NCBI RefSeq assembly: GCF_000302595.1
Contig: NZ_JH947127.1
Span: forward strand, 787,501 to 851,500
Direction of reading: 5' to 3'
Origin: Pedobacter arcticus A12
GTDB lineage: Bacteria > Bacteroidota > Bacteroidia > Sphingobacteriales > Sphingobacteriaceae
DNA length: 64,000 bases
The notes under the pieces: generated by a model
Database searches by the model: none
What the model was told of the DNA's origin: nothing
The model's input: only the letters and a program-made list of their open reading frames with translations
Translations under genes and position numbers: made by a program
Shown here: positions 1 to 64,000 of the stretch, one piece after another
How the letters are laid out: each line of letters opens with the position of its first letter
Numbering within the stretch: position 1 is the first letter of the stretch

Positions 1-235
1 GTTTGTATTTGTTATTCCAAACGACCATCCCTTTCAAGCCGATCGAAGCGCTCTAGCCAAATGAGCTAATCCCCCTTTTTGTATTTGTTATTCCAAACGA
101 CCATCCCTTTCAAGCCGATCGAAGCGCTCTAGCCAAATGAGCTAATCCCCCTTGTTTGTATTTGTTATTCCAAACGACCATCCCTTTCAAGCCGATCGAA
201 GCGCTCTAGCCAAATGAGCTAATCCCCCTTTTTGT
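1..235 (-). repeat. Tandem array of three tRNA-like 76-77 bp units
   Basis: Three near-identical units lie head to tail (periods 76 and 77 bp); the first begins at the window edge, so more copies may lie to the left. On the minus strand each unit starts GGGGGATTAGCTCATTTGG and continues CTAGAGCG, a good match to a tRNA acceptor 5' strand plus a complete D-arm (GCTC/GAGC). A weak anticodon-like stem-loop (CTTCG, seven-base loop, TGAAA) follows. The T-arm position has a 5-bp stem around a six-base GAATAA loop without the TTCRA signature, and no 3' acceptor strand pairs with GGGGGAT. They are therefore tRNA-derived or tRNA-like repeats rather than functional tRNAs. The unit length close to a tRNA supports derivation from one, which is inference. 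Confidence 0.7.
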
Positions 236-509
236 TAGAGATGCAAATATGTTAAATAAATCAGAATTTACAAGCGCTTGTTTTATAATTTCTGCAAAAA
301 CACACACTTCTCTAAATCGAAGAGTCTGTAATTCTTTGTCCGCTAAATCACTACGTAAATACCTAAAATGGCAACCGCTACTATTTGTACACTTAAAATC
401 AACTCAAAAATATACAGTGCTTATTTTCTAGGCATGGTTCTTATAGATTACATCTTAGATTATAAGTATAATCAGGTTTAATTATTTACATCTATTTATC
501 TAAAACATT
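236..509. other. Spacer without a convincing gene
   Basis: About 270 bases of AT-rich DNA between the tRNA-like array and the first gene. A 60-codon frame at 249-431 exists, but its composition and lack of domain features do not look like a protein. The stretch just before 510 presumably carries the promoter of the next gene, but I could not find a clear TAnnTTTG box. Confidence 0.5.
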
Positions 510-1106
510 ATGGCAGAAATTAAAATTGAAAAGAAAACAATCATCTGGCCTTGGGTGCTACTTGGTTTAATCATTGTAGCATTGGCCGCATATTTCCTTT
601 TTTTTAAGGATAACAATAGTAATGTAGCTCCATTAACTAATGAAGATGATTCTACAGCAATTCACAACCACGCAGACCATGCAGAAGACGCGGTTGGGGA
701 CTATGTGATGTTTATAGAGAAAGACACCGCTAATATGTCTTTAAGTCATGAATACAGCCATGATGCGTTGACTAAGTTAGCAAATGCAACTGAAGAAACT
801 GCGAACAACAATAACGTTGACATCAGCGAAAACCTTAGTAAGGTAAAGGCACTAGCAGACAAAATTACTCAAAACGAACAATCTACTACCCATGCAGATG
901 ATATCAAAGAATCTGCGAGAATTATAGGTAGTGCTTTAACTTCTATTCAGCAAGCTAAATTTCCTGATTTAAGTGCTGAGGTAAGTAAAGTAATGACCGA
1001 TGCAAATGACATCGATGTTAAGGATTTGACTTTAGACCAAAAAGGTACCGTTAAGGGTTTCTTTAAATCAGCTAAAGACGTGATTAAAAAAATGAACAAT
1101 TATTAA
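510..1106 (+). CDS. Membrane-anchored hypothetical protein
   Basis: I do not recognise the family. The 198-residue protein has a short basic cytoplasmic N-terminus (residues 1-10), one transmembrane helix at about 12-32 (IIWPWVLLGLIIVALAAYF), then an acidic linker and a helical, Ala/Asp/Lys-rich domain of about 150 residues expected outside the cytoplasmic membrane. No cysteine is present and no catalytic motif stands out. The PRC-barrel gene follows after 15 bp and is probably cotranscribed, with a terminator shortly after it. Paired small PRC-barrel and membrane-tethered proteins are often stress or envelope proteins, but that role is only a guess here. Confidence 0.8.
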   Translation: MAEIKIEKKTIIWPWVLLGLIIVALAAYFLFFKDNNSNVAPLTNEDDSTAIHNHADHAEDAVGDYVMFIEKDTANMSLSHEYSHDALTKLANATEETANNNNVDISENLSKVKALADKITQNEQSTTHADDIKESARIIGSALTSIQQAKFPDLSAEVSKVMTDANDIDVKDLTLDQKGTVKGFFKSAKDVIKKMNNY

Positions 1107-1121
1107 TTTTAAACGAACATT

Positions 1122-1610
1122 ATGAAAAACGAAAATAAAGATCTTTACTATCTGCATGACCTATCAGATTATAAAGTTGCGAGCGATTACCCAGATGTTA
1201 GAGGTTGGAAGTTACAAGATGCTTCACACAGAGAAATTGGAGAAATAGACGGACTTCTAGTTAGTAAATCTGCAGAGAGAGTTGTTTATCTAGACATTGA
1301 AGTGAACGAAGGTTTAATCAAAGAAGGTCATGAAGCTTACGCAAAACGAGCTTCAGATGGTGTCCATGAGTTTTTAAATAAAGAAGGAGATGACCACTTA
1401 ATTGTGCCTATTGGTTTGGTGGAAATTGACGAAGATGCAAAAATTGTATTTTCAAACAGTGTTGATTACAGTAGATTTTCTACAACGAGCAGGTATAGTA
1501 AGGAAAATAACATTACCCGTGATTATGAATTAGGGGTTTATAAAAATTATCTTCCTGAGGCTGACGAGCCTTCATCTACTGATTTATACAATAGCAAGGG
1601 ATTCAAATAA
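1122..1610 (+). CDS. PRC-barrel domain protein
   Basis: Residues about 15-115 fit the PRC-barrel fold: DVRGWKLQDASHREIGEIDG is the typical G-W-x-V-x-D...G-x-I/V-x-x-L opening, followed by VVYLDIEV and later HLIVPIGLVEID. Bacterial members are small stand-alone proteins with poorly known roles; the fold is shared with the photosynthetic reaction-centre H subunit and RimM. There is no signal peptide or membrane segment, so it is probably cytoplasmic. It follows the membrane protein gene by 15 bp and precedes a strong terminator, so the two form a two-gene unit. The exact function cannot be told from sequence. Confidence 0.85.
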   Translation: MKNENKDLYYLHDLSDYKVASDYPDVRGWKLQDASHREIGEIDGLLVSKSAERVVYLDIEVNEGLIKEGHEAYAKRASDGVHEFLNKEGDDHLIVPIGLVEIDEDAKIVFSNSVDYSRFSTTSRYSKENNITRDYELGVYKNYLPEADEPSSTDLYNSKGFK

Positions 1611-1633
1611 GTTTAATTTATGCAGATTACAAA

Positions 1634-1672
1634 AAATGGCGAGCACTCATAAAGAGCGTTCGCCATTTTATT
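1634..1672 (+). terminator. Intrinsic terminator after the PRC-barrel gene
   Basis: Arms AAATGGCGA (1634-1642) and TCGCCATTT (1660-1668) are perfectly complementary, with a further partial stem inside (CTC/GAG) and a short T-rich 3' side. It lies 24 bp after the stop of the upstream gene. Confidence 0.75.
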
Positions 1673-1757
1673 ACAGGTATATCCGTAAAATCTAATTGAT
1701 AATATACAAAATTACAAAGCAAAAAAGGTGGAATTTAATTCCTTTTTTGGTTAAGTA

Positions 1758-2837
1758 TTATTTAATAAACGGATAATCAGTATATCCTTTTGCACCAGGG
1801 GTGTAAAACGTATCGAAATCTGGCTGATTAAGCTCCGCTCCTGCTTTATATCTTTCTAACAAATCTGGATTTGCTAAATATGGTTTTCCAAAAGCAATTA
1901 GATCTGCAGTTTTATTTTCTAACGCTTGGTTGGCTTTTTTATCATCAAAATCACCACAAAGAATCAAAGTACCCTCAAAGTTTTCTCTAATATTTTTTCT
2001 TACTTCTTCCGGAAGTGGTGTTGAGCCCATTGCAGAATGATCTAACAAGTGAAGATAAACGGGTTTCAGTTTATTAAGTTCCACTGCTAAATAATGATAA
2101 GTCTCTTCCATTTCTGGATAAGCGCTCATATCATTGAAAGCCCCGTTAGGCGAAAGTCTTATACCAACTTTTTCTGCACCAATTGCCTCCACAGTTTTCT
2201 CAACGACATTTAAAAGAAACCTTGATCTATTGTGGATGCTTCCACCGAATTCATCTTTTCGGTAATTGCTGTTGGGATTCAAAAACTGCTCAATCAAATA
2301 ACCATTTGCACCATGAATTTCAACACCGTCAAAACCAGCTTCAACAGCTAAAACAGATGCATTTACATAATCGTCAATAGCTTCATGCACATCATTGATG
2401 GTCATTTCTTGGGGCAAATCGTTCTCTTTCATTCCCTCTTGGTCGGTATACATTTGGCCTTCGGCAATAATGGCAGACGGTGCAACAACCTTAGCTCCGG
2501 TAGGTAAATTTAAATGATGCCCAATTCTACCGCAGTGCATCAGCTGTAAAAATATTCTTCCACCATTTTTATGCACAGCGTCTGTGGTTAGTTTCCACCC
2601 ATCAACATGGTGCTGGTTGTACATTGCCGGTATTCTGGGATAACCCAAACCATTTGCAGATGGTGAAGTACCCTCTGTTACAATAAGCCCAGCTCCTGCT
2701 CTTTGCCCATAGTATGTTGCCATTAACTCGTTCGGGATATTATCCACCGCTCTTGAGCGAGTCATAGGAGCCATAACCGACCGATTTTTTAATTTGATAT
2801 CTCCTAGTTGATAGGCTTCAAAGAGCTGATTTTCCAT
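1758..2837 (-). CDS. Old yellow enzyme family alkene reductase (NADH:flavin oxidoreductase)
   Basis: A 359-residue FMN-dependent TIM-barrel reductase of the OYE/NemA class, which reduces activated C=C bonds (enals, enones, maleimides) with NAD(P)H. Landmarks: PMTRSRA near residue 24, YYGQRAGAGLIVTEGT around 43-58, FLQLMHCGRIGH around 96-107, and the substrate-binding pair in EIHGANGYLIEQFLNP (His and Asn, about 173-188), then FGGS and IAFGKPYLANPDL near the C-terminus (phosphate binding). Length and motif order are complete. It stands alone, divergent from the TonB receptor gene. It is probably cytoplasmic and involved in electrophile detoxification; the physiological substrate is unknown. 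Confidence 0.93.
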   Translation of the reverse strand: MENQLFEAYQLGDIKLKNRSVMAPMTRSRAVDNIPNELMATYYGQRAGAGLIVTEGTSPSANGLGYPRIPAMYNQHHVDGWKLTTDAVHKNGGRIFLQLMHCGRIGHHLNLPTGAKVVAPSAIIAEGQMYTDQEGMKENDLPQEMTINDVHEAIDDYVNASVLAVEAGFDGVEIHGANGYLIEQFLNPNSNYRKDEFGGSIHNRSRFLLNVVEKTVEAIGAEKVGIRLSPNGAFNDMSAYPEMEETYHYLAVELNKLKPVYLHLLDHSAMGSTPLPEEVRKNIRENFEGTLILCGDFDDKKANQALENKTADLIAFGKPYLANPDLLERYKAGAELNQPDFDTFYTPGAKGYTDYPFIK

Positions 2838-2952
2838 GTATTGAAATTTAAATGTTCAGACAGCTATTTAACAATAATCAGTCCGAGTTTAAATTTATTG
2901 ATTGATTCAATTAATTCTGACAAAAAACAATCAAAACATTAGCAAAATAAAT

Positions 2953-2983
2953 TTTGTTAGATTAATCTAACTTTATATATTTG
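2953..2983 (+). promoter_or_regulatory. Promoter with a perfect 16-bp palindrome in the spacer
   Basis: TTTG (2953-2956) and TATATTTG (2976-2983) match the Bacteroidota -33/-7 pattern with a 19-bp spacer. The spacer is occupied by GTTAGATTAATCTAAC (2956-2971), a perfect palindrome that would place a bound regulator over the promoter of the TonB receptor gene at 3009. The TTAG...CTAA layout recalls DtxR/MntR/IdeR-type boxes; that link is inference. Confidence 0.6.
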
Positions 2984-3008
2984 CATCATCGAAATATAAA
3001 AACAGACT

Positions 3009-5339
3009 ATGCTAATAAAATACTTTAAATTAAACACCTTCTTATTACTGGCCGGACTAATTCTATCATCGTCTGCTGTAATTGCTCAAAACGGTTCTAT
3101 ATCCGGAATTGTAAAATCAGATGGATTTCCACTTTCTTCAGCTGCGGTTTCCATTAAAAAAACAGCTATGGGAAATGCAACGGATGCAGATGGAAAATAT
3201 GATATTCAAAAAGTACCTGCTGGCACTTACAAAATTCAGGCTTCATCAATCGGTTTTAACGTTTCAGAAAAAACAGTGGTAATTTCGGCAGGACAAAACT
3301 TGGTCCTAAACTTTGAGTTAGTCGCTAATATTTCTTCATTAGATCAAGTGGTGGTAACTGGAACACGGACTCCAAAACGACAAACCAATTCTCCGGTAAT
3401 TGTAAACCTCATCAACAGTAAAACCTTAGACCAAGTTATTGCAACAAGCCTTTCCGAAGGTTTAAAATACCAACCAGGTTTACGCGTTGAAACAGATTGC
3501 CAGACTTGTAATTATACGCAATTACGCATGAACGGATTACAGGGTGGGTATTCCCAAATTTTGGTAAACAGTCGTCCCATTTTTAGTCCGCTAACCGGGC
3601 TTTATGGTATGGAGCAAATCCCAACCAACATGATTGATAGAATTGAGGTGGTACGTGGTGGAGTTTCTGCGCTTTATGGATCTAGCGCTATTGGTGGAAC
3701 CGTAAACGTTATTACTAAAGTACCAGTTAGCAATAGCTACAGTTTAACCAATACTTTTCAAAGTATAAAAGGACAAACTACAGACAACATCATTTCTGGT
3801 AACGCATCTATTGTTAACGATGATAGAAATGCAGGAATTAGTTTTTTTGTTAATAACAGAAATCGTGGTCATTATGATGCAAACGGAGATAATTTTTCAG
3901 AACTTCCTAAACTAAAAGACAATACTTTTGGCACCAATATATTTTTCAAACCAACAGAAAACCAAAAACTGGAGGTTAGTTTAAGCAGTATTTATGAGTA
4001 TCGTTTTGGTGGCGAGATTGTAAACAAACCTGCTTATTTAGCTAAACAATCGGAAGAAAGAACACATAACGTTTTGATGGGTAGTGCAGATTATTCCATC
4101 AGTTTTAACGAAAATAAAAACTCATTGAGCTTTTACTACGGCGGACAAAACACCAAAAGAAATCATTATACCGGCATCAACCCAGATGATGCTGGAGAAT
4201 TAGCGCTTTTTTTTGCAGATCCACCTTACGGAACATCAGACGTTACCACACACCAAGGTGGTGTACAGTTCAACAACGGACTCGATAATTTTCTGGGAGG
4301 TAAAGCCGTACTAACAACTGGCGCAGAATATGTTTACGACTCGGTTTTTGATGAAATTGAACCCTACAACTACCTTATTGATCAAACTACAAAAAACGTT
4401 GGTGTATTTGTGCAGAACGATTGGGATATCACCAAAGATTTAAACTTTTTAACAGGGTTTAGATTAGACAAGCACAACTTGGTTGACCACGTAATTTTTA
4501 GTCCGCGGTTATCTTTAATGTACAAACTGCAAAAAGAAACACAATTTAGGTTAGGTTGGGGTACGGGATTTAGAGCTCCACAGGCATTTGATGCAGACTT
4601 ACACATTGCATTTGCGGGCGGTGGAGTCTCCCGTATTTCTTTGGCCGATGATTTAAAAGAAGAGCGTTCTAACAGTTTTACGGGTTCTGTAAATTATGAT
4701 AAAGCAACAGCGCATTTTATTGCAGGCTTTACCTTAGAAGGATTTTACACCCAATTAAAAGATGCTTTTTTCCAATATCCACTAGGCCCGGATGCTTTAG
4801 GCGAAAGATTCGAAAAAAGAAATGGACCTAGCGCTACCGTAAAAGGAATAACTTTAGAAGCCAGAGCAAACTTTGATTACGTGGTACAGCTTGATGCAGG
4901 CTTTACCTCACAACTGAGCGAATTTAACGAAGCTGTTGAAAATGTTGCAGGCCTAGCTTTAAAACGCGAATTTTTACGTACACCAAATAACTATGGGTAT
5001 GCGACCGTAACTTATAACCCAACAAAAAACTGGAACATTAGCGGAAACTTGGTTTACACTGGCAGTATGCTTTTAGCCCACGTTGCTGGTGCTGGAACCG
5101 GACAAGCAGTTGATGAATATTTCACTACAAAATCATTTACTGATGTTGGTTTTAGAATAGGCCACACTTTTGAACTGGATAAAGTAAAATCGGGTTTAGA
5201 ATTATTTGCGGGTATGAAAAACGTTCTAGACCAGTACCAAAATGATTTCGATATCGGAAAAAACAGAGATAGCAATTACGTTTATGGTCCATCTTTACCA
5301 CGAAGTGTAATTTTTGGGTTGCGATTAAAATCTCTTTAA
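3009..5339 (+). CDS. TonB-dependent outer-membrane receptor
   Basis: A 776-residue receptor. Residues 1-27 form a Sec signal peptide ending at AVIAQ. Residues about 30-110 are a CarboxypepD_reg-like beta-sandwich (SGIVKSDGFPLSSAAVSIKK), typical of Bacteroidota receptors. The plug starts at VVVTGTRTPKRQ (about 115), contains the cysteine pair DCQTCNYTQLRMNG, and ends with VEVVRGGVSALYGSSAIGG. The rest is the 22-strand barrel, ending GLRLKSL. The ligand cannot be read from sequence: small chelated metals, heme or cobalamin are all possible for this plug type. It shares an operon with the thioredoxin-like gene 13 bp downstream. The palindrome in its promoter suggests repression by a metal-sensing regulator (inference). 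Confidence 0.92.
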   Translation: MLIKYFKLNTFLLLAGLILSSSAVIAQNGSISGIVKSDGFPLSSAAVSIKKTAMGNATDADGKYDIQKVPAGTYKIQASSIGFNVSEKTVVISAGQNLVLNFELVANISSLDQVVVTGTRTPKRQTNSPVIVNLINSKTLDQVIATSLSEGLKYQPGLRVETDCQTCNYTQLRMNGLQGGYSQILVNSRPIFSPLTGLYGMEQIPTNMIDRIEVVRGGVSALYGSSAIGGTVNVITKVPVSNSYSLTNTFQSIKGQTTDNIISGNASIVNDDRNAGISFFVNNRNRGHYDANGDNFSELPKLKDNTFGTNIFFKPTENQKLEVSLSSIYEYRFGGEIVNKPAYLAKQSEERTHNVLMGSADYSISFNENKNSLSFYYGGQNTKRNHYTGINPDDAGELALFFADPPYGTSDVTTHQGGVQFNNGLDNFLGGKAVLTTGAEYVYDSVFDEIEPYNYLIDQTTKNVGVFVQNDWDITKDLNFLTGFRLDKHNLVDHVIFSPRLSLMYKLQKETQFRLGWGTGFRAPQAFDADLHIAFAGGGVSRISLADDLKEERSNSFTGSVNYDKATAHFIAGFTLEGFYTQLKDAFFQYPLGPDALGERFEKRNGPSATVKGITLEARANFDYVVQLDAGFTSQLSEFNEAVENVAGLALKREFLRTPNNYGYATVTYNPTKNWNISGNLVYTGSMLLAHVAGAGTGQAVDEYFTTKSFTDVGFRIGHTFELDKVKSGLELFAGMKNVLDQYQNDFDIGKNRDSNYVYGPSLPRSVIFGLRLKSL

Positions 5340-5352
5340 AAATCTTCTACCT

Positions 5353-5847
5353 ATGAAGTTAAAACAGGTTGTTATGATGGTTCTATGGCTGGGTAGTTTT
5401 CTACCCGGTCATTGTTCTTTTGCGCAAAATTCCAATGTAAAAATCAATTGGATTTCCTTTTCGCAATTAAATGATTCTTTAAAGGTAAACCCAAAACCTG
5501 TACTAGTTGATTTTTACGCCGATTGGTGTGGCGTTTGCAAACAAATGGAACGTAGCACTTTTGAAGATGAACGCGTGGTTGAAACCCTAAACAAAAACTA
5601 CTACGCCGTTAAAATGAACGTAGAAACGAAAGACACCATTTCCTTTGGCAATCAAATTTTTGTGAATAAACGCATTAAAAAAGTAAATCCCGTTCATGAT
5701 ATTGCTTTGTTGATGGCTAGTAGAAAAGACAAACCTTTTTCCTTACCGGCTATCGTTTTGTTAGATGAAAAGTTTAACGCAGAAGCCAGGTATTTCCAGT
5801 TTTTGGATGCGGAGGCGATGGAGAAAATTTTAACTAAGGAAAATTAG
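5353..5847 (+). CDS. Periplasmic thioredoxin-fold protein
   Basis: A 164-residue secreted thioredoxin-like protein with a signal peptide (residues 1-24, ending CSFAQ) and the active-site motif DFYADWCGVCKQM at about 52-64. The CGVC redox pair and the following STFEDERVVETLNKNYYAVKMNVE resemble the thioredoxin_7/DUF255-like group of Bacteroidota. A cis-proline-like element, SLPAIVLLD, lies near residue 137. It lies 13 bp after the TonB receptor, so it is cotranscribed. It may reduce periplasmic disulfides or a ligand brought in by the receptor, whose plug also carries a CxxC. This functional coupling is inference. Confidence 0.88.
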   Translation: MKLKQVVMMVLWLGSFLPGHCSFAQNSNVKINWISFSQLNDSLKVNPKPVLVDFYADWCGVCKQMERSTFEDERVVETLNKNYYAVKMNVETKDTISFGNQIFVNKRIKKVNPVHDIALLMASRKDKPFSLPAIVLLDEKFNAEARYFQFLDAEAMEKILTKEN

Positions 5848-6322
5848 ATTCTCGAAAATTCCGTCATGTTGAACGATAGTGGAACATCTCACAAATAGGT
5901 ATTGCAACAATACGTGGTTTGGTTTCGAGATGCTTTGTCCGAACAGAGTCTCCTTTGAGACGCTACGTTTACAAAAATTAGATTTAGGGCGTTCGAACAC
6001 GCTTTGCACTCATACTGCACAAGGCATTAGCCACGGGCCGGTATCCGCTTCAATCGTTAATCGCAACCTAAGTTGTATTAATTTTGACAAGGTAACAAGC
6101 TCTTTTAACTTTTTACTTTCCAATTTCCATAATTGTCTTTAACAGCGCAGGGTCGTCTGCAACAGACCCTGCTTGGACATGAGGAGATTTACGTTTTCAA
6201 AAAATCCGTCGTGTTGAACGATAGTGAAACATCTCATAAATAGGTGTGACGCGTTATATGAATAATTGCTTGTGAGACGTTTCGTAACCTCAACGTGACG
6301 AATGGTTTTCAGCGAAAACGTT
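5848..6322. repeat. Spacer filled with decayed dispersed repeats
   Basis: The stretch between the thioredoxin and DoxX-like genes holds a 40-bp repeat at 5861-5900 and 6206-6245 (37 of 40 bases identical). An inverted partial copy at 6273-6300 makes 6206-6300 an imperfect palindromic element. Between them, 5987-6065 looks like another repeat fragment (gggcgttcg...ggtatccgcttcaatc). An 87-codon frame at 5879-6142 runs through this repeat DNA and is not believed. Confidence 0.65.
6147..6172. repeat. Perfect 8-bp inverted repeat hairpin
   Basis: GCAGGGTC (6147-6154) and GACCCTGC (6165-6172) are perfectly complementary around a 10-base loop that can form its own small GTC/GAC pairing. No T-run follows, so it is more like a REP hairpin than a terminator. 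Confidence 0.65.
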
Positions 6323-6682
6323 TTAATTCCGCGTAAAAATCCAAGCCCAATAAATCAGTAGAAATTGAAATGGCAACCTGATTAAAGAAAGATAAAATAA
6401 CCATCCATTAACATTGTATTGGTCAATACTCATTTGAATATTCGCTGGAAACACGGCAATTAAAAGTACAATTATGCACCACGCTCCTATTTTCCTTGTT
6501 TGTTTAGAAAGCAATAAAGCACCCGCAATAATTTCTGCCAAACCACTTAGGTAAACCAATTGCAAATGTATTGGTAAATAGGATGGCATAATTTGCAGAT
6601 AAAATTTGGGATTTACCAAATGGTTGATGCCCGCTGATATATAAATGCAAGCCATTAAAATGGCGTAACGATGCTTTTTCAT
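6323..6682 (-). CDS. DoxX-like small membrane protein
   Basis: A 119-residue integral membrane protein with four hydrophobic segments (about 5-25, 40-60, 66-84, 95-115) and a DoxX-type layout: ACIYISAGINHLVNPKFYLQIMP at the start, then LSGLAEIIAGALLL and GAWCIIVLLIAVFPANIQM. DoxX-like proteins occur in the cytoplasmic membrane and have been linked to redox or thiol stress in some species; the function here is unknown. It is monocistronic, on the strand opposite to its neighbours, and embedded between repeat-rich spacers. Confidence 0.85.
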   Translation of the reverse strand: MKKHRYAILMACIYISAGINHLVNPKFYLQIMPSYLPIHLQLVYLSGLAEIIAGALLLSKQTRKIGAWCIIVLLIAVFPANIQMSIDQYNVNGWLFYLSLIRLPFQFLLIYWAWIFTRN

Positions 6683-6753
6683 TAATGTGTTTTGTTAAAG
6701 ATAACGCTTTTAATTTCCACTACTTAAATGCGCAAAGAAAGCCCCCTTTAAAA

Positions 6754-6840
6754 TAGCCCCGATTGCTTGGAAATCCTTTTTGCCACTATCCATCTTGCAG
6801 ATGGGCAAAAAGATTGCAACGTAAAGCGGGACTGTCGGGA
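6754..6840 (-). repeat. Dispersed hairpin repeat (copy related to 42611-42697)
   Basis: On the minus strand this carries CAATCTTTTTG, a variable loop and CAAAAAGGATTTCC, forming a CTTTTTG/CAAAAAG hairpin flanked by GC-rich sequence. The same elements in the same order occur on the plus strand at 42611-42697. It lies in the spacer upstream of the dihydrolipoyl dehydrogenase gene. Confidence 0.6.
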
Positions 6841-6954
6841 ATTGGTAGCACAAACGCTCCTGCTTCATAAAACGCTTTAACGACAATTAAATTAACACCA
6901 AACTTAGATAGCATAAATTTTTCCTTAATTTAGCACAAACAAAAAACAATTAAA

Positions 6955-8358
6955 ATGCAGTACGACGTCATCGTTATAGGTTCTGGTCCGGGTGGATATG
7001 TTGCAGCAATCCGCTGTGCACAATTGGGTTTAAAAACCGCTATGGTTGAAAAATACGCCACTTTTGGTGGTACTTGTTTAAACGTGGGCTGTATTCCGTC
7101 GAAGGCACTTTTAGATTCTTCTGAGCATTACCACAACGCCACGCACACTTTTGCCGAGCATGGAATTGATGTGAAAGAGGTAAAAGTAAACCTGCCACAA
7201 ATGATCAAAAGAAAGAATGAAGTGGTGGAACAAACTACCGGCGGCATTACTTTTTTAATGAAAAAAAACAAGGTGGATACTTTTGAAGGATTAGGTTCTT
7301 TTAAAGATAAAAACACGGTTAAAATAGCTCTAACAAAAGGTGGCGAGCAGGAAATTACCGGTAAAAATGTAATTATTGCTACCGGAAGCAAGCCTACAGA
7401 GTTGCCTTTCTTGAAAACTGACGGCAAAAGAATTATTACTTCTACCGAAGCTTTAAATTTAACCGAGGTGCCTAAGCATATGGTGCTGATTGGTGGCGGT
7501 GTAATTGGTTTGGAGTTGGGTTCGGTTTATGCCCGTTTAGGTTCTGAAGTTACCGTAGTTGAATTTATGGATGCCATTATCCCAACGATGGACAAAACTT
7601 TGGGCAAGGAATTACAAAAATCTTTAACCAAATTAGGAATGAAGTTTTTGTTGAGCCATAAAGTTACGGGTGCTACCGTTAAAGGCAAAAAAGTAACGGT
7701 GACTGCGGATTCGCCAAAGGGAGAAAAAGTTGTTTTAGAAGGTGATTATTGTTTGGTTGCTGTCGGTAGAACGGCTTATTCTGAAGGATTAGGTCTAGAA
7801 AAAATAGGTATCACGGTTGATGAACGCGGTAAAAAAATTCCGGTTAACGATCATTTAGAAACTTCGGTAAAAGGAATTTATGCTATTGGCGATGTGATTA
7901 AAGGTGCAATGCTGGCTCACAAAGCTGAAGAAGAAGGAACTTTTGTTGCAGAAACCATTGCAGGGCAAAAGCCTCATATCAATTATAATTTAATTCCGGG
8001 TGTAGTTTATACTTGGCCAGAGGTTGCCTCTGTAGGTTATACCGAAGAGCAATTGAAAGAAAAAGGAACGAAATATAAAACTGGTATTTTTCCATTTAAA
8101 GCGAGCGGAAGAGCGAGAGCAAGCATGGATACGGATGGTTTGGTGAAAGTTTTAGCTGATTCTGCAACAGACGAGATTTTAGGTGTTCACATGATTGGTC
8201 CGCGTACTGCGGATATGATTGCGGAAGCGGTTGTCGCTATGGAATTTAGAGCAAGTGCAGAAGATATTGGTAGAATTAGCCATGCCCACCCAACTTTTAC
8301 AGAAGCTTTTAAAGAAGCAGCTTTAGCAGCAACTGACAATAGAGCGATACATATTTAA
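6955..8358 (+). CDS. lpdA: Dihydrolipoyl dehydrogenase (E3)
   Basis: A 467-residue flavoprotein disulfide reductase that reoxidises the dihydrolipoyl groups of pyruvate and 2-oxoglutarate dehydrogenase complexes and the glycine cleavage system. Visible elements: FAD-binding GSGPGGYVAA at residue 8, the redox-active disulfide GGTCLNVGCIPSK (about 39-51), NAD-binding GGGVIGLELGSVYARLG (about 180-196), the second FAD motif GIYAIGDV (about 306), and the C-terminal His-Glu pair HAHPTFTEAFKEA, which belongs to the partner subunit's active site. Length is normal. No complex subunits lie next to it; it is a single gene followed by repeats and a very long palindrome. Confidence 0.96.
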   Translation: MQYDVIVIGSGPGGYVAAIRCAQLGLKTAMVEKYATFGGTCLNVGCIPSKALLDSSEHYHNATHTFAEHGIDVKEVKVNLPQMIKRKNEVVEQTTGGITFLMKKNKVDTFEGLGSFKDKNTVKIALTKGGEQEITGKNVIIATGSKPTELPFLKTDGKRIITSTEALNLTEVPKHMVLIGGGVIGLELGSVYARLGSEVTVVEFMDAIIPTMDKTLGKELQKSLTKLGMKFLLSHKVTGATVKGKKVTVTADSPKGEKVVLEGDYCLVAVGRTAYSEGLGLEKIGITVDERGKKIPVNDHLETSVKGIYAIGDVIKGAMLAHKAEEEGTFVAETIAGQKPHINYNLIPGVVYTWPEVASVGYTEEQLKEKGTKYKTGIFPFKASGRARASMDTDGLVKVLADSATDEILGVHMIGPRTADMIAEAVVAMEFRASAEDIGRISHAHPTFTEAFKEAALAATDNRAIHI

Positions 8359-8551
8359 ATTCAATTTTGAAGGATTGAGTGAGTGAAGGAAGGAATGGGA
8401 TTTGCGGGGTGGCATAATTAATTTTGAAGGATAGAATGAGTGAAGGATAGAGTAATTCCATTTTGAATGATTGAATGATTGAAGGAACGAATGCTTTTTG
8501 AATCGCACAGACTTATTCTCATTGAAAGCAAATAAATATAAAAATCAACAG
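8359..8551. repeat. Low-complexity GA-rich repeats
   Basis: Three degenerate copies of a unit beginning TTTTGAAGGAT and continuing in GAATGA/GAGTGA heptamer-like steps occur at about 8363-8398, 8421-8460 and 8461-8490. The same kind of sequence recurs, in the other orientation, just before murB (about 20983-21018). No gene is visible. Confidence 0.55.
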
Positions 8552-8590
8552 CAAACAAGGGTTTAGAAAATTTTTCTAAACCCTTGTTTG
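8552..8590 (+). terminator. 39-bp perfect palindrome, probable terminator
   Basis: Arms CAAACAAGGGTTTAGAAAA (8552-8570) and TTTTCTAAACCCTTGTTTG (8572-8590) are perfectly complementary around a single T. As RNA it would fold into a 17-19 bp hairpin, with a T-rich 3' arm and TTTATAT following. It may end lpdA transcription, although it lies nearly 200 bp after that stop. Its length and perfection are unusual. Confidence 0.55.
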
Positions 8591-8641
8591 TTTATATAAA
8601 GAATTCCAGAGTTCCCAACACACTCAGCAAAAGCACTAACT

Positions 8642-8805
8642 TGAGTAAAGCTTAAATTCGCCCTTGTCGGTTGCGGAGGCGATGAAAAAACTTAAAGCAC
8701 TCCCTTTGTAGCAAGCGGCGCAGGCGAGAGTTTTTTTGGTTACTTTTTTTGCGGAAAAAAAAGTGACTGCCATTTGCCCGGCATGAGGGCAGGCAAGCCT
8801 GTGCG
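8642..8805 (+). repeat. 164-bp dispersed repeat, copy A
   Basis: This stretch reappears in reverse complement at 26945-27107. Shared blocks include ATTCGCCCTTG, CGGTTGC, CCTTTGTAGCAA, CGGCGCAGGCGAGAG and GCCCGGCATGAGGGCAG. The middle holds a long hairpin at 8739-8767 (GTTACTTTTTTT, GCGG loop, then A-rich GTGAC arm). A 76-codon minus-strand frame at 8636-8866 lies over it and is a by-product of the repeat. Confidence 0.85.
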
Positions 8806-8901
8806 TACACACCAAATCACCAGTTTGAAAATCACTTTTTATATCCAACCAAAATTTAAAAATCACTCAACACTTTCTAATCACAAAAACCAAAATTTTA
8901 C

Positions 8902-10089
8902 TTAAATCACCCCAAGTTCTTTTCCCACTTTGGTAAATGCAGCGATGGCTTTATCTAAATGATACTTTTCATGCGCTGCGGAAATCTGCACTCGGATACG
9001 AGCTTTGCCTTGTGGCACTACCGGATAATAAAACCCGATTACGTAAATCCCCTCTTCTAGCATTCCTGCTGCAAACTTTTGAGCTAAAACCGCATCGTAC
9101 AACATCACCGGCACAATAGGATGAACCCCTGACTTGATATCGAAGCCGGCTTTTGTTATGGCTTCCCTAAAATATTTGGTATTGCTCATTAATTTATTCC
9201 GCAGTTCCTGATTGTCTGAAAGCATATCCAAAACTGCAATAGAAGCACCAGTAATTGCAGGTGCCAAAGTATTGGAGAACAAATACGGTCTGGAGCGTTG
9301 ACGTAAAATTTCAATCACTTCCTTAGGTCCCGAAGTAAAACCACCGGATGCGCCACCTAGTGCTTTTCCTAAAGTTCCGGTAATGATATCTACTCGACCA
9401 ATTACATCGTGATGCTCGTGTGTTCCTCTTCCGGTTTTACCCATAAACCCCGAACTATGGCATTCATCAATCATGATTAACGCTTTATACTGATCTGCTA
9501 AATCACATATTTTATCCAATTGTGCAATGGTTCCGTCCATAGAAAAAACACCATCGGTTACAATAATCCGATTTCTTAGATGCTGGGTTTGTTTGAGTTG
9601 ATGCTCCAAATCCTCCATATCGTCATGCTTATAACGGAACCTTTGCGCTTTACACAATCGCACTCCATCTATAATGGAAGCATGATTTAACTCGTCGGAT
9701 ATGATTGCATCCTCTTCGTTAAACAGCGGTTCAAAAACGCCACCATTTGCATCAAAAGCTGCAGCGTATAAGATGGTGTCTTCTGTACCCAAAAACTCCG
9801 AAAGCTTTCTCTCTAAAGCTTTATGAATATCCTGCGTTCCACAAATAAACCGGACCGACGACAAGCCAAAACCGTGACTATCAATTGCCGCTTTTGCAGC
9901 TTCTAAAACCTTTGGGTGCGAGGATAAACCGAGGTAATTGTTAGCGCAAAAGTTGATTACCTTTTGACCGTTGCTTACCGTAATATCCGCTCCTTGCGGA
10001 CTCAATAAAACACGTTCGCTTTTATACAAACCAGCTTCTTTAATTTTGGACAACTCTAGCGTTAATAAAGATTTTAATGTCTCGTACAT
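8902..10089 (-). CDS. kbl: Glycine C-acetyltransferase (2-amino-3-ketobutyrate CoA ligase)
   Basis: A 395-residue PLP-dependent alpha-oxoamine synthase that converts 2-amino-3-ketobutyrate plus CoA to glycine and acetyl-CoA. Conserved points: [14 protein letters not shown] (about 46-59), [14 protein letters not shown] (about 73-86), [16 protein letters not shown] (about 207-222), and the PLP lysine in [14 protein letters not shown] (about 237-250). The length matches E. coli Kbl (398). It lies 20 bp downstream of the threonine dehydrogenase gene, which makes its substrate, so the pair is the threonine-to-glycine pathway. The Lrp-type gene divergent from tdh is a likely regulator. Confidence 0.95.
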
Positions 10090-10109
10090 GATGTATAGAT
10101 TTAATTATT

Positions 10110-11075
10110 TTAATTTTTTTGTACTTCTGTCTCGGAAATATTATGCAAATTATGAAGCATATCTTTTACCATTGTTTGCAGATTATATTCTGGAGACCAG
10201 CCCCAATCTGCTTTTGCATAACTATCGTCGATACTTTGAGGCCAAGCTCCGGCAATCTCTTGTCGGAAATCTGGCGTGTAACATATCTTGAATTCTGGGA
10301 TATGTTGCTGTATTGCTTTCGCGATTTGTGCTGGTGAAAAACTCATACCCGAAAGATTATAAGCTGTACGAATCGTGATTTTTTCTTTAGTCACCTGCAT
10401 TAATTTTAATGTAGCATTTATAGCATCTGGCATATACATCATGGGCAAAGTTGCATCTGCTTCAAGATAACAATTATAAAATGCTTCTTTTATTGCAGCA
10501 TGAAAAATATCAATTGCATAATCTGTAGTTCCGCCACCTGGTTTCGCTTTATAACTTATTAAACCCGGATAACGCACACTGCGAACATCCAAACCATATT
10601 TTTTATGGTAATAATTGCACCAATATTCTCCGGCACATTTACTAATTCCGTAAACGGTTTCGGGTTCTGTTACGGTAAATTGCGGGCAATTTATTTTTGG
10701 AGAAAGCGGACCAAAAACCCCAATACTGCTTGGCCAAAACACTTTTTCAACTTTTTGCTCAACTGCGATATCTAAAGTATTAAGCAAACCTTGCATGTTA
10801 ACATTCCAAGCTAACTGCGGATTTTTTTCGCCAGTTGCGGATAGAATTGCAGCAAGCATATAAATTTGGGTTATGCCTTCGGATTTTACAAGTGCTGAAA
10901 ATGCAGCTTTATCCAAAACGTCTAAAACCCGAAATCCCGTGTCTTCGTCTGCCTGACTGTCTACTCGGTCGGTTGCGATAACGTTTTCTACGCCATGCAA
11001 TTTTTTTAGCGCCATGGTAAGTTCTCGACCTATCTGCCCCAACGCTCCTATTACTAAAATTCTTTCGTTTTTCAT
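10110..11075 (-). CDS. tdh: L-threonine 3-dehydrogenase, SDR/epimerase-like type
   Basis: A 321-residue extended short-chain dehydrogenase: the Rossmann motif GALGQIGREL lies at residues 9-18, NMQGLLNTL and WPSSIGVFGP in the middle, and the catalytic Tyr-Lys in VYGISKCAGEYW (about 141-152). This is the GalE-like threonine dehydrogenase found in Bacteroidota and other taxa, distinct from the zinc MDR-type of E. coli. It oxidises L-threonine to 2-amino-3-ketobutyrate with NAD+, passing it to Kbl encoded next. The assignment to threonine rests on family resemblance and on the kbl neighbour. Confidence 0.92.
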   Translation of the reverse strand: MKNERILVIGALGQIGRELTMALKKLHGVENVIATDRVDSQADEDTGFRVLDVLDKAAFSALVKSEGITQIYMLAAILSATGEKNPQLAWNVNMQGLLNTLDIAVEQKVEKVFWPSSIGVFGPLSPKINCPQFTVTEPETVYGISKCAGEYWCNYYHKKYGLDVRSVRYPGLISYKAKPGGGTTDYAIDIFHAAIKEAFYNCYLEADATLPMMYMPDAINATLKLMQVTKEKITIRTAYNLSGMSFSPAQIAKAIQQHIPEFKICYTPDFRQEIAGAWPQSIDDSYAKADWGWSPEYNLQTMVKDMLHNLHNISETEVQKN

Positions 11076-11236
11076 CTTCGTTCGATTGTATTTGACAGCA
11101 ATCTTTACACAAACATATAATGTTCCAAAATTAAAATCTACACTATATATTATAAATAGATTATTATTCTATTATTAATATTAATATTAGATTATTTATC
11201 TATAATTTAGTTTTGAATTATTTAATTTCAGAAAAT
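11076..11236. promoter_or_regulatory. AT-rich divergent control region of tdh-kbl and the Lrp gene
   Basis: This spacer is very AT-rich, with interrupted palindromes such as AATATTAATATT near 11176-11187, as expected for Lrp-type binding. TAGTTTTG (11208-11215) fits the -7 box for the Lrp gene, giving a leader of only about 15-20 bases, but I see no good -33 partner. Control of tdh-kbl by the divergent regulator is inference. Confidence 0.45.
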
Positions 11237-11713
11237 ATGGCTCTACTAGACAACACCGATTTAAAAATCCTCAATCTTTTACAAATGAATGCTCGCTTAA
11301 CTATTAAGCAGTTAGCATCCGAATTGCAAAAATCCCATACACCCGTATTTGAAAGAGTAAAAAAGCTGGAAGAAAGAGGATACATCAAGCGATACGTTGC
11401 CATACTCGATGCCAAATTGATTAACCGCCAACTTAAAGCATTCACACATGTGCAGCTTAAAGAGCATTCGCAAAAAATATTGAGTGAATTTGAAAAAGAG
11501 GTGGTGAAATTTCATGAAGTGATGGAATGCTACCACATGACCGGGGCCTTCGATTTTATTTTAAAAATAGCCGTGAAAGATATGGAAGCGTATCACGAAT
11601 TTCTGATGCAGAAACTTTCGAAACTGCCAGATATTGGTACGCTACAAAGCTTTTTTGTAATGTCGGAAGCTAAGCATGAAACAGCGTATCTTTTGGAATA
11701 TAACGAGAAGTGA
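11237..11713 (+). CDS. Lrp/AsnC family transcriptional regulator
   Basis: The 158-residue protein starts at ATG 11237; an upstream TTG at 11213 would add only eight unlikely residues and would overlap the -7 box. It has an N-terminal helix-turn-helix (LDNTDLKILNLLQMNARLTI, then LASELQKSHTPVFERVKKLEERGYI) and a C-terminal RAM/AsnC ligand-binding domain (residues about 65-150) with GAFDFILKIAVKDMEAY. Such regulators sense amino acids and often control an adjacent divergent operon. Here that is threonine degradation, so threonine, glycine or leucine are plausible effectors (inference). Confidence 0.92.
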   Translation: MALLDNTDLKILNLLQMNARLTIKQLASELQKSHTPVFERVKKLEERGYIKRYVAILDAKLINRQLKAFTHVQLKEHSQKILSEFEKEVVKFHEVMECYHMTGAFDFILKIAVKDMEAYHEFLMQKLSKLPDIGTLQSFFVMSEAKHETAYLLEYNEK

Positions 11714-11843
11714 ATTTATTTTAACCCAAAGTTTCAGATTTTTCTGGAGCTTTTTTATTCTACAGCATCTAATACTTAATTTTATATATTATATTCATAA
11801 AACTCTTTAAAACAATATTTTACATAAATATTGTTTGAATTGT

Positions 11844-12311
11844 ATGGCAAATACTTATACCCAATTATACGTCCATTTTGTTTTTGCGGTAAAATTCAGG
11901 AAAGCACAACTTTCTGTGAGCTGGGACGAACGGATGCGGTTGTATATTACCGCAATTGTGCAAAACAATGGTCATAAAATGTTGGCAATAAACAACGTGG
12001 ATGATCATATCCATATTTTTATCGGACTAAATCCCAAACAGTCTATTTCGCAGCTGATGCAGTTGGTAAAAGGAGATTCCTCTGAATGGATAAACAAGCA
12101 AAACTTGTGCATCGACAAGTTTCAATGGCAAGAAGGTTACGGCGCATTTAGCTATGCAAAATCACAAATTGATAATGTTGTAAAGTATATTGCCAAACAG
12201 CAGAAACATCATCAAAAAGAAAGCTTTAAGGAAGAATATATAAAAATACTAGATGCTTTTGATGTGGATTATGATGAACGTTATATTTTTAATGATCTGG
12301 CCGACGAATAA
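11844..12311 (+). CDS. IS200-like Y1 transposase (RAYT-type)
   Basis: A 155-residue HUH-fold single-strand transposase. ATG 11844 is preferred; a TTG nine bases upstream adds only three residues. It shows AVKFRK near residue 18, the HUH motif in DDHIHIFIG (about 55-63), and a C-terminal helix with the likely nucleophile Tyr in QIDNVVKYIAKQQ (about 110-122). The frame is intact. There is no tnpB partner and no obvious IS200 end hairpin pair; instead several REP-like palindromes lie just downstream, which fits a domesticated REP-associated tyrosine transposase (RAYT) rather than a full insertion sequence. That classification is inference. Confidence 0.85.
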   Translation: MANTYTQLYVHFVFAVKFRKAQLSVSWDERMRLYITAIVQNNGHKMLAINNVDDHIHIFIGLNPKQSISQLMQLVKGDSSEWINKQNLCIDKFQWQEGYGAFSYAKSQIDNVVKYIAKQQKHHQKESFKEEYIKILDAFDVDYDERYIFNDLADE

Positions 12312-12338
12312 TGGGGGCAAGGGTGAATGGTGAATGGG

Positions 12339-12662
12339 TAGCCCCTACGGGGCAAACAAAACGCCTACCTTTTTGCATGGCTACAAAGCGATAGCACCTA
12401 CGGCGCAAACAGTGCCCCCCCTCTGGAACGACAACCCCTCCTCTAAGCGGTGCTTTTCAAATTTACATATAAAGAAGGCGGTAGCACCTAAGGCGCAAAC
12501 AAGAAGCGCAACGCCCTCGCAGAGATACAAACCGATTGCTCTTAGCGCTCCTTTCCAAATTGGTAATCTTGCATCATCCCTAGCCTAAACCATCCAAAAA
12601 TCTCGCGTAGCGAGAACCGCTTTGTTGAAAATAAACATTTTCAGGTTTGCCCCAGCGGGGCT
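12339..12662. repeat. REP-like palindrome cluster beside the transposase
   Basis: Copies of TAGCnCCTAnGGnGCAAAC occur at 12339-12357, 12392-12410 and 12482-12500, and an inverted variant (GTTTGCCCCAGCGGGGCT) at 12645-12662. Each core can form a small hairpin. Another hairpin, TCTCGCGTAGCGAGA, sits at 12601-12615. An 84-codon frame through this region (12334-12588) consists of repeat sequence and is not a gene. Confidence 0.75.
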
Positions 12663-12703
12663 CCCCTTTTCCATCAGGTTTGCCAAATCTCAAGTAACAA
12701 AAA

Positions 12704-12730
12704 AGGCTGCCTTTTCACAGACAGCCTAAT
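12704..12730 (-). terminator. Terminator of the efflux operon
   Basis: On the minus strand AGGCTGTCT (from 12727) pairs with AGGCAGCCT (to 12704) and is followed by a T-run (12700-12703 region). It lies 25 bp after the RND gene stop. Confidence 0.75.
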
Positions 12731-12751
12731 ATTTAAGGTTAATTATATTTA

Positions 12752-15700
12752 TTAATGTTGCTTATCTAAATCGTATTCCAATACATCAACGTGGGTGTAT
12801 GGTTCTGCAATATATTCTTCAATTGTTTTACCCTTTTTGTTCATTCCTAGTTTATCCAATATGATATCAAAAACCAAATAAACAACTGGAACAACAATTA
12901 AGGTCAAGAACAATGAACTTATTAAACCACCAACAATAACCCAAGCCAAACCGTTTTTCCACTCGGCGCCTGCACCACTTGCCAAAGCAATGGGAAGCAT
13001 ACCAAATATCATGGCTATGGTCGTCATTAAAATTGGACGTAAACGAGCGTGGTTAGCTAAAATCAACGCTTCTACTGTTGATTTTCCTTCTTTCCTCATC
13101 TGGTTGGTAAAATCGACCAAGATAATCGCATTCTTCGCAACCAATCCCATCAGCATAATGAAACCTAAAATAGTAAAGATACCGATAGAGTTATTTGTTA
13201 AGGCCAATGCTAAGAACGCACCAATCAACGCCAGTGGCAATGAGAACATCACTACAAAAGGATAAACAAAACTATCATAAAGCGTTACCATAATTAAGTA
13301 AACCAAGATAATTGAAGCCAGCAAAGCGATACCTAAAGTACCAAAACCTTCTGACTGGTTTTCTTGATCACCACCCCATGTGTAACTCACCCCAACTGGG
13401 GCTTTAAGTTGACCATTGGCTTGTAGCTCCTCTAATTTCGCTTGAAACTCTGCAACAATTGTTCCTGTTGGTCTACCGATAGATTGCGCTTTAACAGATA
13501 CCGAAGTAGACTTGTTTAAACGCTCTAACTGACTTGGACCAGAACCTTCTGTAATATTGGCAAATTGAGACAACTTAATTTGGCTACCGGCACTATTTAC
13601 GAAGATGAGGTTACGAACATCGTCAATATCTTTTCTGTTAAAATCCTGATACTGGATATTGATATCATACTCATATTCGCCTTTTCTATATTTACCATCC
13701 GTGTTACCACTAAACGCAGTCTGCATGGTTCCACCAACTGTTTGTAAGTTCAAACCTAAAGCAGCCATTTTATCACGATCTACCTGAACGTTAATTTCTG
13801 GCGTTCCTTTTTCTACAGATAACTTAATTTCTGTAGCTCCTGGAATACTAGCGAGTACTTTCTGTGCACTTTCGGCATATTTCAAAGCACTATCCAAATC
13901 AGAACCCATTACAATTAACTGAATAGGTGCATTTTCTGCAGTCCCCAAAATACTAATAGGCACAGTTTTAACTTTTGCGCCCACCAATTGCTTAGCTAAC
14001 TCGCGACTGACTTTTGTTGCATAAATATCTGAACTTTCACGCTGGTCACGATCTACCAATTTTACGTTAATCTCAGATTTATATGCGGTTGCTTGGGTAC
14101 CTCCAAAATCGCCACTTGATTGTCCAACTGTGGTAATTAATTGAGTAATTTCTTTTTGACCACTTAAAAAAGCCTCTGCTCTTTGGGTATATGAATTCGT
14201 TTTTTCTAACGAAGCATCTTTCGGTAACTCAATCTGTACCAAAAACTCTCCCTTGTCAGATTTTGGAAAAAATTCTGAACCGATAAAGCCCGCTGCCGCT
14301 AACCACATGGCTGCCACAAAAAGCACAACAACGCCAAATATGGTACGTCTTTTATGGTTTAAACACCAAGTTAAAATAGCAGTAACCCAAATGGTGAATT
14401 TCTTCAATTGCTTTTCAAACCATAAGATAAACCGACCGAAGGCATTTTTTCCTTCAATGTGCTCTAACTTTCCGTAACGAGAAAACAATAATGGCACAAT
14501 GGTGAAAGAAGTCAGTAAAGATAAAAGCGTTGCAATAATTACAACCACACAAAACTGACGTAAAATATTAGACACCAAACCTGTACTTACTGCAATCGGG
14601 AAAAATACAACAACGATAACTAAAGTAATGGAAACAACGGTAAATCCGATTTCTCTTGTAGCATCTGATGCTGCTCTAACCTTATTTTTACCCATTTCCA
14701 TGTGGCGTTGGATGTTTTCCAATACCACAATGGCATCATCCACCAGAATACCCACAACCAGCGATAGCCCCAGTAAAGACATTAAGTTTAGAGTATAACC
14801 CAGGAGGCTGATACCAATAAAAGTTGCCACCAATGATGCCGGAATAGAGACCATTACAATTAACGCATTACGGAAACTGTGCAAAAAGAACAGCATCACA
14901 AATGCAACTAATATTACTGCAAGAATTAAATCGTGAATAACGGCATCGGCAGATTGTAATGTAAAAATTGAGCTATCGTTTACTATTTTAATATCAAGTT
15001 TATCGCTCTTATACTCTTGTTGTAACTTTTCGATAGTTGCGTGAACACCTTCACTCACCTCAACGGCATTGGCATCACTTTGCTTGATAATTTGAATAGC
15101 GATTGCACCTTTTCTATCAATACGAGCTAATTTCTCAGTTTCTTTTTGCGAATCCTGAACATCGGCAACATCGCCTAAACGAATTTGTGCGCCGGTTTTA
15201 GCATCAGTAAATACCAGATTACGTAATTCATCTAAACTTTGGTATTTACCCGATAAACGGATTAATACATCAGAGTTTTTTGTTTTAACACTTCCGGTAG
15301 GAAAATCTAAGTTAGAACTCAAAATCATCTGCTGTACTTGTAGCACAGAAAGATTATATCCTTGTAATTTATTGGCATCAAGTGCTACTTGGATCTCACG
15401 CTCAGAACCACCAATTAAGTTCACCTGTGCAATACCAGAAACGCGAGAAATTACCGGTGCAATACGTTTATCGATTAAATCGTAAAACGTAATATCATCC
15501 ATATTTGCCGATGCTGACATCGTAATTACCGGTAAATCATCTAAAGAGAATTTACTTAAAGACGGCTGTTTTACATCATCGGGCAAATCTGCAAGTATAG
15601 CGTTTACCTTTCGTTGAGCATCATTCAAGGAATTATCAATATTCGCCTTTTCTGTTAAGGTAATGGTTACTACTGATAAACTTTCGTACGATACGGCATT

Positions 15701-15940
15701 TACTTTTTTAATATTTTCCATAGAGGATACCGCATCCTCAATTTTTTTGGTAACGGTGTTTTCTACCTCGTTTGGTGATGCACCAGGGTAAATGGTAGAA
15801 ATAGATACTACGTTGTTAGAGAACTTTGGCAGTAATTCGTAACCTAACGAAAAGTAACTTAATAGCCCCAATAAAGTAAGTGCGGTAAAAACCACAATTA
15901 CCAACGAAGGCCGTTTGATTGATATATCTGTTATTAACAT
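12752..15940 (-). CDS. RND multidrug efflux permease (AcrB/MexB-like)
   Basis: A 1062-residue inner-membrane proton antiporter of the HAE-type RND family. The first transmembrane helix (residues about 10-30) is followed by FIYPGASPNEVE-like periplasmic porter sequence. The TM4 proton-relay aspartates are in GLSLVVGILVDDAIVVLEN (about 395-413), the motif-A-like lysine in MGLVAKNAIILVDF (about 930-943), and the second periplasmic loop is present. Full length, with no breaks. It forms a tripartite pump with the adaptor gene 34 bp upstream and the TolC-like gene beyond it. Substrates are likely drugs, detergents or other toxic amphiphiles; a metal pump (CusA-type) is less likely because no metal-binding Met cluster is seen. 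Confidence 0.95.
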   Translation of the reverse strand: MLITDISIKRPSLVIVVFTALTLLGLLSYFSLGYELLPKFSNNVVSISTIYPGASPNEVENTVTKKIEDAVSSMENIKKVNAVSYESLSVVTITLTEKANIDNSLNDAQRKVNAILADLPDDVKQPSLSKFSLDDLPVITMSASANMDDITFYDLIDKRIAPVISRVSGIAQVNLIGGSEREIQVALDANKLQGYNLSVLQVQQMILSSNLDFPTGSVKTKNSDVLIRLSGKYQSLDELRNLVFTDAKTGAQIRLGDVADVQDSQKETEKLARIDRKGAIAIQIIKQSDANAVEVSEGVHATIEKLQQEYKSDKLDIKIVNDSSIFTLQSADAVIHDLILAVILVAFVMLFFLHSFRNALIVMVSIPASLVATFIGISLLGYTLNLMSLLGLSLVVGILVDDAIVVLENIQRHMEMGKNKVRAASDATREIGFTVVSITLVIVVVFFPIAVSTGLVSNILRQFCVVVIIATLLSLLTSFTIVPLLFSRYGKLEHIEGKNAFGRFILWFEKQLKKFTIWVTAILTWCLNHKRRTIFGVVVLFVAAMWLAAAGFIGSEFFPKSDKGEFLVQIELPKDASLEKTNSYTQRAEAFLSGQKEITQLITTVGQSSGDFGGTQATAYKSEINVKLVDRDQRESSDIYATKVSRELAKQLVGAKVKTVPISILGTAENAPIQLIVMGSDLDSALKYAESAQKVLASIPGATEIKLSVEKGTPEINVQVDRDKMAALGLNLQTVGGTMQTAFSGNTDGKYRKGEYEYDINIQYQDFNRKDIDDVRNLIFVNSAGSQIKLSQFANITEGSGPSQLERLNKSTSVSVKAQSIGRPTGTIVAEFQAKLEELQANGQLKAPVGVSYTWGGDQENQSEGFGTLGIALLASIILVYLIMVTLYDSFVYPFVVMFSLPLALIGAFLALALTNNSIGIFTILGFIMLMGLVAKNAIILVDFTNQMRKEGKSTVEALILANHARLRPILMTTIAMIFGMLPIALASGAGAEWKNGLAWVIVGGLISSLFLTLIVVPVVYLVFDIILDKLGMNKKGKTIEEYIAEPYTHVDVLEYDLDKQH

Positions 15941-15974
15941 TTTCTTTTTATTTATGGCAATTTAAAGCGCTTAC

Positions 15975-17042
15975 TTATTTAACAATACTAACTTTAGTAC
16001 CTTCTGCAAGGTTAATCTGCCCACTGGTTATTACGGTTTCACCTTCTTTTAAACCTTCTAAAATCTCAACGGTTTCTCCAAAAATACGTCCGCTAACTAC
16101 GTTGCGTGTTACAGCCGTACTATCTGCTGTGTTTAAAACAAAAACCTGGTTACTACTTACACTACCGATAAACGAAGTACGCGGAATAAGAATACTTGGT
16201 GCTTGCTTAGGGAAATTAAAAATTGCAGTTCCATACATACCTGCCTTCAAACTATTATTGAGGTTATTAGCAACTTCAATCTCCACCGGAAAACTTAAAC
16301 TTGCATCAGCTTTCGCTGCGATGAAAGTAACTTTTCCACTAAATTTATCATTCGGAAAAACAGATGATCTAATGTCGATTTTATCGCCAACGTTAAGGTT
16401 TGCAACCTGAGATTCGTTTACACTAACCTTAAGCTTAAGTTTTGACACATCAACCAATTCAAACAATTGCGTTCCTTGCGCCGTTACAAAAGCACCAACT
16501 TCAATGTATCTTTTGTTTACGATACCATTGATCGGCGATTTAATATTTGCATCGCTAACTCTTCTTTCTGAGGCTTGAAGACGTAGCTTAGCATTTTGCG
16601 TCGCCAATTTAGCCTGATCTAGCTGTTGTTGCGTTACACCACCTGTTTCAAAAGAACTTTGGTACCTAGCTTCGTCTCTGGCTGCATTTTGGTAAGTTGC
16701 TTGCGCAGTTTCTTTATCTGTGTTAATAATCTCAGCATCAATTCTCGCTAAAACTTGCCCTTTTGTTACTCTAGCGCCTTCATCAACATAAATCGCTTTC
16801 ACACGGCCAGCATTTTCTGATAGAAAATTAAGCTCTTGCTTAGGGATAAAATTTCCGTTCGCAGTAAAATCTAAATCAACAGTTTTCTTTTCTACATTAG
16901 CCACACGAACCGCAATAGCACCGCTACCTTCGGCAATAAAAGCTGTTTTCGATTCGTTGTTTTTCTTGTTATTTGTTAGTACCCAAGCAATAATTGCAAC
17001 TGAAGCAACTACAACAAGTATCGGTATTATTATTTTTTTCAT
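15975..17042 (-). CDS. RND periplasmic adaptor subunit (membrane fusion protein)
   Basis: A 355-residue HlyD/AcrA-type adaptor. It has an N-terminal membrane anchor or signal (residues 1-24, IIIPILVVVASVAIIAWVL), a barrel-sandwich/lipoyl half (KAIYVDEGARVTKGQVLARID, about 89-109), a coiled-coil hairpin (about 115-165), the second lipoyl half (IKSPINGIVNKRYIEVGAFV), a beta-barrel and a membrane-proximal domain ending EGTKVSIVK. No lipobox cysteine is visible, so it is anchored by the helix. It links the RND pump to the TolC-like channel, and the three genes are adjacent with short gaps. Confidence 0.94.
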   Translation of the reverse strand: MKKIIIPILVVVASVAIIAWVLTNNKKNNESKTAFIAEGSGAIAVRVANVEKKTVDLDFTANGNFIPKQELNFLSENAGRVKAIYVDEGARVTKGQVLARIDAEIINTDKETAQATYQNAARDEARYQSSFETGGVTQQQLDQAKLATQNAKLRLQASERRVSDANIKSPINGIVNKRYIEVGAFVTAQGTQLFELVDVSKLKLKVSVNESQVANLNVGDKIDIRSSVFPNDKFSGKVTFIAAKADASLSFPVEIEVANNLNNSLKAGMYGTAIFNFPKQAPSILIPRTSFIGSVSSNQVFVLNTADSTAVTRNVVSGRIFGETVEILEGLKEGETVITSGQINLAEGTKVSIVK

Positions 17043-17046
17043 GATC

Positions 17047-18396
17047 TTAGTTTAATAATGATTTGATGTTTCCGTTTGATTTTATTAATTGAATTTCTGC
17101 CAATTTGTAATTTAACAAAGCTTGCGTATAGCTATTCTGTGCTTTGGTAAGCGAGTTTTCCGCATCTAGCAAATCTGTTAAAGTGGCTAATCCGTTTCTG
17201 TAATTATTTTCTGTACTTCTGTAAATTTCTTGTGCTAAACGCTGATTTTCTCGCTGAGAACCAATGGTGTTCACATTGTTTTTAATCTGAATTTTGGCGT
17301 TGCTATAAGCTAAATTTAAGGCTTGCTTTGTGTTTCTGATGTCTTCGTTTATTTTTCTAATTTCCACATCTGCCTTGTTAACTCTTGATCTTCTGGCAAA
17401 ACCATCAAAAATTGGAATTTTCAGGGTTAAACCAATAGAAGAAGCATCAAACCAATTTGCCGTACTGTTGCTTTTGTATAAATCAAACTTATCACTAATA
17501 CCTGAGTAGGCGTAATTTGCATTAAAAGACAATTGCGGAAAATACTCTGCTTGGTTTGCCTTCTTTTGAAAACCTAAAAGTTCTTTTTGTTTGTTAATCA
17601 ATTTAAACTGTGTCAAAAACTCGGTATCAAGGCTATCTGCAACAGCAAGTGCATCATTACTGATTTTAGTCAATTCTATTTTAGGAATTTGGATTTCATT
17701 ATTGATGGGCATACCCATGTAATACTTCAAAGCATTTTCTTGCTGTGTTACGGCATTCAACAATTCGGTACGTTGATTTTTGGTATTGGTTAAACTTACT
17801 TTTACCCTATCCACATCAATTTTTTTAGCCAAACCATTATCATACTGTGTTCCGATAATTCTCTGTGTAGTTTGTAAAGATTTCAAGTTAGAGTCGATTA
17901 CGGCAATTTGCTCTCTGGTTACCAAAACTTGATAGTAAGCAGTGGCAACTTGCTGCAAAATATTCTCTTCGCTTAAATCTGCGTTAAGCTTGTAATACTC
18001 CTCTCCACTTTTTGCAGCTTTTAATCCGGTAAAAACCGATTGATTAAAAATCTGCTGACTTGCCTGCACTTGTATTGCCGAATTCCATTTTTGCCCAAAG
18101 GCCACCAAAATAGTTTCACCAGGCTTACCTATTATTTCTCCAGGCAATGGGCTTTTTTGTATAATCAAATTATCAGTTAAAGTACCTGTTGCGTTAATCT
18201 GCGGTAAAGCCTGCGCTCTAATTTCCTGCGTATCATACTTACCGCCTTCCATGCTTAACCTAGCTTTTCTTAGCGTTTCGCTGTTTTCCATCGCGTAGGT
18301 TAAAGCATCTTTTAAAGTGAGTACTTGTTGTGCTTTGGCGATTTCTGCTACCGATATTCCTATCAGTATGAACAGCATCATTTTTATTGATTTCAT
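17047..18396 (-). CDS. TolC family outer-membrane efflux channel
   Basis: The 449-residue protein has a signal peptide (residues 1-22, ending AKAQ) and the two OEP repeats of the TolC family: LTLKDALTYAMENSETLRKARL near the N-terminus and the repeat with long helices (AEIRKINEDIRNTKQAL...) near the C-terminus, including GLATLTDLLDAENSLTKAQNSY. It provides the outer-membrane duct for the RND pump encoded downstream, only 4 bp before the adaptor start. No lipoprotein cysteine was seen. Confidence 0.94.
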   Translation of the reverse strand: MKSIKMMLFILIGISVAEIAKAQQVLTLKDALTYAMENSETLRKARLSMEGGKYDTQEIRAQALPQINATGTLTDNLIIQKSPLPGEIIGKPGETILVAFGQKWNSAIQVQASQQIFNQSVFTGLKAAKSGEEYYKLNADLSEENILQQVATAYYQVLVTREQIAVIDSNLKSLQTTQRIIGTQYDNGLAKKIDVDRVKVSLTNTKNQRTELLNAVTQQENALKYYMGMPINNEIQIPKIELTKISNDALAVADSLDTEFLTQFKLINKQKELLGFQKKANQAEYFPQLSFNANYAYSGISDKFDLYKSNSTANWFDASSIGLTLKIPIFDGFARRSRVNKADVEIRKINEDIRNTKQALNLAYSNAKIQIKNNVNTIGSQRENQRLAQEIYRSTENNYRNGLATLTDLLDAENSLTKAQNSYTQALLNYKLAEIQLIKSNGNIKSLLN

Positions 18397-18410
18397 CTTA
18401 TTTTTCTATT

Positions 18411-19019
18411 TTATTGTATTGCTATTAATTGTTTTCCTTTTATACTGCAAATGGAGTTTAAATAAAGTGAGGTTAGTTTATAGATGATTTTTTGAACGTT
18501 AAAAGCTACCAAAGGATAGGCTTTTTCATCAAAAGCAGAAACCAGTTGGTTTAGCCTAACTTGGGCAACAAAATCTGTTTCTATATCTTCTCTGTACAAT
18601 CCCTCTGTTTTTCCTCTTTCCAGATTCTCCTTAATTACTTCTAACATACAGCTATGGCGGTGATTTAAAAACTGCTCAGCTAATTCTGGAAAATACTTTT
18701 CAACTTCAAAAATTACGTTGGGTTTTAAATCTTTAAAAACCGAATAAAGTGCTTTCGCATTTAACACAACCTCGTCTACAGCATTGGTGGCTTTATCTTT
18801 TAGTTTCGCCATTTCTGCCACATGCTGGTCCAACAAATCGCCCATAATTAAGTGCACCAATTCATTCTTATCTTTATAATAAGTGTACAAAGTCTTTTTT
18901 GAAATCCCTAAATGCTTACAGAGATCGTCCATTGTTATACTTTTAACACCAAAGAAAAAGAAAAGCTCACGGGCTTTCTCTAAAATCCTAGTCTCCATTT
19001 CAATTTCTTTTAAGTCCAT
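18411..19019 (-). CDS. TetR family regulator, second in the efflux operon
   Basis: A 202-residue TetR-type repressor with the HTH at residues about 28-58 (SITMDDLCKHLGISKKTLYTYYKDK) and a helical ligand/dimer domain. The ATG at 19019 makes a 20-bp overlap with the preceding TetR gene. A second ATG at 18998, giving METRILEK, lies just after that gene's stop and is an equally credible start. It precedes the TolC gene by 14 bp, so it belongs to the efflux operon and probably represses it. It is less similar to the other two local TetR proteins, which share a SKA-LYYYFPDK recognition helix. Confidence 0.9.
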   Translation of the reverse strand: MDLKEIEMETRILEKARELFFFFGVKSITMDDLCKHLGISKKTLYTYYKDKNELVHLIMGDLLDQHVAEMAKLKDKATNAVDEVVLNAKALYSVFKDLKPNVIFEVEKYFPELAEQFLNHRHSCMLEVIKENLERGKTEGLYREDIETDFVAQVRLNQLVSAFDEKAYPLVAFNVQKIIYKLTSLYLNSICSIKGKQLIAIQ

Positions 19020-19611
19020 CGCAAAAAATCGAGATTATACGTTCGCTTTTAATCTTAATACCATCAAACAAAGCTTCAGAAGGGAACAAACTTTTATTAC
19101 GCACATGAACTTCTGCAATCCAAATACCTACCAAAACATCTATGAACAGTTGCGCCGTTTCTTGTATTTCTATTTTTTTAACCAAACCGTTTTCCACAAA
19201 ACGTTTGATATATTTTGATACAAATTCTATCTCCTTTTGTTTTAAATCATCTAACAACAGCTTAAATTTCGGGTCACTGGTATTGATATCACTTTGCCCA
19301 TCGCCTATATGCATCATAAAATACTTATAGCCAAAACCAATTCTTACCGCAGATAAATCTTTTAAACCCCGTTCAAAATCGTTGCTACTTTCTAAAACTT
19401 GTTTTTGCTTTTCTATAAAATCAGTAAGGATATTCTCGCCGACTGAAAGCACTAGCGCAGTTTTATCTGGAAAATAATAGTATAGAGACGCCTTAGACAT
19501 GAGTAAATCATCGGCTATTTCTGTCATGGTAGTTTTAGCAACACCAAAGTGAGAGAACCGCTTTAACGCAGCCTCTAAAATTTGTTCTTGCTTTTGATCT
19601 ATTAAACTCAC
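19000..19611 (-). CDS. TetR family regulator, first in the efflux operon
   Basis: A 203-residue TetR-type regulator: DQKQEQILEAALKRFSHFG, then the HTH TTMTEIADDLLMSKASLYYYFPDK (about 27-50), and a C-terminal helical domain. It is first in the run TetR-TetR-TolC-adaptor-RND and overlaps the next gene, so the transcription unit encodes two regulators of its own. Its DNA-binding region closely resembles that of the third TetR at 19726-20331, which suggests a local duplication. Its inducer is unknown. Confidence 0.92.
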   Translation of the reverse strand: MSLIDQKQEQILEAALKRFSHFGVAKTTMTEIADDLLMSKASLYYYFPDKTALVLSVGENILTDFIEKQKQVLESSNDFERGLKDLSAVRIGFGYKYFMMHIGDGQSDINTSDPKFKLLLDDLKQKEIEFVSKYIKRFVENGLVKKIEIQETAQLFIDVLVGIWIAEVHVRNKSLFPSEALFDGIKIKSERIISIFCDGLKRN

Positions 19612-19631
19612 AATCTGAACTCTAAACTTTC

Positions 19632-19654
19632 TGACTTTTTAAATTAATTAGTCA
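19632..19654 (-). promoter_or_regulatory. Candidate TetR operator upstream of the efflux operon
   Basis: TGACT (19632-19636) and AGTCA (19650-19654) form an interrupted inverted repeat of 23 bp, about 20-40 bp upstream of the first TetR start. The size is typical of TetR operators. The half-sites are short, so this is only a candidate. Confidence 0.4.
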
Positions 19655-19725
19655 AATGTACAACAAGTTTTTATTTTGAGTAGCAAAGAACAACTCTTAT
19701 TTTATAAATGACATTTAGTTGATAT

Positions 19726-20331
19726 TTATTTCTCTAGACCTTTGAGAAAAATAGACATGATATCTTTTTGGCGGTTGGAAATCATATTTAAAAAATCTTT
19801 ATCGATACCAAACTGTACCTGTGCAGTATTGATATAAATTATTCTGACCCCTAAAATGGCATCAAAAAGCAGTTTTGCTATATATTCTATATCCTTAACC
19901 TGATAATTCCCCGCATTTATACCAATTTGGATTATATTTTTGATATGCCCAATCTCAGACTCATTAGACTTATTTAACAACTTTTTTAATACCTGATATT
20001 TTTCAGCGTTTAAAAATTTATTAAAATCTAGAATGGGAAAATATTTTTCCAAAAAACTTTTACGAGCCTCGATGTAAATTTTTATCGCTGATTCTGGCGT
20101 TTTGGCATCTTGCAACGCTTTATCTATAACTTCAGTAATTTCTGCAAACACCTGTTCAAGTACCGCGGCGTACAAACTTAACTTATCCGGAAAGTAATAG
20201 TACAACAAAGCTTTAGAGAAATTAAGGTCGCCGGCAATTTCATTCATCGTGGTTTTGTTTAAACCAAAATGAGCAAATCGCTTTAATGCTGCGTCAATAA
20301 TTTGTTCTCTTTTTTGATCCTGCTGATCCAT
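19726..20331 (-). CDS. TetR family regulator, separate unit
   Basis: A 201-residue TetR protein. I start it at ATG 20331 (MDQQDQKREQIIDAALKRF); the longer frame to 20442 adds 37 unlikely residues and runs into the divergent crtZ gene. HTH: KTTMNEIAGDLNFSKALLYYYFPDK. It is close in sequence to the regulator at 19000-19611 in the DNA-binding part, so the two may share operators. It stands between the efflux operon and crtZ and could regulate either; nothing in the sequence decides this. Confidence 0.9.
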   Translation of the reverse strand: MDQQDQKREQIIDAALKRFAHFGLNKTTMNEIAGDLNFSKALLYYYFPDKLSLYAAVLEQVFAEITEVIDKALQDAKTPESAIKIYIEARKSFLEKYFPILDFNKFLNAEKYQVLKKLLNKSNESEIGHIKNIIQIGINAGNYQVKDIEYIAKLLFDAILGVRIIYINTAQVQFGIDKDFLNMISNRQKDIMSIFLKGLEK

Positions 20332-20401
20332 TATCTGTAAATTTGGAATATTTTTAGCTAAAATAAGGATAAGGAATGAATTGCAGTAAATTTGAAAAAT
20401 T

Positions 20402-20839
20402 ATGGAATGGTATTTTGCCCTATTAGCTGTTATTTCGACCATTGCTGGGATGGAAACCTTATCCTGGGCAATCCATAAATATTTATTTCACGGTGCGTTA
20501 TGGTTTATACATAAAACGCACCACCAAGAAAGGCATGGCTTTTTTGAGTTTAACGATATTTTTAGCCTAGGTTTTGCAACGTTAGCACTTGCACTTATGT
20601 GGGCTGGTCACGAAAATCTAGACTATAAGTTTTGGATTGGCACTGGTATTTCTATTTATGGTATCATCTATTTTATTTTTCACGACTGGTTTATCCATAA
20701 TCGATTAAAGGCTTTTAAATCCAACAGCAGATATTTAAAAGGGATAAGAAGAGCTCATAAAATGCATCATAAAACCACACAAAAAGATGGATCTAAAGAG
20801 TTTGGCTTGTTGGTGGCTAGTAAAAAGTATTTTAAATAG
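20402..20839 (+). CDS. crtZ: Beta-carotene hydroxylase-type fatty acid hydroxylase (CrtZ-like)
   Basis: A 145-residue membrane di-iron hydroxylase with the expected histidine clusters: HKYLFH (about 26-31), HKTHHQERH (about 39-47), HDWFIH (about 98-103) and HKMHH (about 118-122), with hydrophobic helices at about 5-20 and 52-90. CrtZ adds 3-hydroxyls to the beta-ionone rings of carotenoids, giving zeaxanthin, the usual yellow pigment of these bacteria. No other carotenoid genes are in the window. TAAATTTG at 20387-20394 would place transcription start almost at the ATG, so the mRNA may be nearly leaderless (weak inference, no clear -33). Confidence 0.9.
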   Translation: MEWYFALLAVISTIAGMETLSWAIHKYLFHGALWFIHKTHHQERHGFFEFNDIFSLGFATLALALMWAGHENLDYKFWIGTGISIYGIIYFIFHDWFIHNRLKAFKSNSRYLKGIRRAHKMHHKTTQKDGSKEFGLLVASKKYFK

Positions 20840-21025
20840 TAATTTTGAATTTTTGAATGCCCGAGGGAAGAACTGATAGAATTACTTGATTGGCTATAAA
20901 AGTATTGATTCATCAAAAACTCTAGCGCATTCATTTTTCAAATATCATCTTCACTTATTGTAGATTGTTCAATAACTAAAAACATTCACTCATTCAAAAT
21001 TCTATCACTCTATCATTAAAAAACG

Positions 21026-22039
21026 ATGTTACAGACACACGAAAACGCTTCTTTAAAAAACTTCAACACATTTGGCATTGAGGCTTATGCCCGATATTTT
21101 GTAGAGATAAACCATAAAGAAGAGTTACAGGAATTGTTTACTGATGCGAAATGGCATAAAATTCAATGTTTGGTTTTAGGTGGCGGAAGTAATATGCTAT
21201 TCACACAGAATTTTGACGGATTGGTCATCAAGATCAATATCCGCGGTATTGAACACCGAATTAACCACGATGAGGTAATTGTAGAAGCTGGAGCAGGCGA
21301 AATCTGGAATAATTTTGTGAATTACTGTGTGAGCTGGGGTTTTGCGGGTGTAGAAAACTTAAGTTTAATTCCAGGATCCGTTGGTGCCTCTCCTATCCAA
21401 AACATTGGTGCCTATGGTGTTGAGCTAAAGGATGTTTTTGAAAGTTGCGAAGCATTTGAAATTTCAACAGGTAATTTTGTTAGCTTTAACAATACCGATT
21501 GCAAATTTGGGTATCGCGAAAGTGTATTCAAACAAGATAAAAAAGGGCAGTACATTGTTTGTAACGTAAAATTCAAACTTTCTACCAAAGAGCACATCAA
21601 TATCAGTTATGGTGCCATTACTGCAGAGCTTGAGAAAAATGGAATTACCCAACCAAGTATAAAAGATGTTAGTAAAGTAGTGTCAGAAATTAGGGTTTCA
21701 AAATTGCCGGATCCATCTACAATTGGCAACGCAGGTTCCTTTTTTAAAAACCCAGTGATTGAGCAACAAGTTTTCGATAAAATCCACAAACAATTCCCCA
21801 ACATTGTTCACTTCGTTGTCGACAAAGGAATTAAGCTGGCTGCCGGTTGGCTAATTGAGCAATGTGATTGGAAAGGTAAAGTTGTGGGAGAAACTGGTAC
21901 TTGGAAAAATCAGGCCTTAGTTTTGGTAAATCACGGAAAAGCAACCGGACAAGAAGTGTACAATTTATCAGAAAACATCATAGAATCTGTTGAACAAAAA
22001 TTTGGAGTTCGATTAGAACGTGAAGTAAATATTTTTTAA
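21026..22039 (+). CDS. murB: UDP-N-acetylmuramate dehydrogenase
   Basis: A 337-residue FAD enzyme that reduces UDP-GlcNAc-enolpyruvate to UDP-MurNAc in peptidoglycan precursor synthesis. It is of the E. coli type I class: NTFGIEAYARYF at the start, LGGGSNMLF (about 50-58), LIPGSVGASPIQNIGAYGVE (about 114-133), the Tyr loop in FGYRESVFK (about 157-165), GNAGSFFKNPVI (about 235-246) and the C-terminal VVGETGTWKNQALVLVNHG. The length matches E. coli MurB (342). It is a single gene, ended by a clear terminator. Confidence 0.96.
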   Translation: MLQTHENASLKNFNTFGIEAYARYFVEINHKEELQELFTDAKWHKIQCLVLGGGSNMLFTQNFDGLVIKINIRGIEHRINHDEVIVEAGAGEIWNNFVNYCVSWGFAGVENLSLIPGSVGASPIQNIGAYGVELKDVFESCEAFEISTGNFVSFNNTDCKFGYRESVFKQDKKGQYIVCNVKFKLSTKEHINISYGAITAELEKNGITQPSIKDVSKVVSEIRVSKLPDPSTIGNAGSFFKNPVIEQQVFDKIHKQFPNIVHFVVDKGIKLAAGWLIEQCDWKGKVVGETGTWKNQALVLVNHGKATGQEVYNLSENIIESVEQKFGVRLEREVNIF

Positions 22040-22060
22040 ACCGTTTGATAAAACAGTATG

Positions 22061-22096
22061 AAAAACCATTCTTACAATGTAAGAGTGGTTTTTTTG
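22061..22096 (+). terminator. Terminator of murB
   Basis: AACCATTCTTAC and GTAAGAGTGGTT pair with one mismatch around a short loop (about 22064-22090) and are followed by TTTTTT. It lies about 25 bp after the murB stop. Confidence 0.85.
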
Positions 22097-22138
22097 GTTT
22101 TATTAAATAGTTACTTAGAGTTCTTACAACTTTTTGGC

Positions 22139-22211
22139 TCAAATTTTGTTTAACTATTTTCAATAAAAGTTAAACAAAATTTGATGTTACAACATTTGTT
22201 CCGTAGTTTTG
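22139..22211 (+). promoter_or_regulatory. ECF sigma gene promoter overlapped by a perfect 17-bp inverted repeat
   Basis: TCAAATTTTGTTTAACT (22139-22155) and AGTTAAACAAAATTTGA (22168-22184) are exact reverse complements, 12 bp apart. The right arm contains TTTG (22180-22183), which lies 20 bp before TAGTTTTG (22204-22211), an exact TAnnTTTG box. The repeat thus covers the -33 element of the promoter of the sigma factor gene at 22242. No T-run follows, so it is not a terminator; it looks like an operator. Confidence 0.65.
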
Positions 22212-22241
22212 TTGAAGTTTCACACATATTATCTAAGCAAA

Positions 22242-22760
22242 ATGACACAGATAGAATTCAGCACTTTAGTAGTGCGTCAATCATCATCATTAAAAACTTA
22301 TGCTTTGCGATTCACCCGCGACATGGAGGATGCTAATGATTTGGTCCAAGAAACTTTATTGAAAGCCGTCACTTATCGCAACAATTTTAAAGAGGGGACA
22401 AACATTAACGGTTGGTTATACACCATTATGAAAAACACTTTTATCAATGGGTACCGTAAGTTCGTTAAAACAGCTGCTATCATTACAAAAACAGACGAGA
22501 TTTCTTCTCAACAGCTTTCATTTAGTGCTTCCAGCAACAAAGCGGAGAATAAATTTATGATGGATGACATTCAGCAGGCTTTAAAAGCTTTGCCCCAAGA
22601 ATATTATATTCCCTTTACCATGTATTTTGAAGGCTATAAGTACCATGAAATAGCTGGTGATTTAGATATCCCAATTGGAACGGTCAAAACCAGAATACAT
22701 GTGGCTCGGAAACTTTTGAAAAAAAGTCTGAACGTTTATAACTATAAGAATGTAGCATAG
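22242..22760 (+). CDS. ECF-type RNA polymerase sigma factor
   Basis: A 172-residue sigma-70 family ECF factor. ATG 22242 is preferred; the TTG at 22209 falls inside the -7 promoter box. Region 2 contains ALRFTRDMEDANDLVQETLLKA and NINGWLYTIMKNTFINGYRK (about 20-78). Region 4 contains LPQEYYIPFTMYFEGYKYHEIA and then IPIGTVKTRIHVARKLLKK (about 118-162). No anti-sigma gene is adjacent, which suggests transcriptional control rather than membrane sequestration, in line with the striking inverted repeat at its promoter. The regulon is unknown. Confidence 0.93.
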   Translation: MTQIEFSTLVVRQSSSLKTYALRFTRDMEDANDLVQETLLKAVTYRNNFKEGTNINGWLYTIMKNTFINGYRKFVKTAAIITKTDEISSQQLSFSASSNKAENKFMMDDIQQALKALPQEYYIPFTMYFEGYKYHEIAGDLDIPIGTVKTRIHVARKLLKKSLNVYNYKNVA

Positions 22761-22784
22761 GTTTAAAGCCTATGTGTGTTTCTA

Positions 22785-22828
22785 AAAAACAAAAAGAGAT
22801 TTGATTTTCAAGTCTCTTTTTGTTTTTA
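22785..22828. terminator. Bidirectional terminator between sigma gene and TlpA-like gene
   Basis: AAAAACAAAAAGAGA (22785-22799) and TCTCTTTTTGTTTTT (22813-22827) are perfectly complementary, giving A/T-rich tails on both sides. It can serve the two convergent genes; the stop codon of the minus-strand gene lies within the right arm. Confidence 0.75.
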
Positions 22829-24736
22829 ATTCCCGATAACAGGTGGGTTGCTTGCCAAATCTACCATAGTACTTATTTCATCTACTACACCAGCAGTATC
22901 GCCAGAAAATCCGACTACTTTAAATCTAATATTTCCACTTTTATCTAATATAAATTTTGTCGGAACTCCAGAAACCTCAAAAGCACTTACCACATCGTAT
23001 TTACTTTTGTCTTTTTCATTTTGCTTATCCATCAAAACATCGAAAGTGTAATTGTTGTCGGTAATGAATTTGCTTACAGCGTCTTTTCGCTTATCTCCGC
23101 TAGTACTTTCCCAAGTGTTTACAAAAACAAAAGCCACGCTCTTATTGCCCTTAAACTTATTGACCGCGATTTGCATCCCCGGAAAAGAAGCTTTACAAGG
23201 ACCGCACCATGTAGCCCAAAAATCTACAATCACTACTTTCCCCTTTAAAGACGCTAAGGAAACAGTTTCACCGTTTAAATTAGTGAGTGTAAATTCAGGA
23301 GCTTTGGTATTAATCATTTTAGAAATCATTTCGTTCCTTGCCTTTTCGTTGGATTGAAGTGTCAAATTATCTACAAGCGTTTTGTATTGTTCTTCCGTAT
23401 GACTTTTCAGATAAACATCCTTTAGTTGATCTTTCATTTTAGAGTTTGCTTTGTTATCACCAATAAGCATGATCAAAATCTTTTCCGCTTTACTAACTAA
23501 CTTATTTTCAACTAAGTATTGGATATATCTTTCATTATGTTCCGGCGATCCAAAGTTTCTCAGCTTCACTGCTTCTTCTTGATATTTTAAAGCTTCAACT
23601 ATTTTGCCTTGCTTGTTTAAAATGTACGCGTAAGTATCTGCATATTGGGCGTAGTTATTATTCAATATATCCTCTTTTTGTGAGGCAGACTGAGAACTTA
23701 GATACTCCTTATCAGTTCTTAATTCATTGATATAATCTAAAGATGCTTTTGAGAGCTTTTCGAGAGGATCGATATCAGTTTCCTTTTGAGCTGCTTCCCA
23801 AGCAACATTATTTAACATAGAGGGTGCATTTCCCTTGCTTTTCATTTTACTTAAAATTGGCAAAACTTTATCATAATCCTTATTAGTGGCATAAGTCAGT
23901 GCTAAATAAAAATTTAGTAAATCCTTATTGATTTTACTATCACTTTCTGCATTTAGTACTTGATAGTTAGCTTCCTTTTTTGCGAAGTCCTTTTCTCGAG
24001 AAAACTCCTGTAGTTTTTCATCTGAAGCAAAAACACCTTTTGGATATTGTGTTAAAATCAATGTCTTCAGCGAGTCGGCACTTTGTTTATCGTCTCTCGT
24101 TAAAACCCAATAAATTTTATTTTTGTCTGTTTCAGATTGATTGGAAAAGGATTCTAGCAGGATTCTTTTAATTTTATCGGCTTCTTCTTTCTTCCCGTTT
24201 CCAATTAAAATGCGATAATAGTTAATGTAAGATTGTTGGTTGTCCGTTGGATATAATTCCAGTTCTTTTTCCAGATTTTCCAAAGACTTTTCTTTATCAG
24301 CTTTAAGCCCAAATAAGTAATTCCCTAAACCGTCATACATCATGCTCATAGACGCATTGGCCGCCTTTAAGTCATTGGCATCCTTATTTTTGAGCTTATA
24401 AACGTATCCGTCTCCTTTGTCATCTTTATTATTTTTATTTTTAAATAAAACCGCAATTAACACAGCAGAATCTGGCACACTAAATTGAGATTTGTAGGTG
24501 TTATCAGGACGCTGCAATATTAAATCTTTCTGATAAAAATTCATTTTAGCCGTAACGTAAATTAAGTAACCATTCAAAGGATCAATACTTTTTACCTGAG
24601 GGATATACTTTAAAGTAATGTTTTGACCCGGAGCCGGCTTATCACTTGATAAAGCCAGACGATCGTTGTTTTGCGCAACTGCAAAAAAATCACACAGAGA
24701 AACACTTAGTAGTGTTATAAACAATATTTTTTTCAT
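22826..24736 (-). CDS. Large TlpA-like thiol-disulfide oxidoreductase with helical repeat region
   Basis: A 636-residue exported protein. A signal peptide (residues 1-21, ending AVAQ) is followed by a beta-rich domain of about 100 residues, then a long helical TPR-like section (about 130-460), and a C-terminal AhpC/TSA-thioredoxin domain (about 475-625) with TNLNGETVSLASLKGKVVIV and the active site DFWATWCGPCKASF (about 501-514). Such proteins in Bacteroidota act in the periplasm as TlpA/ResA-like thiol reductases, sometimes with roles in cofactor or glycan processing; the substrate is unknown. It is a single gene with a shared terminator. Confidence 0.88.
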   Translation of the reverse strand: MKKILFITLLSVSLCDFFAVAQNNDRLALSSDKPAPGQNITLKYIPQVKSIDPLNGYLIYVTAKMNFYQKDLILQRPDNTYKSQFSVPDSAVLIAVLFKNKNNKDDKGDGYVYKLKNKDANDLKAANASMSMMYDGLGNYLFGLKADKEKSLENLEKELELYPTDNQQSYINYYRILIGNGKKEEADKIKRILLESFSNQSETDKNKIYWVLTRDDKQSADSLKTLILTQYPKGVFASDEKLQEFSREKDFAKKEANYQVLNAESDSKINKDLLNFYLALTYATNKDYDKVLPILSKMKSKGNAPSMLNNVAWEAAQKETDIDPLEKLSKASLDYINELRTDKEYLSSQSASQKEDILNNNYAQYADTYAYILNKQGKIVEALKYQEEAVKLRNFGSPEHNERYIQYLVENKLVSKAEKILIMLIGDNKANSKMKDQLKDVYLKSHTEEQYKTLVDNLTLQSNEKARNEMISKMINTKAPEFTLTNLNGETVSLASLKGKVVIVDFWATWCGPCKASFPGMQIAVNKFKGNKSVAFVFVNTWESTSGDKRKDAVSKFITDNNYTFDVLMDKQNEKDKSKYDVVSAFEVSGVPTKFILDKSGNIRFKVVGFSGDTAGVVDEISTMVDLASNPPVIGN

Positions 24737-24918
24737 AAAGTAGGGTTTGTTAATGTAAAGTAAATTTAAGTAATCCGAATTTAAAATCCTATACTTATTT
24801 TGATAGAGAGTTTAACCTGGCGACATACGAATTTATTTGGAGGGAAACCTGTTTTTGCGCTAACGGGCGAGGGTAATCGCGAGATTATCGTCTTGTTGTT
24901 CAAATAATAACCTCAATA
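24737..24918. other. Spacer upstream of the small gene
   Basis: Nothing convincing beyond AT-rich DNA and a short GC-richer stretch (about 24845-24890, with gcgctaacgggcgagggtaatcgcgagatt). It must hold the promoter of the TlpA-like gene on the minus strand and, if real, that of the small gene at 24919. Confidence 0.4.
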
Positions 24919-25095
24919 ATGAACAGTACCTACATAGCATTAAATGAATGCTTTTACTTTGCTTATGATAGAGTTGAAAGTAATACTTACTACAACTTTG
25001 TTGGCTATTTAGAAATTCCAATTGAAGTACTTAAAACAATGACACCGGGAGCAGTGCGTGATTTTTTTAATCGCAGTGATTTTTACAGTATGTGA
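24919..25095 (+). CDS. Small protein of 58 residues
   Basis: An intact ATG-to-TGA frame in an otherwise gene-free gap. The product reads MNSTYIALNECFYFAYDRVE, continues with aromatic-rich SNTYYNFVGYLEIPIEVLK and ends with RDFFNRSDFYSM. It has no signal peptide or membrane helix. The regular amphipathic composition, acidic and aromatic residues and lack of rare codons look like a real globular peptide, unlike shadow frames. It is convergent with folE and ends 12 bp before it. I do not recognise a family. A short leader with AAATAATAACC precedes the ATG, without a strong Shine-Dalgarno, as is common in Bacteroidota. Confidence 0.55.
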   Translation: MNSTYIALNECFYFAYDRVESNTYYNFVGYLEIPIEVLKTMTPGAVRDFFNRSDFYSM

Positions 25096-25107
25096 CATGG
25101 CTGATTT

Positions 25108-25773
25108 TTATTTAGTGCAATTAATTAGCGAAAGAAATTCGGCTTTGGTTTTTTCGTTCTCAAATTTTCCGGAATAACTTACCGTGATGGTGTTACTGTT
25201 GGTATCTTTAATTCCCCGAGATGCAACGCAAAGATGTTCAGCATCAATCATCACTGCTACATCTTTAGTTCCGATGGCATCTCTTAAGCCGTTTGCAATT
25301 TGTTGCGTAAGGCGCTCTTGAACTTGTGGTCTTTTGGCATAAAACTGCACTAAACGATTGATTTTTGAAAGTCCAATTACAGCTCCATTTGAAATATAAG
25401 CAACATGCACTTTTCCAATAATCGGCACAAAATGATGCTCGCAATAAGAATATAAAGTGATGTTTTTTTCAATCAGCATCTCATTATAGCTATAACTGTT
25501 TTTAAACAACGAAATAGCAGGTTTATTAGCAGGATTTAATCCGCTAAACACTTCTTCTACATACATTTTTGCAACTCTTTTAGGTGTATTTTTCAAGCTA
25601 TCGTCTGATAAATCTAAACCTAAAACAGTCATTATTTTTTTAAAATGCCTTTCTATTATTGCAATTTTTTCAGCGTCGCTCATCAAAAAAGCATTTTCTA
25701 GCATCGGCGTATTTAAACCGGTAGAAATATGATCATCATCTAAAATTTCTACCGCTTCGGCACATATATTCAT
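25108..25773 (-). CDS. folE: GTP cyclohydrolase I
   Basis: A 221-residue type I enzyme that converts GTP to 7,8-dihydroneopterin triphosphate, the first step of folate and pterin synthesis. Visible: NTPKRVAKMYVEEVFSGL (about 62-79), the zinc cysteine and histidines in YCEHHFVPIIGKVHVAYI (about 110-127), SKINRLVQFYAKRPQVQERL, and the second zinc cysteine in DAEHLCVASRGIK (about 178-190). Length is normal. Its start overlaps the stop of the ECF sigma gene by 4 bp (translational coupling), an unusual partner. A second folE copy elsewhere in the genome would suggest that this one serves a specialised pterin need. Confidence 0.95.
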   Translation of the reverse strand: MNICAEAVEILDDDHISTGLNTPMLENAFLMSDAEKIAIIERHFKKIMTVLGLDLSDDSLKNTPKRVAKMYVEEVFSGLNPANKPAISLFKNSYSYNEMLIEKNITLYSYCEHHFVPIIGKVHVAYISNGAVIGLSKINRLVQFYAKRPQVQERLTQQIANGLRDAIGTKDVAVMIDAEHLCVASRGIKDTNSNTITVSYSGKFENEKTKAEFLSLINCTK

Positions 25774-26429
25774 AGGTTGCTCTCTTTAATTTTGTTCATC
25801 ACTCTGTTTACTATTCCGTCGCAGTAAATCAGGTTAAACTGGAAAATATCCTCTTTAGAATAAAATTTCTCAATCTCTTTCCTCAGCATAGTTTTTGCCC
25901 TACTTAATCTGGTTTTAACATTATCCTCGCTAATGGCCAAAATCTCGGCAACTTCTGCACCATTCAATTCGTTGCTTTCCCGTAAGGTAAAAACCACACG
26001 ATAATCTAAAGGAATTTGTGCCAAAGCACTTTCAATTACCGAACTCAGTTCTTTATTTAAAATGCTTCTTTCTGTATCTGTATTTTTTTGACTTGTAAAC
26101 ATAGGCGTAGATTTTTCGTCTATTTCTCCGGCTTTAACGTGATCGAAACTCCATTTCTTCTGCTTTTTAAAGCAATTATTGAGCATGATTTTCAATATCC
26201 AGGTTTTAAAGCTCGACCGGTTTTGAAACGATGCCAGATTGGTGTACGCATTTACAAAAGTATCTTGCATTAAATCCTGGGTATCCTCATGGTTATAGTT
26301 ATAGGAGCGACCCAGACGGTATAAAAACGGATTGTTTCGTCTAATTATTATTTCAAATATCGCTAAATCTCCCGCTAGCACCTTTTCAATAAGTTGTGTA
26401 TCAGTATGTTTTTGAGGCAATTCCATCAT
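25770..26429 (-). CDS. ECF-type RNA polymerase sigma factor coupled to folE
   Basis: A 219-residue ECF sigma factor, longer than usual. Region 2 is RLGRSYNYNHEDTQDLMQDT and the following FKTWILKIMLNNCFKKQKK (about 36-96). Region 4 is LAQIPLDYRVVFTLRESNEL with GAEVAEILAISEDNVKTRLS (about 135-180). The C-terminal 30 residues (YCDGIVNRVMNKI) form an extra tail that may act in regulation. It lies between a DoxX-like membrane gene (7 bp upstream) and folE (4-bp overlap). No canonical anti-sigma is present; the DoxX-like membrane protein could play a sensing part, but that is speculation. Confidence 0.92.
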   Translation of the reverse strand: MMELPQKHTDTQLIEKVLAGDLAIFEIIIRRNNPFLYRLGRSYNYNHEDTQDLMQDTFVNAYTNLASFQNRSSFKTWILKIMLNNCFKKQKKWSFDHVKAGEIDEKSTPMFTSQKNTDTERSILNKELSSVIESALAQIPLDYRVVFTLRESNELNGAEVAEILAISEDNVKTRLSRAKTMLRKEIEKFYSKEDIFQFNLIYCDGIVNRVMNKIKESNL

Positions 26430-26436
26430 TAAAAAA

Positions 26437-26820
26437 TTAATTAAGGGCTTTTGCTATTCTAGCCATAGAAAATGCACTAATCGCCATCACTAAATCGCGG
26501 ACAGCAACGTCTAAAAAGTTCAGACTAAAAATCAGGGTTAACGCTATTGAAGCTAGCCATGCAGCTACAATATAACCACCAATTTCTGTTTTTTTTATCA
26601 CAATTAAGCCGGCAATAATTTCTATTACACCAACAATCATCATAAAAGTATGGCCCGAAAAAGGCAACATCTCCAATAATGTTGGGTTAATGTACTTATC
26701 CCACTGGGTCAACAAATTGGTAAACTTGTCCAAACCCGCAACAATAGGCACTACTACAAAAACTAAGTGTAATAAGTTGAATGTAGGTTTGATTTTCTGA
26801 TTCAAAGTTAACGTTTCCAT
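26437..26820 (-). CDS. DoxX-like membrane protein, first gene of the sigma-folE operon
   Basis: A 127-residue protein with four predicted membrane helices (about 14-32, 52-72, 78-96, 100-122). Features: NLLHLVFVVVPIVAGLDKFTNLLTQWDKYI at the start (described in parts), then GVIEIIAGLIVIKKTEIGGYIVAAWLA. It resembles small DoxX/DUF families of Bacteroidota. It heads the operon with the ECF sigma factor and folE. Its role is unknown; being membrane-bound, it may be the operon's link to the envelope. Confidence 0.82.
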   Translation of the reverse strand: METLTLNQKIKPTFNLLHLVFVVVPIVAGLDKFTNLLTQWDKYINPTLLEMLPFSGHTFMMIVGVIEIIAGLIVIKKTEIGGYIVAAWLASIALTLIFSLNFLDVAVRDLVMAISAFSMARIAKALN

Positions 26821-26944
26821 AATCTTCTTAAATTATTGTTTATACAGTTATAGAGATGGGCTGGCTTGGAAAGGTAACAGTGGAGCGAGAAAAATCTGTA
26901 GATACATTTTTGCATATTGAAACTAATCGTATAATTTGGCTTTT

Positions 26945-27107
26945 GCACACAAGCTTTTCTGCCCTCATGCCGGGCAATGGCATTTACTTTTTTTCCGCAA
27001 AAAAGTAAACAAAAAACTCTCGCCTGCGCCGGTTGCTACAAAGGAAGTAGGCTTACTTTCTTTATCTGTACTGCAACCGCCAAGGGCGAATTAAACGGTT
27101 AACTCAG
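26945..27107 (-). repeat. 163-bp dispersed repeat, copy B (inverted relative to copy A)
   Basis: The reverse complement of this stretch aligns along its length with 8642-8805. It carries the same central A/T hairpin (26982-27010, loop CCGC on this strand, i.e. GCGG on the repeat strand). It fills most of the 437-bp gap between the DoxX-like gene and dnaE; the remainder holds a promoter-like TAAATTTG at 27187-27194 for dnaE. Confidence 0.85.
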
Positions 27108-27257
27108 GTCTTTCGGTTGAATCTTTAGAAGAGAATCTTCTTTCAAAACAACTTTTCAACACCTACAAATCCTTCCATTTTTTTGGTAAATTTGAATTTA
27201 CACCGGATTTCCTTTCCGCGATTTTAATTTTCTAATAAACAACAACTTACCATTGCT

Positions 27258-30200
27258 ATGTATTTAATTTTTGATACTGAAACCACCGGATTACCAAAAC
27301 GTTGGGACGCACCAATTACCGATACCGATAATTGGCCGCGATGTATTCAAATTGCATGGCAGTTACATGATGAAGTAGGGAATCTAATCTCACATGAGGA
27401 TTATCTGGTTAAACCCGATGGGTTCAATATCCCTTACGACGCAGAAAAAATCCACGGGATTTCTACCGAATTAGCTACAGAACAAGGCATTTCCTTAACA
27501 GAGGTTTTAGAGAAATTTAATCAAGCTTTAAGCCAAACCAAATTTATTGTCGGCCAAAATTTAGGTTTCGACAGGAATATTATGGGTGCAGAATTCCACC
27601 GTTTGGGTGTGGATTCAATAATGCTTGATTTACCAGTTTTAGATACCTGTACAGAAGTTACCGCCAGTTTATTGCAATTACCGGGTGGTAGAGGTGGAAA
27701 GTTTAAGCTACCAACGCTAACAGAGCTACATCAATACCTATTCAACAAACCTTTTTCGGAGGCCCACAACGCAACTGCCGATGTGGAAGCAACTACCCGT
27801 TGCTTTTTTGAATTATTAAAAAGAAAAACTTTTACCCTACAGCAGTTAGGTTGTGATGAAAGTTATTTTCACAATTTTATAACCGCAAACCCAGAACCTA
27901 TCCGGTCCATAGGTTTAAAACATGTTAATTTAAAAGAAGCTTCGGCAAAATTAAAAGCCGCAAATGCTCCTAAAGATGGTGGTATAAGCAAACAAGATCA
28001 ACAAGCAAATTTAGCCGATTTAGCAGACGTTGAATTTGTACATCTGCATAACCACAGCCAGTTCTCAATTCTACAATCTACCATCTCGGTTGCAAATCTG
28101 GTAAAAGCAGCTGCAAAAGAAAAAATGCCCGCGGTAGCATTGACCGATCATGCCAATATGATGGGCGCTTTCCATTTTGTGAGTGCAGCAATGAATCACA
28201 ACAAAGCAGCTAAAGCAAAAAATGAGGAAGCTTTGGCCAAAGGACAAGCTGCCACAGAAACCATCGTTAAACCTATTGTAGGTTGCGAATTTTTTGTTTG
28301 TGATGACTATACCGATAAAAAAAGGAAAGACAATGGCTACCAAATCGTACTAATTGCGAAAACTAAAAAAGGCTACCATAACCTTGCAAAGCTTTCATCC
28401 ATTGCTTATACAAAAGGCTTTTACTACGTTCCGCGTATTGATAAAACAGTTATTGAGCAATATAAAGAAGATCTTTTAGTGCTTTCGGGGAATTTGTATG
28501 GCGAGATCCCAAACAAAATTTTAAACTTGGGAGAGCACCAAGCGGAGGAAGCTTTGCTTTGGTGGAAGACAACCTTTGGCAAAGATTTCTACATGGAATT
28601 GATGCGTCATAATCAGGAAGATGAGAACAGGGTTAACCACACTTTAATCAGCTTGGCTAAAAAGCATGATGTAAAATTAGTTGCTACCAACAACACCTAC
28701 TACATTAACAAGGTAGATTCCTATGCGCATGATATTTTGCTTTGCGTAAAAGACGGCGAAAAGCTGGCAACTCCAAAAGGTAGAGGTAGGGGATTCAGAT
28801 ACGCCTTACCAAACGAGGAATACTATTTTAAGTCGGGCGAGGAAATGAAAAAGCTTTTCGCGGATATTCCCGAAGCTATTTCTAATATTCAGGAAGTTGT
28901 TGATAAAGTAGAGTCATACTCGCTTTACAGGGAAGTGTTACTTCCAAAATTTGATATTCCGAAAGAATTTATCGTTGCCGAAGATGAAGCAGACGGCGGA
29001 AAACGAGGAGAAAACAAATATTTAGCCCACTTAACTTATGTAGGTGCTGAAAAACGCTACGGCGAAATTACGCCAGAAATCAAAGAACGTCTAGATTTTG
29101 AGCTGAAAGTAATTGAAAATACCGGTTACCCGGGATATTTTTTGATTGTTCAGGATTTTATTGCCGAAGCTCGCCGACTAGACGTTTCAGTTGGCCCTGG
29201 TCGGGGCTCGGCAGCTGGTTCGGTGGTTGCCTACTGCTTGTGGATTACTAACATTGACCCTATCAAATACGACCTGCTTTTTGAGCGTTTCCTAAACCCG
29301 GATAGGGTTTCCATGCCCGATATTGATATCGATTTTGATGATGAAGGCCGTGGCAGAGTGATGGATTACGTGATTAACAAATACGGATCTAGCCAGGTGG
29401 CGCAAATTATCACTTACGGAACGATGGCGGCAAAATCTTCTGTTAGAGACACCGCCCGTGTTTTAGATTTACCACTTTTTGAAGCTGACAAAATTGCCAA
29501 GTTAATCCCAAACTTAAAGCTTGCAAAAATCTTCAATTTGGATGATGCGGCACTGAAAAGTGCTTTACGTTCGGAAGAGATGGAAGCGGTAAACCTATTG
29601 AAAGGAATTGCCGGCGGTAAAGATCTGAGTGCAGAAACTTTACGTTTGGCGCAGGTTTTAGAAGGTTCTGTTCGTAATACTGGAATCCACGCCTGTGGGG
29701 TAATTATTACGCCAAGTGACATTACCAATTTTGTTCCCGTTGCCACGGCGAAGGATTCAGATTTATACGTTACCCAGTTCGACAACTCGGTAGTTGAAAG
29801 TGCCGGTCTGTTAAAAATGGACTTTTTGGGTCTAAAAACGCTGACACTGATTAAAGATACCGTTAAGTTGGTGAAACTTAAAACTGGCATTCAGTTAGAT
29901 CCAGATGAGTTCCCGATTGATGACGAGATGACTTACGAGCTTTTCCAGCGAGGCGAAACCGTCGGGATCTTCCAATATGAATCTGCCGGAATGCAGAAAT
30001 ACATGAAGGAGTTAAAGCCTACCGTTTTTGGAGATTTAATTGCCATGAATGCGCTTTACCGCCCAGGTCCGATAGAATATATTCCAAGTTTTATCCGTAG
30101 AAAAAACGGGGAGGAAGAAATCAAATATGACATTGCAGCCAGCGAGGAATACCTAAAAGAAACTTACGGAATTACAGTTTACCAAGAGCAGGTGATGCTT

Positions 30201-31622
30201 TTATCGCAAAGTTTAGCGGGTTTTACCAAAGGTGAAGCCGACGTTTTGCGTAAGGCGATGGGTAAAAAACAGAAGGACGTTCTGGATAAAATGAAACCCA
30301 AATTTGTTGAACAGGCAGCAGAAAAAGGTCACGACCCAAAAGTATTAGAAAAAGTGTGGAAAGATTGGGAAGCTTTCGCGAGTTATGCGTTCAACAAATC
30401 GCACTCAACTTGTTACGCTTGGATTGCTTACCAAACTGCTTATTTAAAAGCGCATTACCCAGCAGAATACATGGCGGCAGTGCTTTCCAACAACATGAGC
30501 GACATTAAACAGGTCACTTTCTTTATGGAAGAATGCCAGCGAATGGGCTTAGAGGTTTTGGGTCCGGATGTAAATGAATCGTTCCATAAATTTACGGTAA
30601 ACCAAGATCAAGCCATCCGTTTTGGGATGGGCGCTGTAAAAGGCGTTGGAGCCGGTGCAGTTGAAACCATTGTAGAAAATAGGAAAGAAAGCAGGTACAA
30701 ATCCATTTTTGATTTTACCAAACGTATTGATTTAAGAGCCGCTAACAAAAAGGCATTAGAAAATTTAGTGCTTGCCGGCGGTTTTGATTGTTTTGAAGCG
30801 CACCGAGCACAATACTTTTATGAGGATGGTGGCGCAATTGTTTTAGAGCAGGCCATTAAATACGGTTCTCGTCATAAAGAAAACGAAAACTCGTCTCAAG
30901 CAAGTTTGTTTGGCGGCGGTACGGCGGTAGAAATGCCGGAACCTTCTTTAACGGATTGCGAAGAGTGGGGGTTAATCGAAAAACTAGCGAAGGAAAAAGA
31001 AGTAGTTGGTATTTATATTTCTGGGCATCCGCTGGATGAATATAAATTGGTGCTGAACAAATACTGTACAAAAGGTAATTTGACCATTTTTTCGGAGATT
31101 GATAAAGGCATCGATTTTCAATTTAAAGTTGGCGGAATTATCACGATGGTTCGTCACATGGTAACTAAAGATGGGCGAGGTTACGCATTTTTTAAATTAG
31201 AAGGCTATGATGATGCTTTTGAATTTGCCATTTTTAGGGATGATTATTTAAAGTTTAAGCATCATTTAGTCCCAAACAATTACTTATACATTAAAGGAAA
31301 TGTAGGTTATTTCTCTAACCCTGATGGCACAAAACGTCATAGAACTACTTTTTCAGATTTCTCTGATTTGCGAGATGTTTTAGAAAAACAATCTAACAAA
31401 ATTGATATCCGTTTAGAGTTAGATCACATCAACGCCGATTTAATTAGCGATTTAGACGAAATATTCAACAGTCACGTAGGCTCGAAAAAACTAAATTTCG
31501 TAGTGGTTGATCGTAAAGAAAAACTGCAGATTGATTTGCCAAGCAAAGGCAGACAGATTAATATTTCGAAAGAGCTGTTGTGTAGTTTAGACGAAATGGA
31601 GTTGGATTATGTATTGAGTTAA
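27258..31622 (+). CDS. dnaE: DNA polymerase III alpha subunit with N-terminal DnaQ-like exonuclease
   Basis: The 1454-residue replicative polymerase exceeds E. coli DnaE (1160) because residues 1 to about 195 form a DEDDh 3'-5' exonuclease: DTETTG (6-11), VGQNLGFDRNIM and HNATADVEATTRCF. The PHP domain follows (EFVHLHNHSQFSILQS, about 257-272), then the C-family polymerase with VGPGRGSAAGSVVAYCLWI (about 648-666) and catalytic aspartates in MPDIDIDFDDEGRGR (about 687-701). After these come fingers, helix-hairpin-helix and an OB-fold (about 1250-1340). Proofreading is thus built in, as described for Bacteroidota DnaE forms. Single gene; TAAATTTG at 27187 may be its -7 box. Confidence 0.95.
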   Translation: MYLIFDTETTGLPKRWDAPITDTDNWPRCIQIAWQLHDEVGNLISHEDYLVKPDGFNIPYDAEKIHGISTELATEQGISLTEVLEKFNQALSQTKFIVGQNLGFDRNIMGAEFHRLGVDSIMLDLPVLDTCTEVTASLLQLPGGRGGKFKLPTLTELHQYLFNKPFSEAHNATADVEATTRCFFELLKRKTFTLQQLGCDESYFHNFITANPEPIRSIGLKHVNLKEASAKLKAANAPKDGGISKQDQQANLADLADVEFVHLHNHSQFSILQSTISVANLVKAAAKEKMPAVALTDHANMMGAFHFVSAAMNHNKAAKAKNEEALAKGQAATETIVKPIVGCEFFVCDDYTDKKRKDNGYQIVLIAKTKKGYHNLAKLSSIAYTKGFYYVPRIDKTVIEQYKEDLLVLSGNLYGEIPNKILNLGEHQAEEALLWWKTTFGKDFYMELMRHNQEDENRVNHTLISLAKKHDVKLVATNNTYYINKVDSYAHDILLCVKDGEKLATPKGRGRGFRYALPNEEYYFKSGEEMKKLFADIPEAISNIQEVVDKVESYSLYREVLLPKFDIPKEFIVAEDEADGGKRGENKYLAHLTYVGAEKRYGEITPEIKERLDFELKVIENTGYPGYFLIVQDFIAEARRLDVSVGPGRGSAAGSVVAYCLWITNIDPIKYDLLFERFLNPDRVSMPDIDIDFDDEGRGRVMDYVINKYGSSQVAQIITYGTMAAKSSVRDTARVLDLPLFEADKIAKLIPNLKLAKIFNLDDAALKSALRSEEMEAVNLLKGIAGGKDLSAETLRLAQVLEGSVRNTGIHACGVIITPSDITNFVPVATAKDSDLYVTQFDNSVVESAGLLKMDFLGLKTLTLIKDTVKLVKLKTGIQLDPDEFPIDDEMTYELFQRGETVGIFQYESAGMQKYMKELKPTVFGDLIAMNALYRPGPIEYIPSFIRRKNGEEEIKYDIAASEEYLKETYGITVYQEQVMLLSQSLAGFTKGEADVLRKAMGKKQKDVLDKMKPKFVEQAAEKGHDPKVLEKVWKDWEAFASYAFNKSHSTCYAWIAYQTAYLKAHYPAEYMAAVLSNNMSDIKQVTFFMEECQRMGLEVLGPDVNESFHKFTVNQDQAIRFGMGAVKGVGAGAVETIVENRKESRYKSIFDFTKRIDLRAANKKALENLVLAGGFDCFEAHRAQYFYEDGGAIVLEQAIKYGSRHKENENSSQASLFGGGTAVEMPEPSLTDCEEWGLIEKLAKEKEVVGIYISGHPLDEYKLVLNKYCTKGNLTIFSEIDKGIDFQFKVGGIITMVRHMVTKDGRGYAFFKLEGYDDAFEFAIFRDDYLKFKHHLVPNNYLYIKGNVGYFSNPDGTKRHRTTFSDFSDLRDVLEKQSNKIDIRLELDHINADLISDLDEIFNSHVGSKKLNFVVVDRKEKLQIDLPSKGRQINISKELLCSLDEMELDYVLS

Positions 31623-31954
31623 ATTGCGGGTTGATTTAACCACTTAGGTTACGGAGTTTACAGAGGTTTTTATTTAGACTTGTCAAATATTTTTTTTTTA
31701 ACCACGGAGGACGCGGAAGTCACGGAGTTGAATGGGTAATTATTGAGTTTTGTTTAATCCGCTTTGTCATGCTGAGCGGAGTCGAAGCATAACTTGCAGG
31801 GATGCCTTTTCATATTTCAAACAGGAGAACACAAATTTTACGGAACTTAGGAAGAATCGGTGTTTTTTCAGCTCCTCCGTTCAAGACATCTCACTTCCTC
31901 TTCGGGTTGCTATTTTCACCGACCATGCTCGATCTAGAGTAGGATTATGATTGC
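31623..31954. repeat. Repeat-filled spacer after dnaE
   Basis: Two copies of a repeat beginning AACCACGGAGGACGC or a variant lie at 31638-31666 and 31700-31728 (related copies at 34007-34032 and 34069-34096). From about 31766, the sequence gtcatgctgagcggagtcg (31766-31784) is another widespread intergenic repeat type in this group. A 66-codon frame at 31750-31950 runs through it and is not believed. No terminator for dnaE was found. Confidence 0.6.
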
Positions 31955-32212
31955 CTAATCATAATGAAACCTACATTTAGCAATTAAAATTTCATTATCC
32001 GTTATCTTATAAATCAATCGATGCTCATCATTGATTCTACGAGACCAAAAACCTTTATACTTAAATTTCAGTGGCTCAGGTTTTCCGATTCCAGTAAATG
32101 GAGTTCTCGAAATATCTTTGAGTAAAATATTTATCCTTTGCAAAAGCTTCTTATCTGTTTTTTGCCAATACAGATAATCCTCCCAAGATTCATCGACAAA
32201 AACAAATCTCAT
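31955..32212 (-). CDS. yoeB: YoeB/Txe family mRNA-interferase toxin
   Basis: An 85-residue RelE-fold ribosome-dependent endoribonuclease. Compared with the known E. coli YoeB residues, the catalytic set is present: Glu in GKPEPLKFKYKGFWSRR (about 43-59), Arg in EHRLIYKI (about 62-69) and the C-terminal CRFHYD, where His-Tyr matches HY at the E. coli terminus and one extra Asp follows. WEDYLYWQKTDKKLLQRIN is the typical N-terminal helix. The frame is intact and appears active. It overlaps its antitoxin gene by 4 bp and is transcribed after it, the usual order. Confidence 0.96.
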   Translation of the reverse strand: MRFVFVDESWEDYLYWQKTDKKLLQRINILLKDISRTPFTGIGKPEPLKFKYKGFWSRRINDEHRLIYKITDNEILIAKCRFHYD

Positions 32213-32463
32213 AGCTCCATCAAATCCTTTTCAAATGATTGTGATTTATTCAATTTTTCAATTGCTGAATCAAGTCTTTTTTCATTTATTTTAGAACTTA
32301 GCTCGTGTTGGGTAGCTTGTAAAGAATTGTATTCGTCTAGCGACATAATCACCACGCCACTATCTTTACCACGGTTAATAATAAGCGTTTCAAAGTTATT
32401 CGAAACTTTGTCGAAGTAGTTTTTAATGTCTTTACGGAAATCAGAGATGGTGGTAGTTAACAT
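32209..32463 (-). CDS. yefM: YefM/Phd family antitoxin
   Basis: An 84-residue antitoxin starting at ATG 32463 (MLTTTISDFRKDIKNYFDKV); the longer frame to 32496 would read through the operator and is rejected. The N-terminal Phd/YefM fold contains LIINRGKDSGVVIMSLDEYN (about 30-49), which dimerises and binds DNA. The C-terminal acidic, flexible part (about 60-84) would wrap the toxin. It autoregulates the operon with the toxin; two TGTACA motifs lie directly upstream of its start codon. Confidence 0.95.
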   Translation of the reverse strand: MLTTTISDFRKDIKNYFDKVSNNFETLIINRGKDSGVVIMSLDEYNSLQATQHELSSKINEKRLDSAIEKLNKSQSFEKDLMEL

Positions 32464-32466
32464 ATT

Positions 32467-32487
32467 TTGTACAGATATATGTACAAA
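32467..32487 (-). promoter_or_regulatory. YefM-type operator with paired TGTACA hexamers
   Basis: TGTACA occurs at 32468-32473 and 32480-32485, 12 bp apart, embedded in a near-palindrome (TTTGTACA, six bases, TGTACAAA) immediately upstream of the yefM start. The E. coli yefM-yoeB operator is built on TGTACA cores in palindromes, so the match is strong. Confidence 0.8.
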
Positions 32488-32560
32488 TATAAGCATTTAA
32501 TTAATCCTAAATGAAAATATGATTCACCGCTACAGAGGTCAACGCTCGTAAAAACGACAT

Positions 32561-33031
32561 TTATCTTATAAACCCATCTTTCAATCGCTGAACCACATCT
32601 TTTTTAACCTCCTCGTGTAATTTATCAGCACTCCTACTGTTACTAGCGCCATGTACTATCAAAACCAATCCGTTAAATATGGTTACCATTTCACCATCTA
32701 AAACAGTGGTTACCAAACTATTTTCCTTGTCGGGATGTTGTTTCCAAAAACTTTGGATTGCCCAGCCGTTCTCATCATTCTGATAATTGGTTCTGATATT
32801 TTTGATACCCAAATATTCATCTCGATAATGCTCGTGATCGTTAAAAGCACCAATTTTATAGCCAGCGTAAGTAGAAAACAAAACACCTAAGCCCACCAAA
32901 TATGGAAAAGCATCACTTCTTTCAGACTTTGGCGTTGCTTTAAACATTGCGAGTCCAATTAAAAAACCAAACATTAGGCCTACTAGTAAACCTGTTGTGC
33001 TAGACGTACTTTGTTTCTGTAAATCACTCAT
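32561..33031 (-). CDS. Membrane protein of unknown function cotranscribed with miaA
   Basis: A 156-residue protein with two N-terminal membrane segments: TGLLVGLMFGFLIGLAMF (about 13-30, glycine-rich) and YLVGLGVLFSTYAGYKIGAF (about 44-63). A soluble C-terminal domain follows (about 70-156), with VTTVLDGEMVTIFNGLVLIVHG. I do not recognise the family. It overlaps the stop of miaA by 4 bp and is probably coupled to it. No catalytic motif is evident. Confidence 0.8.
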   Translation of the reverse strand: MSDLQKQSTSSTTGLLVGLMFGFLIGLAMFKATPKSERSDAFPYLVGLGVLFSTYAGYKIGAFNDHEHYRDEYLGIKNIRTNYQNDENGWAIQSFWKQHPDKENSLVTTVLDGEMVTIFNGLVLIVHGASNSRSADKLHEEVKKDVVQRLKDGFIR

Positions 33032-33951
33032 TTGGTAGTAGTGATTAGCTTCTCTTTTATAAAGTCAATAATTTGCTGCGTTTCGGTAGGCTCAAACCAA
33101 ATAATCCCCTCATTTTTTTTGAACCAAGTAATTTGCCGTTTGGCGAAGTTACGTGTGTTCTGCTTGAGCTTTTCTATAGCTTCTGACAGTGTCCACTCTT
33201 TGTTGAGATGCCTAAATATTTCTGAATAGCCTACGGTTTTTAAAGCGTTAAGATGTTGGTAAGCCTGTAAAGCTCTGACCTCCTCCACTAAACCGTCTTT
33301 TATCATTAAATCTACCCTTTGGTTAATCCTGCTGTATAGCAATTCTCTGTCGGTATTTAAACCGATTAGGATGATATCGAAATCACGTTCTTTATGTTGC
33401 TTATTACGGAAAGATGAAAAAGTTTTACCGGTACTGAGGCAAACTTCCAAAGCTCTGATAATGCGCTGTGGATTATAAACATCAACCTCAGCGTAATAAT
33501 CCGGATCAAGGTTTTTAAGTTCTTCTTGTAGTAGCTCAATGCCTTCCGTTTTAAGGCGTTCATTCAGTTGGGCCCGTAATGCATCCGAAGCTTTCGGTAA
33601 TTCATCAAAACCATAAAGTACGGCGTTAACGTATAAACCCGAGCCACCAACCATTACAGTAACATCGTGATTTTCAAAAATCTTACCTAAACATGCAATG
33701 GCCTGCTTTTCGAAATTGCCAACGCTAAAGTCATCTTTTATAGAATGTGAATCTATAAAATGATGTTTCGCCTGCGCAAGCTCTTGCGGATTTGGTTTGG
33801 CAGTACCAATGCTCATTTCCTTGAAAAACTGCCGAGAATCTGCCGAGATAATTTCTGTATTAAAATATCGAGCCACCTCAATAGCTAAAGCGGTTTTACC
33901 AATGGCTGTTGGTCCGGCTATAGCAATAAGTATTTTCTGTTTTTGGCTCAA
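33028..33951 (-). CDS. miaA: tRNA dimethylallyltransferase
   Basis: A 307-residue enzyme that transfers the dimethylallyl group to A37 of tRNAs reading UNN codons (i6A). It has a P-loop GPTAIGKTALAIEVA (about 13-27), the DMAPP/tRNA-site motif IISADSRQFFKEMSIGTAKP (about 34-53), HHFIDSHSIKDDFSVGNFE, VGGSGLYVNAVLYGFDELP (about 100-118), and the C-terminal TRNFAKRQITWFKK. Length is normal. It overlaps the downstream membrane-protein gene by 4 bp. Confidence 0.96.
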   Translation of the reverse strand: MSQKQKILIAIAGPTAIGKTALAIEVARYFNTEIISADSRQFFKEMSIGTAKPNPQELAQAKHHFIDSHSIKDDFSVGNFEKQAIACLGKIFENHDVTVMVGGSGLYVNAVLYGFDELPKASDALRAQLNERLKTEGIELLQEELKNLDPDYYAEVDVYNPQRIIRALEVCLSTGKTFSSFRNKQHKERDFDIILIGLNTDRELLYSRINQRVDLMIKDGLVEEVRALQAYQHLNALKTVGYSEIFRHLNKEWTLSEAIEKLKQNTRNFAKRQITWFKKNEGIIWFEPTETQQIIDFIKEKLITTTK

Positions 33952-34243
<292 letters not shown>

Positions 34244-34858
34244 CTAGTCCCTGTCGTCGTAATCCTCAGAATCAGAAAATTCGCCTGCAAAATCGTCATC
34301 GCTACTCTCTTCATCACTTTCTTCTTCGCCTTCGGTGTCTGTATTTAAACCTTCCAGCTCGCCTTCATCTGCAATCACAACATCGTCATCATCTACCAAA
34401 TCTTCATCATCGCCGGCAACGTAATCATCATCCGGAGCGATGAAAGGAACAAATATCTTCGGTGCTTCGCCAATTGCTTTAAACAAGCTTGGAAATTCCT
34501 TTGTGGGGTCGTTATCTAAAATTTTAATTAACTGTACGTGAAACTCGTATGGCTTCTCAAAATTGTAGATGTAATAAAATTTTTGGTGTGGATCATCAAT
34601 AAATTTACTCAATCTGGAGTTTTCAATCAAAGCCACGCCATTATCAATTTTACGCTGATTAGGCAGGTACGCTAATTCCTCATTTTTTATCCATTGATCG
34701 TTACTTACGTAAAACGATGATGATTTCTCTGGATCGTAACCTATTTTGGTTAAAAAGAAAAAATGTAGATCCTTAAAAGTTTGGTTTGATTTGATATCAA
34801 TTTCACGGATTACTTCGTCGTAATCTTCAAAACTTATCCTAAATCTGTATACTGCCAT
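34244..34858 (-). CDS. PRiA4_ORF3/IS1096-passenger-like protein with acidic tail
   Basis: A 204-residue cytoplasmic protein. Residues 1 to about 140 resemble the plasmid pRiA4b ORF-3-like fold, which is common as a housekeeping-looking protein in Bacteroidota: VYRFRISFEDYDEVIREIDI, FKDLHFFFLTKIGYD, and later KFYYIYNFEKPYEFHVQLI. The last 60 residues are almost entirely Asp, Glu and Ser and probably disordered. The function is unknown, and the family match is from memory of the pattern. A tetranucleotide microsatellite sits just after its stop codon. Confidence 0.8.
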   Translation of the reverse strand: MAVYRFRISFEDYDEVIREIDIKSNQTFKDLHFFFLTKIGYDPEKSSSFYVSNDQWIKNEELAYLPNQRKIDNGVALIENSRLSKFIDDPHQKFYYIYNFEKPYEFHVQLIKILDNDPTKEFPSLFKAIGEAPKIFVPFIAPDDDYVAGDDEDLVDDDDVVIADEGELEGLNTDTEGEEESDEESSDDDFAGEFSDSEDYDDRD

Positions 34859-34992
34859 TTTGCAAAAATAATATTTTGATTGATAATTGTTGAATTTTTA
34901 TAAAAGCTAAAAGCCGAATGCAAAAGGCTCAAAGCTAAAACCTGTTTTAAAAAAATATTTAATTATAAATTTCTAAAAATTGTTGATTTAAA

Positions 34993-36393
34993 CTAAGCAA
35001 GTTTCAAGCCTAAATCTGCACCTAATTTCTCCATTAATTTTAGTGCTTCCTCACGGTTGTTTTGAATCTCGCCATCGAGAATAGCTTCTCTAATCTGATT
35101 TTTGATTATTCCGACTTCTTTACCTGCCCCGATATTGAACGAATCCATAATATCCTGACCAGAAATCGGGGGTTGCCAGTTGCGAACCTGATCCTTTTCT
35201 TCTACATCTTTAAGTTTCTGTTTGACCAACTCAAAGTTGTTGCGGTACTTTTTTACTTTGTATTCATTTTTTGTGGTAACATCGGCATTGCAAAGTTGCA
35301 TTAATGCTTCGATATCCTCGCCAGCTTCAAAAAGCAAGCGTCTTACTGCCGAATCTGTAACAATTTCTTTAGCTAACACTATCGGACGCAAGTGCAACAG
35401 CACCAGCTTTTGTACAAACTTCATCTTCTCGTTTAACGGAAGTTTTAAGTTATTGAAAATTTTAGGAACCATGCGAGCTCCTCTATCCTCATGCCCGTGA
35501 AATGTCCAACCGTGGTTTCTCTCGAACCTTTTGGTGGCGGGTTTTGCAATATCATGTAAAATAGCAGCCCAACGCAACCATAAATCGTCGCTATTTTGCG
35601 CTACGTTATCCAATACCTGTAAGGTATGGTAAAAATTATCCTTATGCCCTTTTCCATCAATATAATCTACCCCATAAAGGTTACTCATTTCCGGAAAAAT
35701 GAGTGCTAATAAACCTGTATCAAAAAGATATTTAAAACCGATAGATGGGACTGGCGATAAAATAATTTTATTCAGTTCATCGGTAATCCGTTCTTTTGAA
35801 ACTATACTGATGCGTTCTTTATTTTTTCTGATTGCTTCTATCGCTCCTTTACAGATCACGAAATCAAGCTGGGTAGCAAACCTGATTGCCCGCATCATCC
35901 TTAACGGATCATCAGAAAAAGTTTCTTCGGGATCTAGAGGAGTAATGATAATTTTTTCTTCGAGATGTTGGATGCCATTGAACGGATCTAACAGTTCTCC
36001 AAAATTACCTACCGAAAGCTGTAATGCCATCGCATTGATGGTGAAATCCCTGCGTTTTTGATCATCTTCTAAAGTGCCGTCTTCTACAATCGGTTTACGA
36101 GATTCTGCCCGGTAAGATTCTTTTCTCGCACCCACAAACTCTACCTCTAAGTCTTTGTACTTGAGCATTGCAGTACCAAAACTCTTAAAAACAGTCACTT
36201 GTACATTTAAAGCTTTACCAACGGCAGTCGCAAAATCAGGCCCGTTGCCTAAAACTACAATATCTACATCTTTAGATGGACGGTTCAAAAAAATATCTCT
36301 CACAAATCCACCGATCACAAAAGCATCAACATTTTGAGAGGCTGCAATTTTTGAAATGACTGTAAATACTGGATGTGTAAGGTGTTCTTTCAA
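34993..36393 (-). CDS. cca: CCA tRNA nucleotidyltransferase / poly(A) polymerase family with HD domain
   Basis: A 466-residue class II nucleotidyltransferase. The head domain shows VIGGFVRDIFLNRPSKDVDIVV (about 26-47, in parts GGFVRD and the two-Asp motif DVDI), VEFVGARKE and EDDQKRRDFTINAMAL (about 107-122), with the DEDR-like DPLRMMRAIRFATQLDF (about 163-179) downstream. An HD-type domain lies at about 275-340 (LHDIAKPATKRF). It restores or adds the 3' CCA end of tRNAs. The HD domain may give phosphodiesterase or phosphatase activity. Single gene. Confidence 0.93.
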   Translation of the reverse strand: MKEHLTHPVFTVISKIAASQNVDAFVIGGFVRDIFLNRPSKDVDIVVLGNGPDFATAVGKALNVQVTVFKSFGTAMLKYKDLEVEFVGARKESYRAESRKPIVEDGTLEDDQKRRDFTINAMALQLSVGNFGELLDPFNGIQHLEEKIIITPLDPEETFSDDPLRMMRAIRFATQLDFVICKGAIEAIRKNKERISIVSKERITDELNKIILSPVPSIGFKYLFDTGLLALIFPEMSNLYGVDYIDGKGHKDNFYHTLQVLDNVAQNSDDLWLRWAAILHDIAKPATKRFERNHGWTFHGHEDRGARMVPKIFNNLKLPLNEKMKFVQKLVLLHLRPIVLAKEIVTDSAVRRLLFEAGEDIEALMQLCNADVTTKNEYKVKKYRNNFELVKQKLKDVEEKDQVRNWQPPISGQDIMDSFNIGAGKEVGIIKNQIREAILDGEIQNNREEALKLMEKLGADLGLKLA

Positions 36394-36487
36394 ATTCTAA
36401 TTATTGATGATGCTTTTGCCTATTCGGACAAATATAGGGATATGCTTTTAAAGGCAAAGATTATCGGAGGTTTAGCAACGGTTTTTG

Positions 36488-37054
36488 CTATTTCCTGATA
36501 AAAACAAATTTTCCGTCTGGTTCCAACTTCATAATGGTTGACGCTTGTTTTCTTTCAGAAATCATCTGTTCTAGATCCACCACATAATCTACTCCATCTA
36601 TAATTTCTTGACTAATCTCTGAGAAATTTCCCGGCGTTGGTTCTCCACTGACATTTGCAGATGTAGATACTATTGGCTTGCGAAAACGTTGAATCAACTG
36701 CTCGCAGAAATCATGTTTAGCGACACGAATGCCTATGCTACCGTCGCTATTCACCAAGTTTTTTGCTAAATTCTTTGCACCAGAATAGATAATGGTCAAC
36801 GGCTTTTCTGTGTATTCAATTAAATCGTAAGCAATATCCGGAACATCGGAAACATAACTTTGGAGTTTGTTGTCAGTATCTAACAACGTAATCATGCTCT
36901 TACTGTCTTCCCTTTTCTTAAGCTCATAAACTTTTGCCACGGCTCCAACATTGGTTGCATCGCAACCTATTCCCCACACCGTATCTGTTGGATAAAGTAT
37001 TAAACCGCCTTGCTTTAAGACTTCTAAAGCTTTAGTAATTTCTTCTTTTAGCAT
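36488..37054 (-). CDS. tsaC: L-threonylcarbamoyladenylate synthase (TsaC/Sua5/YrdC)
   Basis: A 188-residue YrdC-fold protein that makes threonylcarbamoyl-AMP from threonine, bicarbonate and ATP for t6A37 modification of ANN-decoding tRNAs. Conserved: GGLILYPTDTVWGIGCDATN (about 15-34), YELKKREDSKSMITLL (about 43-58), IGIRVAKHDFCEQLI (about 126-140) and PIVSTSANVSGEPTPGNF (about 147-164). No Sua5 C-terminal domain is present, so it is the short form. Confidence 0.94.
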   Translation of the reverse strand: MLKEEITKALEVLKQGGLILYPTDTVWGIGCDATNVGAVAKVYELKKREDSKSMITLLDTDNKLQSYVSDVPDIAYDLIEYTEKPLTIIYSGAKNLAKNLVNSDGSIGIRVAKHDFCEQLIQRFRKPIVSTSANVSGEPTPGNFSEISQEIIDGVDYVVDLEQMISERKQASTIMKLEPDGKFVFIRK

Positions 37055-37256
37055 GGTTGCAAATATAGGGCTTTGGATTGTTTTTAACCTCTTTAAAAGA
37101 ACTCAAGTAATTAAATCCAGAGTGCACAGTTTTTAAGTTCCCAATAAAAACAAGTTATAAACTGGCACTAGATTATCACCTAACATTATTTATTCATAGA
37201 TAATATAGAAAACATATAATAACATCAAGATTGCTATTAATAAATGCTGACTGGAT

Positions 37257-37988
37257 TTATTTGATTCTAGGATAAATATTGGTTTTATAGAATTTTTGGA
37301 ATAACCACCTTAGTCTTCGGATTTGATTTTTCTTCTTACTAGATATCGTCGAACTCATCATTCCATTATGAGAGCCTTGCTCTACTACTGGGGGATGAGC
37401 CCAATACATTTTAACCACGCTCTCATCAATTAGGGTATTGTGCCACCAATCAATTACCTGACAACACTTGTTTAATTTTAAATTATCCAAAATATCTTGA
37501 GCGGCTTTAAGATCTATGATGTAAGCACCAGCGCATCGTCCCTTATTAGCGGGATACAGTAGTTGATTTCTTTTTAACGCTTTATAAGGCGGAAACTCTA
37601 ATGTTGTATTTTCTAAAGAAATCAGAAAACCTTTGTCCAATTCTTCTGCTTCAGACAAAATTTTCTGAACCATATCTTTAAAATCGCCAAGAAAGAAAGG
37701 ATCGTTCTCGAATACCACGGCATATCTGTTTTTGTTTTTTACAATTCGTTCGTAACAAAAAATATGGTTAAGTGTACACGATAAGATTCCCGGACTTAAT
37801 TTAGAACGGATATCAGAACAAAAATACTTTTCCAATAATTCATCTGAGAACAACGACGGATCACCATCGGTTACAAATTCAATATTAAGTTCAAGATCCT
37901 TAAAAATTTTAATTAACCTCTCCTCGTGTATTTCATATCCTTTTTTTGCATGAACGATATAAATACCTTCTATTTTCCCTAAAGCCAT
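37257..37988 (-). CDS. Glycosyltransferase family 25 (LPS-type)
   Basis: A 243-residue GT25 enzyme. ATG 37988 (MALGKIEGIYIVHAKKGYEI) is preferred over the longer frame to 38021. Features: SCTLNHIFCYERIVKN (about 80-95), the metal/nucleotide-sugar motif VVFENDPFFLG (about 101-111; most family members have a D where N stands), and YIIDLKAAQDILDNL with CCQVIDWWHN (about 165-190). It is likely to add a sugar to a lipooligosaccharide or surface glycan. It is last in a surface-polysaccharide gene run, after the GT2 remnant and the ligase-like gene. Confidence 0.88.
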   Translation of the reverse strand: MALGKIEGIYIVHAKKGYEIHEERLIKIFKDLELNIEFVTDGDPSLFSDELLEKYFCSDIRSKLSPGILSCTLNHIFCYERIVKNKNRYAVVFENDPFFLGDFKDMVQKILSEAEELDKGFLISLENTTLEFPPYKALKRNQLLYPANKGRCAGAYIIDLKAAQDILDNLKLNKCCQVIDWWHNTLIDESVVKMYWAHPPVVEQGSHNGMMSSTISSKKKNQIRRLRWLFQKFYKTNIYPRIK

Positions 37989-38108
37989 AATTTCAATTTC
38001 ATTCCGATGTATAATAAACACTCGTTAGCCAATATCCTCTGAAGATTTCTGAAACGAATATATGTTATATATCCGGTAGGATTAAAGACAACCAGAAGTT
38101 TATTTACC

Positions 38109-38365
38109 ACTTATAATTTAATAATTTTTATCTCAATCTATCCTCCAGACCATTCAAAAGCTCCACTGATATTATACCTTCGAGCGCAAGCTCATTTTTC
38201 GTCCTATCTTTAGCTCATCAGGCTCCATTCTCCAGTTCATCATAGTTATTCTTTTACTCATAGTTTCGGGATGGGTTCCTGTGAATCCTTTTAAGTAATT
38301 AGCATTAATCATATTTAAACATTTTTCACTCCATTTCTTATAAGGGTAAACCCTGCAATCTTCAT
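38109..38365 (-). pseudogene. Internally deleted GT2 glycosyltransferase remnant
   Basis: Reading minus from ATG 38365, the first 14 codons are MKIAGFTLIRNGVK, the standard N-terminus of a family of GT2 glycosyltransferases. A stop then follows. In a shifted frame the next 45 codons include YLKGFTGTHPETMSKRITMM and NWRMEPDELKI, matching the C-terminal part of the same kind of enzyme; a third frame ending at 38109 carries what looks like the last 20 residues, including one stop. The middle, some 200-250 codons, is missing. Its ATG overlaps the upstream ligase-like stop (ATGA), so it was once translationally coupled in the polysaccharide operon. Confidence 0.68.
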
Positions 38366-39600
38366 GGTGTATTCTGTTCGCTTTTTCTGCTAACTACCAA
38401 AAACATAAAAATAAATGCATTAGCAGCTATCTGTCGCTCCAAAGTGTTTTCCATCATCATGTGGAACAAAAAAGGTAGCATCGCCCAAAACAATAAGGGA
38501 TTACTAAATGCTTTTCTTAATATCAAAACCACTAAACTTAAACCAATTAAAAACCCAATTGGGATACCAAAACACAAAATATAATATAGGAATTGGTTGT
38601 GTATAAATATTCTGTTTTCTGGAATCAGCAGGTAACTATTTTTAGCATATTGATTTTGCATTTTCAGGTTTGCATCTGCCGGAGAAACACCAAACCAAGG
38701 GTATTCCTTAATAAGTTCGGTTGCACATGCTACCGCAAGAGCCCGCTGGGTAACAGATTGAAAATTTGGGTTTCTATTTTCGCTAACGGTAGTAATATCG
38801 GTGATGGTGTTCTGGAACCTTATTTTGACCGATGGAATCAAACTCAAAATACAAAGTGCTATTACAAATCCCAAAACAGTTAAGAAAAACAACTTATAAT
38901 CTCTTTTTTTGATTAAGATAGCAAAGCAATAAAGAACAATTATTAGGTAAGTAGAAACTAATGAAAAGCGGTAAGCAATAATATGCAGTTCTACAAACAG
39001 CAATGCAAGTCCGCACAAAAGCAACCACTTTAGTTTACGGTTTTTGCTATGTATCGCCAAATAAAACCCTAAAACAAAAGCTACCACAATTAGCACACCC
39101 AGTTCTGTATGTGATGGCCCAATGAACGGGACAATGTTTTTGCTATTGCCTACATCTTGTAAAAACCGATTAAAATTCAACAAGGCTTCAACTGTATTAA
39201 TGCTTACACAGCATATTGTTGAAAATATAAATAGTAAAAAAACACGGTTAACCGCTTTCTGTGAAAGCTCTTTCACCAGCAAAAAAGCCAAAGGCAACAC
39301 AAGAAAAATAGCATTTTTGAACAATAAATTTAAACCGTAATCTAAATTTTTACCAACAAATAAAACACTAAAAACACACACAAAGTAGATGCTAAAAAAC
39401 AGAATATGAATTGGTTTTAAAGCTATTTTCAAAGGATTTTTTAGGTAGAAAGCTACTGTATAAGTCAGCATCAATACGCCTGAAATTGCTAAGCCTGCTC
39501 TAGAAAAAAAAAGACAACAGACAAATAAATAACACAACCATGCAAATTTATCCGCTTCAAAAAATTTCATCCTATTTAAAAACTTATCAATTACAGACAT
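38362..39600 (-). CDS. O-antigen ligase/polymerase-like membrane protein
   Basis: A 412-residue polytopic protein with about 10-12 hydrophobic segments and one large extracytoplasmic loop (about 255-330) before the last helices, the Wzy_C/WaaL layout. In that loop, ALAVACATELIKEYPWFGVSPADANLKMQ and later HNQFLYYILCFGIPIG carry the usual G-V-G/S-P and H-N-x-x-L features (quoted in parts). Such proteins join or polymerise O-antigen or other surface glycans on undecaprenyl carriers at the periplasmic face. It lies between a nucleotide-sugar dehydrogenase and glycosyltransferases, which supports the role. Confidence 0.85.
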   Translation of the reverse strand: MSVIDKFLNRMKFFEADKFAWLCYLFVCCLFFSRAGLAISGVLMLTYTVAFYLKNPLKIALKPIHILFFSIYFVCVFSVLFVGKNLDYGLNLLFKNAIFLVLPLAFLLVKELSQKAVNRVFLLFIFSTICCVSINTVEALLNFNRFLQDVGNSKNIVPFIGPSHTELGVLIVVAFVLGFYLAIHSKNRKLKWLLLCGLALLFVELHIIAYRFSLVSTYLIIVLYCFAILIKKRDYKLFFLTVLGFVIALCILSLIPSVKIRFQNTITDITTVSENRNPNFQSVTQRALAVACATELIKEYPWFGVSPADANLKMQNQYAKNSYLLIPENRIFIHNQFLYYILCFGIPIGFLIGLSLVVLILRKAFSNPLLFWAMLPFLFHMMMENTLERQIAANAFIFMFLVVSRKSEQNTP

Positions 39601-39682
39601 ATAATAATTGTAGTCACACGTTAAAAATGTTCGAGAATTTATGGCATGGTCTATCTCTTAGTATTGATTACGTTTACGGCAA

Positions 39683-40954
39683 TTAAAGTCGCTTTGTAAC
39701 AAGGTTCTCGGGCAAAGTCCCCTTTACATCGTACACAAAAGTAGTTTCGTGAGAGAATTTTTTAAAGTCAAATGATTGAAATTCTTTATGCGCTACGGCA
39801 TGCACAATGGCATCAAACTTCATGTTTTTAATCGCTTCTGTATTTCCCAACTTAATGGCATATTCCTCTTCCACTTGTTTAGGATCTGCCCAAGGATCTA
39901 CAATGGTCACGTTTAAGCCGAAGGCTGTTAGCTTTGTGTAGATATCTACTATTTTAGTATTTCTAACGTCGGTACAGTTTTCTTTAAAGGTGATTCCTAA
40001 AATCAGGACTTTGCTCCCTTTAACTTTAACATCACTTTCAATTACACCTTTTAAAATTTCATCGGCAATAAAATCGCTCATCGCATCATTTATTCTTCTA
40101 CCGGCCAACAATATCGAGGGTCTGTAACCTACAGATTCTGCTTTTTGCGCCAGATAATAGGGGTCTACACCAATACAATGCCCGCCTACTAAACCTGGTT
40201 TAAACTTTAAAAAGTTCCATTTGGTTGCAGCCGCATCCAAAACCTGCTGTGTATCAATATTAAGCCTGTTAAAAATCAAGGCCAACTCGTTAACAAAAGC
40301 AATATTTACATCGCGTTGCGAGTTTTCAATAACCTTTGCAGCTTCGGCAACTTTCATACTTTGGGCAAGGTAAGTGCCCGCGGTAATAATACTTGCGTAT
40401 AATGCATCAACAACTTTTGCGATTTCCGGCGTTGATCCTGATGTTAATTTAAGTATTGATGTTAGGGTGTTTATTTTATCTCCGGGGTTAATTCTTTCTG
40501 GCGAGTAACCACAGAAAAAATCGGTGTTGAATTTTAATTTGCTGGTGCTTTCCAAAACGGGTACACAATCTTCTTCTGTACAACCAGGATAAACAGTGGA
40601 TTCGTAAATAACGAGATCACCTTTTTTTAGCGCTTTACCTACAGTTTTGCTGGCAAGTTTAAGTAACGTAATATCTGGACTGTTGAATTTATCTACCGGT
40701 GTAGGTACAGAAACGATAAAAACATTGCATGAGCTAAGTAGTTCTTCATTGCTGCTAAAAACCAGATTTTTATGCTCTTTTAGCTCCTCTGCACTAGATT
40801 CTAAAGTTAAATCAATCCCTTTCTTTAGGTTATTTATCCGTTCTTGATTGATATCAAAACCCAAAACAGGATATTTTTTCGCAAACTCTAATGCAAGTGG
40901 TAAACCAACATAGCCCAACCCAATTATTGCAATCTTTTTATCCGATAAATCCAT
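39683..40954 (-). CDS. UDP-HexNAc 6-dehydrogenase (WbpO/TviB-type)
   Basis: A 423-residue NAD-dependent nucleotide-sugar dehydrogenase. The N-terminal Rossmann motif is IIGLGYVGLPLALEFA (about 10-25), FIVSVPTPVDKFNSPD (about 79-94) is next, the catalytic Cys is in GLVGGHCIGVDPYYLAQKA (about 255-273), and the C-terminal domain has ILGITFKENCTDVRNTK. The HCIGVDPYYL form is typical of the WbpO/TviB group, which oxidises UDP-GalNAc or UDP-GlcNAc to the uronic acid, rather than UDP-glucose dehydrogenase. It supplies an acidic sugar to the surface polysaccharide encoded by the neighbours. The exact substrate is not proven. Confidence 0.9.
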   Translation of the reverse strand: MDLSDKKIAIIGLGYVGLPLALEFAKKYPVLGFDINQERINNLKKGIDLTLESSAEELKEHKNLVFSSNEELLSSCNVFIVSVPTPVDKFNSPDITLLKLASKTVGKALKKGDLVIYESTVYPGCTEEDCVPVLESTSKLKFNTDFFCGYSPERINPGDKINTLTSILKLTSGSTPEIAKVVDALYASIITAGTYLAQSMKVAEAAKVIENSQRDVNIAFVNELALIFNRLNIDTQQVLDAAATKWNFLKFKPGLVGGHCIGVDPYYLAQKAESVGYRPSILLAGRRINDAMSDFIADEILKGVIESDVKVKGSKVLILGITFKENCTDVRNTKIVDIYTKLTAFGLNVTIVDPWADPKQVEEEYAIKLGNTEAIKNMKFDAIVHAVAHKEFQSFDFKKFSHETTFVYDVKGTLPENLVTKRL

Positions 40955-41138
40955 GTGGTAAAAGTAAATTAAACATCACAAAATAATTGGTGTTTTATTT
41001 TTATTTATTTTGGGAAGTGTGCAAAAGTAAAAGCTTTGGAGCAAATAGTAAATTTTTATTTTGGAGATTAGGCACACATCATCCTCTGTGTTATTAAAAG
41101 CAATCTACAGTAGCTATAAAAACACCATTTACAACAAA

Positions 41139-41184
41139 TAAAAAAGGTGTAGCGTAAAAGAAAACACCTTTTACACTACACCTC
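41139..41184 (-). terminator. Terminator of dapD
   Basis: On the minus strand AGGTGTAGTGTAAAAG and CTTTTACGCTACACCT pair with one mismatch and a short loop, followed by TTTTTTATTTG. It begins about 15 bp after the dapD stop. Confidence 0.9.
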
Positions 41185-41199
41185 CAAAAATTGTAGTAC

Positions 41200-42018
41200 C
41201 TAAACCGCTACGTTATGCTCTCTTAAAGCTTCGTTTAGCGATGTCTTTTTATCTGTAGATTCTTTTCTTTTTCCAATGATCAAAGCGCAGGGAACTTGGA
41301 ACTCGCCAGCAGGGAATTTTTTAGTATAAGAACCTGGAATTACCACCGAACGCTCTGGAACAACCATTTTATGTTCAACAGGCTCATCGCCAGTAACGTC
41401 GATAATTTTAGTTGATGCTGTTAAAACAACGTTTGCACCTAAAACCACTTCTTTTTCTAAACGTACGCCTTCGACAACAATTGCTCTTGACCCAATAAAA
41501 CAACCATCTTCAATAATAACCGGAGCAGCCTGCAATGGTTCTAAAACGCCACCAATACCAACGCCACCGCTTAAGTGAACGTTTTTACCAATCTGCGCAC
41601 AAGAACCAACCGTTGCCCAAGTATCAACCATTGTACCTTCATCAACATAGGCACCAATATTAACGTAAGAAGGCATCATAATCACTCCTTTAGCTAAAAA
41701 CGCACCGTATCTAGCAATTGCATGCGGAACAACTCTTACACCTTTCTTCTTATAATCGGTCTTTAATTTCATTTTATCGTGAAAAACAAAAGGACCTACG
41801 GTAATTTCTTCCATTTCACGAATAGGGAAATATAAAACTACTGCCTTTTTAATCCATTCGTTTACATGCCAAGTTGAACCAACTTTCTCGGCCACACGTA
41901 TTTCACCTGCATCTAAGCGAAAGATAACAAGCTCAATCGCATCTCTATATTCTTTAAAATTAAGCAGGTTTCTATCTTCCCATGCTTCCTCTATCAATTT
42001 CTTTAATTCGGCTATCAT
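41200..42018 (-). CDS. dapD: Tetrahydrodipicolinate N-succinyltransferase
   Basis: The 272-residue trimeric left-handed beta-helix enzyme of the succinylase lysine/diaminopimelate pathway transfers succinyl from succinyl-CoA to tetrahydrodipicolinate. N-terminal helices (1-80) are followed by hexapeptide-repeat coils: VRVVPHAIARYGAFLAKGV, MPSYVNIGAYVDEGTMVDTW, GKNVHLSGGVGIGGVLEPLQ, EDGCFIGSRAIVVEGV. Length matches E. coli DapD (274). It supplies meso-diaminopimelate for peptidoglycan. It is a single gene, divergent from the S4-domain gene. Confidence 0.96.
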   Translation of the reverse strand: MIAELKKLIEEAWEDRNLLNFKEYRDAIELVIFRLDAGEIRVAEKVGSTWHVNEWIKKAVVLYFPIREMEEITVGPFVFHDKMKLKTDYKKKGVRVVPHAIARYGAFLAKGVIMMPSYVNIGAYVDEGTMVDTWATVGSCAQIGKNVHLSGGVGIGGVLEPLQAAPVIIEDGCFIGSRAIVVEGVRLEKEVVLGANVVLTASTKIIDVTGDEPVEHKMVVPERSVVIPGSYTKKFPAGEFQVPCALIIGKRKESTDKKTSLNEALREHNVAV

Positions 42019-42093
42019 TGTAATTTCTATTTAAACCGCCAAAATAAAGGTTTTTTCTACGATAAGCGTAAATTTTGCGTTATTTTTGAATTA

Positions 42094-42495
42094 ATGGCTG
42101 AAAAATTAAGGATAGACAAATATTTGTGGTCGATAAGATTGTTCAAAACAAGATCTTTAGCAACAGATGCTTGCCGAGCTGGACGTGTAAAAAAAGAAGG
42201 CAACAATATAAAACCTAGTTACGAGGTTAAGGTTGGTGAAATATACCAAGTTTCAAAAGCGGTAGAAAAGAAAACTATTAAAGTGCTAGATCTACTTTAC
42301 ACCCGTGTTGATGCTAAAAAAGCCGTTTTGGCTTATGCGGATTTAACCCCCCCAGAAGAAACCGCAAAATACAAATCCATGTTCCAATCGCCTGTATTAA
42401 CCAGAGACCGTGGAACCGGAAGACCAACCAAAAAGGACAGACGGGATATTGACGATTTGAGCGATAGCTTTTTTAATGATGATGACGAAGATTAG
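42094..42495 (+). CDS. S4-domain RNA-binding protein (Hsp15-like)
   Basis: A 133-residue protein. The S4 domain at residues 4-55 (RIDKYLWSIRLFKTRSLATDA followed by GRVKKEGNNIKPSYEVKVGE; quoted in parts) is the Hsp15/HslR type, which rescues stalled 50S subunits carrying peptidyl-tRNA. The C-terminal 40 residues, rich in Lys/Arg/Asp and ending in an acidic tail, are typical of the Bacteroidota form. It is cytoplasmic and divergent from dapD with a 75-bp gap. Confidence 0.9.
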   Translation: MAEKLRIDKYLWSIRLFKTRSLATDACRAGRVKKEGNNIKPSYEVKVGEIYQVSKAVEKKTIKVLDLLYTRVDAKKAVLAYADLTPPEETAKYKSMFQSPVLTRDRGTGRPTKKDRRDIDDLSDSFFNDDDED

Positions 42496-42833
42496 GTGAT
42501 TTAATCATTGGTATCTGTTATCGGTTTACAAATAGTTCATTTAGTGCTTGTTCATTAACAGCTATTTACTGGTTAAGTGGTGATTTTTAAATAATGAGTT
42601 GATTTATTTTGGGCGTAACCCGCTGAAATGCGGGTCGGGCTATACACTACAATCTTTTTGTAAAAACAAAAAGGATTTCCGTTGCTATCCCTTACGCAAA
42701 TTATCTAAATCAAAACCCTACTACTCATCTATGTGCTTCGTAACGCTAATTCTATTTTTTTTTAATACCAAAAACCTAACGAAGGCTGAAACAACAAATC
42801 CCATTTTCGCCAATTTATAAGCCCAACGAAAAT
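42496..42833. repeat. Spacer with a dispersed hairpin repeat (42611-42697)
   Basis: The core at 42611-42697 has GGGCGTAACCCGC and GCGGGTCGGGC, a CAATCTTTTTG/CAAAAAGGATTTCC hairpin (about 42650-42680) and CTATCCCTTACGC. The minus strand of 6754-6840 shares its middle part, and 5987-6065 may be a third, more decayed relative. The rest of the gap shows nothing I can name; a 73-codon frame at 42599-42820 runs through it and is not believed. Confidence 0.6.
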
Positions 42834-43817
42834 CTAATCCACTAAAAAACTAAAAGCCTCCATTACCTTCATACTCATCAAAGCATCTTCTAAAGAGCAA
42901 GGATTTTCTTCCGCATCTCCTAAAAAGTAATTAACCGTTTTCTCTATCATATGTTGCTGAACATGTTCCATCGCCGGGAAAGCAAAGTCCACCGTTTTAC
43001 CATTTTTAGTTAAACTTAAATTAGCGTTAAAAAAAGAAAACGTGATTCTGCCTTCGGTCCCAATAATTTCGCACTGTTCAAGCTCTTGCTCATCTAAACT
43101 ATTGAAACACCAAACGCCATTAAATATCACATCATTTTTAAACACAATTTGCCCAACAGTAAGGTCTGCAACATTCTCCTTTTTAGTTTGGTTTTTAGAA
43201 AAGCCATGATATTTTACAGGTTCACCAAAAATATGGATCAAGATATCCAATTGATGTGGCGCTAAGTCAAAAAACAATCCTCCGCCAGAAATCTCTGGAT
43301 TTACTCGCCAGTTCTCTTCCGTTTTCGCAATCGCAGCCGAACCTGATTTTTGAAAAAGTTTTAAATCAATCAAACGGATCTCGCCTATCGTTTTTTGATC
43401 AATCAGTTCTTTCAGTTTAATAAAGAAAGGTTGTGCTCTGCGATAATGTGCAACTGTTACTTTATTTCTCGAGGCTTTTTCTACAGCAATAATATCCTCG
43501 CACTCGGCACTGGTAAGTGTAACCGGCTTTTCTATATAAACATGTTTACCTGCTTTAAGCGCTTGTATTGCATAATCTTTATGTGGTGCAGGCGGAGTGG
43601 CTACATAAATAGCGCTTATATTTTCATCATTAATTAAATCATCAGCATGGCTATACCACTTCGCAATTCCATGTCTTTTTGCATAATCGGCTGCTTTTTC
43701 TGCATCTCTTCTCATCACCGCTTCAATTGCCGAGTTAGCCACTTTATTAAAAGCAGGTCCACTTTTCACTTCTGTAACATCGCCACAGCCTAATATTCCC
43801 CAGTTTATTTTTTTCAT
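42834..43817 (-). CDS. Gfo/Idh/MocA family oxidoreductase
   Basis: A 327-residue NAD(P)-dependent sugar or cyclitol oxidoreductase. The N-terminal Rossmann motif is WGILGCGDVTEVKSGPAF (about 6-23), IYVATPPAPHKDYAIQAL and GKHVYIEKPVTLTSAECE (the EKP motif, about 94-111) follow, and GGGLFFDLAPHQLDIL (about 180-195) contains the D...H pair. The C-terminal alpha/beta domain is complete. The substrate is unknown; dehydrogenase roles on sugars, inositols or biliverdin-like compounds all occur in the family. It is a single gene. Confidence 0.9.
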   Translation of the reverse strand: MKKINWGILGCGDVTEVKSGPAFNKVANSAIEAVMRRDAEKAADYAKRHGIAKWYSHADDLINDENISAIYVATPPAPHKDYAIQALKAGKHVYIEKPVTLTSAECEDIIAVEKASRNKVTVAHYRRAQPFFIKLKELIDQKTIGEIRLIDLKLFQKSGSAAIAKTEENWRVNPEISGGGLFFDLAPHQLDILIHIFGEPVKYHGFSKNQTKKENVADLTVGQIVFKNDVIFNGVWCFNSLDEQELEQCEIIGTEGRITFSFFNANLSLTKNGKTVDFAFPAMEHVQQHMIEKTVNYFLGDAEENPCSLEDALMSMKVMEAFSFLVD

Positions 43818-43920
43818 ATCTTTAAGTATCGAGTATTAAGACACAAGTATCAAGAGCCTTGCAATTGTCTTTGCTCTTGGTTCTTTACTCTTGACTCTCT
43901 GTTCTGTCTCGAACCTTCTC

Positions 43921-44394
43921 TTAGTATTTCTTTTTATTTTCGTTCAACTGCCACATGCTAAAAGCCTCAAGTGCCTCCGTATGCAATATCTGTTGAGATT
44001 CCAACTTTCTATTTTCTAAACTTAAGTCTAACTCTTCGTAAATAAACGCATCATCAAAACCTGCTTCTGCGGCATCTTTTTTGGTATTTGCGTAATACAT
44101 TTTATCTAACCTAGCCCAATAAATTGCACCTAAACACATGGGGCAAGGCTCGCAACTGGTGTAAATCACGCATCCTTCCAAAGTAAAGGTATTCAGCTTT
44201 TCACAAGCCAATCGGATGGTTGCAACTTCCGCGTGTGCGGTTGGATCATTAGTTATGGTCACCAAATTCCCGCTCTTTGCAACTACTACACCATCTTTCA
44301 CAATTACGGCACCGAACGGGCCGCCTAAACCTTTGATTACATTCTGCCTCGACAGCTCAATGGCTTGTCTCATAAACTCTTCGTGTCTTTCCAT
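43921..44394 (-). CDS. Guanine deaminase-like nucleoside/base deaminase
   Basis: A 157-residue cytidine-deaminase-fold zinc enzyme: TAHAEVATIRLACEKLNTF (His and catalytic Glu, about 52-70) and TSCEPCPMCLGAIYWARLD (two zinc cysteines, about 79-97). The downstream sequence, YANTKKDAAEAGFDDAFIYEEL, is typical of bacterial GuaD-type guanine deaminase, unlike TadA (tRNA adenosine deaminase). It would convert guanine to xanthine for purine salvage. TadA cannot be fully excluded by eye. Confidence 0.9.
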   Translation of the reverse strand: MERHEEFMRQAIELSRQNVIKGLGGPFGAVIVKDGVVVAKSGNLVTITNDPTAHAEVATIRLACEKLNTFTLEGCVIYTSCEPCPMCLGAIYWARLDKMYYANTKKDAAEAGFDDAFIYEELDLSLENRKLESQQILHTEALEAFSMWQLNENKKKY

Positions 44395-44411
44395 ATTTAA
44401 AAAGCATAAAA

Positions 44412-44435
44412 AAAGCCCAACTAAAGTTGAGCTTT
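44412..44435 (-). terminator. Terminator of the OmpH-like gene
   Basis: On the minus strand AAAGCTCAACT and AGTTGGGCTTT form a hairpin with one mismatch, followed by TTTTTT. It lies about 22 bp after the stop of the gene at 44457. Confidence 0.85.
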
Positions 44436-44456
44436 CTAAAACTATGAATTTTTTAT

Positions 44457-45062
44457 TTATTTCTTATCTTTCTTGTAAGCTTCGTTTAAACCTTTGATTA
44501 CCTCAGTAGTAACGTCTAAGCTTTCGTCTGCAAATAAAATCGTTGGGTTGGCTTTAGAATAAGTTAAAACCATTTTATACCCTTTCTGCTTTGCATAACC
44601 TTTTAAGTAGTCAGCAACCTTGTCATATAGTTTTTCGCTTTCTGTTGCTTGCTCATTTTGCAAAGCTGCACCTGCATTCTGTTGAAAACCTTGTAACTCT
44701 TGTTGTTTTCTAGCCAAGCGTTCCTCAGTTTTTTGTCTTTGATCAGCACTCATGGTATTTGCTCCCTGTTGGTAAGCAGCGACTTCACGCTGAAAAGCTG
44801 TTCCTTTATCTTTTAAATCGGCTTCTGCTTTTTTAGATTTATTTTCTAATCTTCCGTTCATCTCTTTAAAATAATCGTACTTACTTAAAAGAGAATCTGA
44901 GTTCACATAAACAAACTCATGCGTTACTGTTTTATTTTCCTTTGTGCTTGTGCTCGAAGCTGTATTTGCTGTTTTTGAATCTGGGTTATTACATGCTACC
45001 ACTGCTGCCATAAAAGCTAATCCTGTACCAGCTTGAGCAATTTTTGAAATAATTTTATTCAT
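44457..45062 (-). CDS. OmpH/Skp-like lipoprotein
   Basis: A 201-residue periplasmic chaperone-like protein with a lipoprotein signal (residues 1-24; AAVVAC, Cys24). A Thr/Ser/Lys-rich linker follows, then FVYVNSDSLLSKYDYFKEMN (about 51-70), a long coiled-coil (about 70-140, KSKKAEADLKDKGTAFQ then RQKTEERLARKQQELQGF), and the return domain ending KGLNEAYKKDKK. This is the Skp/OmpH layout, which in other bacteria carries unfolded outer-membrane proteins. Lipid anchoring differs from E. coli Skp, which is soluble. It ends with its own terminator. Confidence 0.9.
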   Translation of the reverse strand: MNKIISKIAQAGTGLAFMAAVVACNNPDSKTANTASSTSTKENKTVTHEFVYVNSDSLLSKYDYFKEMNGRLENKSKKAEADLKDKGTAFQREVAAYQQGANTMSADQRQKTEERLARKQQELQGFQQNAGAALQNEQATESEKLYDKVADYLKGYAKQKGYKMVLTYSKANPTILFADESLDVTTEVIKGLNEAYKKDKK

Positions 45063-45154
45063 TGTTAATTTGGATTTATGCGCAAATATAAAGATTCAAT
45101 AAATGTATCCTAATGCTTTTTAAGATTTAAACGTTAAAAGGTGTTAAAATTTGG

Positions 45155-45197
45155 CAAAAAAGAATGGTCTTTCTTTTTTAAAGAAAGACCATTCCAA
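45155..45197 (-). terminator. Terminator of trxA
   Basis: GAATGGTCTTTCTTT (45162-45176) and AAAGAAAGACCATTC (45180-45194) are perfectly complementary; on the minus strand the hairpin is followed by TTTTTTG. It lies about 15 bp after the thioredoxin stop. Confidence 0.9.
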
Positions 45198-45211
45198 ATA
45201 TTTGTTTTTAA

Positions 45212-45532
45212 TTATGCTAATTGTGCATCCAGTTTACCTGCTAAAACAGATTTTGGCACTGCACCAATCTGCTTATCAACAATTTCACCATTTTTAAAGA
45301 ACAATAAAGCTGGGATATTTCTGATACCAAATTTCACAGAGATATCTGGATTATGGTCAACATTCACTTTGCCTATAATGGCTTTTCCATCGTATTCTTT
45401 CGCCAATTCTTCAACCACTGGTCCAACCATACGACATGGTCCGCACCATTCTGCCCAAAAATCTACTAATACGGGTTTATCTGATTTTAAAACTAACTCT
45501 TCAAAGTTAGCATCTGTTATTTCTAATGCCAT
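45212..45532 (-). CDS. trxA: Thioredoxin
   Basis: The 106-residue cytoplasmic thioredoxin has the active site [15 protein letters not shown] (about 25-39), [21 protein letters not shown] with the cis-proline (about 61-81), and normal length with no signal peptide. It reduces disulfides in ribonucleotide reductase and in APS/PAPS reductase (as encoded at 61173-61895), among others. It is a single gene with its own terminator. Confidence 0.96.
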
Positions 45533-45633
45533 GATATATAATTTTTAAAAAATGATTGAATCAAATATAGCACCAATGGTTACAGCTTGCAAATAGATAA
45601 TAACAATTTGACTATAGTATTTCATTATAAATA

Positions 45634-45662
45634 TTGGGAAACTGTAAACGTAGATACTTTTG
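45634..45662 (+). promoter_or_regulatory. Candidate promoter of the MBOAT operon
   Basis: TTG (45634-45636) and TACTTTTG (45655-45662) fit the Bacteroidota promoter pattern with an 18-bp spacer. It lies about 130 bp before the MBOAT gene, leaving a long leader with no obvious riboswitch. Confidence 0.45.
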
Positions 45663-45794
45663 CGCTTCATTCCAAGAAACTGGAAACGGACCATTTGCGG
45701 AACACCTAAACTATATAAAATCGTTGAAAATAAAATCTAAATGGTGTCTAAAATTTTAATAATTTAGAAATAAAAATAAGCATTTATTTAAATA

Positions 45795-47207
45795 ATGTCA
45801 TTCAACTCCATTCCTTTTCTTATTTTTTTTCCAGCAATCACTTTGCTTTTCTATGTACTGCCACATAAGTATCGCTGGATCTTGCTATTGGCTGGGAGTT
45901 GCATTTTCTACATGTCGTTTATTCCGCAGTATATTTTAATTTTGTTTACCACCATCGTTGTAGATTATTGGGGCGCACTAAAAATGGAAAAATCCAGCCC
46001 CAAGAACAGAAAAAAATACTTGGTTTTAAGCATAGTAATTACTTGCCTCGTTTTATTTTTATTCAAGTATTTTGATTTTTTCAACGAAACAACTACTTTA
46101 ATTTGTGCTCAAATCGGCGTCCCTTATCGAGTTCATAACCTCAACTGGGTTTTGCCTATTGGTCTTTCTTTCCATACTTTCCAAAGTTTGAGTTACGTAG
46201 TTGAGGTTTACAGAGGAAACCAAAAAGCAGAACGCCATTTTGGCATCTATTCACTTTATGTAATGTTTTATCCGCAGTTGGTTGCTGGACCTATTGAACG
46301 TCCGCAAAATTTACTGACACAACTCCGAGAATACAAAGTTTTTAAAACCTCCAATATATCCGAAGGGTCACGGCTAATTTTATTTGGGTTTTTCGCAAAA
46401 ATGGTAGTGGCAGATAACCTAGCCCCTTATGTAGATGAGATTTACGCAAATCCTACTCTTTACAAACAAACCAGTGTTTTAACCGGACTTTTCTTTTACT
46501 CTTTTCAAATTTATTTCGATTTTTTCGGCTATACCACTATAGCATTGGGTTGCGCCAAACTTTTAGGTTACAACCTGATGGATAATTTCAACAAACCGTA
46601 CCTCGCCAAAAACCTTTCCGATTTTTGGGAACGTTGGCATATCTCGCTTTCTACTTGGTTTCGCGATTATATTTATTTCCCTTTAGGCGGCAACAAAGTT
46701 TCAGTCGCAAAATGGATTTCGAATATATTTATCGTCTTTTTATTGAGTGGCTTATGGCATGGCGCTAATCTCACTTTTTTGCTTTGGGGATTTTTCCACG
46801 CTTTAATATTTGTATTAGAAAGGTTTTTAAAGACGAAATTAAATATTCTAAACTCCAAAAACGCATGGATTACCATTCTCCATGCACTCGCTATTCTCAA
46901 AAATTTCGTTTTAGCCAGTTTTTTATGGATATTTTTCAGAGGAACAGATTTGGCAAACATCAAACAAATTTTCAACAGAATTTTCAACAATACTTTGCAA
47001 CAAGATAGTTTTCAGATTGACACCAAGGTTTGGTTTTTTCTCATCTCGTTCATTCTTTTTGATGTTTTTGTTTTGAATAAACGATTCGATTTCTGGTGTG
47101 CTGATCAACCAGTTCTAGTTCGGTGGTCAGTATATGCCGTCATGCTTTTCTCCGTCATGGTGTTTTCTGGAGTACAAAATTATCCTTTTATTTATTTTCA
47201 GTTTTAA
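45795..47207 (+). CDS. MBOAT family O-acyltransferase (AlgI/DltB-like)
   Basis: A 470-residue polytopic membrane protein of about 10-12 helices. Motifs: the signature LSDFWERWHISLSTWFRDYI (about 276-295), YFPLGGNK and the catalytic His in LLSGLWHGANLTFLLWGFFH (about 315-334), with YPQLVAGPIERP at about 158-169. The AlgI/PatA/DltB type moves acyl groups, often acetyl, across the membrane to a surface or wall polymer. The SGNH-like gene follows without any gap, the common two-component arrangement for polysaccharide O-acylation. Confidence 0.93.
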   Translation: MSFNSIPFLIFFPAITLLFYVLPHKYRWILLLAGSCIFYMSFIPQYILILFTTIVVDYWGALKMEKSSPKNRKKYLVLSIVITCLVLFLFKYFDFFNETTTLICAQIGVPYRVHNLNWVLPIGLSFHTFQSLSYVVEVYRGNQKAERHFGIYSLYVMFYPQLVAGPIERPQNLLTQLREYKVFKTSNISEGSRLILFGFFAKMVVADNLAPYVDEIYANPTLYKQTSVLTGLFFYSFQIYFDFFGYTTIALGCAKLLGYNLMDNFNKPYLAKNLSDFWERWHISLSTWFRDYIYFPLGGNKVSVAKWISNIFIVFLLSGLWHGANLTFLLWGFFHALIFVLERFLKTKLNILNSKNAWITILHALAILKNFVLASFLWIFFRGTDLANIKQIFNRIFNNTLQQDSFQIDTKVWFFLISFILFDVFVLNKRFDFWCADQPVLVRWSVYAVMLFSVMVFSGVQNYPFIYFQF

Positions 47208-48710
47208 ATGAAGAAAGACATCAAAATACTATCGTTTAAACTGTTTATCTGCGGTTTGCTGATTATCGGATTTAGCCCAGTTTATAATTATTTCTTCTAT
47301 GAAAGTGACCTTCAAACTTATTCGCCAGCTATAAACCAATCGTACGCTATTGCGCCACAAAGAAGCGAGATTGTTTATATTGGAGAATCGTCCAATATTA
47401 CCACCCGTTCCGATGATTTTGATAAAAGAAGTATTGGGGAATTTATAAGTGATTACTATCCCCACAAAAAAATCGGATACATTACAAAAGTAGCTAGCCA
47501 TGCGGGTATTTTTTACGAATTACTACGGAATATCCCTAAGAAATCAGCTGTAAAAACGGTGATTGTAACCATGAATTTAAGATCTTTTGCTGCCGACTGG
47601 ATAGATTCTGAACTGGAAACACCGCTACAAAGAGACATTGTTCTGCTAAAAGACCGACCACCTTTGCTGAAAAGAATTTTACTTGGCTTTAAAGGCTACG
47701 ATGTAAAAACAGATAAAGAAAGACAGGAGATTTTTAAAAAGAAATGGCGAGAAGAAAAACTAATATTTCCCAAAAAATTCAGCCATGATAATGTTGAAGA
47801 ATGGGAGCATTGGATTGCAGTAAACGGAATTAAAGATTCCCTTGGAAATGTCGATTGGAAAGCCACCGAACTTGCAACGCACTATATCAAATCATACGCC
47901 TTTCAGATAGATACGCATACAAATCCTCGCATTAAAGATTTTGATAACATTGTTGAACTAGCTAAAAAAAGGAACTGGAATTTGATATTTAACCTCATTG
48001 CAGAGAATACAGAAAAAGCGAATCAGCTTTTAGGTTATCCGCTTACTTATTTAATGAACCAAAACAAAGAACTCTTGTTGCAACGTTATCAAAAAAATGG
48101 AGTTTTTGTGGCCGATAATTTAAATGCGGTAACCAATAAAGATTTTATAGAGCAGCACTGGACAAGCGAACATTATGCTGAAAGAGGAAGAAAAGCAATT
48201 GCAGAAAACGTTGCAGAAAAGTTACAGGTATTTTACCCAAAAGATTATCGAAGAACAGACACAACAGATATTCGGCATAAAACGGTCTTCTTTAACAATT
48301 GTGAAGGCGAAACAAAATGGGAACAGATGCAGATGCTTACCATCCATGAACATTTTTCCGGCAAAAAATCGTCACAGGCTTTACCTTATAGCATTACCTT
48401 TGCTTACCCAACAATCTTTATCCGCAATGCAGACTCGGTTTATATCTCATTCAAATATCTCCAAAAATATGCTACAAAAAACGTCAAATTAGTGATAGAA
48501 GTACAAGGCGAAAACGCAACATATAACTGGTTTGGCAAAGAAATTAACGAATTAGCTTCTAAAAGCAAGCACTGGCAGGCCATCAAATTCAGATATCCAT
48601 TACCCGAAAGTTTTGCTAAATCAGACTTGATTAAAGTATACATCTACAATCCTGATTTACACCAAATTCATATTGACGATCTAAGAATAGATTTCAAAAT
48701 CAAAATATAA
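47208..48710 (+). CDS. SGNH-like partner of the MBOAT acyltransferase
   Basis: A 500-residue protein with an N-terminal membrane helix (about 10-30). It then has the block I nucleophile-like motif IVYIGESSNITTR (about 55-67, GES in place of GDS) and the C-terminal block V-like TSEHYAERGRKAIAENVAEKL (about 318-338), where an acidic residue and His would complete a catalytic set. The last 150 residues are beta-rich (TIFIRNADSVYISFKYLQ and the ending IHIDDLRIDFKIKI), probably a jelly-roll-like domain. The family resembles DltD/AlgX/AlgJ types that hand acyl groups to the polymer outside the membrane. It starts directly after the MBOAT stop. Confidence 0.8.
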   Translation: MKKDIKILSFKLFICGLLIIGFSPVYNYFFYESDLQTYSPAINQSYAIAPQRSEIVYIGESSNITTRSDDFDKRSIGEFISDYYPHKKIGYITKVASHAGIFYELLRNIPKKSAVKTVIVTMNLRSFAADWIDSELETPLQRDIVLLKDRPPLLKRILLGFKGYDVKTDKERQEIFKKKWREEKLIFPKKFSHDNVEEWEHWIAVNGIKDSLGNVDWKATELATHYIKSYAFQIDTHTNPRIKDFDNIVELAKKRNWNLIFNLIAENTEKANQLLGYPLTYLMNQNKELLLQRYQKNGVFVADNLNAVTNKDFIEQHWTSEHYAERGRKAIAENVAEKLQVFYPKDYRRTDTTDIRHKTVFFNNCEGETKWEQMQMLTIHEHFSGKKSSQALPYSITFAYPTIFIRNADSVYISFKYLQKYATKNVKLVIEVQGENATYNWFGKEINELASKSKHWQAIKFRYPLPESFAKSDLIKVYIYNPDLHQIHIDDLRIDFKIKI

Positions 48711-48757
48711 GAATCAATTTGGCTTAACCTTTGATTTACTAGCTAAAACGTATACTA

Positions 48758-51700
48758 TTGAACAAATACCTAAAACTTAGTTTAAAAATACTGGCCTGGA
48801 TAGTGGGAAGCGTTATCGGGATTTTTTTATTGGTTGTAATCCTAATTCAGGTTCCTGCGATACAGAATATCGTTAAAAACAAAGCTGTTAGCTTTTTAGA
48901 AGGCAAGTTTAAAACGCCTGTAAAAATAGAAAAGATAGAAATTGGCCTGCCCAAAAAAATTGTTTTGAGAGGTTTCTACTTCGAAAGCCAACAAAAAGAC
49001 ACTTTGCTTGCCGGCGACAAATTGGCGGTTGACATTTCGCTGTTCAAATTACTGGACAATCAGATTGAATTGAATTCTATTGACCTTGAAGGAATTGTTA
49101 CGAATATCAAAAGAGGACAAGATTCTGTTTTCAATTTTGATTACATGATCAACGCTTTTGTGAGCGATCAGAAAAAACCAGCGCAACCGCAAGACAGCAC
49201 TGCTGCTATGAAATTTTCTATCAACAAAATAAACCTTGATAAAATTCGCGTACGTTTTAACGATGCTATTACCAAAAACGATTTAGACGTTTACATCAAC
49301 CATTTCGATACCAACATTAAAAAGTTTGATTTGGACAGCATGGATTTCAAAATCCCTAAAATCACTTTAAACGGTTTAAACCTAAAACTGAAACAGGGAG
49401 CATTAGAAAAAATTGCCGAAGGAACTGTTGAAGTCGCGGATTCGCTATCTTCTTCGCCCAGCATCAAACTTGATTTAGGGAAACTTGATTTATCAAAGAT
49501 CATCATCACTTATGACAATGCCGAAAGTAATTTAGATACCAAACTAAATTTAGGTAAACTGTTGGTTGATTTTAATGCAATTGATTTAAAACAGCAGTTG
49601 GTTGATATTAAATCCATAGAATTTACGGATACAAAAGGGAATTTAGTTTTAGGCAAGGCTGAAAAACAAGCCGTTAAAAATGCGACTTCAAAAGATACTT
49701 CTGCTGCCGCAGAAAACTCAAGCTGGAAAGTGAATCTGCGTAAAGCCAATTTTAAAAATATTGCTTTTGCTTTTGACGATATGAATGCACCAAAAGCAAA
49801 AAAAGGGATGGACTTTATGCACCTAAATTTAAAGAACATCAACCTTGATGCTACTAATTTTTATTATAGTTTGGACACCATTTCTGGCGACATTAATAAT
49901 TTCACTTTACAGGATAAAAGTGGCATAAACGTACAAAAGTTAAAAACAAACTTTTTTTACGGTCCAAAAAATGCTTTCTTAAAAAATCTTTACTTAAAAA
50001 CTCCTCAAACTTTAATTAAAGATGAGATTATCGCTAAATATCCTTCAATAGCAGCTTTATCAAAAACACCAGGAGAATTATATATCGACGCCAACATTAA
50101 CGGAAGCAAGCTGGGTTTTAAAGATATTTTATTGCTTGTCCCTACCCTTTCGGGCACCGCTCCTTTTAACACCATGCCCAATGCGGTGATGAATATCAAC
50201 AGCAAAGTAATTGGTAAGGTTAAAGATTTACGCATTCCTAAATTAGAAATTTCGGGAATTGGAAACACCAAAATCGCTGCTAGCGGAAATATCAAAGGTT
50301 TGCCCGATGTAGAGAAAGCATACTTCGATTTAAATATCAAAAACTTTCAATCTACCGCAAAAGACATCAACGCTTTTATCCCAAAAGGCACTTTACCAAC
50401 AAACATTCAACTGCCTTCTACTTTTGCAGCAAAAGGTTTTTTTAAAGGCGGCATTAACAACTTCAATACTAATTTGGCCTTAGCAAGCAGTTTTGGTAGT
50501 GCTAAAATTAAAGCAGCCTTTGATCAACGTATAAAAAACCGCGAAAAATATGATGCTTTTGTAGACATCAATAACTTTGATGTGGGGAAATTGATTAAAA
50601 ATGATTCTGTTGGTAAAATCACTTTAAAAGCCAACATTAAAGGCATCGGGCTTGACCCAAAAACTGCGACTGCAACGGTCGACGGTACTTTGGTAAAAGC
50701 GGTTTTTAATAAATACACTTACCAAAATTTAGCAATAAAGGCCAACATAGCCAACGGACTTTTTAAAGCTAAGGCTGGAATGAATGACCCGAATTTGGAC
50801 TTTGACTTAGTAGCAAACGGAAGTTTTAAAGGCAAATACCCAGCAGTAAAAATGAACCTAAATTTGGATAGCGTAGATTTAAAAGCATTAAATCTAAACG
50901 CTACGCCATTAAAACTAAGAGGTGTTTTAGATGCGGATATTAAAACTGCCGATCCAGATTATTTAAACGGACGGATATTTTTAACCAAATTATTAATCTC
51001 TGATGGCAAGGAACGCTACCAGTTAGATTCGGTAAAATTGCTTGCAAAAGCGAGCAACGATAGTACCAGTCTAAAACTAAAATCGCAAATATTATCAGCC
51101 AGTATTATTGGCAAATACAAGCTAACCCAAGTTGGCAGCGCTTTAAGCAATACGATAGCTAAATATTACAATACAGGTGCCAGCGCCACAAAACCCGACA
51201 CTTTAAAACCACAAAAATTCACTTTTGCGCTAAACGTTTCCGATGACCCAATTCTGTATGCATTGGTTCCAAATTTAACTCGGATTGAACCAATCGCCAT
51301 AAAGGGAAGATACAACAGCCAAGGTGATACGCTGGTAGTGAACGGCACTATTCCAAAAGTAATTTATGCCGGAAACACGATTAGCAATGGAAGATTGAAA
51401 ATAACCACAGACAGCGCAGCCTTAAAATATAGTTTGATTATTGACGAGGTTAAAAGCGAGTCGTTACTATTACCACAAACCAGCTTAACCGGTCAGCTTA
51501 AAAATAATCTGCTCGATTATCGCTTACGAGTGCTAGACCAAGCCAATAAAGAGCGCTACTTAATTGCTGGAAATTTAAAAGCTTTAGAGAATAAGGACAG
51601 TGAATTTAGGTTGAACTTGGATGGCTTAAAACTGAATTATCAAAAATGGACTATTGCGGATAATAACGTAATACGGTTTGGTGAAACCGGTATTTTTGCT

Positions 51701-53785
51701 GATAATTTTGAACTCAGCAATTCTGGGCAGTCCATCAAAATACAATCCCAGCAAACATCGGCTAATTCGCCCTTGGCAATTGATTTTACCAATTTCAGGA
51801 TAGAAACCATTACCAATATCATCTCTAAAGATTCGCTTTTGGCAGGCGGGGTAATTAATGGGAACGTAATTGCTAAAAACTTGGCAAATACACCAACATT
51901 TAATGCAGACATGACCGTTACCGATTTCAACTTTATGACAGATACCGTTGGAAACCTCGCCGTTAAGGTTAATAATAACACACCAAATACTTTTAATGCG
52001 GATGTAGCCATCACCGGAAACGGAAACCAAGTAAACTTAAAAGGTCTTTATAATACCGAGAGCAGTAGTTTTGATATGGATCTGGATATGCAACGCCTAA
52101 ATCTGAAAAGCATACAAGGCTTTACCTTAGGCAATATTACCGATGCTAAAGGTTTTTTAAATGGCGCATTTAAAATTACCGGAAATGTTGATGCGCCTAA
52201 AGTGCGTGGTGATGTGGCATTTAACGATGCGGCATTTAGGGTAACCCCATTAAATTCTTATTATAAAATAGGCCCGGATAAGATTGTATTCAACGGCGAT
52301 GGTATATTGTTTAACAATTTCTCTTTAATAGATTCTGCAAACAACAAACTCTCTGTTGATGGCGCAATTTACACCCAGACTTTCACCGATTATAGGTTCA
52401 ATTTAACTGTTGATGCCGATAATTTTATGGCGGTAAATTCTACCGAGAAAGACAACGATCTTTATTATGGAAAACTATTTTTCGACACCAAAATGCGTAT
52501 CAAAGGCGATTTGGATAATCCGATTATAGATGGGAGTTTAAAAATCAACAAAGAAACTGATCTTACTTTGGTACTTCCGCAATCTGACCCTGGCATTGCA
52601 GATAAGGAAGGTATTGTGGAGTTTATTGATCAAGATGATCCGTCATTCAATAAGGCTTTTGTATTGCCAGATTCGTTGAACAAAACCAACTTTACAGGGA
52701 TGAATCTGACGATGGCAATTGAAGTTGACCCCAAAGCGGAACTCACCATGGTGATTGATAAAGGGAACGGAGATTTTGTTAAACTGAAAGGTGAAGCTGA
52801 GCTGAGTGCTGGTATTGACCCTTCGGGCAAAGTATCGTTAACCGGGAAATACGAACTGCAGGAAGGTTACTATGAGATGTCTTTCAACTTTATCAAACGT
52901 CAATTTAAAATTGATAAGGGAAGTAGCGTATTATGGACAGGCGATCCACTTTCTGCAACTTTAGATGTAACAGCTATTTACGTTGCGGAAACAGCTCCGA
53001 TAGATTTAGTTGGCGATCAGCTTGGTTCGGCATCACAAGCGGTGAGAAATACCTACAAGCAGAAATTGCCGTTCAATGTTCTGTTAAAAATGAAAGGTGA
53101 ATTAATGAAGCCCGAAATAAGTTTCGACGTAATTTTGCCTGATGGAAATTATAACGTTTCCACGGATATCATCAACAATTCAAAAACCAAATTAGAACAG
53201 TTAAGACAACAGCCAAACGAGCTTAATAAACAAGTTTTTGCATTGTTGCTTTTAAACAGATTCATCGGCGAAAATCCATTTGCGAGTGAAGCCGGATCTG
53301 GCGGTGCCGAAACTTTGGTTAGGCAGAGTGTAAGTAAAATCATATCGCAACAGCTGAACGATTTTGCAGGAAATTTAATTGAAGGTGTAGAGTTAAACTT
53401 TGATTTAGAAGCTACAGACGATTATACCACAGGACAAAGAGCAAACCGAACCGACTTAAATGTGGGCTTATCAAAACGTTTACTTAACGACAGGTTAAAA
53501 GTAACCATTGGAAGTAGTTTTGGGCTAGAAGGTCCACAGCAGAGCAACCAACAATCAAATAATATTGCCGGCGATGTGGCTGTTGATTATTCCCTATCCA
53601 AAGATGGAAGGTATTTGTTAAGAGCTTACCGTAAAAACCAATATCAGGTTGCGCTGCAAGGACAGGTGGTAGAAACCGGCTTAGGTTTTATCATTACTAT
53701 GGATTACAATAGGTTTAAAGAGCTTTTTGAGAAATCAAAAAGTAAAAAAGAGAACAAAAAGAAGGAAAATACCGAGAGCAAATAA
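48758..53785 (+). CDS. tamB: TamB/AsmA-like translocation and assembly protein
   Basis: A 1675-residue inner-membrane-anchored protein. The start appears to be TTG 48758 (LNKYLKLSLK read as MNKYL): an in-frame stop lies 18 bp upstream and no ATG follows for many codons. A transmembrane helix (about 12-34) is followed by a very long beta-rich, repetitive periplasmic part and the DUF490/TamB C-terminus (about 1200-1640; GKVSLTGKYELQEGYYEMSF, LPFNVLLKMKGELMKPEISF). It probably bridges the periplasm for lipid transport or outer-membrane biogenesis with the BamA-like TamL encoded next, just after its stop. Confidence 0.92.
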   Translation: MNKYLKLSLKILAWIVGSVIGIFLLVVILIQVPAIQNIVKNKAVSFLEGKFKTPVKIEKIEIGLPKKIVLRGFYFESQQKDTLLAGDKLAVDISLFKLLDNQIELNSIDLEGIVTNIKRGQDSVFNFDYMINAFVSDQKKPAQPQDSTAAMKFSINKINLDKIRVRFNDAITKNDLDVYINHFDTNIKKFDLDSMDFKIPKITLNGLNLKLKQGALEKIAEGTVEVADSLSSSPSIKLDLGKLDLSKIIITYDNAESNLDTKLNLGKLLVDFNAIDLKQQLVDIKSIEFTDTKGNLVLGKAEKQAVKNATSKDTSAAAENSSWKVNLRKANFKNIAFAFDDMNAPKAKKGMDFMHLNLKNINLDATNFYYSLDTISGDINNFTLQDKSGINVQKLKTNFFYGPKNAFLKNLYLKTPQTLIKDEIIAKYPSIAALSKTPGELYIDANINGSKLGFKDILLLVPTLSGTAPFNTMPNAVMNINSKVIGKVKDLRIPKLEISGIGNTKIAASGNIKGLPDVEKAYFDLNIKNFQSTAKDINAFIPKGTLPTNIQLPSTFAAKGFFKGGINNFNTNLALASSFGSAKIKAAFDQRIKNREKYDAFVDINNFDVGKLIKNDSVGKITLKANIKGIGLDPKTATATVDGTLVKAVFNKYTYQNLAIKANIANGLFKAKAGMNDPNLDFDLVANGSFKGKYPAVKMNLNLDSVDLKALNLNATPLKLRGVLDADIKTADPDYLNGRIFLTKLLISDGKERYQLDSVKLLAKASNDSTSLKLKSQILSASIIGKYKLTQVGSALSNTIAKYYNTGASATKPDTLKPQKFTFALNVSDDPILYALVPNLTRIEPIAIKGRYNSQGDTLVVNGTIPKVIYAGNTISNGRLKITTDSAALKYSLIIDEVKSESLLLPQTSLTGQLKNNLLDYRLRVLDQANKERYLIAGNLKALENKDSEFRLNLDGLKLNYQKWTIADNNVIRFGETGIFADNFELSNSGQSIKIQSQQTSANSPLAIDFTNFRIETITNIISKDSLLAGGVINGNVIAKNLANTPTFNADMTVTDFNFMTDTVGNLAVKVNNNTPNTFNADVAITGNGNQVNLKGLYNTESSSFDMDLDMQRLNLKSIQGFTLGNITDAKGFLNGAFKITGNVDAPKVRGDVAFNDAAFRVTPLNSYYKIGPDKIVFNGDGILFNNFSLIDSANNKLSVDGAIYTQTFTDYRFNLTVDADNFMAVNSTEKDNDLYYGKLFFDTKMRIKGDLDNPIIDGSLKINKETDLTLVLPQSDPGIADKEGIVEFIDQDDPSFNKAFVLPDSLNKTNFTGMNLTMAIEVDPKAELTMVIDKGNGDFVKLKGEAELSAGIDPSGKVSLTGKYELQEGYYEMSFNFIKRQFKIDKGSSVLWTGDPLSATLDVTAIYVAETAPIDLVGDQLGSASQAVRNTYKQKLPFNVLLKMKGELMKPEISFDVILPDGNYNVSTDIINNSKTKLEQLRQQPNELNKQVFALLLLNRFIGENPFASEAGSGGAETLVRQSVSKIISQQLNDFAGNLIEGVELNFDLEATDDYTTGQRANRTDLNVGLSKRLLNDRLKVTIGSSFGLEGPQQSNQQSNNIAGDVAVDYSLSKDGRYLLRAYRKNQYQVALQGQVVETGLGFIITMDYNRFKELFEKSKSKKENKKKENTESK

Positions 53786-53786
53786 C

Positions 53787-56078
53787 ATGAAATTGAAGTC
53801 TTTTATATATCTATTCATCATCACTTTGTTTGTTGCATCTTGTAGCAATACCAAGTATTTGCCTAAAGGCGAATTGCTTTACGTTGGTGCTAAAATTAAA
53901 ATTGAGGGTGATAGTGTTCCGAAAAATGAAAAATCTATTTTAAAAGATGAGCTGGAAAGCATTTTAAGACCGCTTCCGAATTCTTCCATTTTGGGTTTAC
54001 GCCCCAAACTATGGATTTACAACATTACCAAAACCGACAAGCAAAAAGGAATTAAACATTTTTTTAACAAAAAATTTGGTCAAGCGCCAGTGTATTTCTC
54101 AAAAGTAAATTTAGATTATAACGTTCAACTGATTGAAAACAGACTGGACAATAGAGGTTTTTTTAAAGGCAAAGCTTACGCGGATTCTACCGCTAAACGC
54201 AAAAGAGCTACGGCAATTTATACGGTAAAGCCTAATTTCCAATATAAAATTAGAGAAGTAAAGTTCCCTACAGATTCTAGTAAATTGGGTTTAGCCGTTG
54301 CGGAAACTAAGGAAACCACCTTTTTTAAAGCCGGCGAGCCTTATGATTTAGATAAAATCAAAGCAGAAAGAACAAGAATTGATGCTAAACTGAAAGAACA
54401 GGGTTTCTTTTACTTTGGTCCAGATTATTTATTGATCCAGGTAGATAGTACGGTCGGCAAACACCAAGTGGATTTGATTATGAAAGTGAAAAATGAAACG
54501 CCACAACCTGCCAAAAATGTTTACAACATCGGTAAAATTTATGTTTTTCCGGATTATAGTTTAGGTGATGATAGTATTCAGCGCAATACAGATTCACTTT
54601 ATAAATACAAAGACTTAATTGTTGTTGACCCCAAAAAGAAATATAAACCACAGGTTTTTGACCGGGCGTTACAATTTAACCAAGGTGATATTTATAACAG
54701 GACAGATCATAATTTATCATTAAACAGATTGGTTAACGTAGGGACTTTCAAATTTGTAAAAAATGAATTTAGAACTTCTGATTCTTTAAACAGTGTTTTA
54801 GATGCTTATTATTACCTAACCCCATTACCAAAAAAATCTATCCGGCTTGAACTGTTGGGTAAAACCAACTCCGCAAATTACACTGGATCAGAAGTAAATT
54901 TAAACTGGACAAACAGAAATACTTTTAGAGGTGCAGAGCAATTAACGATTACCGCGTTTGCAGGATTGGAAACACAAGTATCTGGACAAAACGGAGGCAA
55001 TAATGTGATGCGCTTTGGCGGAGATGCCAGTTTAATTTGGCCAAAGTTTATGGTACCGTTTGTAAAACTAAAATCGGTTTCCGCATTTACGCCAAAAACT
55101 GTTGCAACCTTAGGTTTTGAATATCAAAACAGAACAAACCTATATTCGCTAAATACTTTTAGAGGTTCTTTTGGTTACCTGTGGAAAGAAAATATCCGTA
55201 AAGAACACTCATTAAAGGTTACAGAGATTACCTACACAAACTCTTCAAACGTTTCTGAGGAATACCTACTTAAGGCAAAGAACGATCTAAGTTTACAACG
55301 AGTAATTGATGATCAGTTGATTTTTGGTCCATCTTATAGTTATACGTACACCACTACTGGCGAAGCACAGAAGAAAAACACTTTTTATTATAAGGGACAG
55401 GTTGATCTAGCGGGAAACATAGCTGGCCTAATTAATAAAGGTGATGTATTAAATGGAGACACATCGAGAATATTTGGCGTACCATTTAGCCAATATTTAA
55501 AAATAGAAAACGATTTTAGACATTATTTAAAACTGGGCGCTAAATCTACAATTGCTAGTCGGGTTATCACGGGTTTTGGTTATGCTTACGCAAACTCTTC
55601 TCAGTTACCTTTTATTAAACAATTCTTTATTGGTGGTACAAATAGTTTACGTGGTTTTAGAGCAAGATCTATTGGACCTGGTAGTTACGAACAGGTGATT
55701 GATCCAAACTCCTTTTTACCAGATCAATCTGGAGATATCAAATTAGAATTAAACTCAGAATACAGATATGATTTCACCTCTATATTTAAAGGGGCTTTAT
55801 TTGTTGATGCAGGAAATATCTGGTTGTTAAATAACGACCCAGAAAAGCCGGGAGCTACGTTTAGTAAGCAGTTTATAAGTGAATTAGCAGTTGATGCTGG
55901 CGCCGGCTTACGCTTAGATTTATCTTTTTTAATATTGCGTTTAGATTTAGGCTTCCCAATCAGAAAACCTTATTTACCAAAAGGAGATCGATGGGTTTTT
56001 AACGATATCAAATTTGGGGATAAAGCGTGGAGGAAAGAGAATTTAGTCTTTAACTTGGCTATTGGATATCCTTTTTAA
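53787..56078 (+). CDS. tamL: TamL-type BamA-family lipoprotein
   Basis: A 763-residue Omp85 protein. ATG 53787 (MKLKSFIYLFIITLFVASC) is preferred; the longer frame starting at TTG 53727 lies within tamB. The lipobox FVASC (Cys19) makes it a lipoprotein, as described for TamL, the Bacteroidota/Chlorobi counterpart of TamA. POTRA-like repeats occupy about 30-390; the C-terminal barrel includes GGTNSLRGFRARSIGPGSYE (about 630-650, the G-x-x-S-x-R-G-F loop) and ends LVFNLAIGYPF. It pairs with the TamB gene (1 bp after its stop). Confidence 0.94.
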   Translation: MKLKSFIYLFIITLFVASCSNTKYLPKGELLYVGAKIKIEGDSVPKNEKSILKDELESILRPLPNSSILGLRPKLWIYNITKTDKQKGIKHFFNKKFGQAPVYFSKVNLDYNVQLIENRLDNRGFFKGKAYADSTAKRKRATAIYTVKPNFQYKIREVKFPTDSSKLGLAVAETKETTFFKAGEPYDLDKIKAERTRIDAKLKEQGFFYFGPDYLLIQVDSTVGKHQVDLIMKVKNETPQPAKNVYNIGKIYVFPDYSLGDDSIQRNTDSLYKYKDLIVVDPKKKYKPQVFDRALQFNQGDIYNRTDHNLSLNRLVNVGTFKFVKNEFRTSDSLNSVLDAYYYLTPLPKKSIRLELLGKTNSANYTGSEVNLNWTNRNTFRGAEQLTITAFAGLETQVSGQNGGNNVMRFGGDASLIWPKFMVPFVKLKSVSAFTPKTVATLGFEYQNRTNLYSLNTFRGSFGYLWKENIRKEHSLKVTEITYTNSSNVSEEYLLKAKNDLSLQRVIDDQLIFGPSYSYTYTTTGEAQKKNTFYYKGQVDLAGNIAGLINKGDVLNGDTSRIFGVPFSQYLKIENDFRHYLKLGAKSTIASRVITGFGYAYANSSQLPFIKQFFIGGTNSLRGFRARSIGPGSYEQVIDPNSFLPDQSGDIKLELNSEYRYDFTSIFKGALFVDAGNIWLLNNDPEKPGATFSKQFISELAVDAGAGLRLDLSFLILRLDLGFPIRKPYLPKGDRWVFNDIKFGDKAWRKENLVFNLAIGYPF

Positions 56079-56248
56079 TAGTTATAGCGCAAGTTTTGAG
56101 TTAGTGGAAAAGGCTGTTGGGAGATTTGTACTTTAGATAAGAAGAAGATTTAAAACTTAGGTGTCCGTTAGAAGAAACGAAGCCTGCACAAGTCAGGTTT
56201 ACCCACATGAGTAAACGCACTAATACTTGCGCTAGTAGCTTTTGAAAT

Positions 56249-56863
56249 CTAAAAAAACGTTAATCTAACTGTCTGCAGTATTGCCAACGCAAAAAACATG
56301 TAAGCAATACTCTTATTAATTACACGGTGGCTAAATGAAAACTTATTTTGAATATACTGTGCAAATCGTCCGAAAAAATACAAACAACCAAACGAACCTA
56401 TTGATGCGCCAATAGCAAAAACTACTAAAGCAATTCCTTCTGTACTAATCCATTGATGGGCAATTAAAAAAGTGCCTCCAATAGTCCAAAAAGGAATAAT
56501 CATCGGATTAAAAACACCAAGTAAAATGCCAGTTTTAATACTGTCTCTTTTCTTATCGTTGGTCATAGGTTTAAGTGTTTTCTTTGACTGTAGGTAACTC
56601 AGCGTTCCCATTAGCAAAAAAATCCCGACCATGATCCACTCTAACCAAATCAAAAATTCTTTTTTTGTGGCAAACCATTCCGCGAAGCGCATCAATATAT
56701 AGGTAAAAACACCTTCAACCAGCGCAAACGAGATTGCAAAAATCACCACTTGCTTTAATCCCTTGTTTATAGAAATCTGCATTGCCGTTAAGTTGATATT
56801 TCCCAGTGGGATATATCCAACAAAATTTACCACTACGGCTACAAAAAAGGTAAGCAAAAGCAT
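56249..56863 (-). CDS. LysE/RhtB family exporter
   Basis: A 204-residue six-helix membrane protein. The N-terminal helix contains FVGYIPLGNINLTAMQISIN (the P-x-G-P-like family motif in altered form), followed by KGLKQVVIFAISFALVEGVF, and the middle has GILLGVFNPMIIPFWTIGGT (about 112-131), the family's N-P motif. The family exports amino acids or related metabolites; this divergent Bacteroidota form has no known substrate. It is a single gene; the 170-bp gap to tamL shows no terminator I could identify. Confidence 0.87.
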   Translation of the reverse strand: MLLLTFFVAVVVNFVGYIPLGNINLTAMQISINKGLKQVVIFAISFALVEGVFTYILMRFAEWFATKKEFLIWLEWIMVGIFLLMGTLSYLQSKKTLKPMTNDKKRDSIKTGILLGVFNPMIIPFWTIGGTFLIAHQWISTEGIALVVFAIGASIGSFGCLYFFGRFAQYIQNKFSFSHRVINKSIAYMFFALAILQTVRLTFF

Positions 56864-57104
56864 AGGGGCAAAGATAAAACTTTAAGCAAATTTTGCGCAT
56901 AAAAAAGCCGAAAGCAAAACCGCATATCGCCAGTGAGAAATGTTAGCAGTATTGATGATTAACTTAAGAATTGTTATTATCGTTGTAAAAACATGAGCGC
57001 AAAGAAACCAATTCAATGTGGAATACAATTTTAGCTAAAATAAAACTAGCAGCTCTCTTTAAATGGTTTTTAATATTTCGAAGAAAACAGTCTAAAAGTC
57101 GAAA

Positions 57105-57689
57105 CTAACTTTTAACAATCCCATATAGAATGTAACTGATTATCTGATTACAATCAGTAGTGTTGTTTACAGATATAGACTTTTGCCCTGGTCTTTCCAG
57201 TCCAGATAGTGCAGCATTAATCCACGAGCTTAAAAAACAGATATCATTTTCAGACATTTTCTTAAACTCATCACATTGGACGCCACCGTTAATAATTTCT
57301 TTTATAAAATTAAGGTGGATTTCCTCAAACTCTTCTTTTAAGGGATAAATCTCTTTATAGTGATCAAAAATATCATCCAATACTACCTTTGAAAGATTAA
57401 CGCTTTCTGCCCTTAATGCTAAACGGGACAATATATAGGCAGAGAATTTTGCGAAGGCGGTACTTTCTCTATTTACAGCCACTCTTATCAGCTTCGTAGC
57501 GTTCATCATCTCATGCTTTACTACCGATTGGAACAATTCCGTTTTACCTGGATAGTAATAATAAAGCGTACTTTTGCCCTTCCCTACCACCTTGGCAACT
57601 TCGTCCATGGTGGTTTTCTTTAAACCGTACTGAGAAAACAACGTTTTTGCTGCTTTCAATATCTCTAAATCTAATTCGTCTTCTTTCAT
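57105..57689 (-). CDS. TetR family regulator
   Basis: A 194-residue TetR protein: LEILKAAKTLFSQYGLKKTT, then the HTH MDEVAKVVGKGKSTLYYYYPGK (about 27-48), and a helical effector domain of about 140 residues. The fourth TetR in the window, it is not close to the other three outside the HTH. It is divergent from the outer-membrane barrel gene at 57979, which it may control. An inverted repeat, GACTAA...TTAGTC, lies 18 bp upstream of its start. Confidence 0.92.
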   Translation of the reverse strand: MKEDELDLEILKAAKTLFSQYGLKKTTMDEVAKVVGKGKSTLYYYYPGKTELFQSVVKHEMMNATKLIRVAVNRESTAFAKFSAYILSRLALRAESVNLSKVVLDDIFDHYKEIYPLKEEFEEIHLNFIKEIINGGVQCDEFKKMSENDICFLSSWINAALSGLERPGQKSISVNNTTDCNQIISYILYGIVKS

Positions 57690-57706
57690 TACACCTCTTT
57701 TTTATC

Positions 57707-57727
57707 GACTAAAATTTTTGGTTAGTC
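57707..57727. promoter_or_regulatory. Candidate TetR operator
   Basis: GACTAA (57707-57712) and TTAGTC (57722-57727) are perfect inverted half-sites with a 9-bp spacer, just upstream of the TetR start codon. The similarity to the TGACT/AGTCA repeat at 19632-19654 is noted; the assignment is tentative. Confidence 0.45.
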
Positions 57728-57907
57728 TAATATACAAAAATAAATTAAATAGTTTCATGGACTATAAACGAAAGAATCACCACAAAAATCGTCAGCATTC
57801 TGTAATAGATACGTCAGCTATCCGTCAAATATGCCGTTAGTCAATGAGTTACGATTCCTCTTCATTTTTAACCCGTAATTCAATTTCGCAGTGAATAAAT
57901 TTTAGAC

Positions 57908-57915
57908 TATTTTTG
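57908..57915 (+). promoter_or_regulatory. Candidate -7 box for the outer-membrane barrel gene
   Basis: TATTTTTG fits TAnnTTTG and lies 64 bp before the start codon at 57979. The -33 position (TTTC near 57884) is only a partial match. Confidence 0.35.
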
Positions 57916-57978
57916 TTTCATAGTCGAAAACATAAAAATCAAATCGATTACTATTAATAAACAAAAACAAATAAAATC

Positions 57979-58605
57979 ATGAAAAAATTAATTTTGTCAA
58001 TCGCAGTTTTAACAGGTTTAGCATTTAGCAGCCAAGCACAAACAGAAAAAGGAAAATGGATTTTAGGAGGAAGCGCATCTTACGAATCAGTAAAATCCGA
58101 TGCAAGTAATTCTAAAGCGGTAGAAAATTTCAGTATCGTACCAAACGTAGGTTACTTTATTTCAGATAATATTGCTTTAGGTACGGGTTTAGGATATCAA
58201 TATACTAACATTGGAGTAGCTAGCGGAGCGTTAATCGCAGGTCAAACTGAGGCTTTTGTTGTTGCTCCTTTCGGTAGAGTTTATGTACCAATTGCGGAAA
58301 AATTCGCTTTCTTTGGTCAGGCGCAAGTGCCTTTGGCTTTTGGAACGGCAAAAGAAACTGATGCTGATGGCAAATCAGGCGATAAAATTGGCAACTCTAC
58401 TGCTATTGGTGTTGTTTTATCTCCAGGTTTCACTTACTTCCCATCTAAAAAAATCGGAATTGAGTTTGCTTTTAAAGGTATTTCTTACAATAACCTGAAA
58501 GTAGAAGATGCAAACAACAATACAGTTAAAGGTGCAGGTAACGACAGCTTCGCAATTGGAACAGATTTCTTTGCTCCACAAATTGGAGTTCAGTTTTACT
58601 TCTAA
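57979..58605 (+). CDS. Small outer-membrane beta-barrel protein
   Basis: A 208-residue protein with a clear signal peptide (residues 1-21, FSSQAQ) and alternating hydrophobic/hydrophilic strands: KWILGGSASYESV, FSIVPNVGYFISDNIALGTG, FGRVYVPIAEKFAFFGQAQV, IGVVLSPGFTYFPSKKIGIE and the terminal FFAPQIGVQFYF, which ends in an aromatic residue as barrel proteins do. This is an 8-strand OmpA/OmpW-like porin-type protein, common and often abundant in Bacteroidota. The function is unknown. It has its own terminator and is divergent from a TetR gene. Confidence 0.9.
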   Translation: MKKLILSIAVLTGLAFSSQAQTEKGKWILGGSASYESVKSDASNSKAVENFSIVPNVGYFISDNIALGTGLGYQYTNIGVASGALIAGQTEAFVVAPFGRVYVPIAEKFAFFGQAQVPLAFGTAKETDADGKSGDKIGNSTAIGVVLSPGFTYFPSKKIGIEFAFKGISYNNLKVEDANNNTVKGAGNDSFAIGTDFFAPQIGVQFYF

Positions 58606-58623
58606 TTAGAACAAAACCATATT

Positions 58624-58657
58624 AACAAAAGGTTGCCTTACAAGGCAACCTTTTGTT
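58624..58657 (+). terminator. Terminator of the outer-membrane barrel gene
   Basis: AACAAAAGGTTGCCTT (58624-58639) and AAGGCAACCTTTTGTT (58642-58657) are perfectly complementary around two bases, with a T-rich 3' arm. Confidence 0.9.
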
Positions 58658-58770
58658 GTTTATAAAACTTCGGGAAGCTTAGAGTAGTACGAACTATAAA
58701 GCTTCTGCACAACTACCAAACGTTTGTTGTATTTCGAAGTTCGCTGACACAGCTTAGTATCTCCCCCCAA

Positions 58771-58804
58771 AAAAAAATCCCCTGATTGTTTAATCAGAGG
58801 ATCT
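58771..58804 (-). terminator. Terminator of the cysDN genes
   Basis: On the minus strand ATCCTCTGATT and AATCAGGGGAT pair with one mismatch (58777-58802) and are followed by a run of T. It lies about 25 bp after the cysN stop. Confidence 0.88.
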
Positions 58805-58826
58805 TAAATCATCAAATATTACTTCG

Positions 58827-60074
58827 CTACAATGCCGCTCTCAGCATTAAAGCGCCAACGGTAACGTTTGTACGGCTATCAATGATAATAGCACCACCGT
58901 TTCTTTTGTTTTTATCGTATGGATCAAAAGCCAACTCATCGGCTGTCTTTATTTCAACCCTACCAATATCGTTTAATCCAAAACTATCTGCATTCACTTT
59001 TTCAAGCGTATTGATATTTACTTTGTACAAAATCTCCCGTATTTTGCAACGCGTTACCTTGCTTTGGTGTTGGATAAAATAAGTTGCAGAAGTATCTAAC
59101 TCGCGTGTGTCCATCCAGCAGATATCTGCCTCAATTTCGTTGGAAACAATCGGCGGACGTTCAATTTCTCCAATCATGTCTCCACGACTGATATCTATCT
59201 CATCCGCTAAATGCAAAGTGATTGATTTTCCATCTTCCGCAATTGCATGTTCACCATCAAAAGTTTCGATCTTAGAAATGGTTGACTTCATACCTGATGG
59301 AAAAACCTTTATTGTATCTCCCAATTTTAGCGCACCGCTCAAAATCCTACCAGCATAACCTCTATAATCATGCAGTTCATCTGTTTGCGGTCTCACAACC
59401 CATTGTACCGCCATACGAGCAGGCAACAAAGTATCGAGTTCACGTACAGGAACAGTTTCTAAATGATCCAATAAGTTTTTTCCTTTATACCAAGGCATAT
59501 TTACAGAATCATTTACAATATTATCTCCGTGTAAAGCACTTACGGGGATAAAAGTTACTTCATGTATACCTAATTTTACCGCTAAAGCATGATATTCAGC
59601 GTGGATTCGATCAAAAACCTCCTCGCTATAATCAACCATGTCCATTTTGTTAACACAAACAACCACATGCTCTAAAGCTAAAAGCGACACTAAATAGGTG
59701 TGACGAATTGTTTGCTCAATAACACCTTTACGGGCATCAATCAGAATAATGGACAAATCGGCGTTTGAAGCGCCTGTAACCATATTACGAGTATATTGGA
59801 TATGCCCCGGAGTATCAGCAATAATGAACTTCCTTTTCTCTGTTTGGAAATATTTATACGCTACATCTATGGTAATTCCTTGCTCACGCTCGGCCTTTAA
59901 TCCATCTGTTAAAATGGCCAAATCAACCGTCCCATCTTCATTTTTACGACTTGATTTTTGAATCGCTTCTAATTGATCTGCCAATACAGAACCTGTATCG
60001 TACAATAAACGACCAATTAAAGTGCTCTTTCCGTCGTCAACACTACCTGCTGTTAAAAATTTTAATATATCCAT
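58827..60074 (-). CDS. cysN: Sulfate adenylyltransferase subunit 1 (GTPase)
   Basis: A 415-residue EF-Tu-like GTPase. The P-loop is in LTAGSVDDGKSTLIGRLLYD (about 7-26), the switch G2/G3 in ADTPGHIQYTRNMVTGAS (about 91-108), NKMDMVDYS (about 147-155) is next, and beta-barrel domains follow to the end (VGALMLRAAL). It couples GTP hydrolysis to APS formation by CysD. The fused CysC (APS kinase) seen in some bacteria is absent, consistent with the APS-reductase-type CysH in this cluster. Its start overlaps the cysD stop by one base. Confidence 0.96.
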   Translation of the reverse strand: MDILKFLTAGSVDDGKSTLIGRLLYDTGSVLADQLEAIQKSSRKNEDGTVDLAILTDGLKAEREQGITIDVAYKYFQTEKRKFIIADTPGHIQYTRNMVTGASNADLSIILIDARKGVIEQTIRHTYLVSLLALEHVVVCVNKMDMVDYSEEVFDRIHAEYHALAVKLGIHEVTFIPVSALHGDNIVNDSVNMPWYKGKNLLDHLETVPVRELDTLLPARMAVQWVVRPQTDELHDYRGYAGRILSGALKLGDTIKVFPSGMKSTISKIETFDGEHAIAEDGKSITLHLADEIDISRGDMIGEIERPPIVSNEIEADICWMDTRELDTSATYFIQHQSKVTRCKIREILYKVNINTLEKVNADSFGLNDIGRVEIKTADELAFDPYDKNKRNGGAIIIDSRTNVTVGALMLRAAL

Positions 60075-60964
60075 TAAAAGTATCCTCCTTTTTTACGGTC
60101 TTCCATGGCTGCTTCAGAAACTTTATCATCCATACGGGCACCTCTTTCACTAATTTTTGACTGACTGATTTCTAAAATAATATCGTCAATATCGGTTTTC
60201 ACAGATTCAACAGCTGCAGTACAAGTCATATCACCAACCGTACGGAAACGTACGCTTTTGGTGTAAACTGTATCATCCGCATCCATGTTTAAAAACTCGT
60301 GTGCTGCCATCCAAACCCCATTTCGTTCAATTACTTCTCGGTTATGAGAATAATAAATAGAAGGAATTTCGATTTTTTCTCGCTTAATATAGTTCCAAAC
60401 GTCGAGCTCTGTCCAATTGCTAATTGGAAAAACCCTTACATTTTCTCCTTTATTGATTCTGCCGTTGAAAGTATTCCAAAGCTCTGGTCTTTGACGTTTT
60501 GGATCCCACTGTCCAAACTCATCACGTACAGAAAAAATACGTTCTTTTGCCCTGGCTTTCTCCTCGTCTCTACGAGCACCTCCGATACAAGCGTCAAATT
60601 TATTTTGTTCTATAACTTCTAAAAGCGAAACTGTTTGTAAGGCATTTCTGCTTGCGTCTTTACCTTTTTGCTCAATTACTTTTCCGCTATCGATAGCATC
60701 TTGTACGTTAGCTACGATTAATCTTTCACCAATTTGTTTAGCTAAACGGTCACGGAATTCAATAACCTCGGGAAAGTTATGTCCGGTATCTACGTGTACC
60801 AAAGGAAAAGGAAACTTACCCGGACGGAAAGCTTTTTCTGCTAAACGTACCAACGTAATCGAATCTTTTCCTCCAGAGAATAACAGGGCAGGTTTTTCGA
60901 ATTGCCCAGCAACCTCTCTTAAAATTGCGATGGCTTCTGCCTCTAGTTGATCTAAATAATCCAT
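60074..60964 (-). CDS. cysD: Sulfate adenylyltransferase subunit 2
   Basis: A 296-residue PP-loop ATP pyrophosphatase that forms adenylyl sulfate (APS) with CysN. Motifs: ALLFSGGKDSITLVRLAEKA (SGGKDS, about 26-45), FPLVHVDTGHNFPEVIEFRD (about 52-71), CIGGARRDEEKARAKERIFS (about 122-141), and the C-terminal ERGARMDDKVSEAAMEDRK. Length matches E. coli CysD (302). It is cotranscribed with cysN; a 208-bp gap separates it from cysH upstream. Confidence 0.97.
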   Translation of the reverse strand: MDYLDQLEAEAIAILREVAGQFEKPALLFSGGKDSITLVRLAEKAFRPGKFPFPLVHVDTGHNFPEVIEFRDRLAKQIGERLIVANVQDAIDSGKVIEQKGKDASRNALQTVSLLEVIEQNKFDACIGGARRDEEKARAKERIFSVRDEFGQWDPKRQRPELWNTFNGRINKGENVRVFPISNWTELDVWNYIKREKIEIPSIYYSHNREVIERNGVWMAAHEFLNMDADDTVYTKSVRFRTVGDMTCTAAVESVKTDIDDIILEISQSKISERGARMDDKVSEAAMEDRKKGGYF

Positions 60965-61064
60965 TTTTTTAAAGTAATAAGTATTAAGTAGTAAGTAATA
61001 AGACCATATTATATGGTGATAAATCTAACCTCTGCTTAAGACTTTTTTATTCATTCATTTCAAA

Positions 61065-61148
61065 TTATAAGTCTTCGTCCAGTTGCGAACTACCAACTAA
61101 AAACTGTTGACTTTAGCAACTTATAAGTCTTCATCCCATTGCGGACTA
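61065..61148. repeat. 28-bp direct repeat between cysH and cysD
   Basis: TTATAAGTCTTCGTCC with its continuation (61065-61092) and TTATAAGTCTTCATCC with its continuation (61121-61148) agree at 24 of 28 positions. On the minus strand each ends in GAAGACTTATAA. The rest of this 208-bp gap is low-complexity AGTAATAAGT-type sequence. Confidence 0.6.
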
Positions 61149-61172
61149 CGGGTTAATAACCGTTTGCCTTAT

Positions 61173-61895
61173 TTACGGCTTAAAAACTTCTTCATGTGCG
61201 GTTACATCATGTAATCCGCATTCTTTCTTACTTGCATCTTCCCACCACCAACGACCGGCTCTAAAATCTTCGCCTGGCTGCACCGCTCGTGTACACGGTT
61301 GGCAACCTATACTAGGAAAGCCTTTATCATGTAGCGGATTGTAAGGAACATTCTTTTCATTAACGTAGGTTTTCACCTCATCCAAACTCCAAAAGAAAAG
61401 TGGATGTACTTTTATTAAGTTGTGCGCTGCATCCCACTCAACCCATTGCATATCCTCGCGATTTGCAGATTGATCTGCCCTTATTCCGGTTATCCAAACC
61501 TCGTGACCTGCTAAAGCTCTATTTAAAGGTTCAACTTTACGGATGCCACAACACTCTTTTCTGTTTTCCACAGATTCATAAAAACTACTTGGACCTTTTT
61601 TTGTCACCATTTCTTGTAGTTTTTCTTTGTCGGGATAAAACGTGTAAATCGGCTTCTGATACTTTTCTAAGGTACGGTTCCAGGTGTAATAAGTTTCTGT
61701 AAACATACGCCCGGTATCTAAAGTAAAAACTTTAACATTTAGGTCTTCAGTAAAAATCATATCAGAAATCACCTGATCTTCCCAACCAAAACTGGTAGAA
61801 AAAACTGCTTTTCCGCCAAAGTTTTGGGCAACAAAAGCCAAAAGCTGTTGTGGGCCTAAGCCTGCTATCGCTTGTTTTACTTCATCTATATTCAT
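61173..61895 (-). CDS. cysH: Adenylyl-sulfate (APS) reductase
   Basis: A 240-residue assimilatory sulfonucleotide reductase that yields sulfite. The PP-loop-derived region is VFSTSFGWEDQVISDMIFTE (about 32-51), followed by FTLDTGRMFTETYYTWNRTL. The cysteine pair ENRKECCGIRKVEPL (about 110-124) together with GCQPCTRAVQPGEDFRAGRW (about 196-215) is the four-cysteine pattern that binds [4Fe-4S] in APS-specific enzymes; the PAPS-specific E. coli enzyme lacks it. Electrons come from thioredoxin. It is 11 bp downstream of the siroheme/TSUP fusion gene. Confidence 0.95.
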   Translation of the reverse strand: MNIDEVKQAIAGLGPQQLLAFVAQNFGGKAVFSTSFGWEDQVISDMIFTEDLNVKVFTLDTGRMFTETYYTWNRTLEKYQKPIYTFYPDKEKLQEMVTKKGPSSFYESVENRKECCGIRKVEPLNRALAGHEVWITGIRADQSANREDMQWVEWDAAHNLIKVHPLFFWSLDEVKTYVNEKNVPYNPLHDKGFPSIGCQPCTRAVQPGEDFRAGRWWWEDASKKECGLHDVTAHEEVFKP

Positions 61896-61906
61896 CTTCA
61901 GTTTCT

Positions 61907-63418
61907 TTACAGCGCCATTAAAAATTTACCGATTGTATTTAAACTCGCCAAAATTACAATTATCCCAACTGCAACCATAATGGTTTTAGCTGATATTTTA
62001 TTAGAAACCTTTGCCGCAATTGGCGACGCTATTGCGCTACCTATTACCAAACCTGCAACGGCATACCAACGTAAACCATCTAGCATGGTTAAAAACGTTA
62101 ACGAACTCATCAACGCAATAAAAAATCGGGTCATCTTCACCGTTCCTAATGAGTAGCGGGCGTTTCTACCGCCGGCTATCAAAGACGAAAGTACAATTGA
62201 CCCCCATCCTCCGCCACCTACTGCATCAATAAATCCACCGAAAAATCCAAGTGGTGCTATCTTTTTTATCTTATCCGCTTTGGCGACTCTTTTTTTATTT
62301 AAAGCAAAAGCTTTCTTTAATACTACAATTCCTAAAATCAAAGTGTAAACCGAAATTAAGGGTTTTGTGTAGTGGTTATATTCCTCTAAAGATGAAAGGA
62401 TAAACGCACCAGTCACGGCTCCAACTATACCCGGAATAATCAACACTTTAAAGAGCTTTTTATTTACGTTACCCATTTTAAAGTGCATCCAGCCAGCTAT
62501 TCCGTTACTCAATATTTCTGAAATGTGAACTGCCGTACTTGCAGATGCAGGTGGAATACCCATGGACAAAGAAAACGTAGTTGATGTAACTCCGTAAGAC
62601 ATCCCAATTGCTCCATCAACCATGGCAAACACGAAACCGGCGGCTAAAAACCAATAAAACTTTGGATTAATTCCCTCCACATAAGCCCTAAACTCTGGTT
62701 CTTCTTTAAAGATTACGTAAAAAGTCAACGCTGCAAAAGCTACTACCAATGTCCACAGTACCAAACTCACTTTCAAAGAGGAAATTTGTGGCTTTACACC
62801 ATCTTTCTGCACCAAGCCCACTGTCGCTTGGTTCATCGCTCTCACTTTGTCAGAAAAATCTCCACTTAAGGTTGACCGTAACTGACTCATATTTTCCAGA
62901 GTTTCGTCAATCTCTTCTGGAATGTTTTCGTTTAAAACCTGCTTAATACGTTTAGCTACCGTTGGTGATTTACCGTTTGTAGAAATTGCAATCTTCAGAT
63001 TCCCTTTTTTAACTATGGAACCTAAGTAAAAATCACAAAGTTCTGGCGTATCAGCCACATTTACCAAAATACCTTTTGCCTTAGCTAAAGCTCTGATATA
63101 TCGATGTAACTCTTTATTATCGGTTGCTAAAATAACCAACTCCGCTCCTTCTAAATCGCTATCTTCAAACTTGCGTTCTAAAAGATTAATAGTTGCATAC
63201 TTTGTGGCCAATGCTTTTACCTCATTCAAAAATCGATCGGCAACAATGGTAACTTTCGCTTTTGGACTGTTGTTTAATATAGCGTCTAGTTTCTCTAAAC
63301 CTACATTTCCTCCGCCAACAACTAAGGTTTGAAAGTTTTGAAGTTTCAAAAACACCGGGAACAACTCGTTACCGTTATCCACTTCAACTCCTTCTATATT
63401 TTTAATTGATAAACTCAT
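61907..63418 (-). CDS. Fusion of precorrin-2 dehydrogenase/ferrochelatase with a TauE/SafE (TSUP) transporter
   Basis: A 503-residue two-part protein. Residues about 15-165 are the CysG N-terminal/Met8-like siroheme domain: LFPVFLKLQNFQTLVVGGGN (NAD site VVGGGNVGLEKL), VIVADTPELCDFYLGSI-like sequence (VADTPELCDF, about 114-123) and AISTNGKSPTVAKRIKQVLN (about 137-156). A linker and a helix (about 215-236) lead into a TSUP domain with seven or eight helices (about 240-503), with paired motifs FVFAMVDGAIGMSYGVTS and GGFIDAVGGGGWGSIVLSSL. The first part oxidises precorrin-2 and inserts iron; the second would export sulfite or import sulfur compounds. It sits between cysH and the sulfite reductase gene. 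Confidence 0.93.
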   Translation of the reverse strand: MSLSIKNIEGVEVDNGNELFPVFLKLQNFQTLVVGGGNVGLEKLDAILNNSPKAKVTIVADRFLNEVKALATKYATINLLERKFEDSDLEGAELVILATDNKELHRYIRALAKAKGILVNVADTPELCDFYLGSIVKKGNLKIAISTNGKSPTVAKRIKQVLNENIPEEIDETLENMSQLRSTLSGDFSDKVRAMNQATVGLVQKDGVKPQISSLKVSLVLWTLVVAFAALTFYVIFKEEPEFRAYVEGINPKFYWFLAAGFVFAMVDGAIGMSYGVTSTTFSLSMGIPPASASTAVHISEILSNGIAGWMHFKMGNVNKKLFKVLIIPGIVGAVTGAFILSSLEEYNHYTKPLISVYTLILGIVVLKKAFALNKKRVAKADKIKKIAPLGFFGGFIDAVGGGGWGSIVLSSLIAGGRNARYSLGTVKMTRFFIALMSSLTFLTMLDGLRWYAVAGLVIGSAIASPIAAKVSNKISAKTIMVAVGIIVILASLNTIGKFLMAL

Positions 63419-63444
63419 ATAGGCCTTTATTAAGGCTTTAAATT

Positions 63445-64000
63445 TTAATTGCTAGCAGTTGCAGGTACTTCTCTAAAGTTTTTAACCTGATTTAAAAAAT
63501 CACTCGCTTGTGCCAAATAAGCTTCCGCGAAAGCTTGGCTTGGCTCGTTTTTGTTGATCTGTAATATGGTTTCTTTTAAACTTTCTACTCCAAACTGTCC
63601 GGCATAGTTTTCGTCAAAAGCTGTCATCACACCAATCTGTGTACTTTGGCTAACACCCTTATCTAACAACAAAGCTTTTGCAGCACTAACCATCGTATTA
63701 TAAGCATGGTAAATAGCATCCGCCCATCCCTTAGCTTCATAAGTTTCTAGCGCCCAGCTGTATTTCTCTTCTGCTTCGTACATTAAAGTTGCAACCAAAT
63801 CAATGATTACTCCCGCACATTCTCCAACACCAATTGCTTTTTCATATTTCTCCTCGTGTCCCCAATCCACATATTCATGGTCTTCCACATTTGATTGATC
63901 TGCAATTGGCTTCAACATTTGGTAAAAATAATCTTTACCTAAATCATCATAATATTGATGGAAACTTTGGTATGCACTTCCTTTTTCTTTATAATCATCT
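63445..64000 (-). CDS. C-terminal part of a probable sulfite reductase (NirA-like), cut by window edge
   Basis: The frame is open to the window end, so residues N-terminal to DDYKEKGSAYQSF are not visible; the called ATG at 63918 is internal. The 184 residues seen are helical: DLGKDYFYQMLKPIADQS, YVDWGHEEKYEKAIGVGECA and GVIIDLVATLMYEAEEKYSW, with KGWADAIYHAYNTMVSAAKA in the second half. This resembles the C-terminal HEPN-like extension found after the siroheme/Fe-S domains in Bacteroidota nitrite/sulfite reductases. Position next to siroheme and cys genes fits sulfite reductase. The catalytic domains are outside the window, so this is a contextual call. Confidence 0.72.
   Translation of the reverse strand, partial: DDYKEKGSAYQSFHQYYDDLGKDYFYQMLKPIADQSNVEDHEYVDWGHEEKYEKAIGVGECAGVIIDLVATLMYEAEEKYSWALETYEAKGWADAIYHAYNTMVSAAKALLLDKGVSQSTQIGVMTAFDENYAGQFGVESLKETILQINKNEPSQAFAEAYLAQASDFLNQVKNFREVPATASN

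Follow-up and report, generated by a model that had tools for sequence, protein, structure and literature searches.

An inverted repeat overlapping the promoter of an ECF sigma factor gene in Pedobacter arcticus is most likely a CarH-like operator

In Myxococcus xanthus, the ECF sigma factor CarQ is held by the anti-sigma protein CarR. CarH proteins are said to be defined by two motifs, Wx9EH and ExHxxG, and their contacts with operator DNA follow the consensus nAnnTnnACAn (PMC8156234). In Streptomyces coelicolor, the ECF sigma factor LitS is under the control of LitR and transcribes carotenoid genes (PMC12705666). For the class II LitR proteins PplR1 and PmlR2 of Pseudomonas, the P. putida regulon includes photolyase, a cryptochrome-like protein and folE (PMC9758184).

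We compared these systems with an ECF sigma factor gene of Pedobacter arcticus A12, located in a stretch of 64,000 nucleotides (the window, to which all coordinates without a contig label refer). The gene (22242-22760, plus strand) encodes 172 amino acids with Pfam domains Sigma70_r2 and r4_2; its start (MTQIEF) was set by orthologs. An anti-sigma gene was not seen adjoining it. The perfect inverted repeat described in the initial annotation is present upstream (22139-22184): the two 17-bp arms, TCAAATTTTGTTTAACT (22139-22155) and AGTTAAACAAAATTTGA (22168-22184), are exact and separated by a loop of 12 bp. The right arm does supply promoter sequence, as had been proposed. Its outer end contains the TTTG of the -33 box (22180-22183, plus strand) of a Bacteroidetes-type promoter, which lies N20 from the -7 box TAGTTTTG (22204-22211, plus strand). 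Within the repeat, a conserved core forms the putative operator dyad 1 (22145-22178) with the half-sites TTTGTTTAAC (22145-22154) and GTTAAACAAA (22169-22178). This dyad is exact in the window and is shared upstream of the orthologs in the genus. A degenerate dyad 2, TTTGTTGAAG...CTAAGCAAA (22208-22241), has three mismatches and reaches from the -7 box up to the start codon.

At the composition of the window, perfect inverted repeats with arms of at least 17 bp and loops of up to 30 bp are expected 0.0004 times per 64 kb, and the longest arms in six Markov-1 simulations of the window were 12 bp. The view that the repeat is improbable by chance agrees with these numbers, but rarity is weak proof here: the window holds one longer perfect repeat (19-bp arms) and three with arms of 15-16 bp, so that perfection alone does not prove function. 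The longer one (8552-8590) has a 1-bp loop; the three others (45162-45194, 58624-58657 and 22785-22827) are probably terminators. It is conservation, and not perfection, that shows the function of the repeat. The initial annotation had counted an exact 34-base match. While the repeat is real, the part conserved in relatives consists of the half-site cores, just ~8-10 bp per arm (TTTGTTTAAC), together with the TTTG on the right side, which doubles as the conserved -33 box. Outside the cores the symmetry is mostly not conserved, a pattern that suits half-sites for a protein better than the stem of an RNA. A search of the 4.23-Mb genome, as had been advised, found GTTAAACAAAATTTG in the two arms of the repeat only, even when one mismatch was allowed.

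One clear ortholog of the sigma gene is present in every one of the 18 genus members, and in 17 of them the dyad TTTGTTTAAC-N14/15-GTTAAACAAA lies upstream of it. Two dyads, each with zero to three mismatches, are found in 16 members at a distance of 63-65 bp. One of the two ends at the -33 box, while the other begins at the -7 box and extends as far as the start codon; in most relatives this second dyad has 0-2 mismatches, compared to three in the window. G005 has a single dyad. The promoter pattern TTTG (or TTG)-N20/21-TAnnTTTG is conserved across the genus. Absence of the repeat from relatives that keep the sigma gene had been named as a finding that would speak against it. This is the case in G008, the sole genus member without a dyad upstream of the sigma gene; that single-contig genome is also the only one in the genus that lacks the MerR gene described below (the proteins that match MerR weakly there are different and shorter). 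The suggestion that the repeat is the control point of a sigma factor without an anti-sigma neighbour is supported and plausible; a regulatory site lies at the promoter and is conserved in relatives.

The gene order around the sigma gene, with a crtZ-like hydroxylase of the FA_hydroxylase family (20402-20839), murB (21026-22039) and the sigma gene, also occurs in some relatives (L135, L209), a hint that the sigma factor may be connected with carotenoids. On the minus strand, the window has another locus (25108-26820) where an ECF sigma gene overlaps folE, with a gene upstream for a small membrane-protein-like product of 127 aa that matched no Pfam family. The dyad was not found at this locus.

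In relatives, the same 34-35-bp dyad stands before a candidate regulon. It precedes a rhodopsin gene that is followed by genes for lycopene cyclase (crtY) and the Blh dioxygenase, and an operon encoding 6-pyruvoyl-tetrahydropterin synthase (6-PTPS), FolE, an SDR protein, a flavin reductase and a TetR-like protein. This pterin operon adjoins TIGR03643 and DASH cryptochrome genes. In 14 genomes outside the genus an exact dyad is located immediately (3-50 bp) before a gene for a MerR protein, with N16 spacing in G116, G097, G128, G120, G107, G112, G149 and G051, and N17 spacing in G145, G104, G141, G075, G113 and G093. In G105 the distance to the MerR gene is ~110 bp. A dyad also precedes crtI beside the MerR gene (G141, G113, G133, G117), and exact dyads were found before the sigma gene outside the genus (G021, G061, G072, G040, G070, G089). 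Pattern matches of other lengths sit by other genes; those of 28 and 42-46 bp were set aside as background.

In P. arcticus itself, the dyad stands solely at the sigma gene, and none was found before the MerR, DASH cryptochrome and crtI genes of this genome, which has no rhodopsin gene. A search allowing up to three mismatches gave 52 matches in this genome and 37 in a reversed control, and is therefore uninformative except at the sigma promoter. G024 has two dyads (L293:3092-3123 and 3179-3210, the second with two mismatches) between ribonucleotide-reductase-like and glycosyltransferase-like genes, and the P. arcticus counterpart of the latter (L289:9002) is clustered with a gene of the crtI family. 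Relatives also have genes for a TetR_C_23 protein and a UbiB-like kinase within their light-linked pterin operon or behind it (L136:5646-7700).

The association between dyad and MerR gene was quantified in 133 genomes sampled from the family, outside the genus, by counting exact dyads with N16 or N17 between TTGTTTAA and TTAAACAA. The dyad is present in 24 of the 45 genomes with the MerR gene and in 3 of the 88 without it (Fisher test, 4e-11, phylogeny ignored). Restriction to sigma-positive genomes gave a similar picture (19/35 and 3/80, respectively; 2e-9, likewise ignoring phylogeny). Dyads with N14, N15, N18 or N19 spacing had no association with the MerR gene and were regarded as background. 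An exact dyad is lacking in 21 MerR-positive genomes outside the genus, which may reflect sequence drift. Conversely, G089 has kept the dyad at its sigma gene (L209), while no MerR protein of the CarH-like family was detectable there even at E = 10; this dyad could be a remnant, or else some other protein could bind it.

The P. arcticus MerR gene (contig C4, 24483-25364) adjoins the DASH cryptochrome gene, and in several relatives the MerR gene likewise lies beside cryptochrome or photolyase-like genes. The protein of ~300 aa matches the Pfam domains MerR_1 (56 bits, cut-off 21.6) and B12-binding_2 (above cut-off); the match of the B12-binding (Rossmann) domain is weak and under the Pfam cut-off. 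CarH of Thermus thermophilus (PDB) aligns with it over ~216 residues (7e-18). The motif Wx9EH occurs in all 24 MerR proteins examined (WQVGTINPAHEH in P. arcticus) and ExHxxG in 23 of them, including that of P. arcticus. By sequence, the protein has the features of CarH and class I LitR, namely an N-terminal MerR-type DNA-binding domain, a C-terminal B12-binding module with ExHxxG, and Wx9EH. MliR, a MerR-like protein of Bacteroidetes, was considered and rejected; it is described as having no effector-binding domain (PMC9478572) and therefore belongs to a different family. Further support for a match of protein and site is provided by the half-sites: in the register AAGTTAAACAA, the CarH contact consensus falls on their most conserved positions, and 61 of 78 half-sites match it fully.

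The conservation of the dyad, its tracking of the MerR gene, the fit to the contact consensus and the position of the P. arcticus MerR gene beside the DASH cryptochrome gene make the inverted repeat most likely a CarH-like operator, and the sigma factor a predicted target of a B12 photoreceptor. The assignment of the dyad as the putative site of the CarH-like MerR protein has strong computational support. We consider it quite probable that the repeat is the first, upstream member of a pair of operator dyads through which a CarH/LitR-type MerR protein would repress the sigma gene in the dark and release it in the light. In the dark, the adenosylcobalamin-bound regulator would occupy the dyad that covers the -33 box, together with the second dyad (-7 box to start codon) in most relatives, and would block RNA polymerase with the housekeeping sigma factor. 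Light would break the B12 chromophore, the regulator would leave the DNA, and the ECF sigma gene would be transcribed. Control would then act on sigma synthesis and not via an anti-sigma protein. The computation shows the dyad with its conservation and candidate regulon, its place before the MerR gene and co-occurrence with it, and the B12 signature residues. That control is by repression and depends on B12 and light is inferred from the protein family; binding of the regulator to the DNA and the genes driven by the sigma factor are likewise inferred. Counting against an operator of this kind are the lack of a dyad before the P. arcticus MerR, DASH and crtI genes, the MerR-less dyad of G089, the 21 MerR-positive genomes without an exact dyad, and a geometry that differs from that of T. 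thermophilus CarH.

It is possible, but unlikely, that the dyad binds the CarH-like MerR protein while this protein is no light-released dark repressor, and for example works independently of B12 (as CarA does), activates its targets or answers to a different signal. A 2025 Streptomyces paper reports that LitR positively regulates litS after light (PMC12705666), and class II LitR senses through a LOV protein (PMC9758184). The weak Rossmann domain and the one protein without ExHxxG point in the same direction. Against this, the two motifs found in 24 and 23 of the 24 proteins are those said to define CarH (PMC8156234), and a block of RNA polymerase would predict the overlap of the dyads with the -33 and -7 boxes. 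It is quite improbable that the dyad is bound by some other regulator of this light regulon, such as the TetR-like (TetR_C_23) protein of the pterin operon of relatives. In several relatives the operon that follows the dyad does contain the gene of a TetR_C_23 protein, and G089 has the dyad but no detectable CarH-like MerR protein; however, the autoregulatory position in the 14 genomes is before the MerR gene, the dyad follows that gene, and the half-site fits the CarH contact consensus.

The initial annotation had also raised the idea that the repeated GTTAAAC is an autoregulatory site of the ECF sigma factor itself. The repeat does sit at the promoter of the sigma gene, but this idea is rejected by the co-occurrence data and appears scarcely credible. 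Five genomes have the dyad right in front of the MerR gene but yielded no sigma ortholog at the cut-off of 1e-40, so that the site is not confined to genomes in which the sigma gene was found. Moreover, 77 of the 80 sigma-positive, MerR-negative genomes lack the dyad, and once the MerR gene is present, the sigma gene makes no difference to its occurrence. The site is also symmetric; this would suit a DNA-binding protein that acts as a multimer, whereas a promoter is different in this respect. Less credible still is an action of the repeat as RNA (hairpin, terminator or attenuator): a stem with 17 perfect pairs is conceivable, but the repeat lies upstream of the promoter boxes, so that a transcript from this promoter would exclude it, relatives keep the core half-sites and not the flanking pairs, murB has its own, separate terminator-like hairpin (22060-22094, plus strand), and no Rfam family matches the repeat.

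Beyond the sigma gene, the operator reading may extend to other members of the family. We give a slight preference to the view that members of the family use a B12 photoreceptor of the CarH kind with an inverted-dyad operator as the master switch of a light regulon. Light would be relayed via sigma synthesis and not via an anti-sigma protein, and the regulon in some species would comprise rhodopsin and the retinal pathway, pterin synthesis, carotenoid genes and the free-standing ECF sigma factor. The open-licence literature that was searched contained no such regulator of rhodopsin or carotenoid genes in this family, no such system in Bacteroidetes, and no inverted-dyad operator of this kind, which, for a search of open-licence papers only, is no proof of novelty. 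The 34-35-bp dyad provides a readable DNA code for the candidate light regulon of a Bacteroidota family, and a specific candidate answer to how an ECF sigma factor without an anti-sigma neighbour could be controlled. If true, rhodopsin expression in some of these bacteria would be tied to vitamin B12.

The system of M. xanthus (CarQ-CarR and CarA-CarH) shares with the predicted one a light response that involves an ECF sigma factor and CarH/CarA repressors. In contrast to CarQ, the sigma factor described here has no anti-sigma neighbour that was seen, and its gene itself bears the operator. For PmlR2, a class II LitR protein of Pseudomonas, each promoter likewise contains a pair of sites; the first covers the -35 region, and the second lies between the transcription start and the ATG (PMC9758184). 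However, the PplR1/PmlR2 consensus, T(G/A)TACA-N12-TGTA(C/T)A, is different, class II LitR proteins have a single B12-binding domain instead of two, and PmlR2 acts together with a LOV protein (PMC9758184). With CarH of T. thermophilus and Bacillus megaterium, the MerR protein shares the MerR DNA-binding domain, the B12-binding module, Wx9EH and ExHxxG, while on the DNA side the contact consensus fits the half-sites and the operator overlaps the promoter. Known CarH operators are 11-bp direct repeats, as in T. thermophilus (PMC8156234), an arrangement that was not found here. The half-sites are inverted and 24-25 bp apart, which places the operator outside the known direct-repeat type, and the sigma promoter usually has two such dyads ~64 bp apart. 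This departure would test the flexibility of DNA recognition by CarH. The closest known case of an ECF sigma gene under a B12-binding MerR protein is LitR-LitS of S. coelicolor. The logic of a B12-based MerR-type light sensor acting on an ECF sigma gene would be shared by the candidate control proposed here, whereas in P. arcticus, which belongs to another phylum, the genes of the sigma factor and the regulator are not neighbours.
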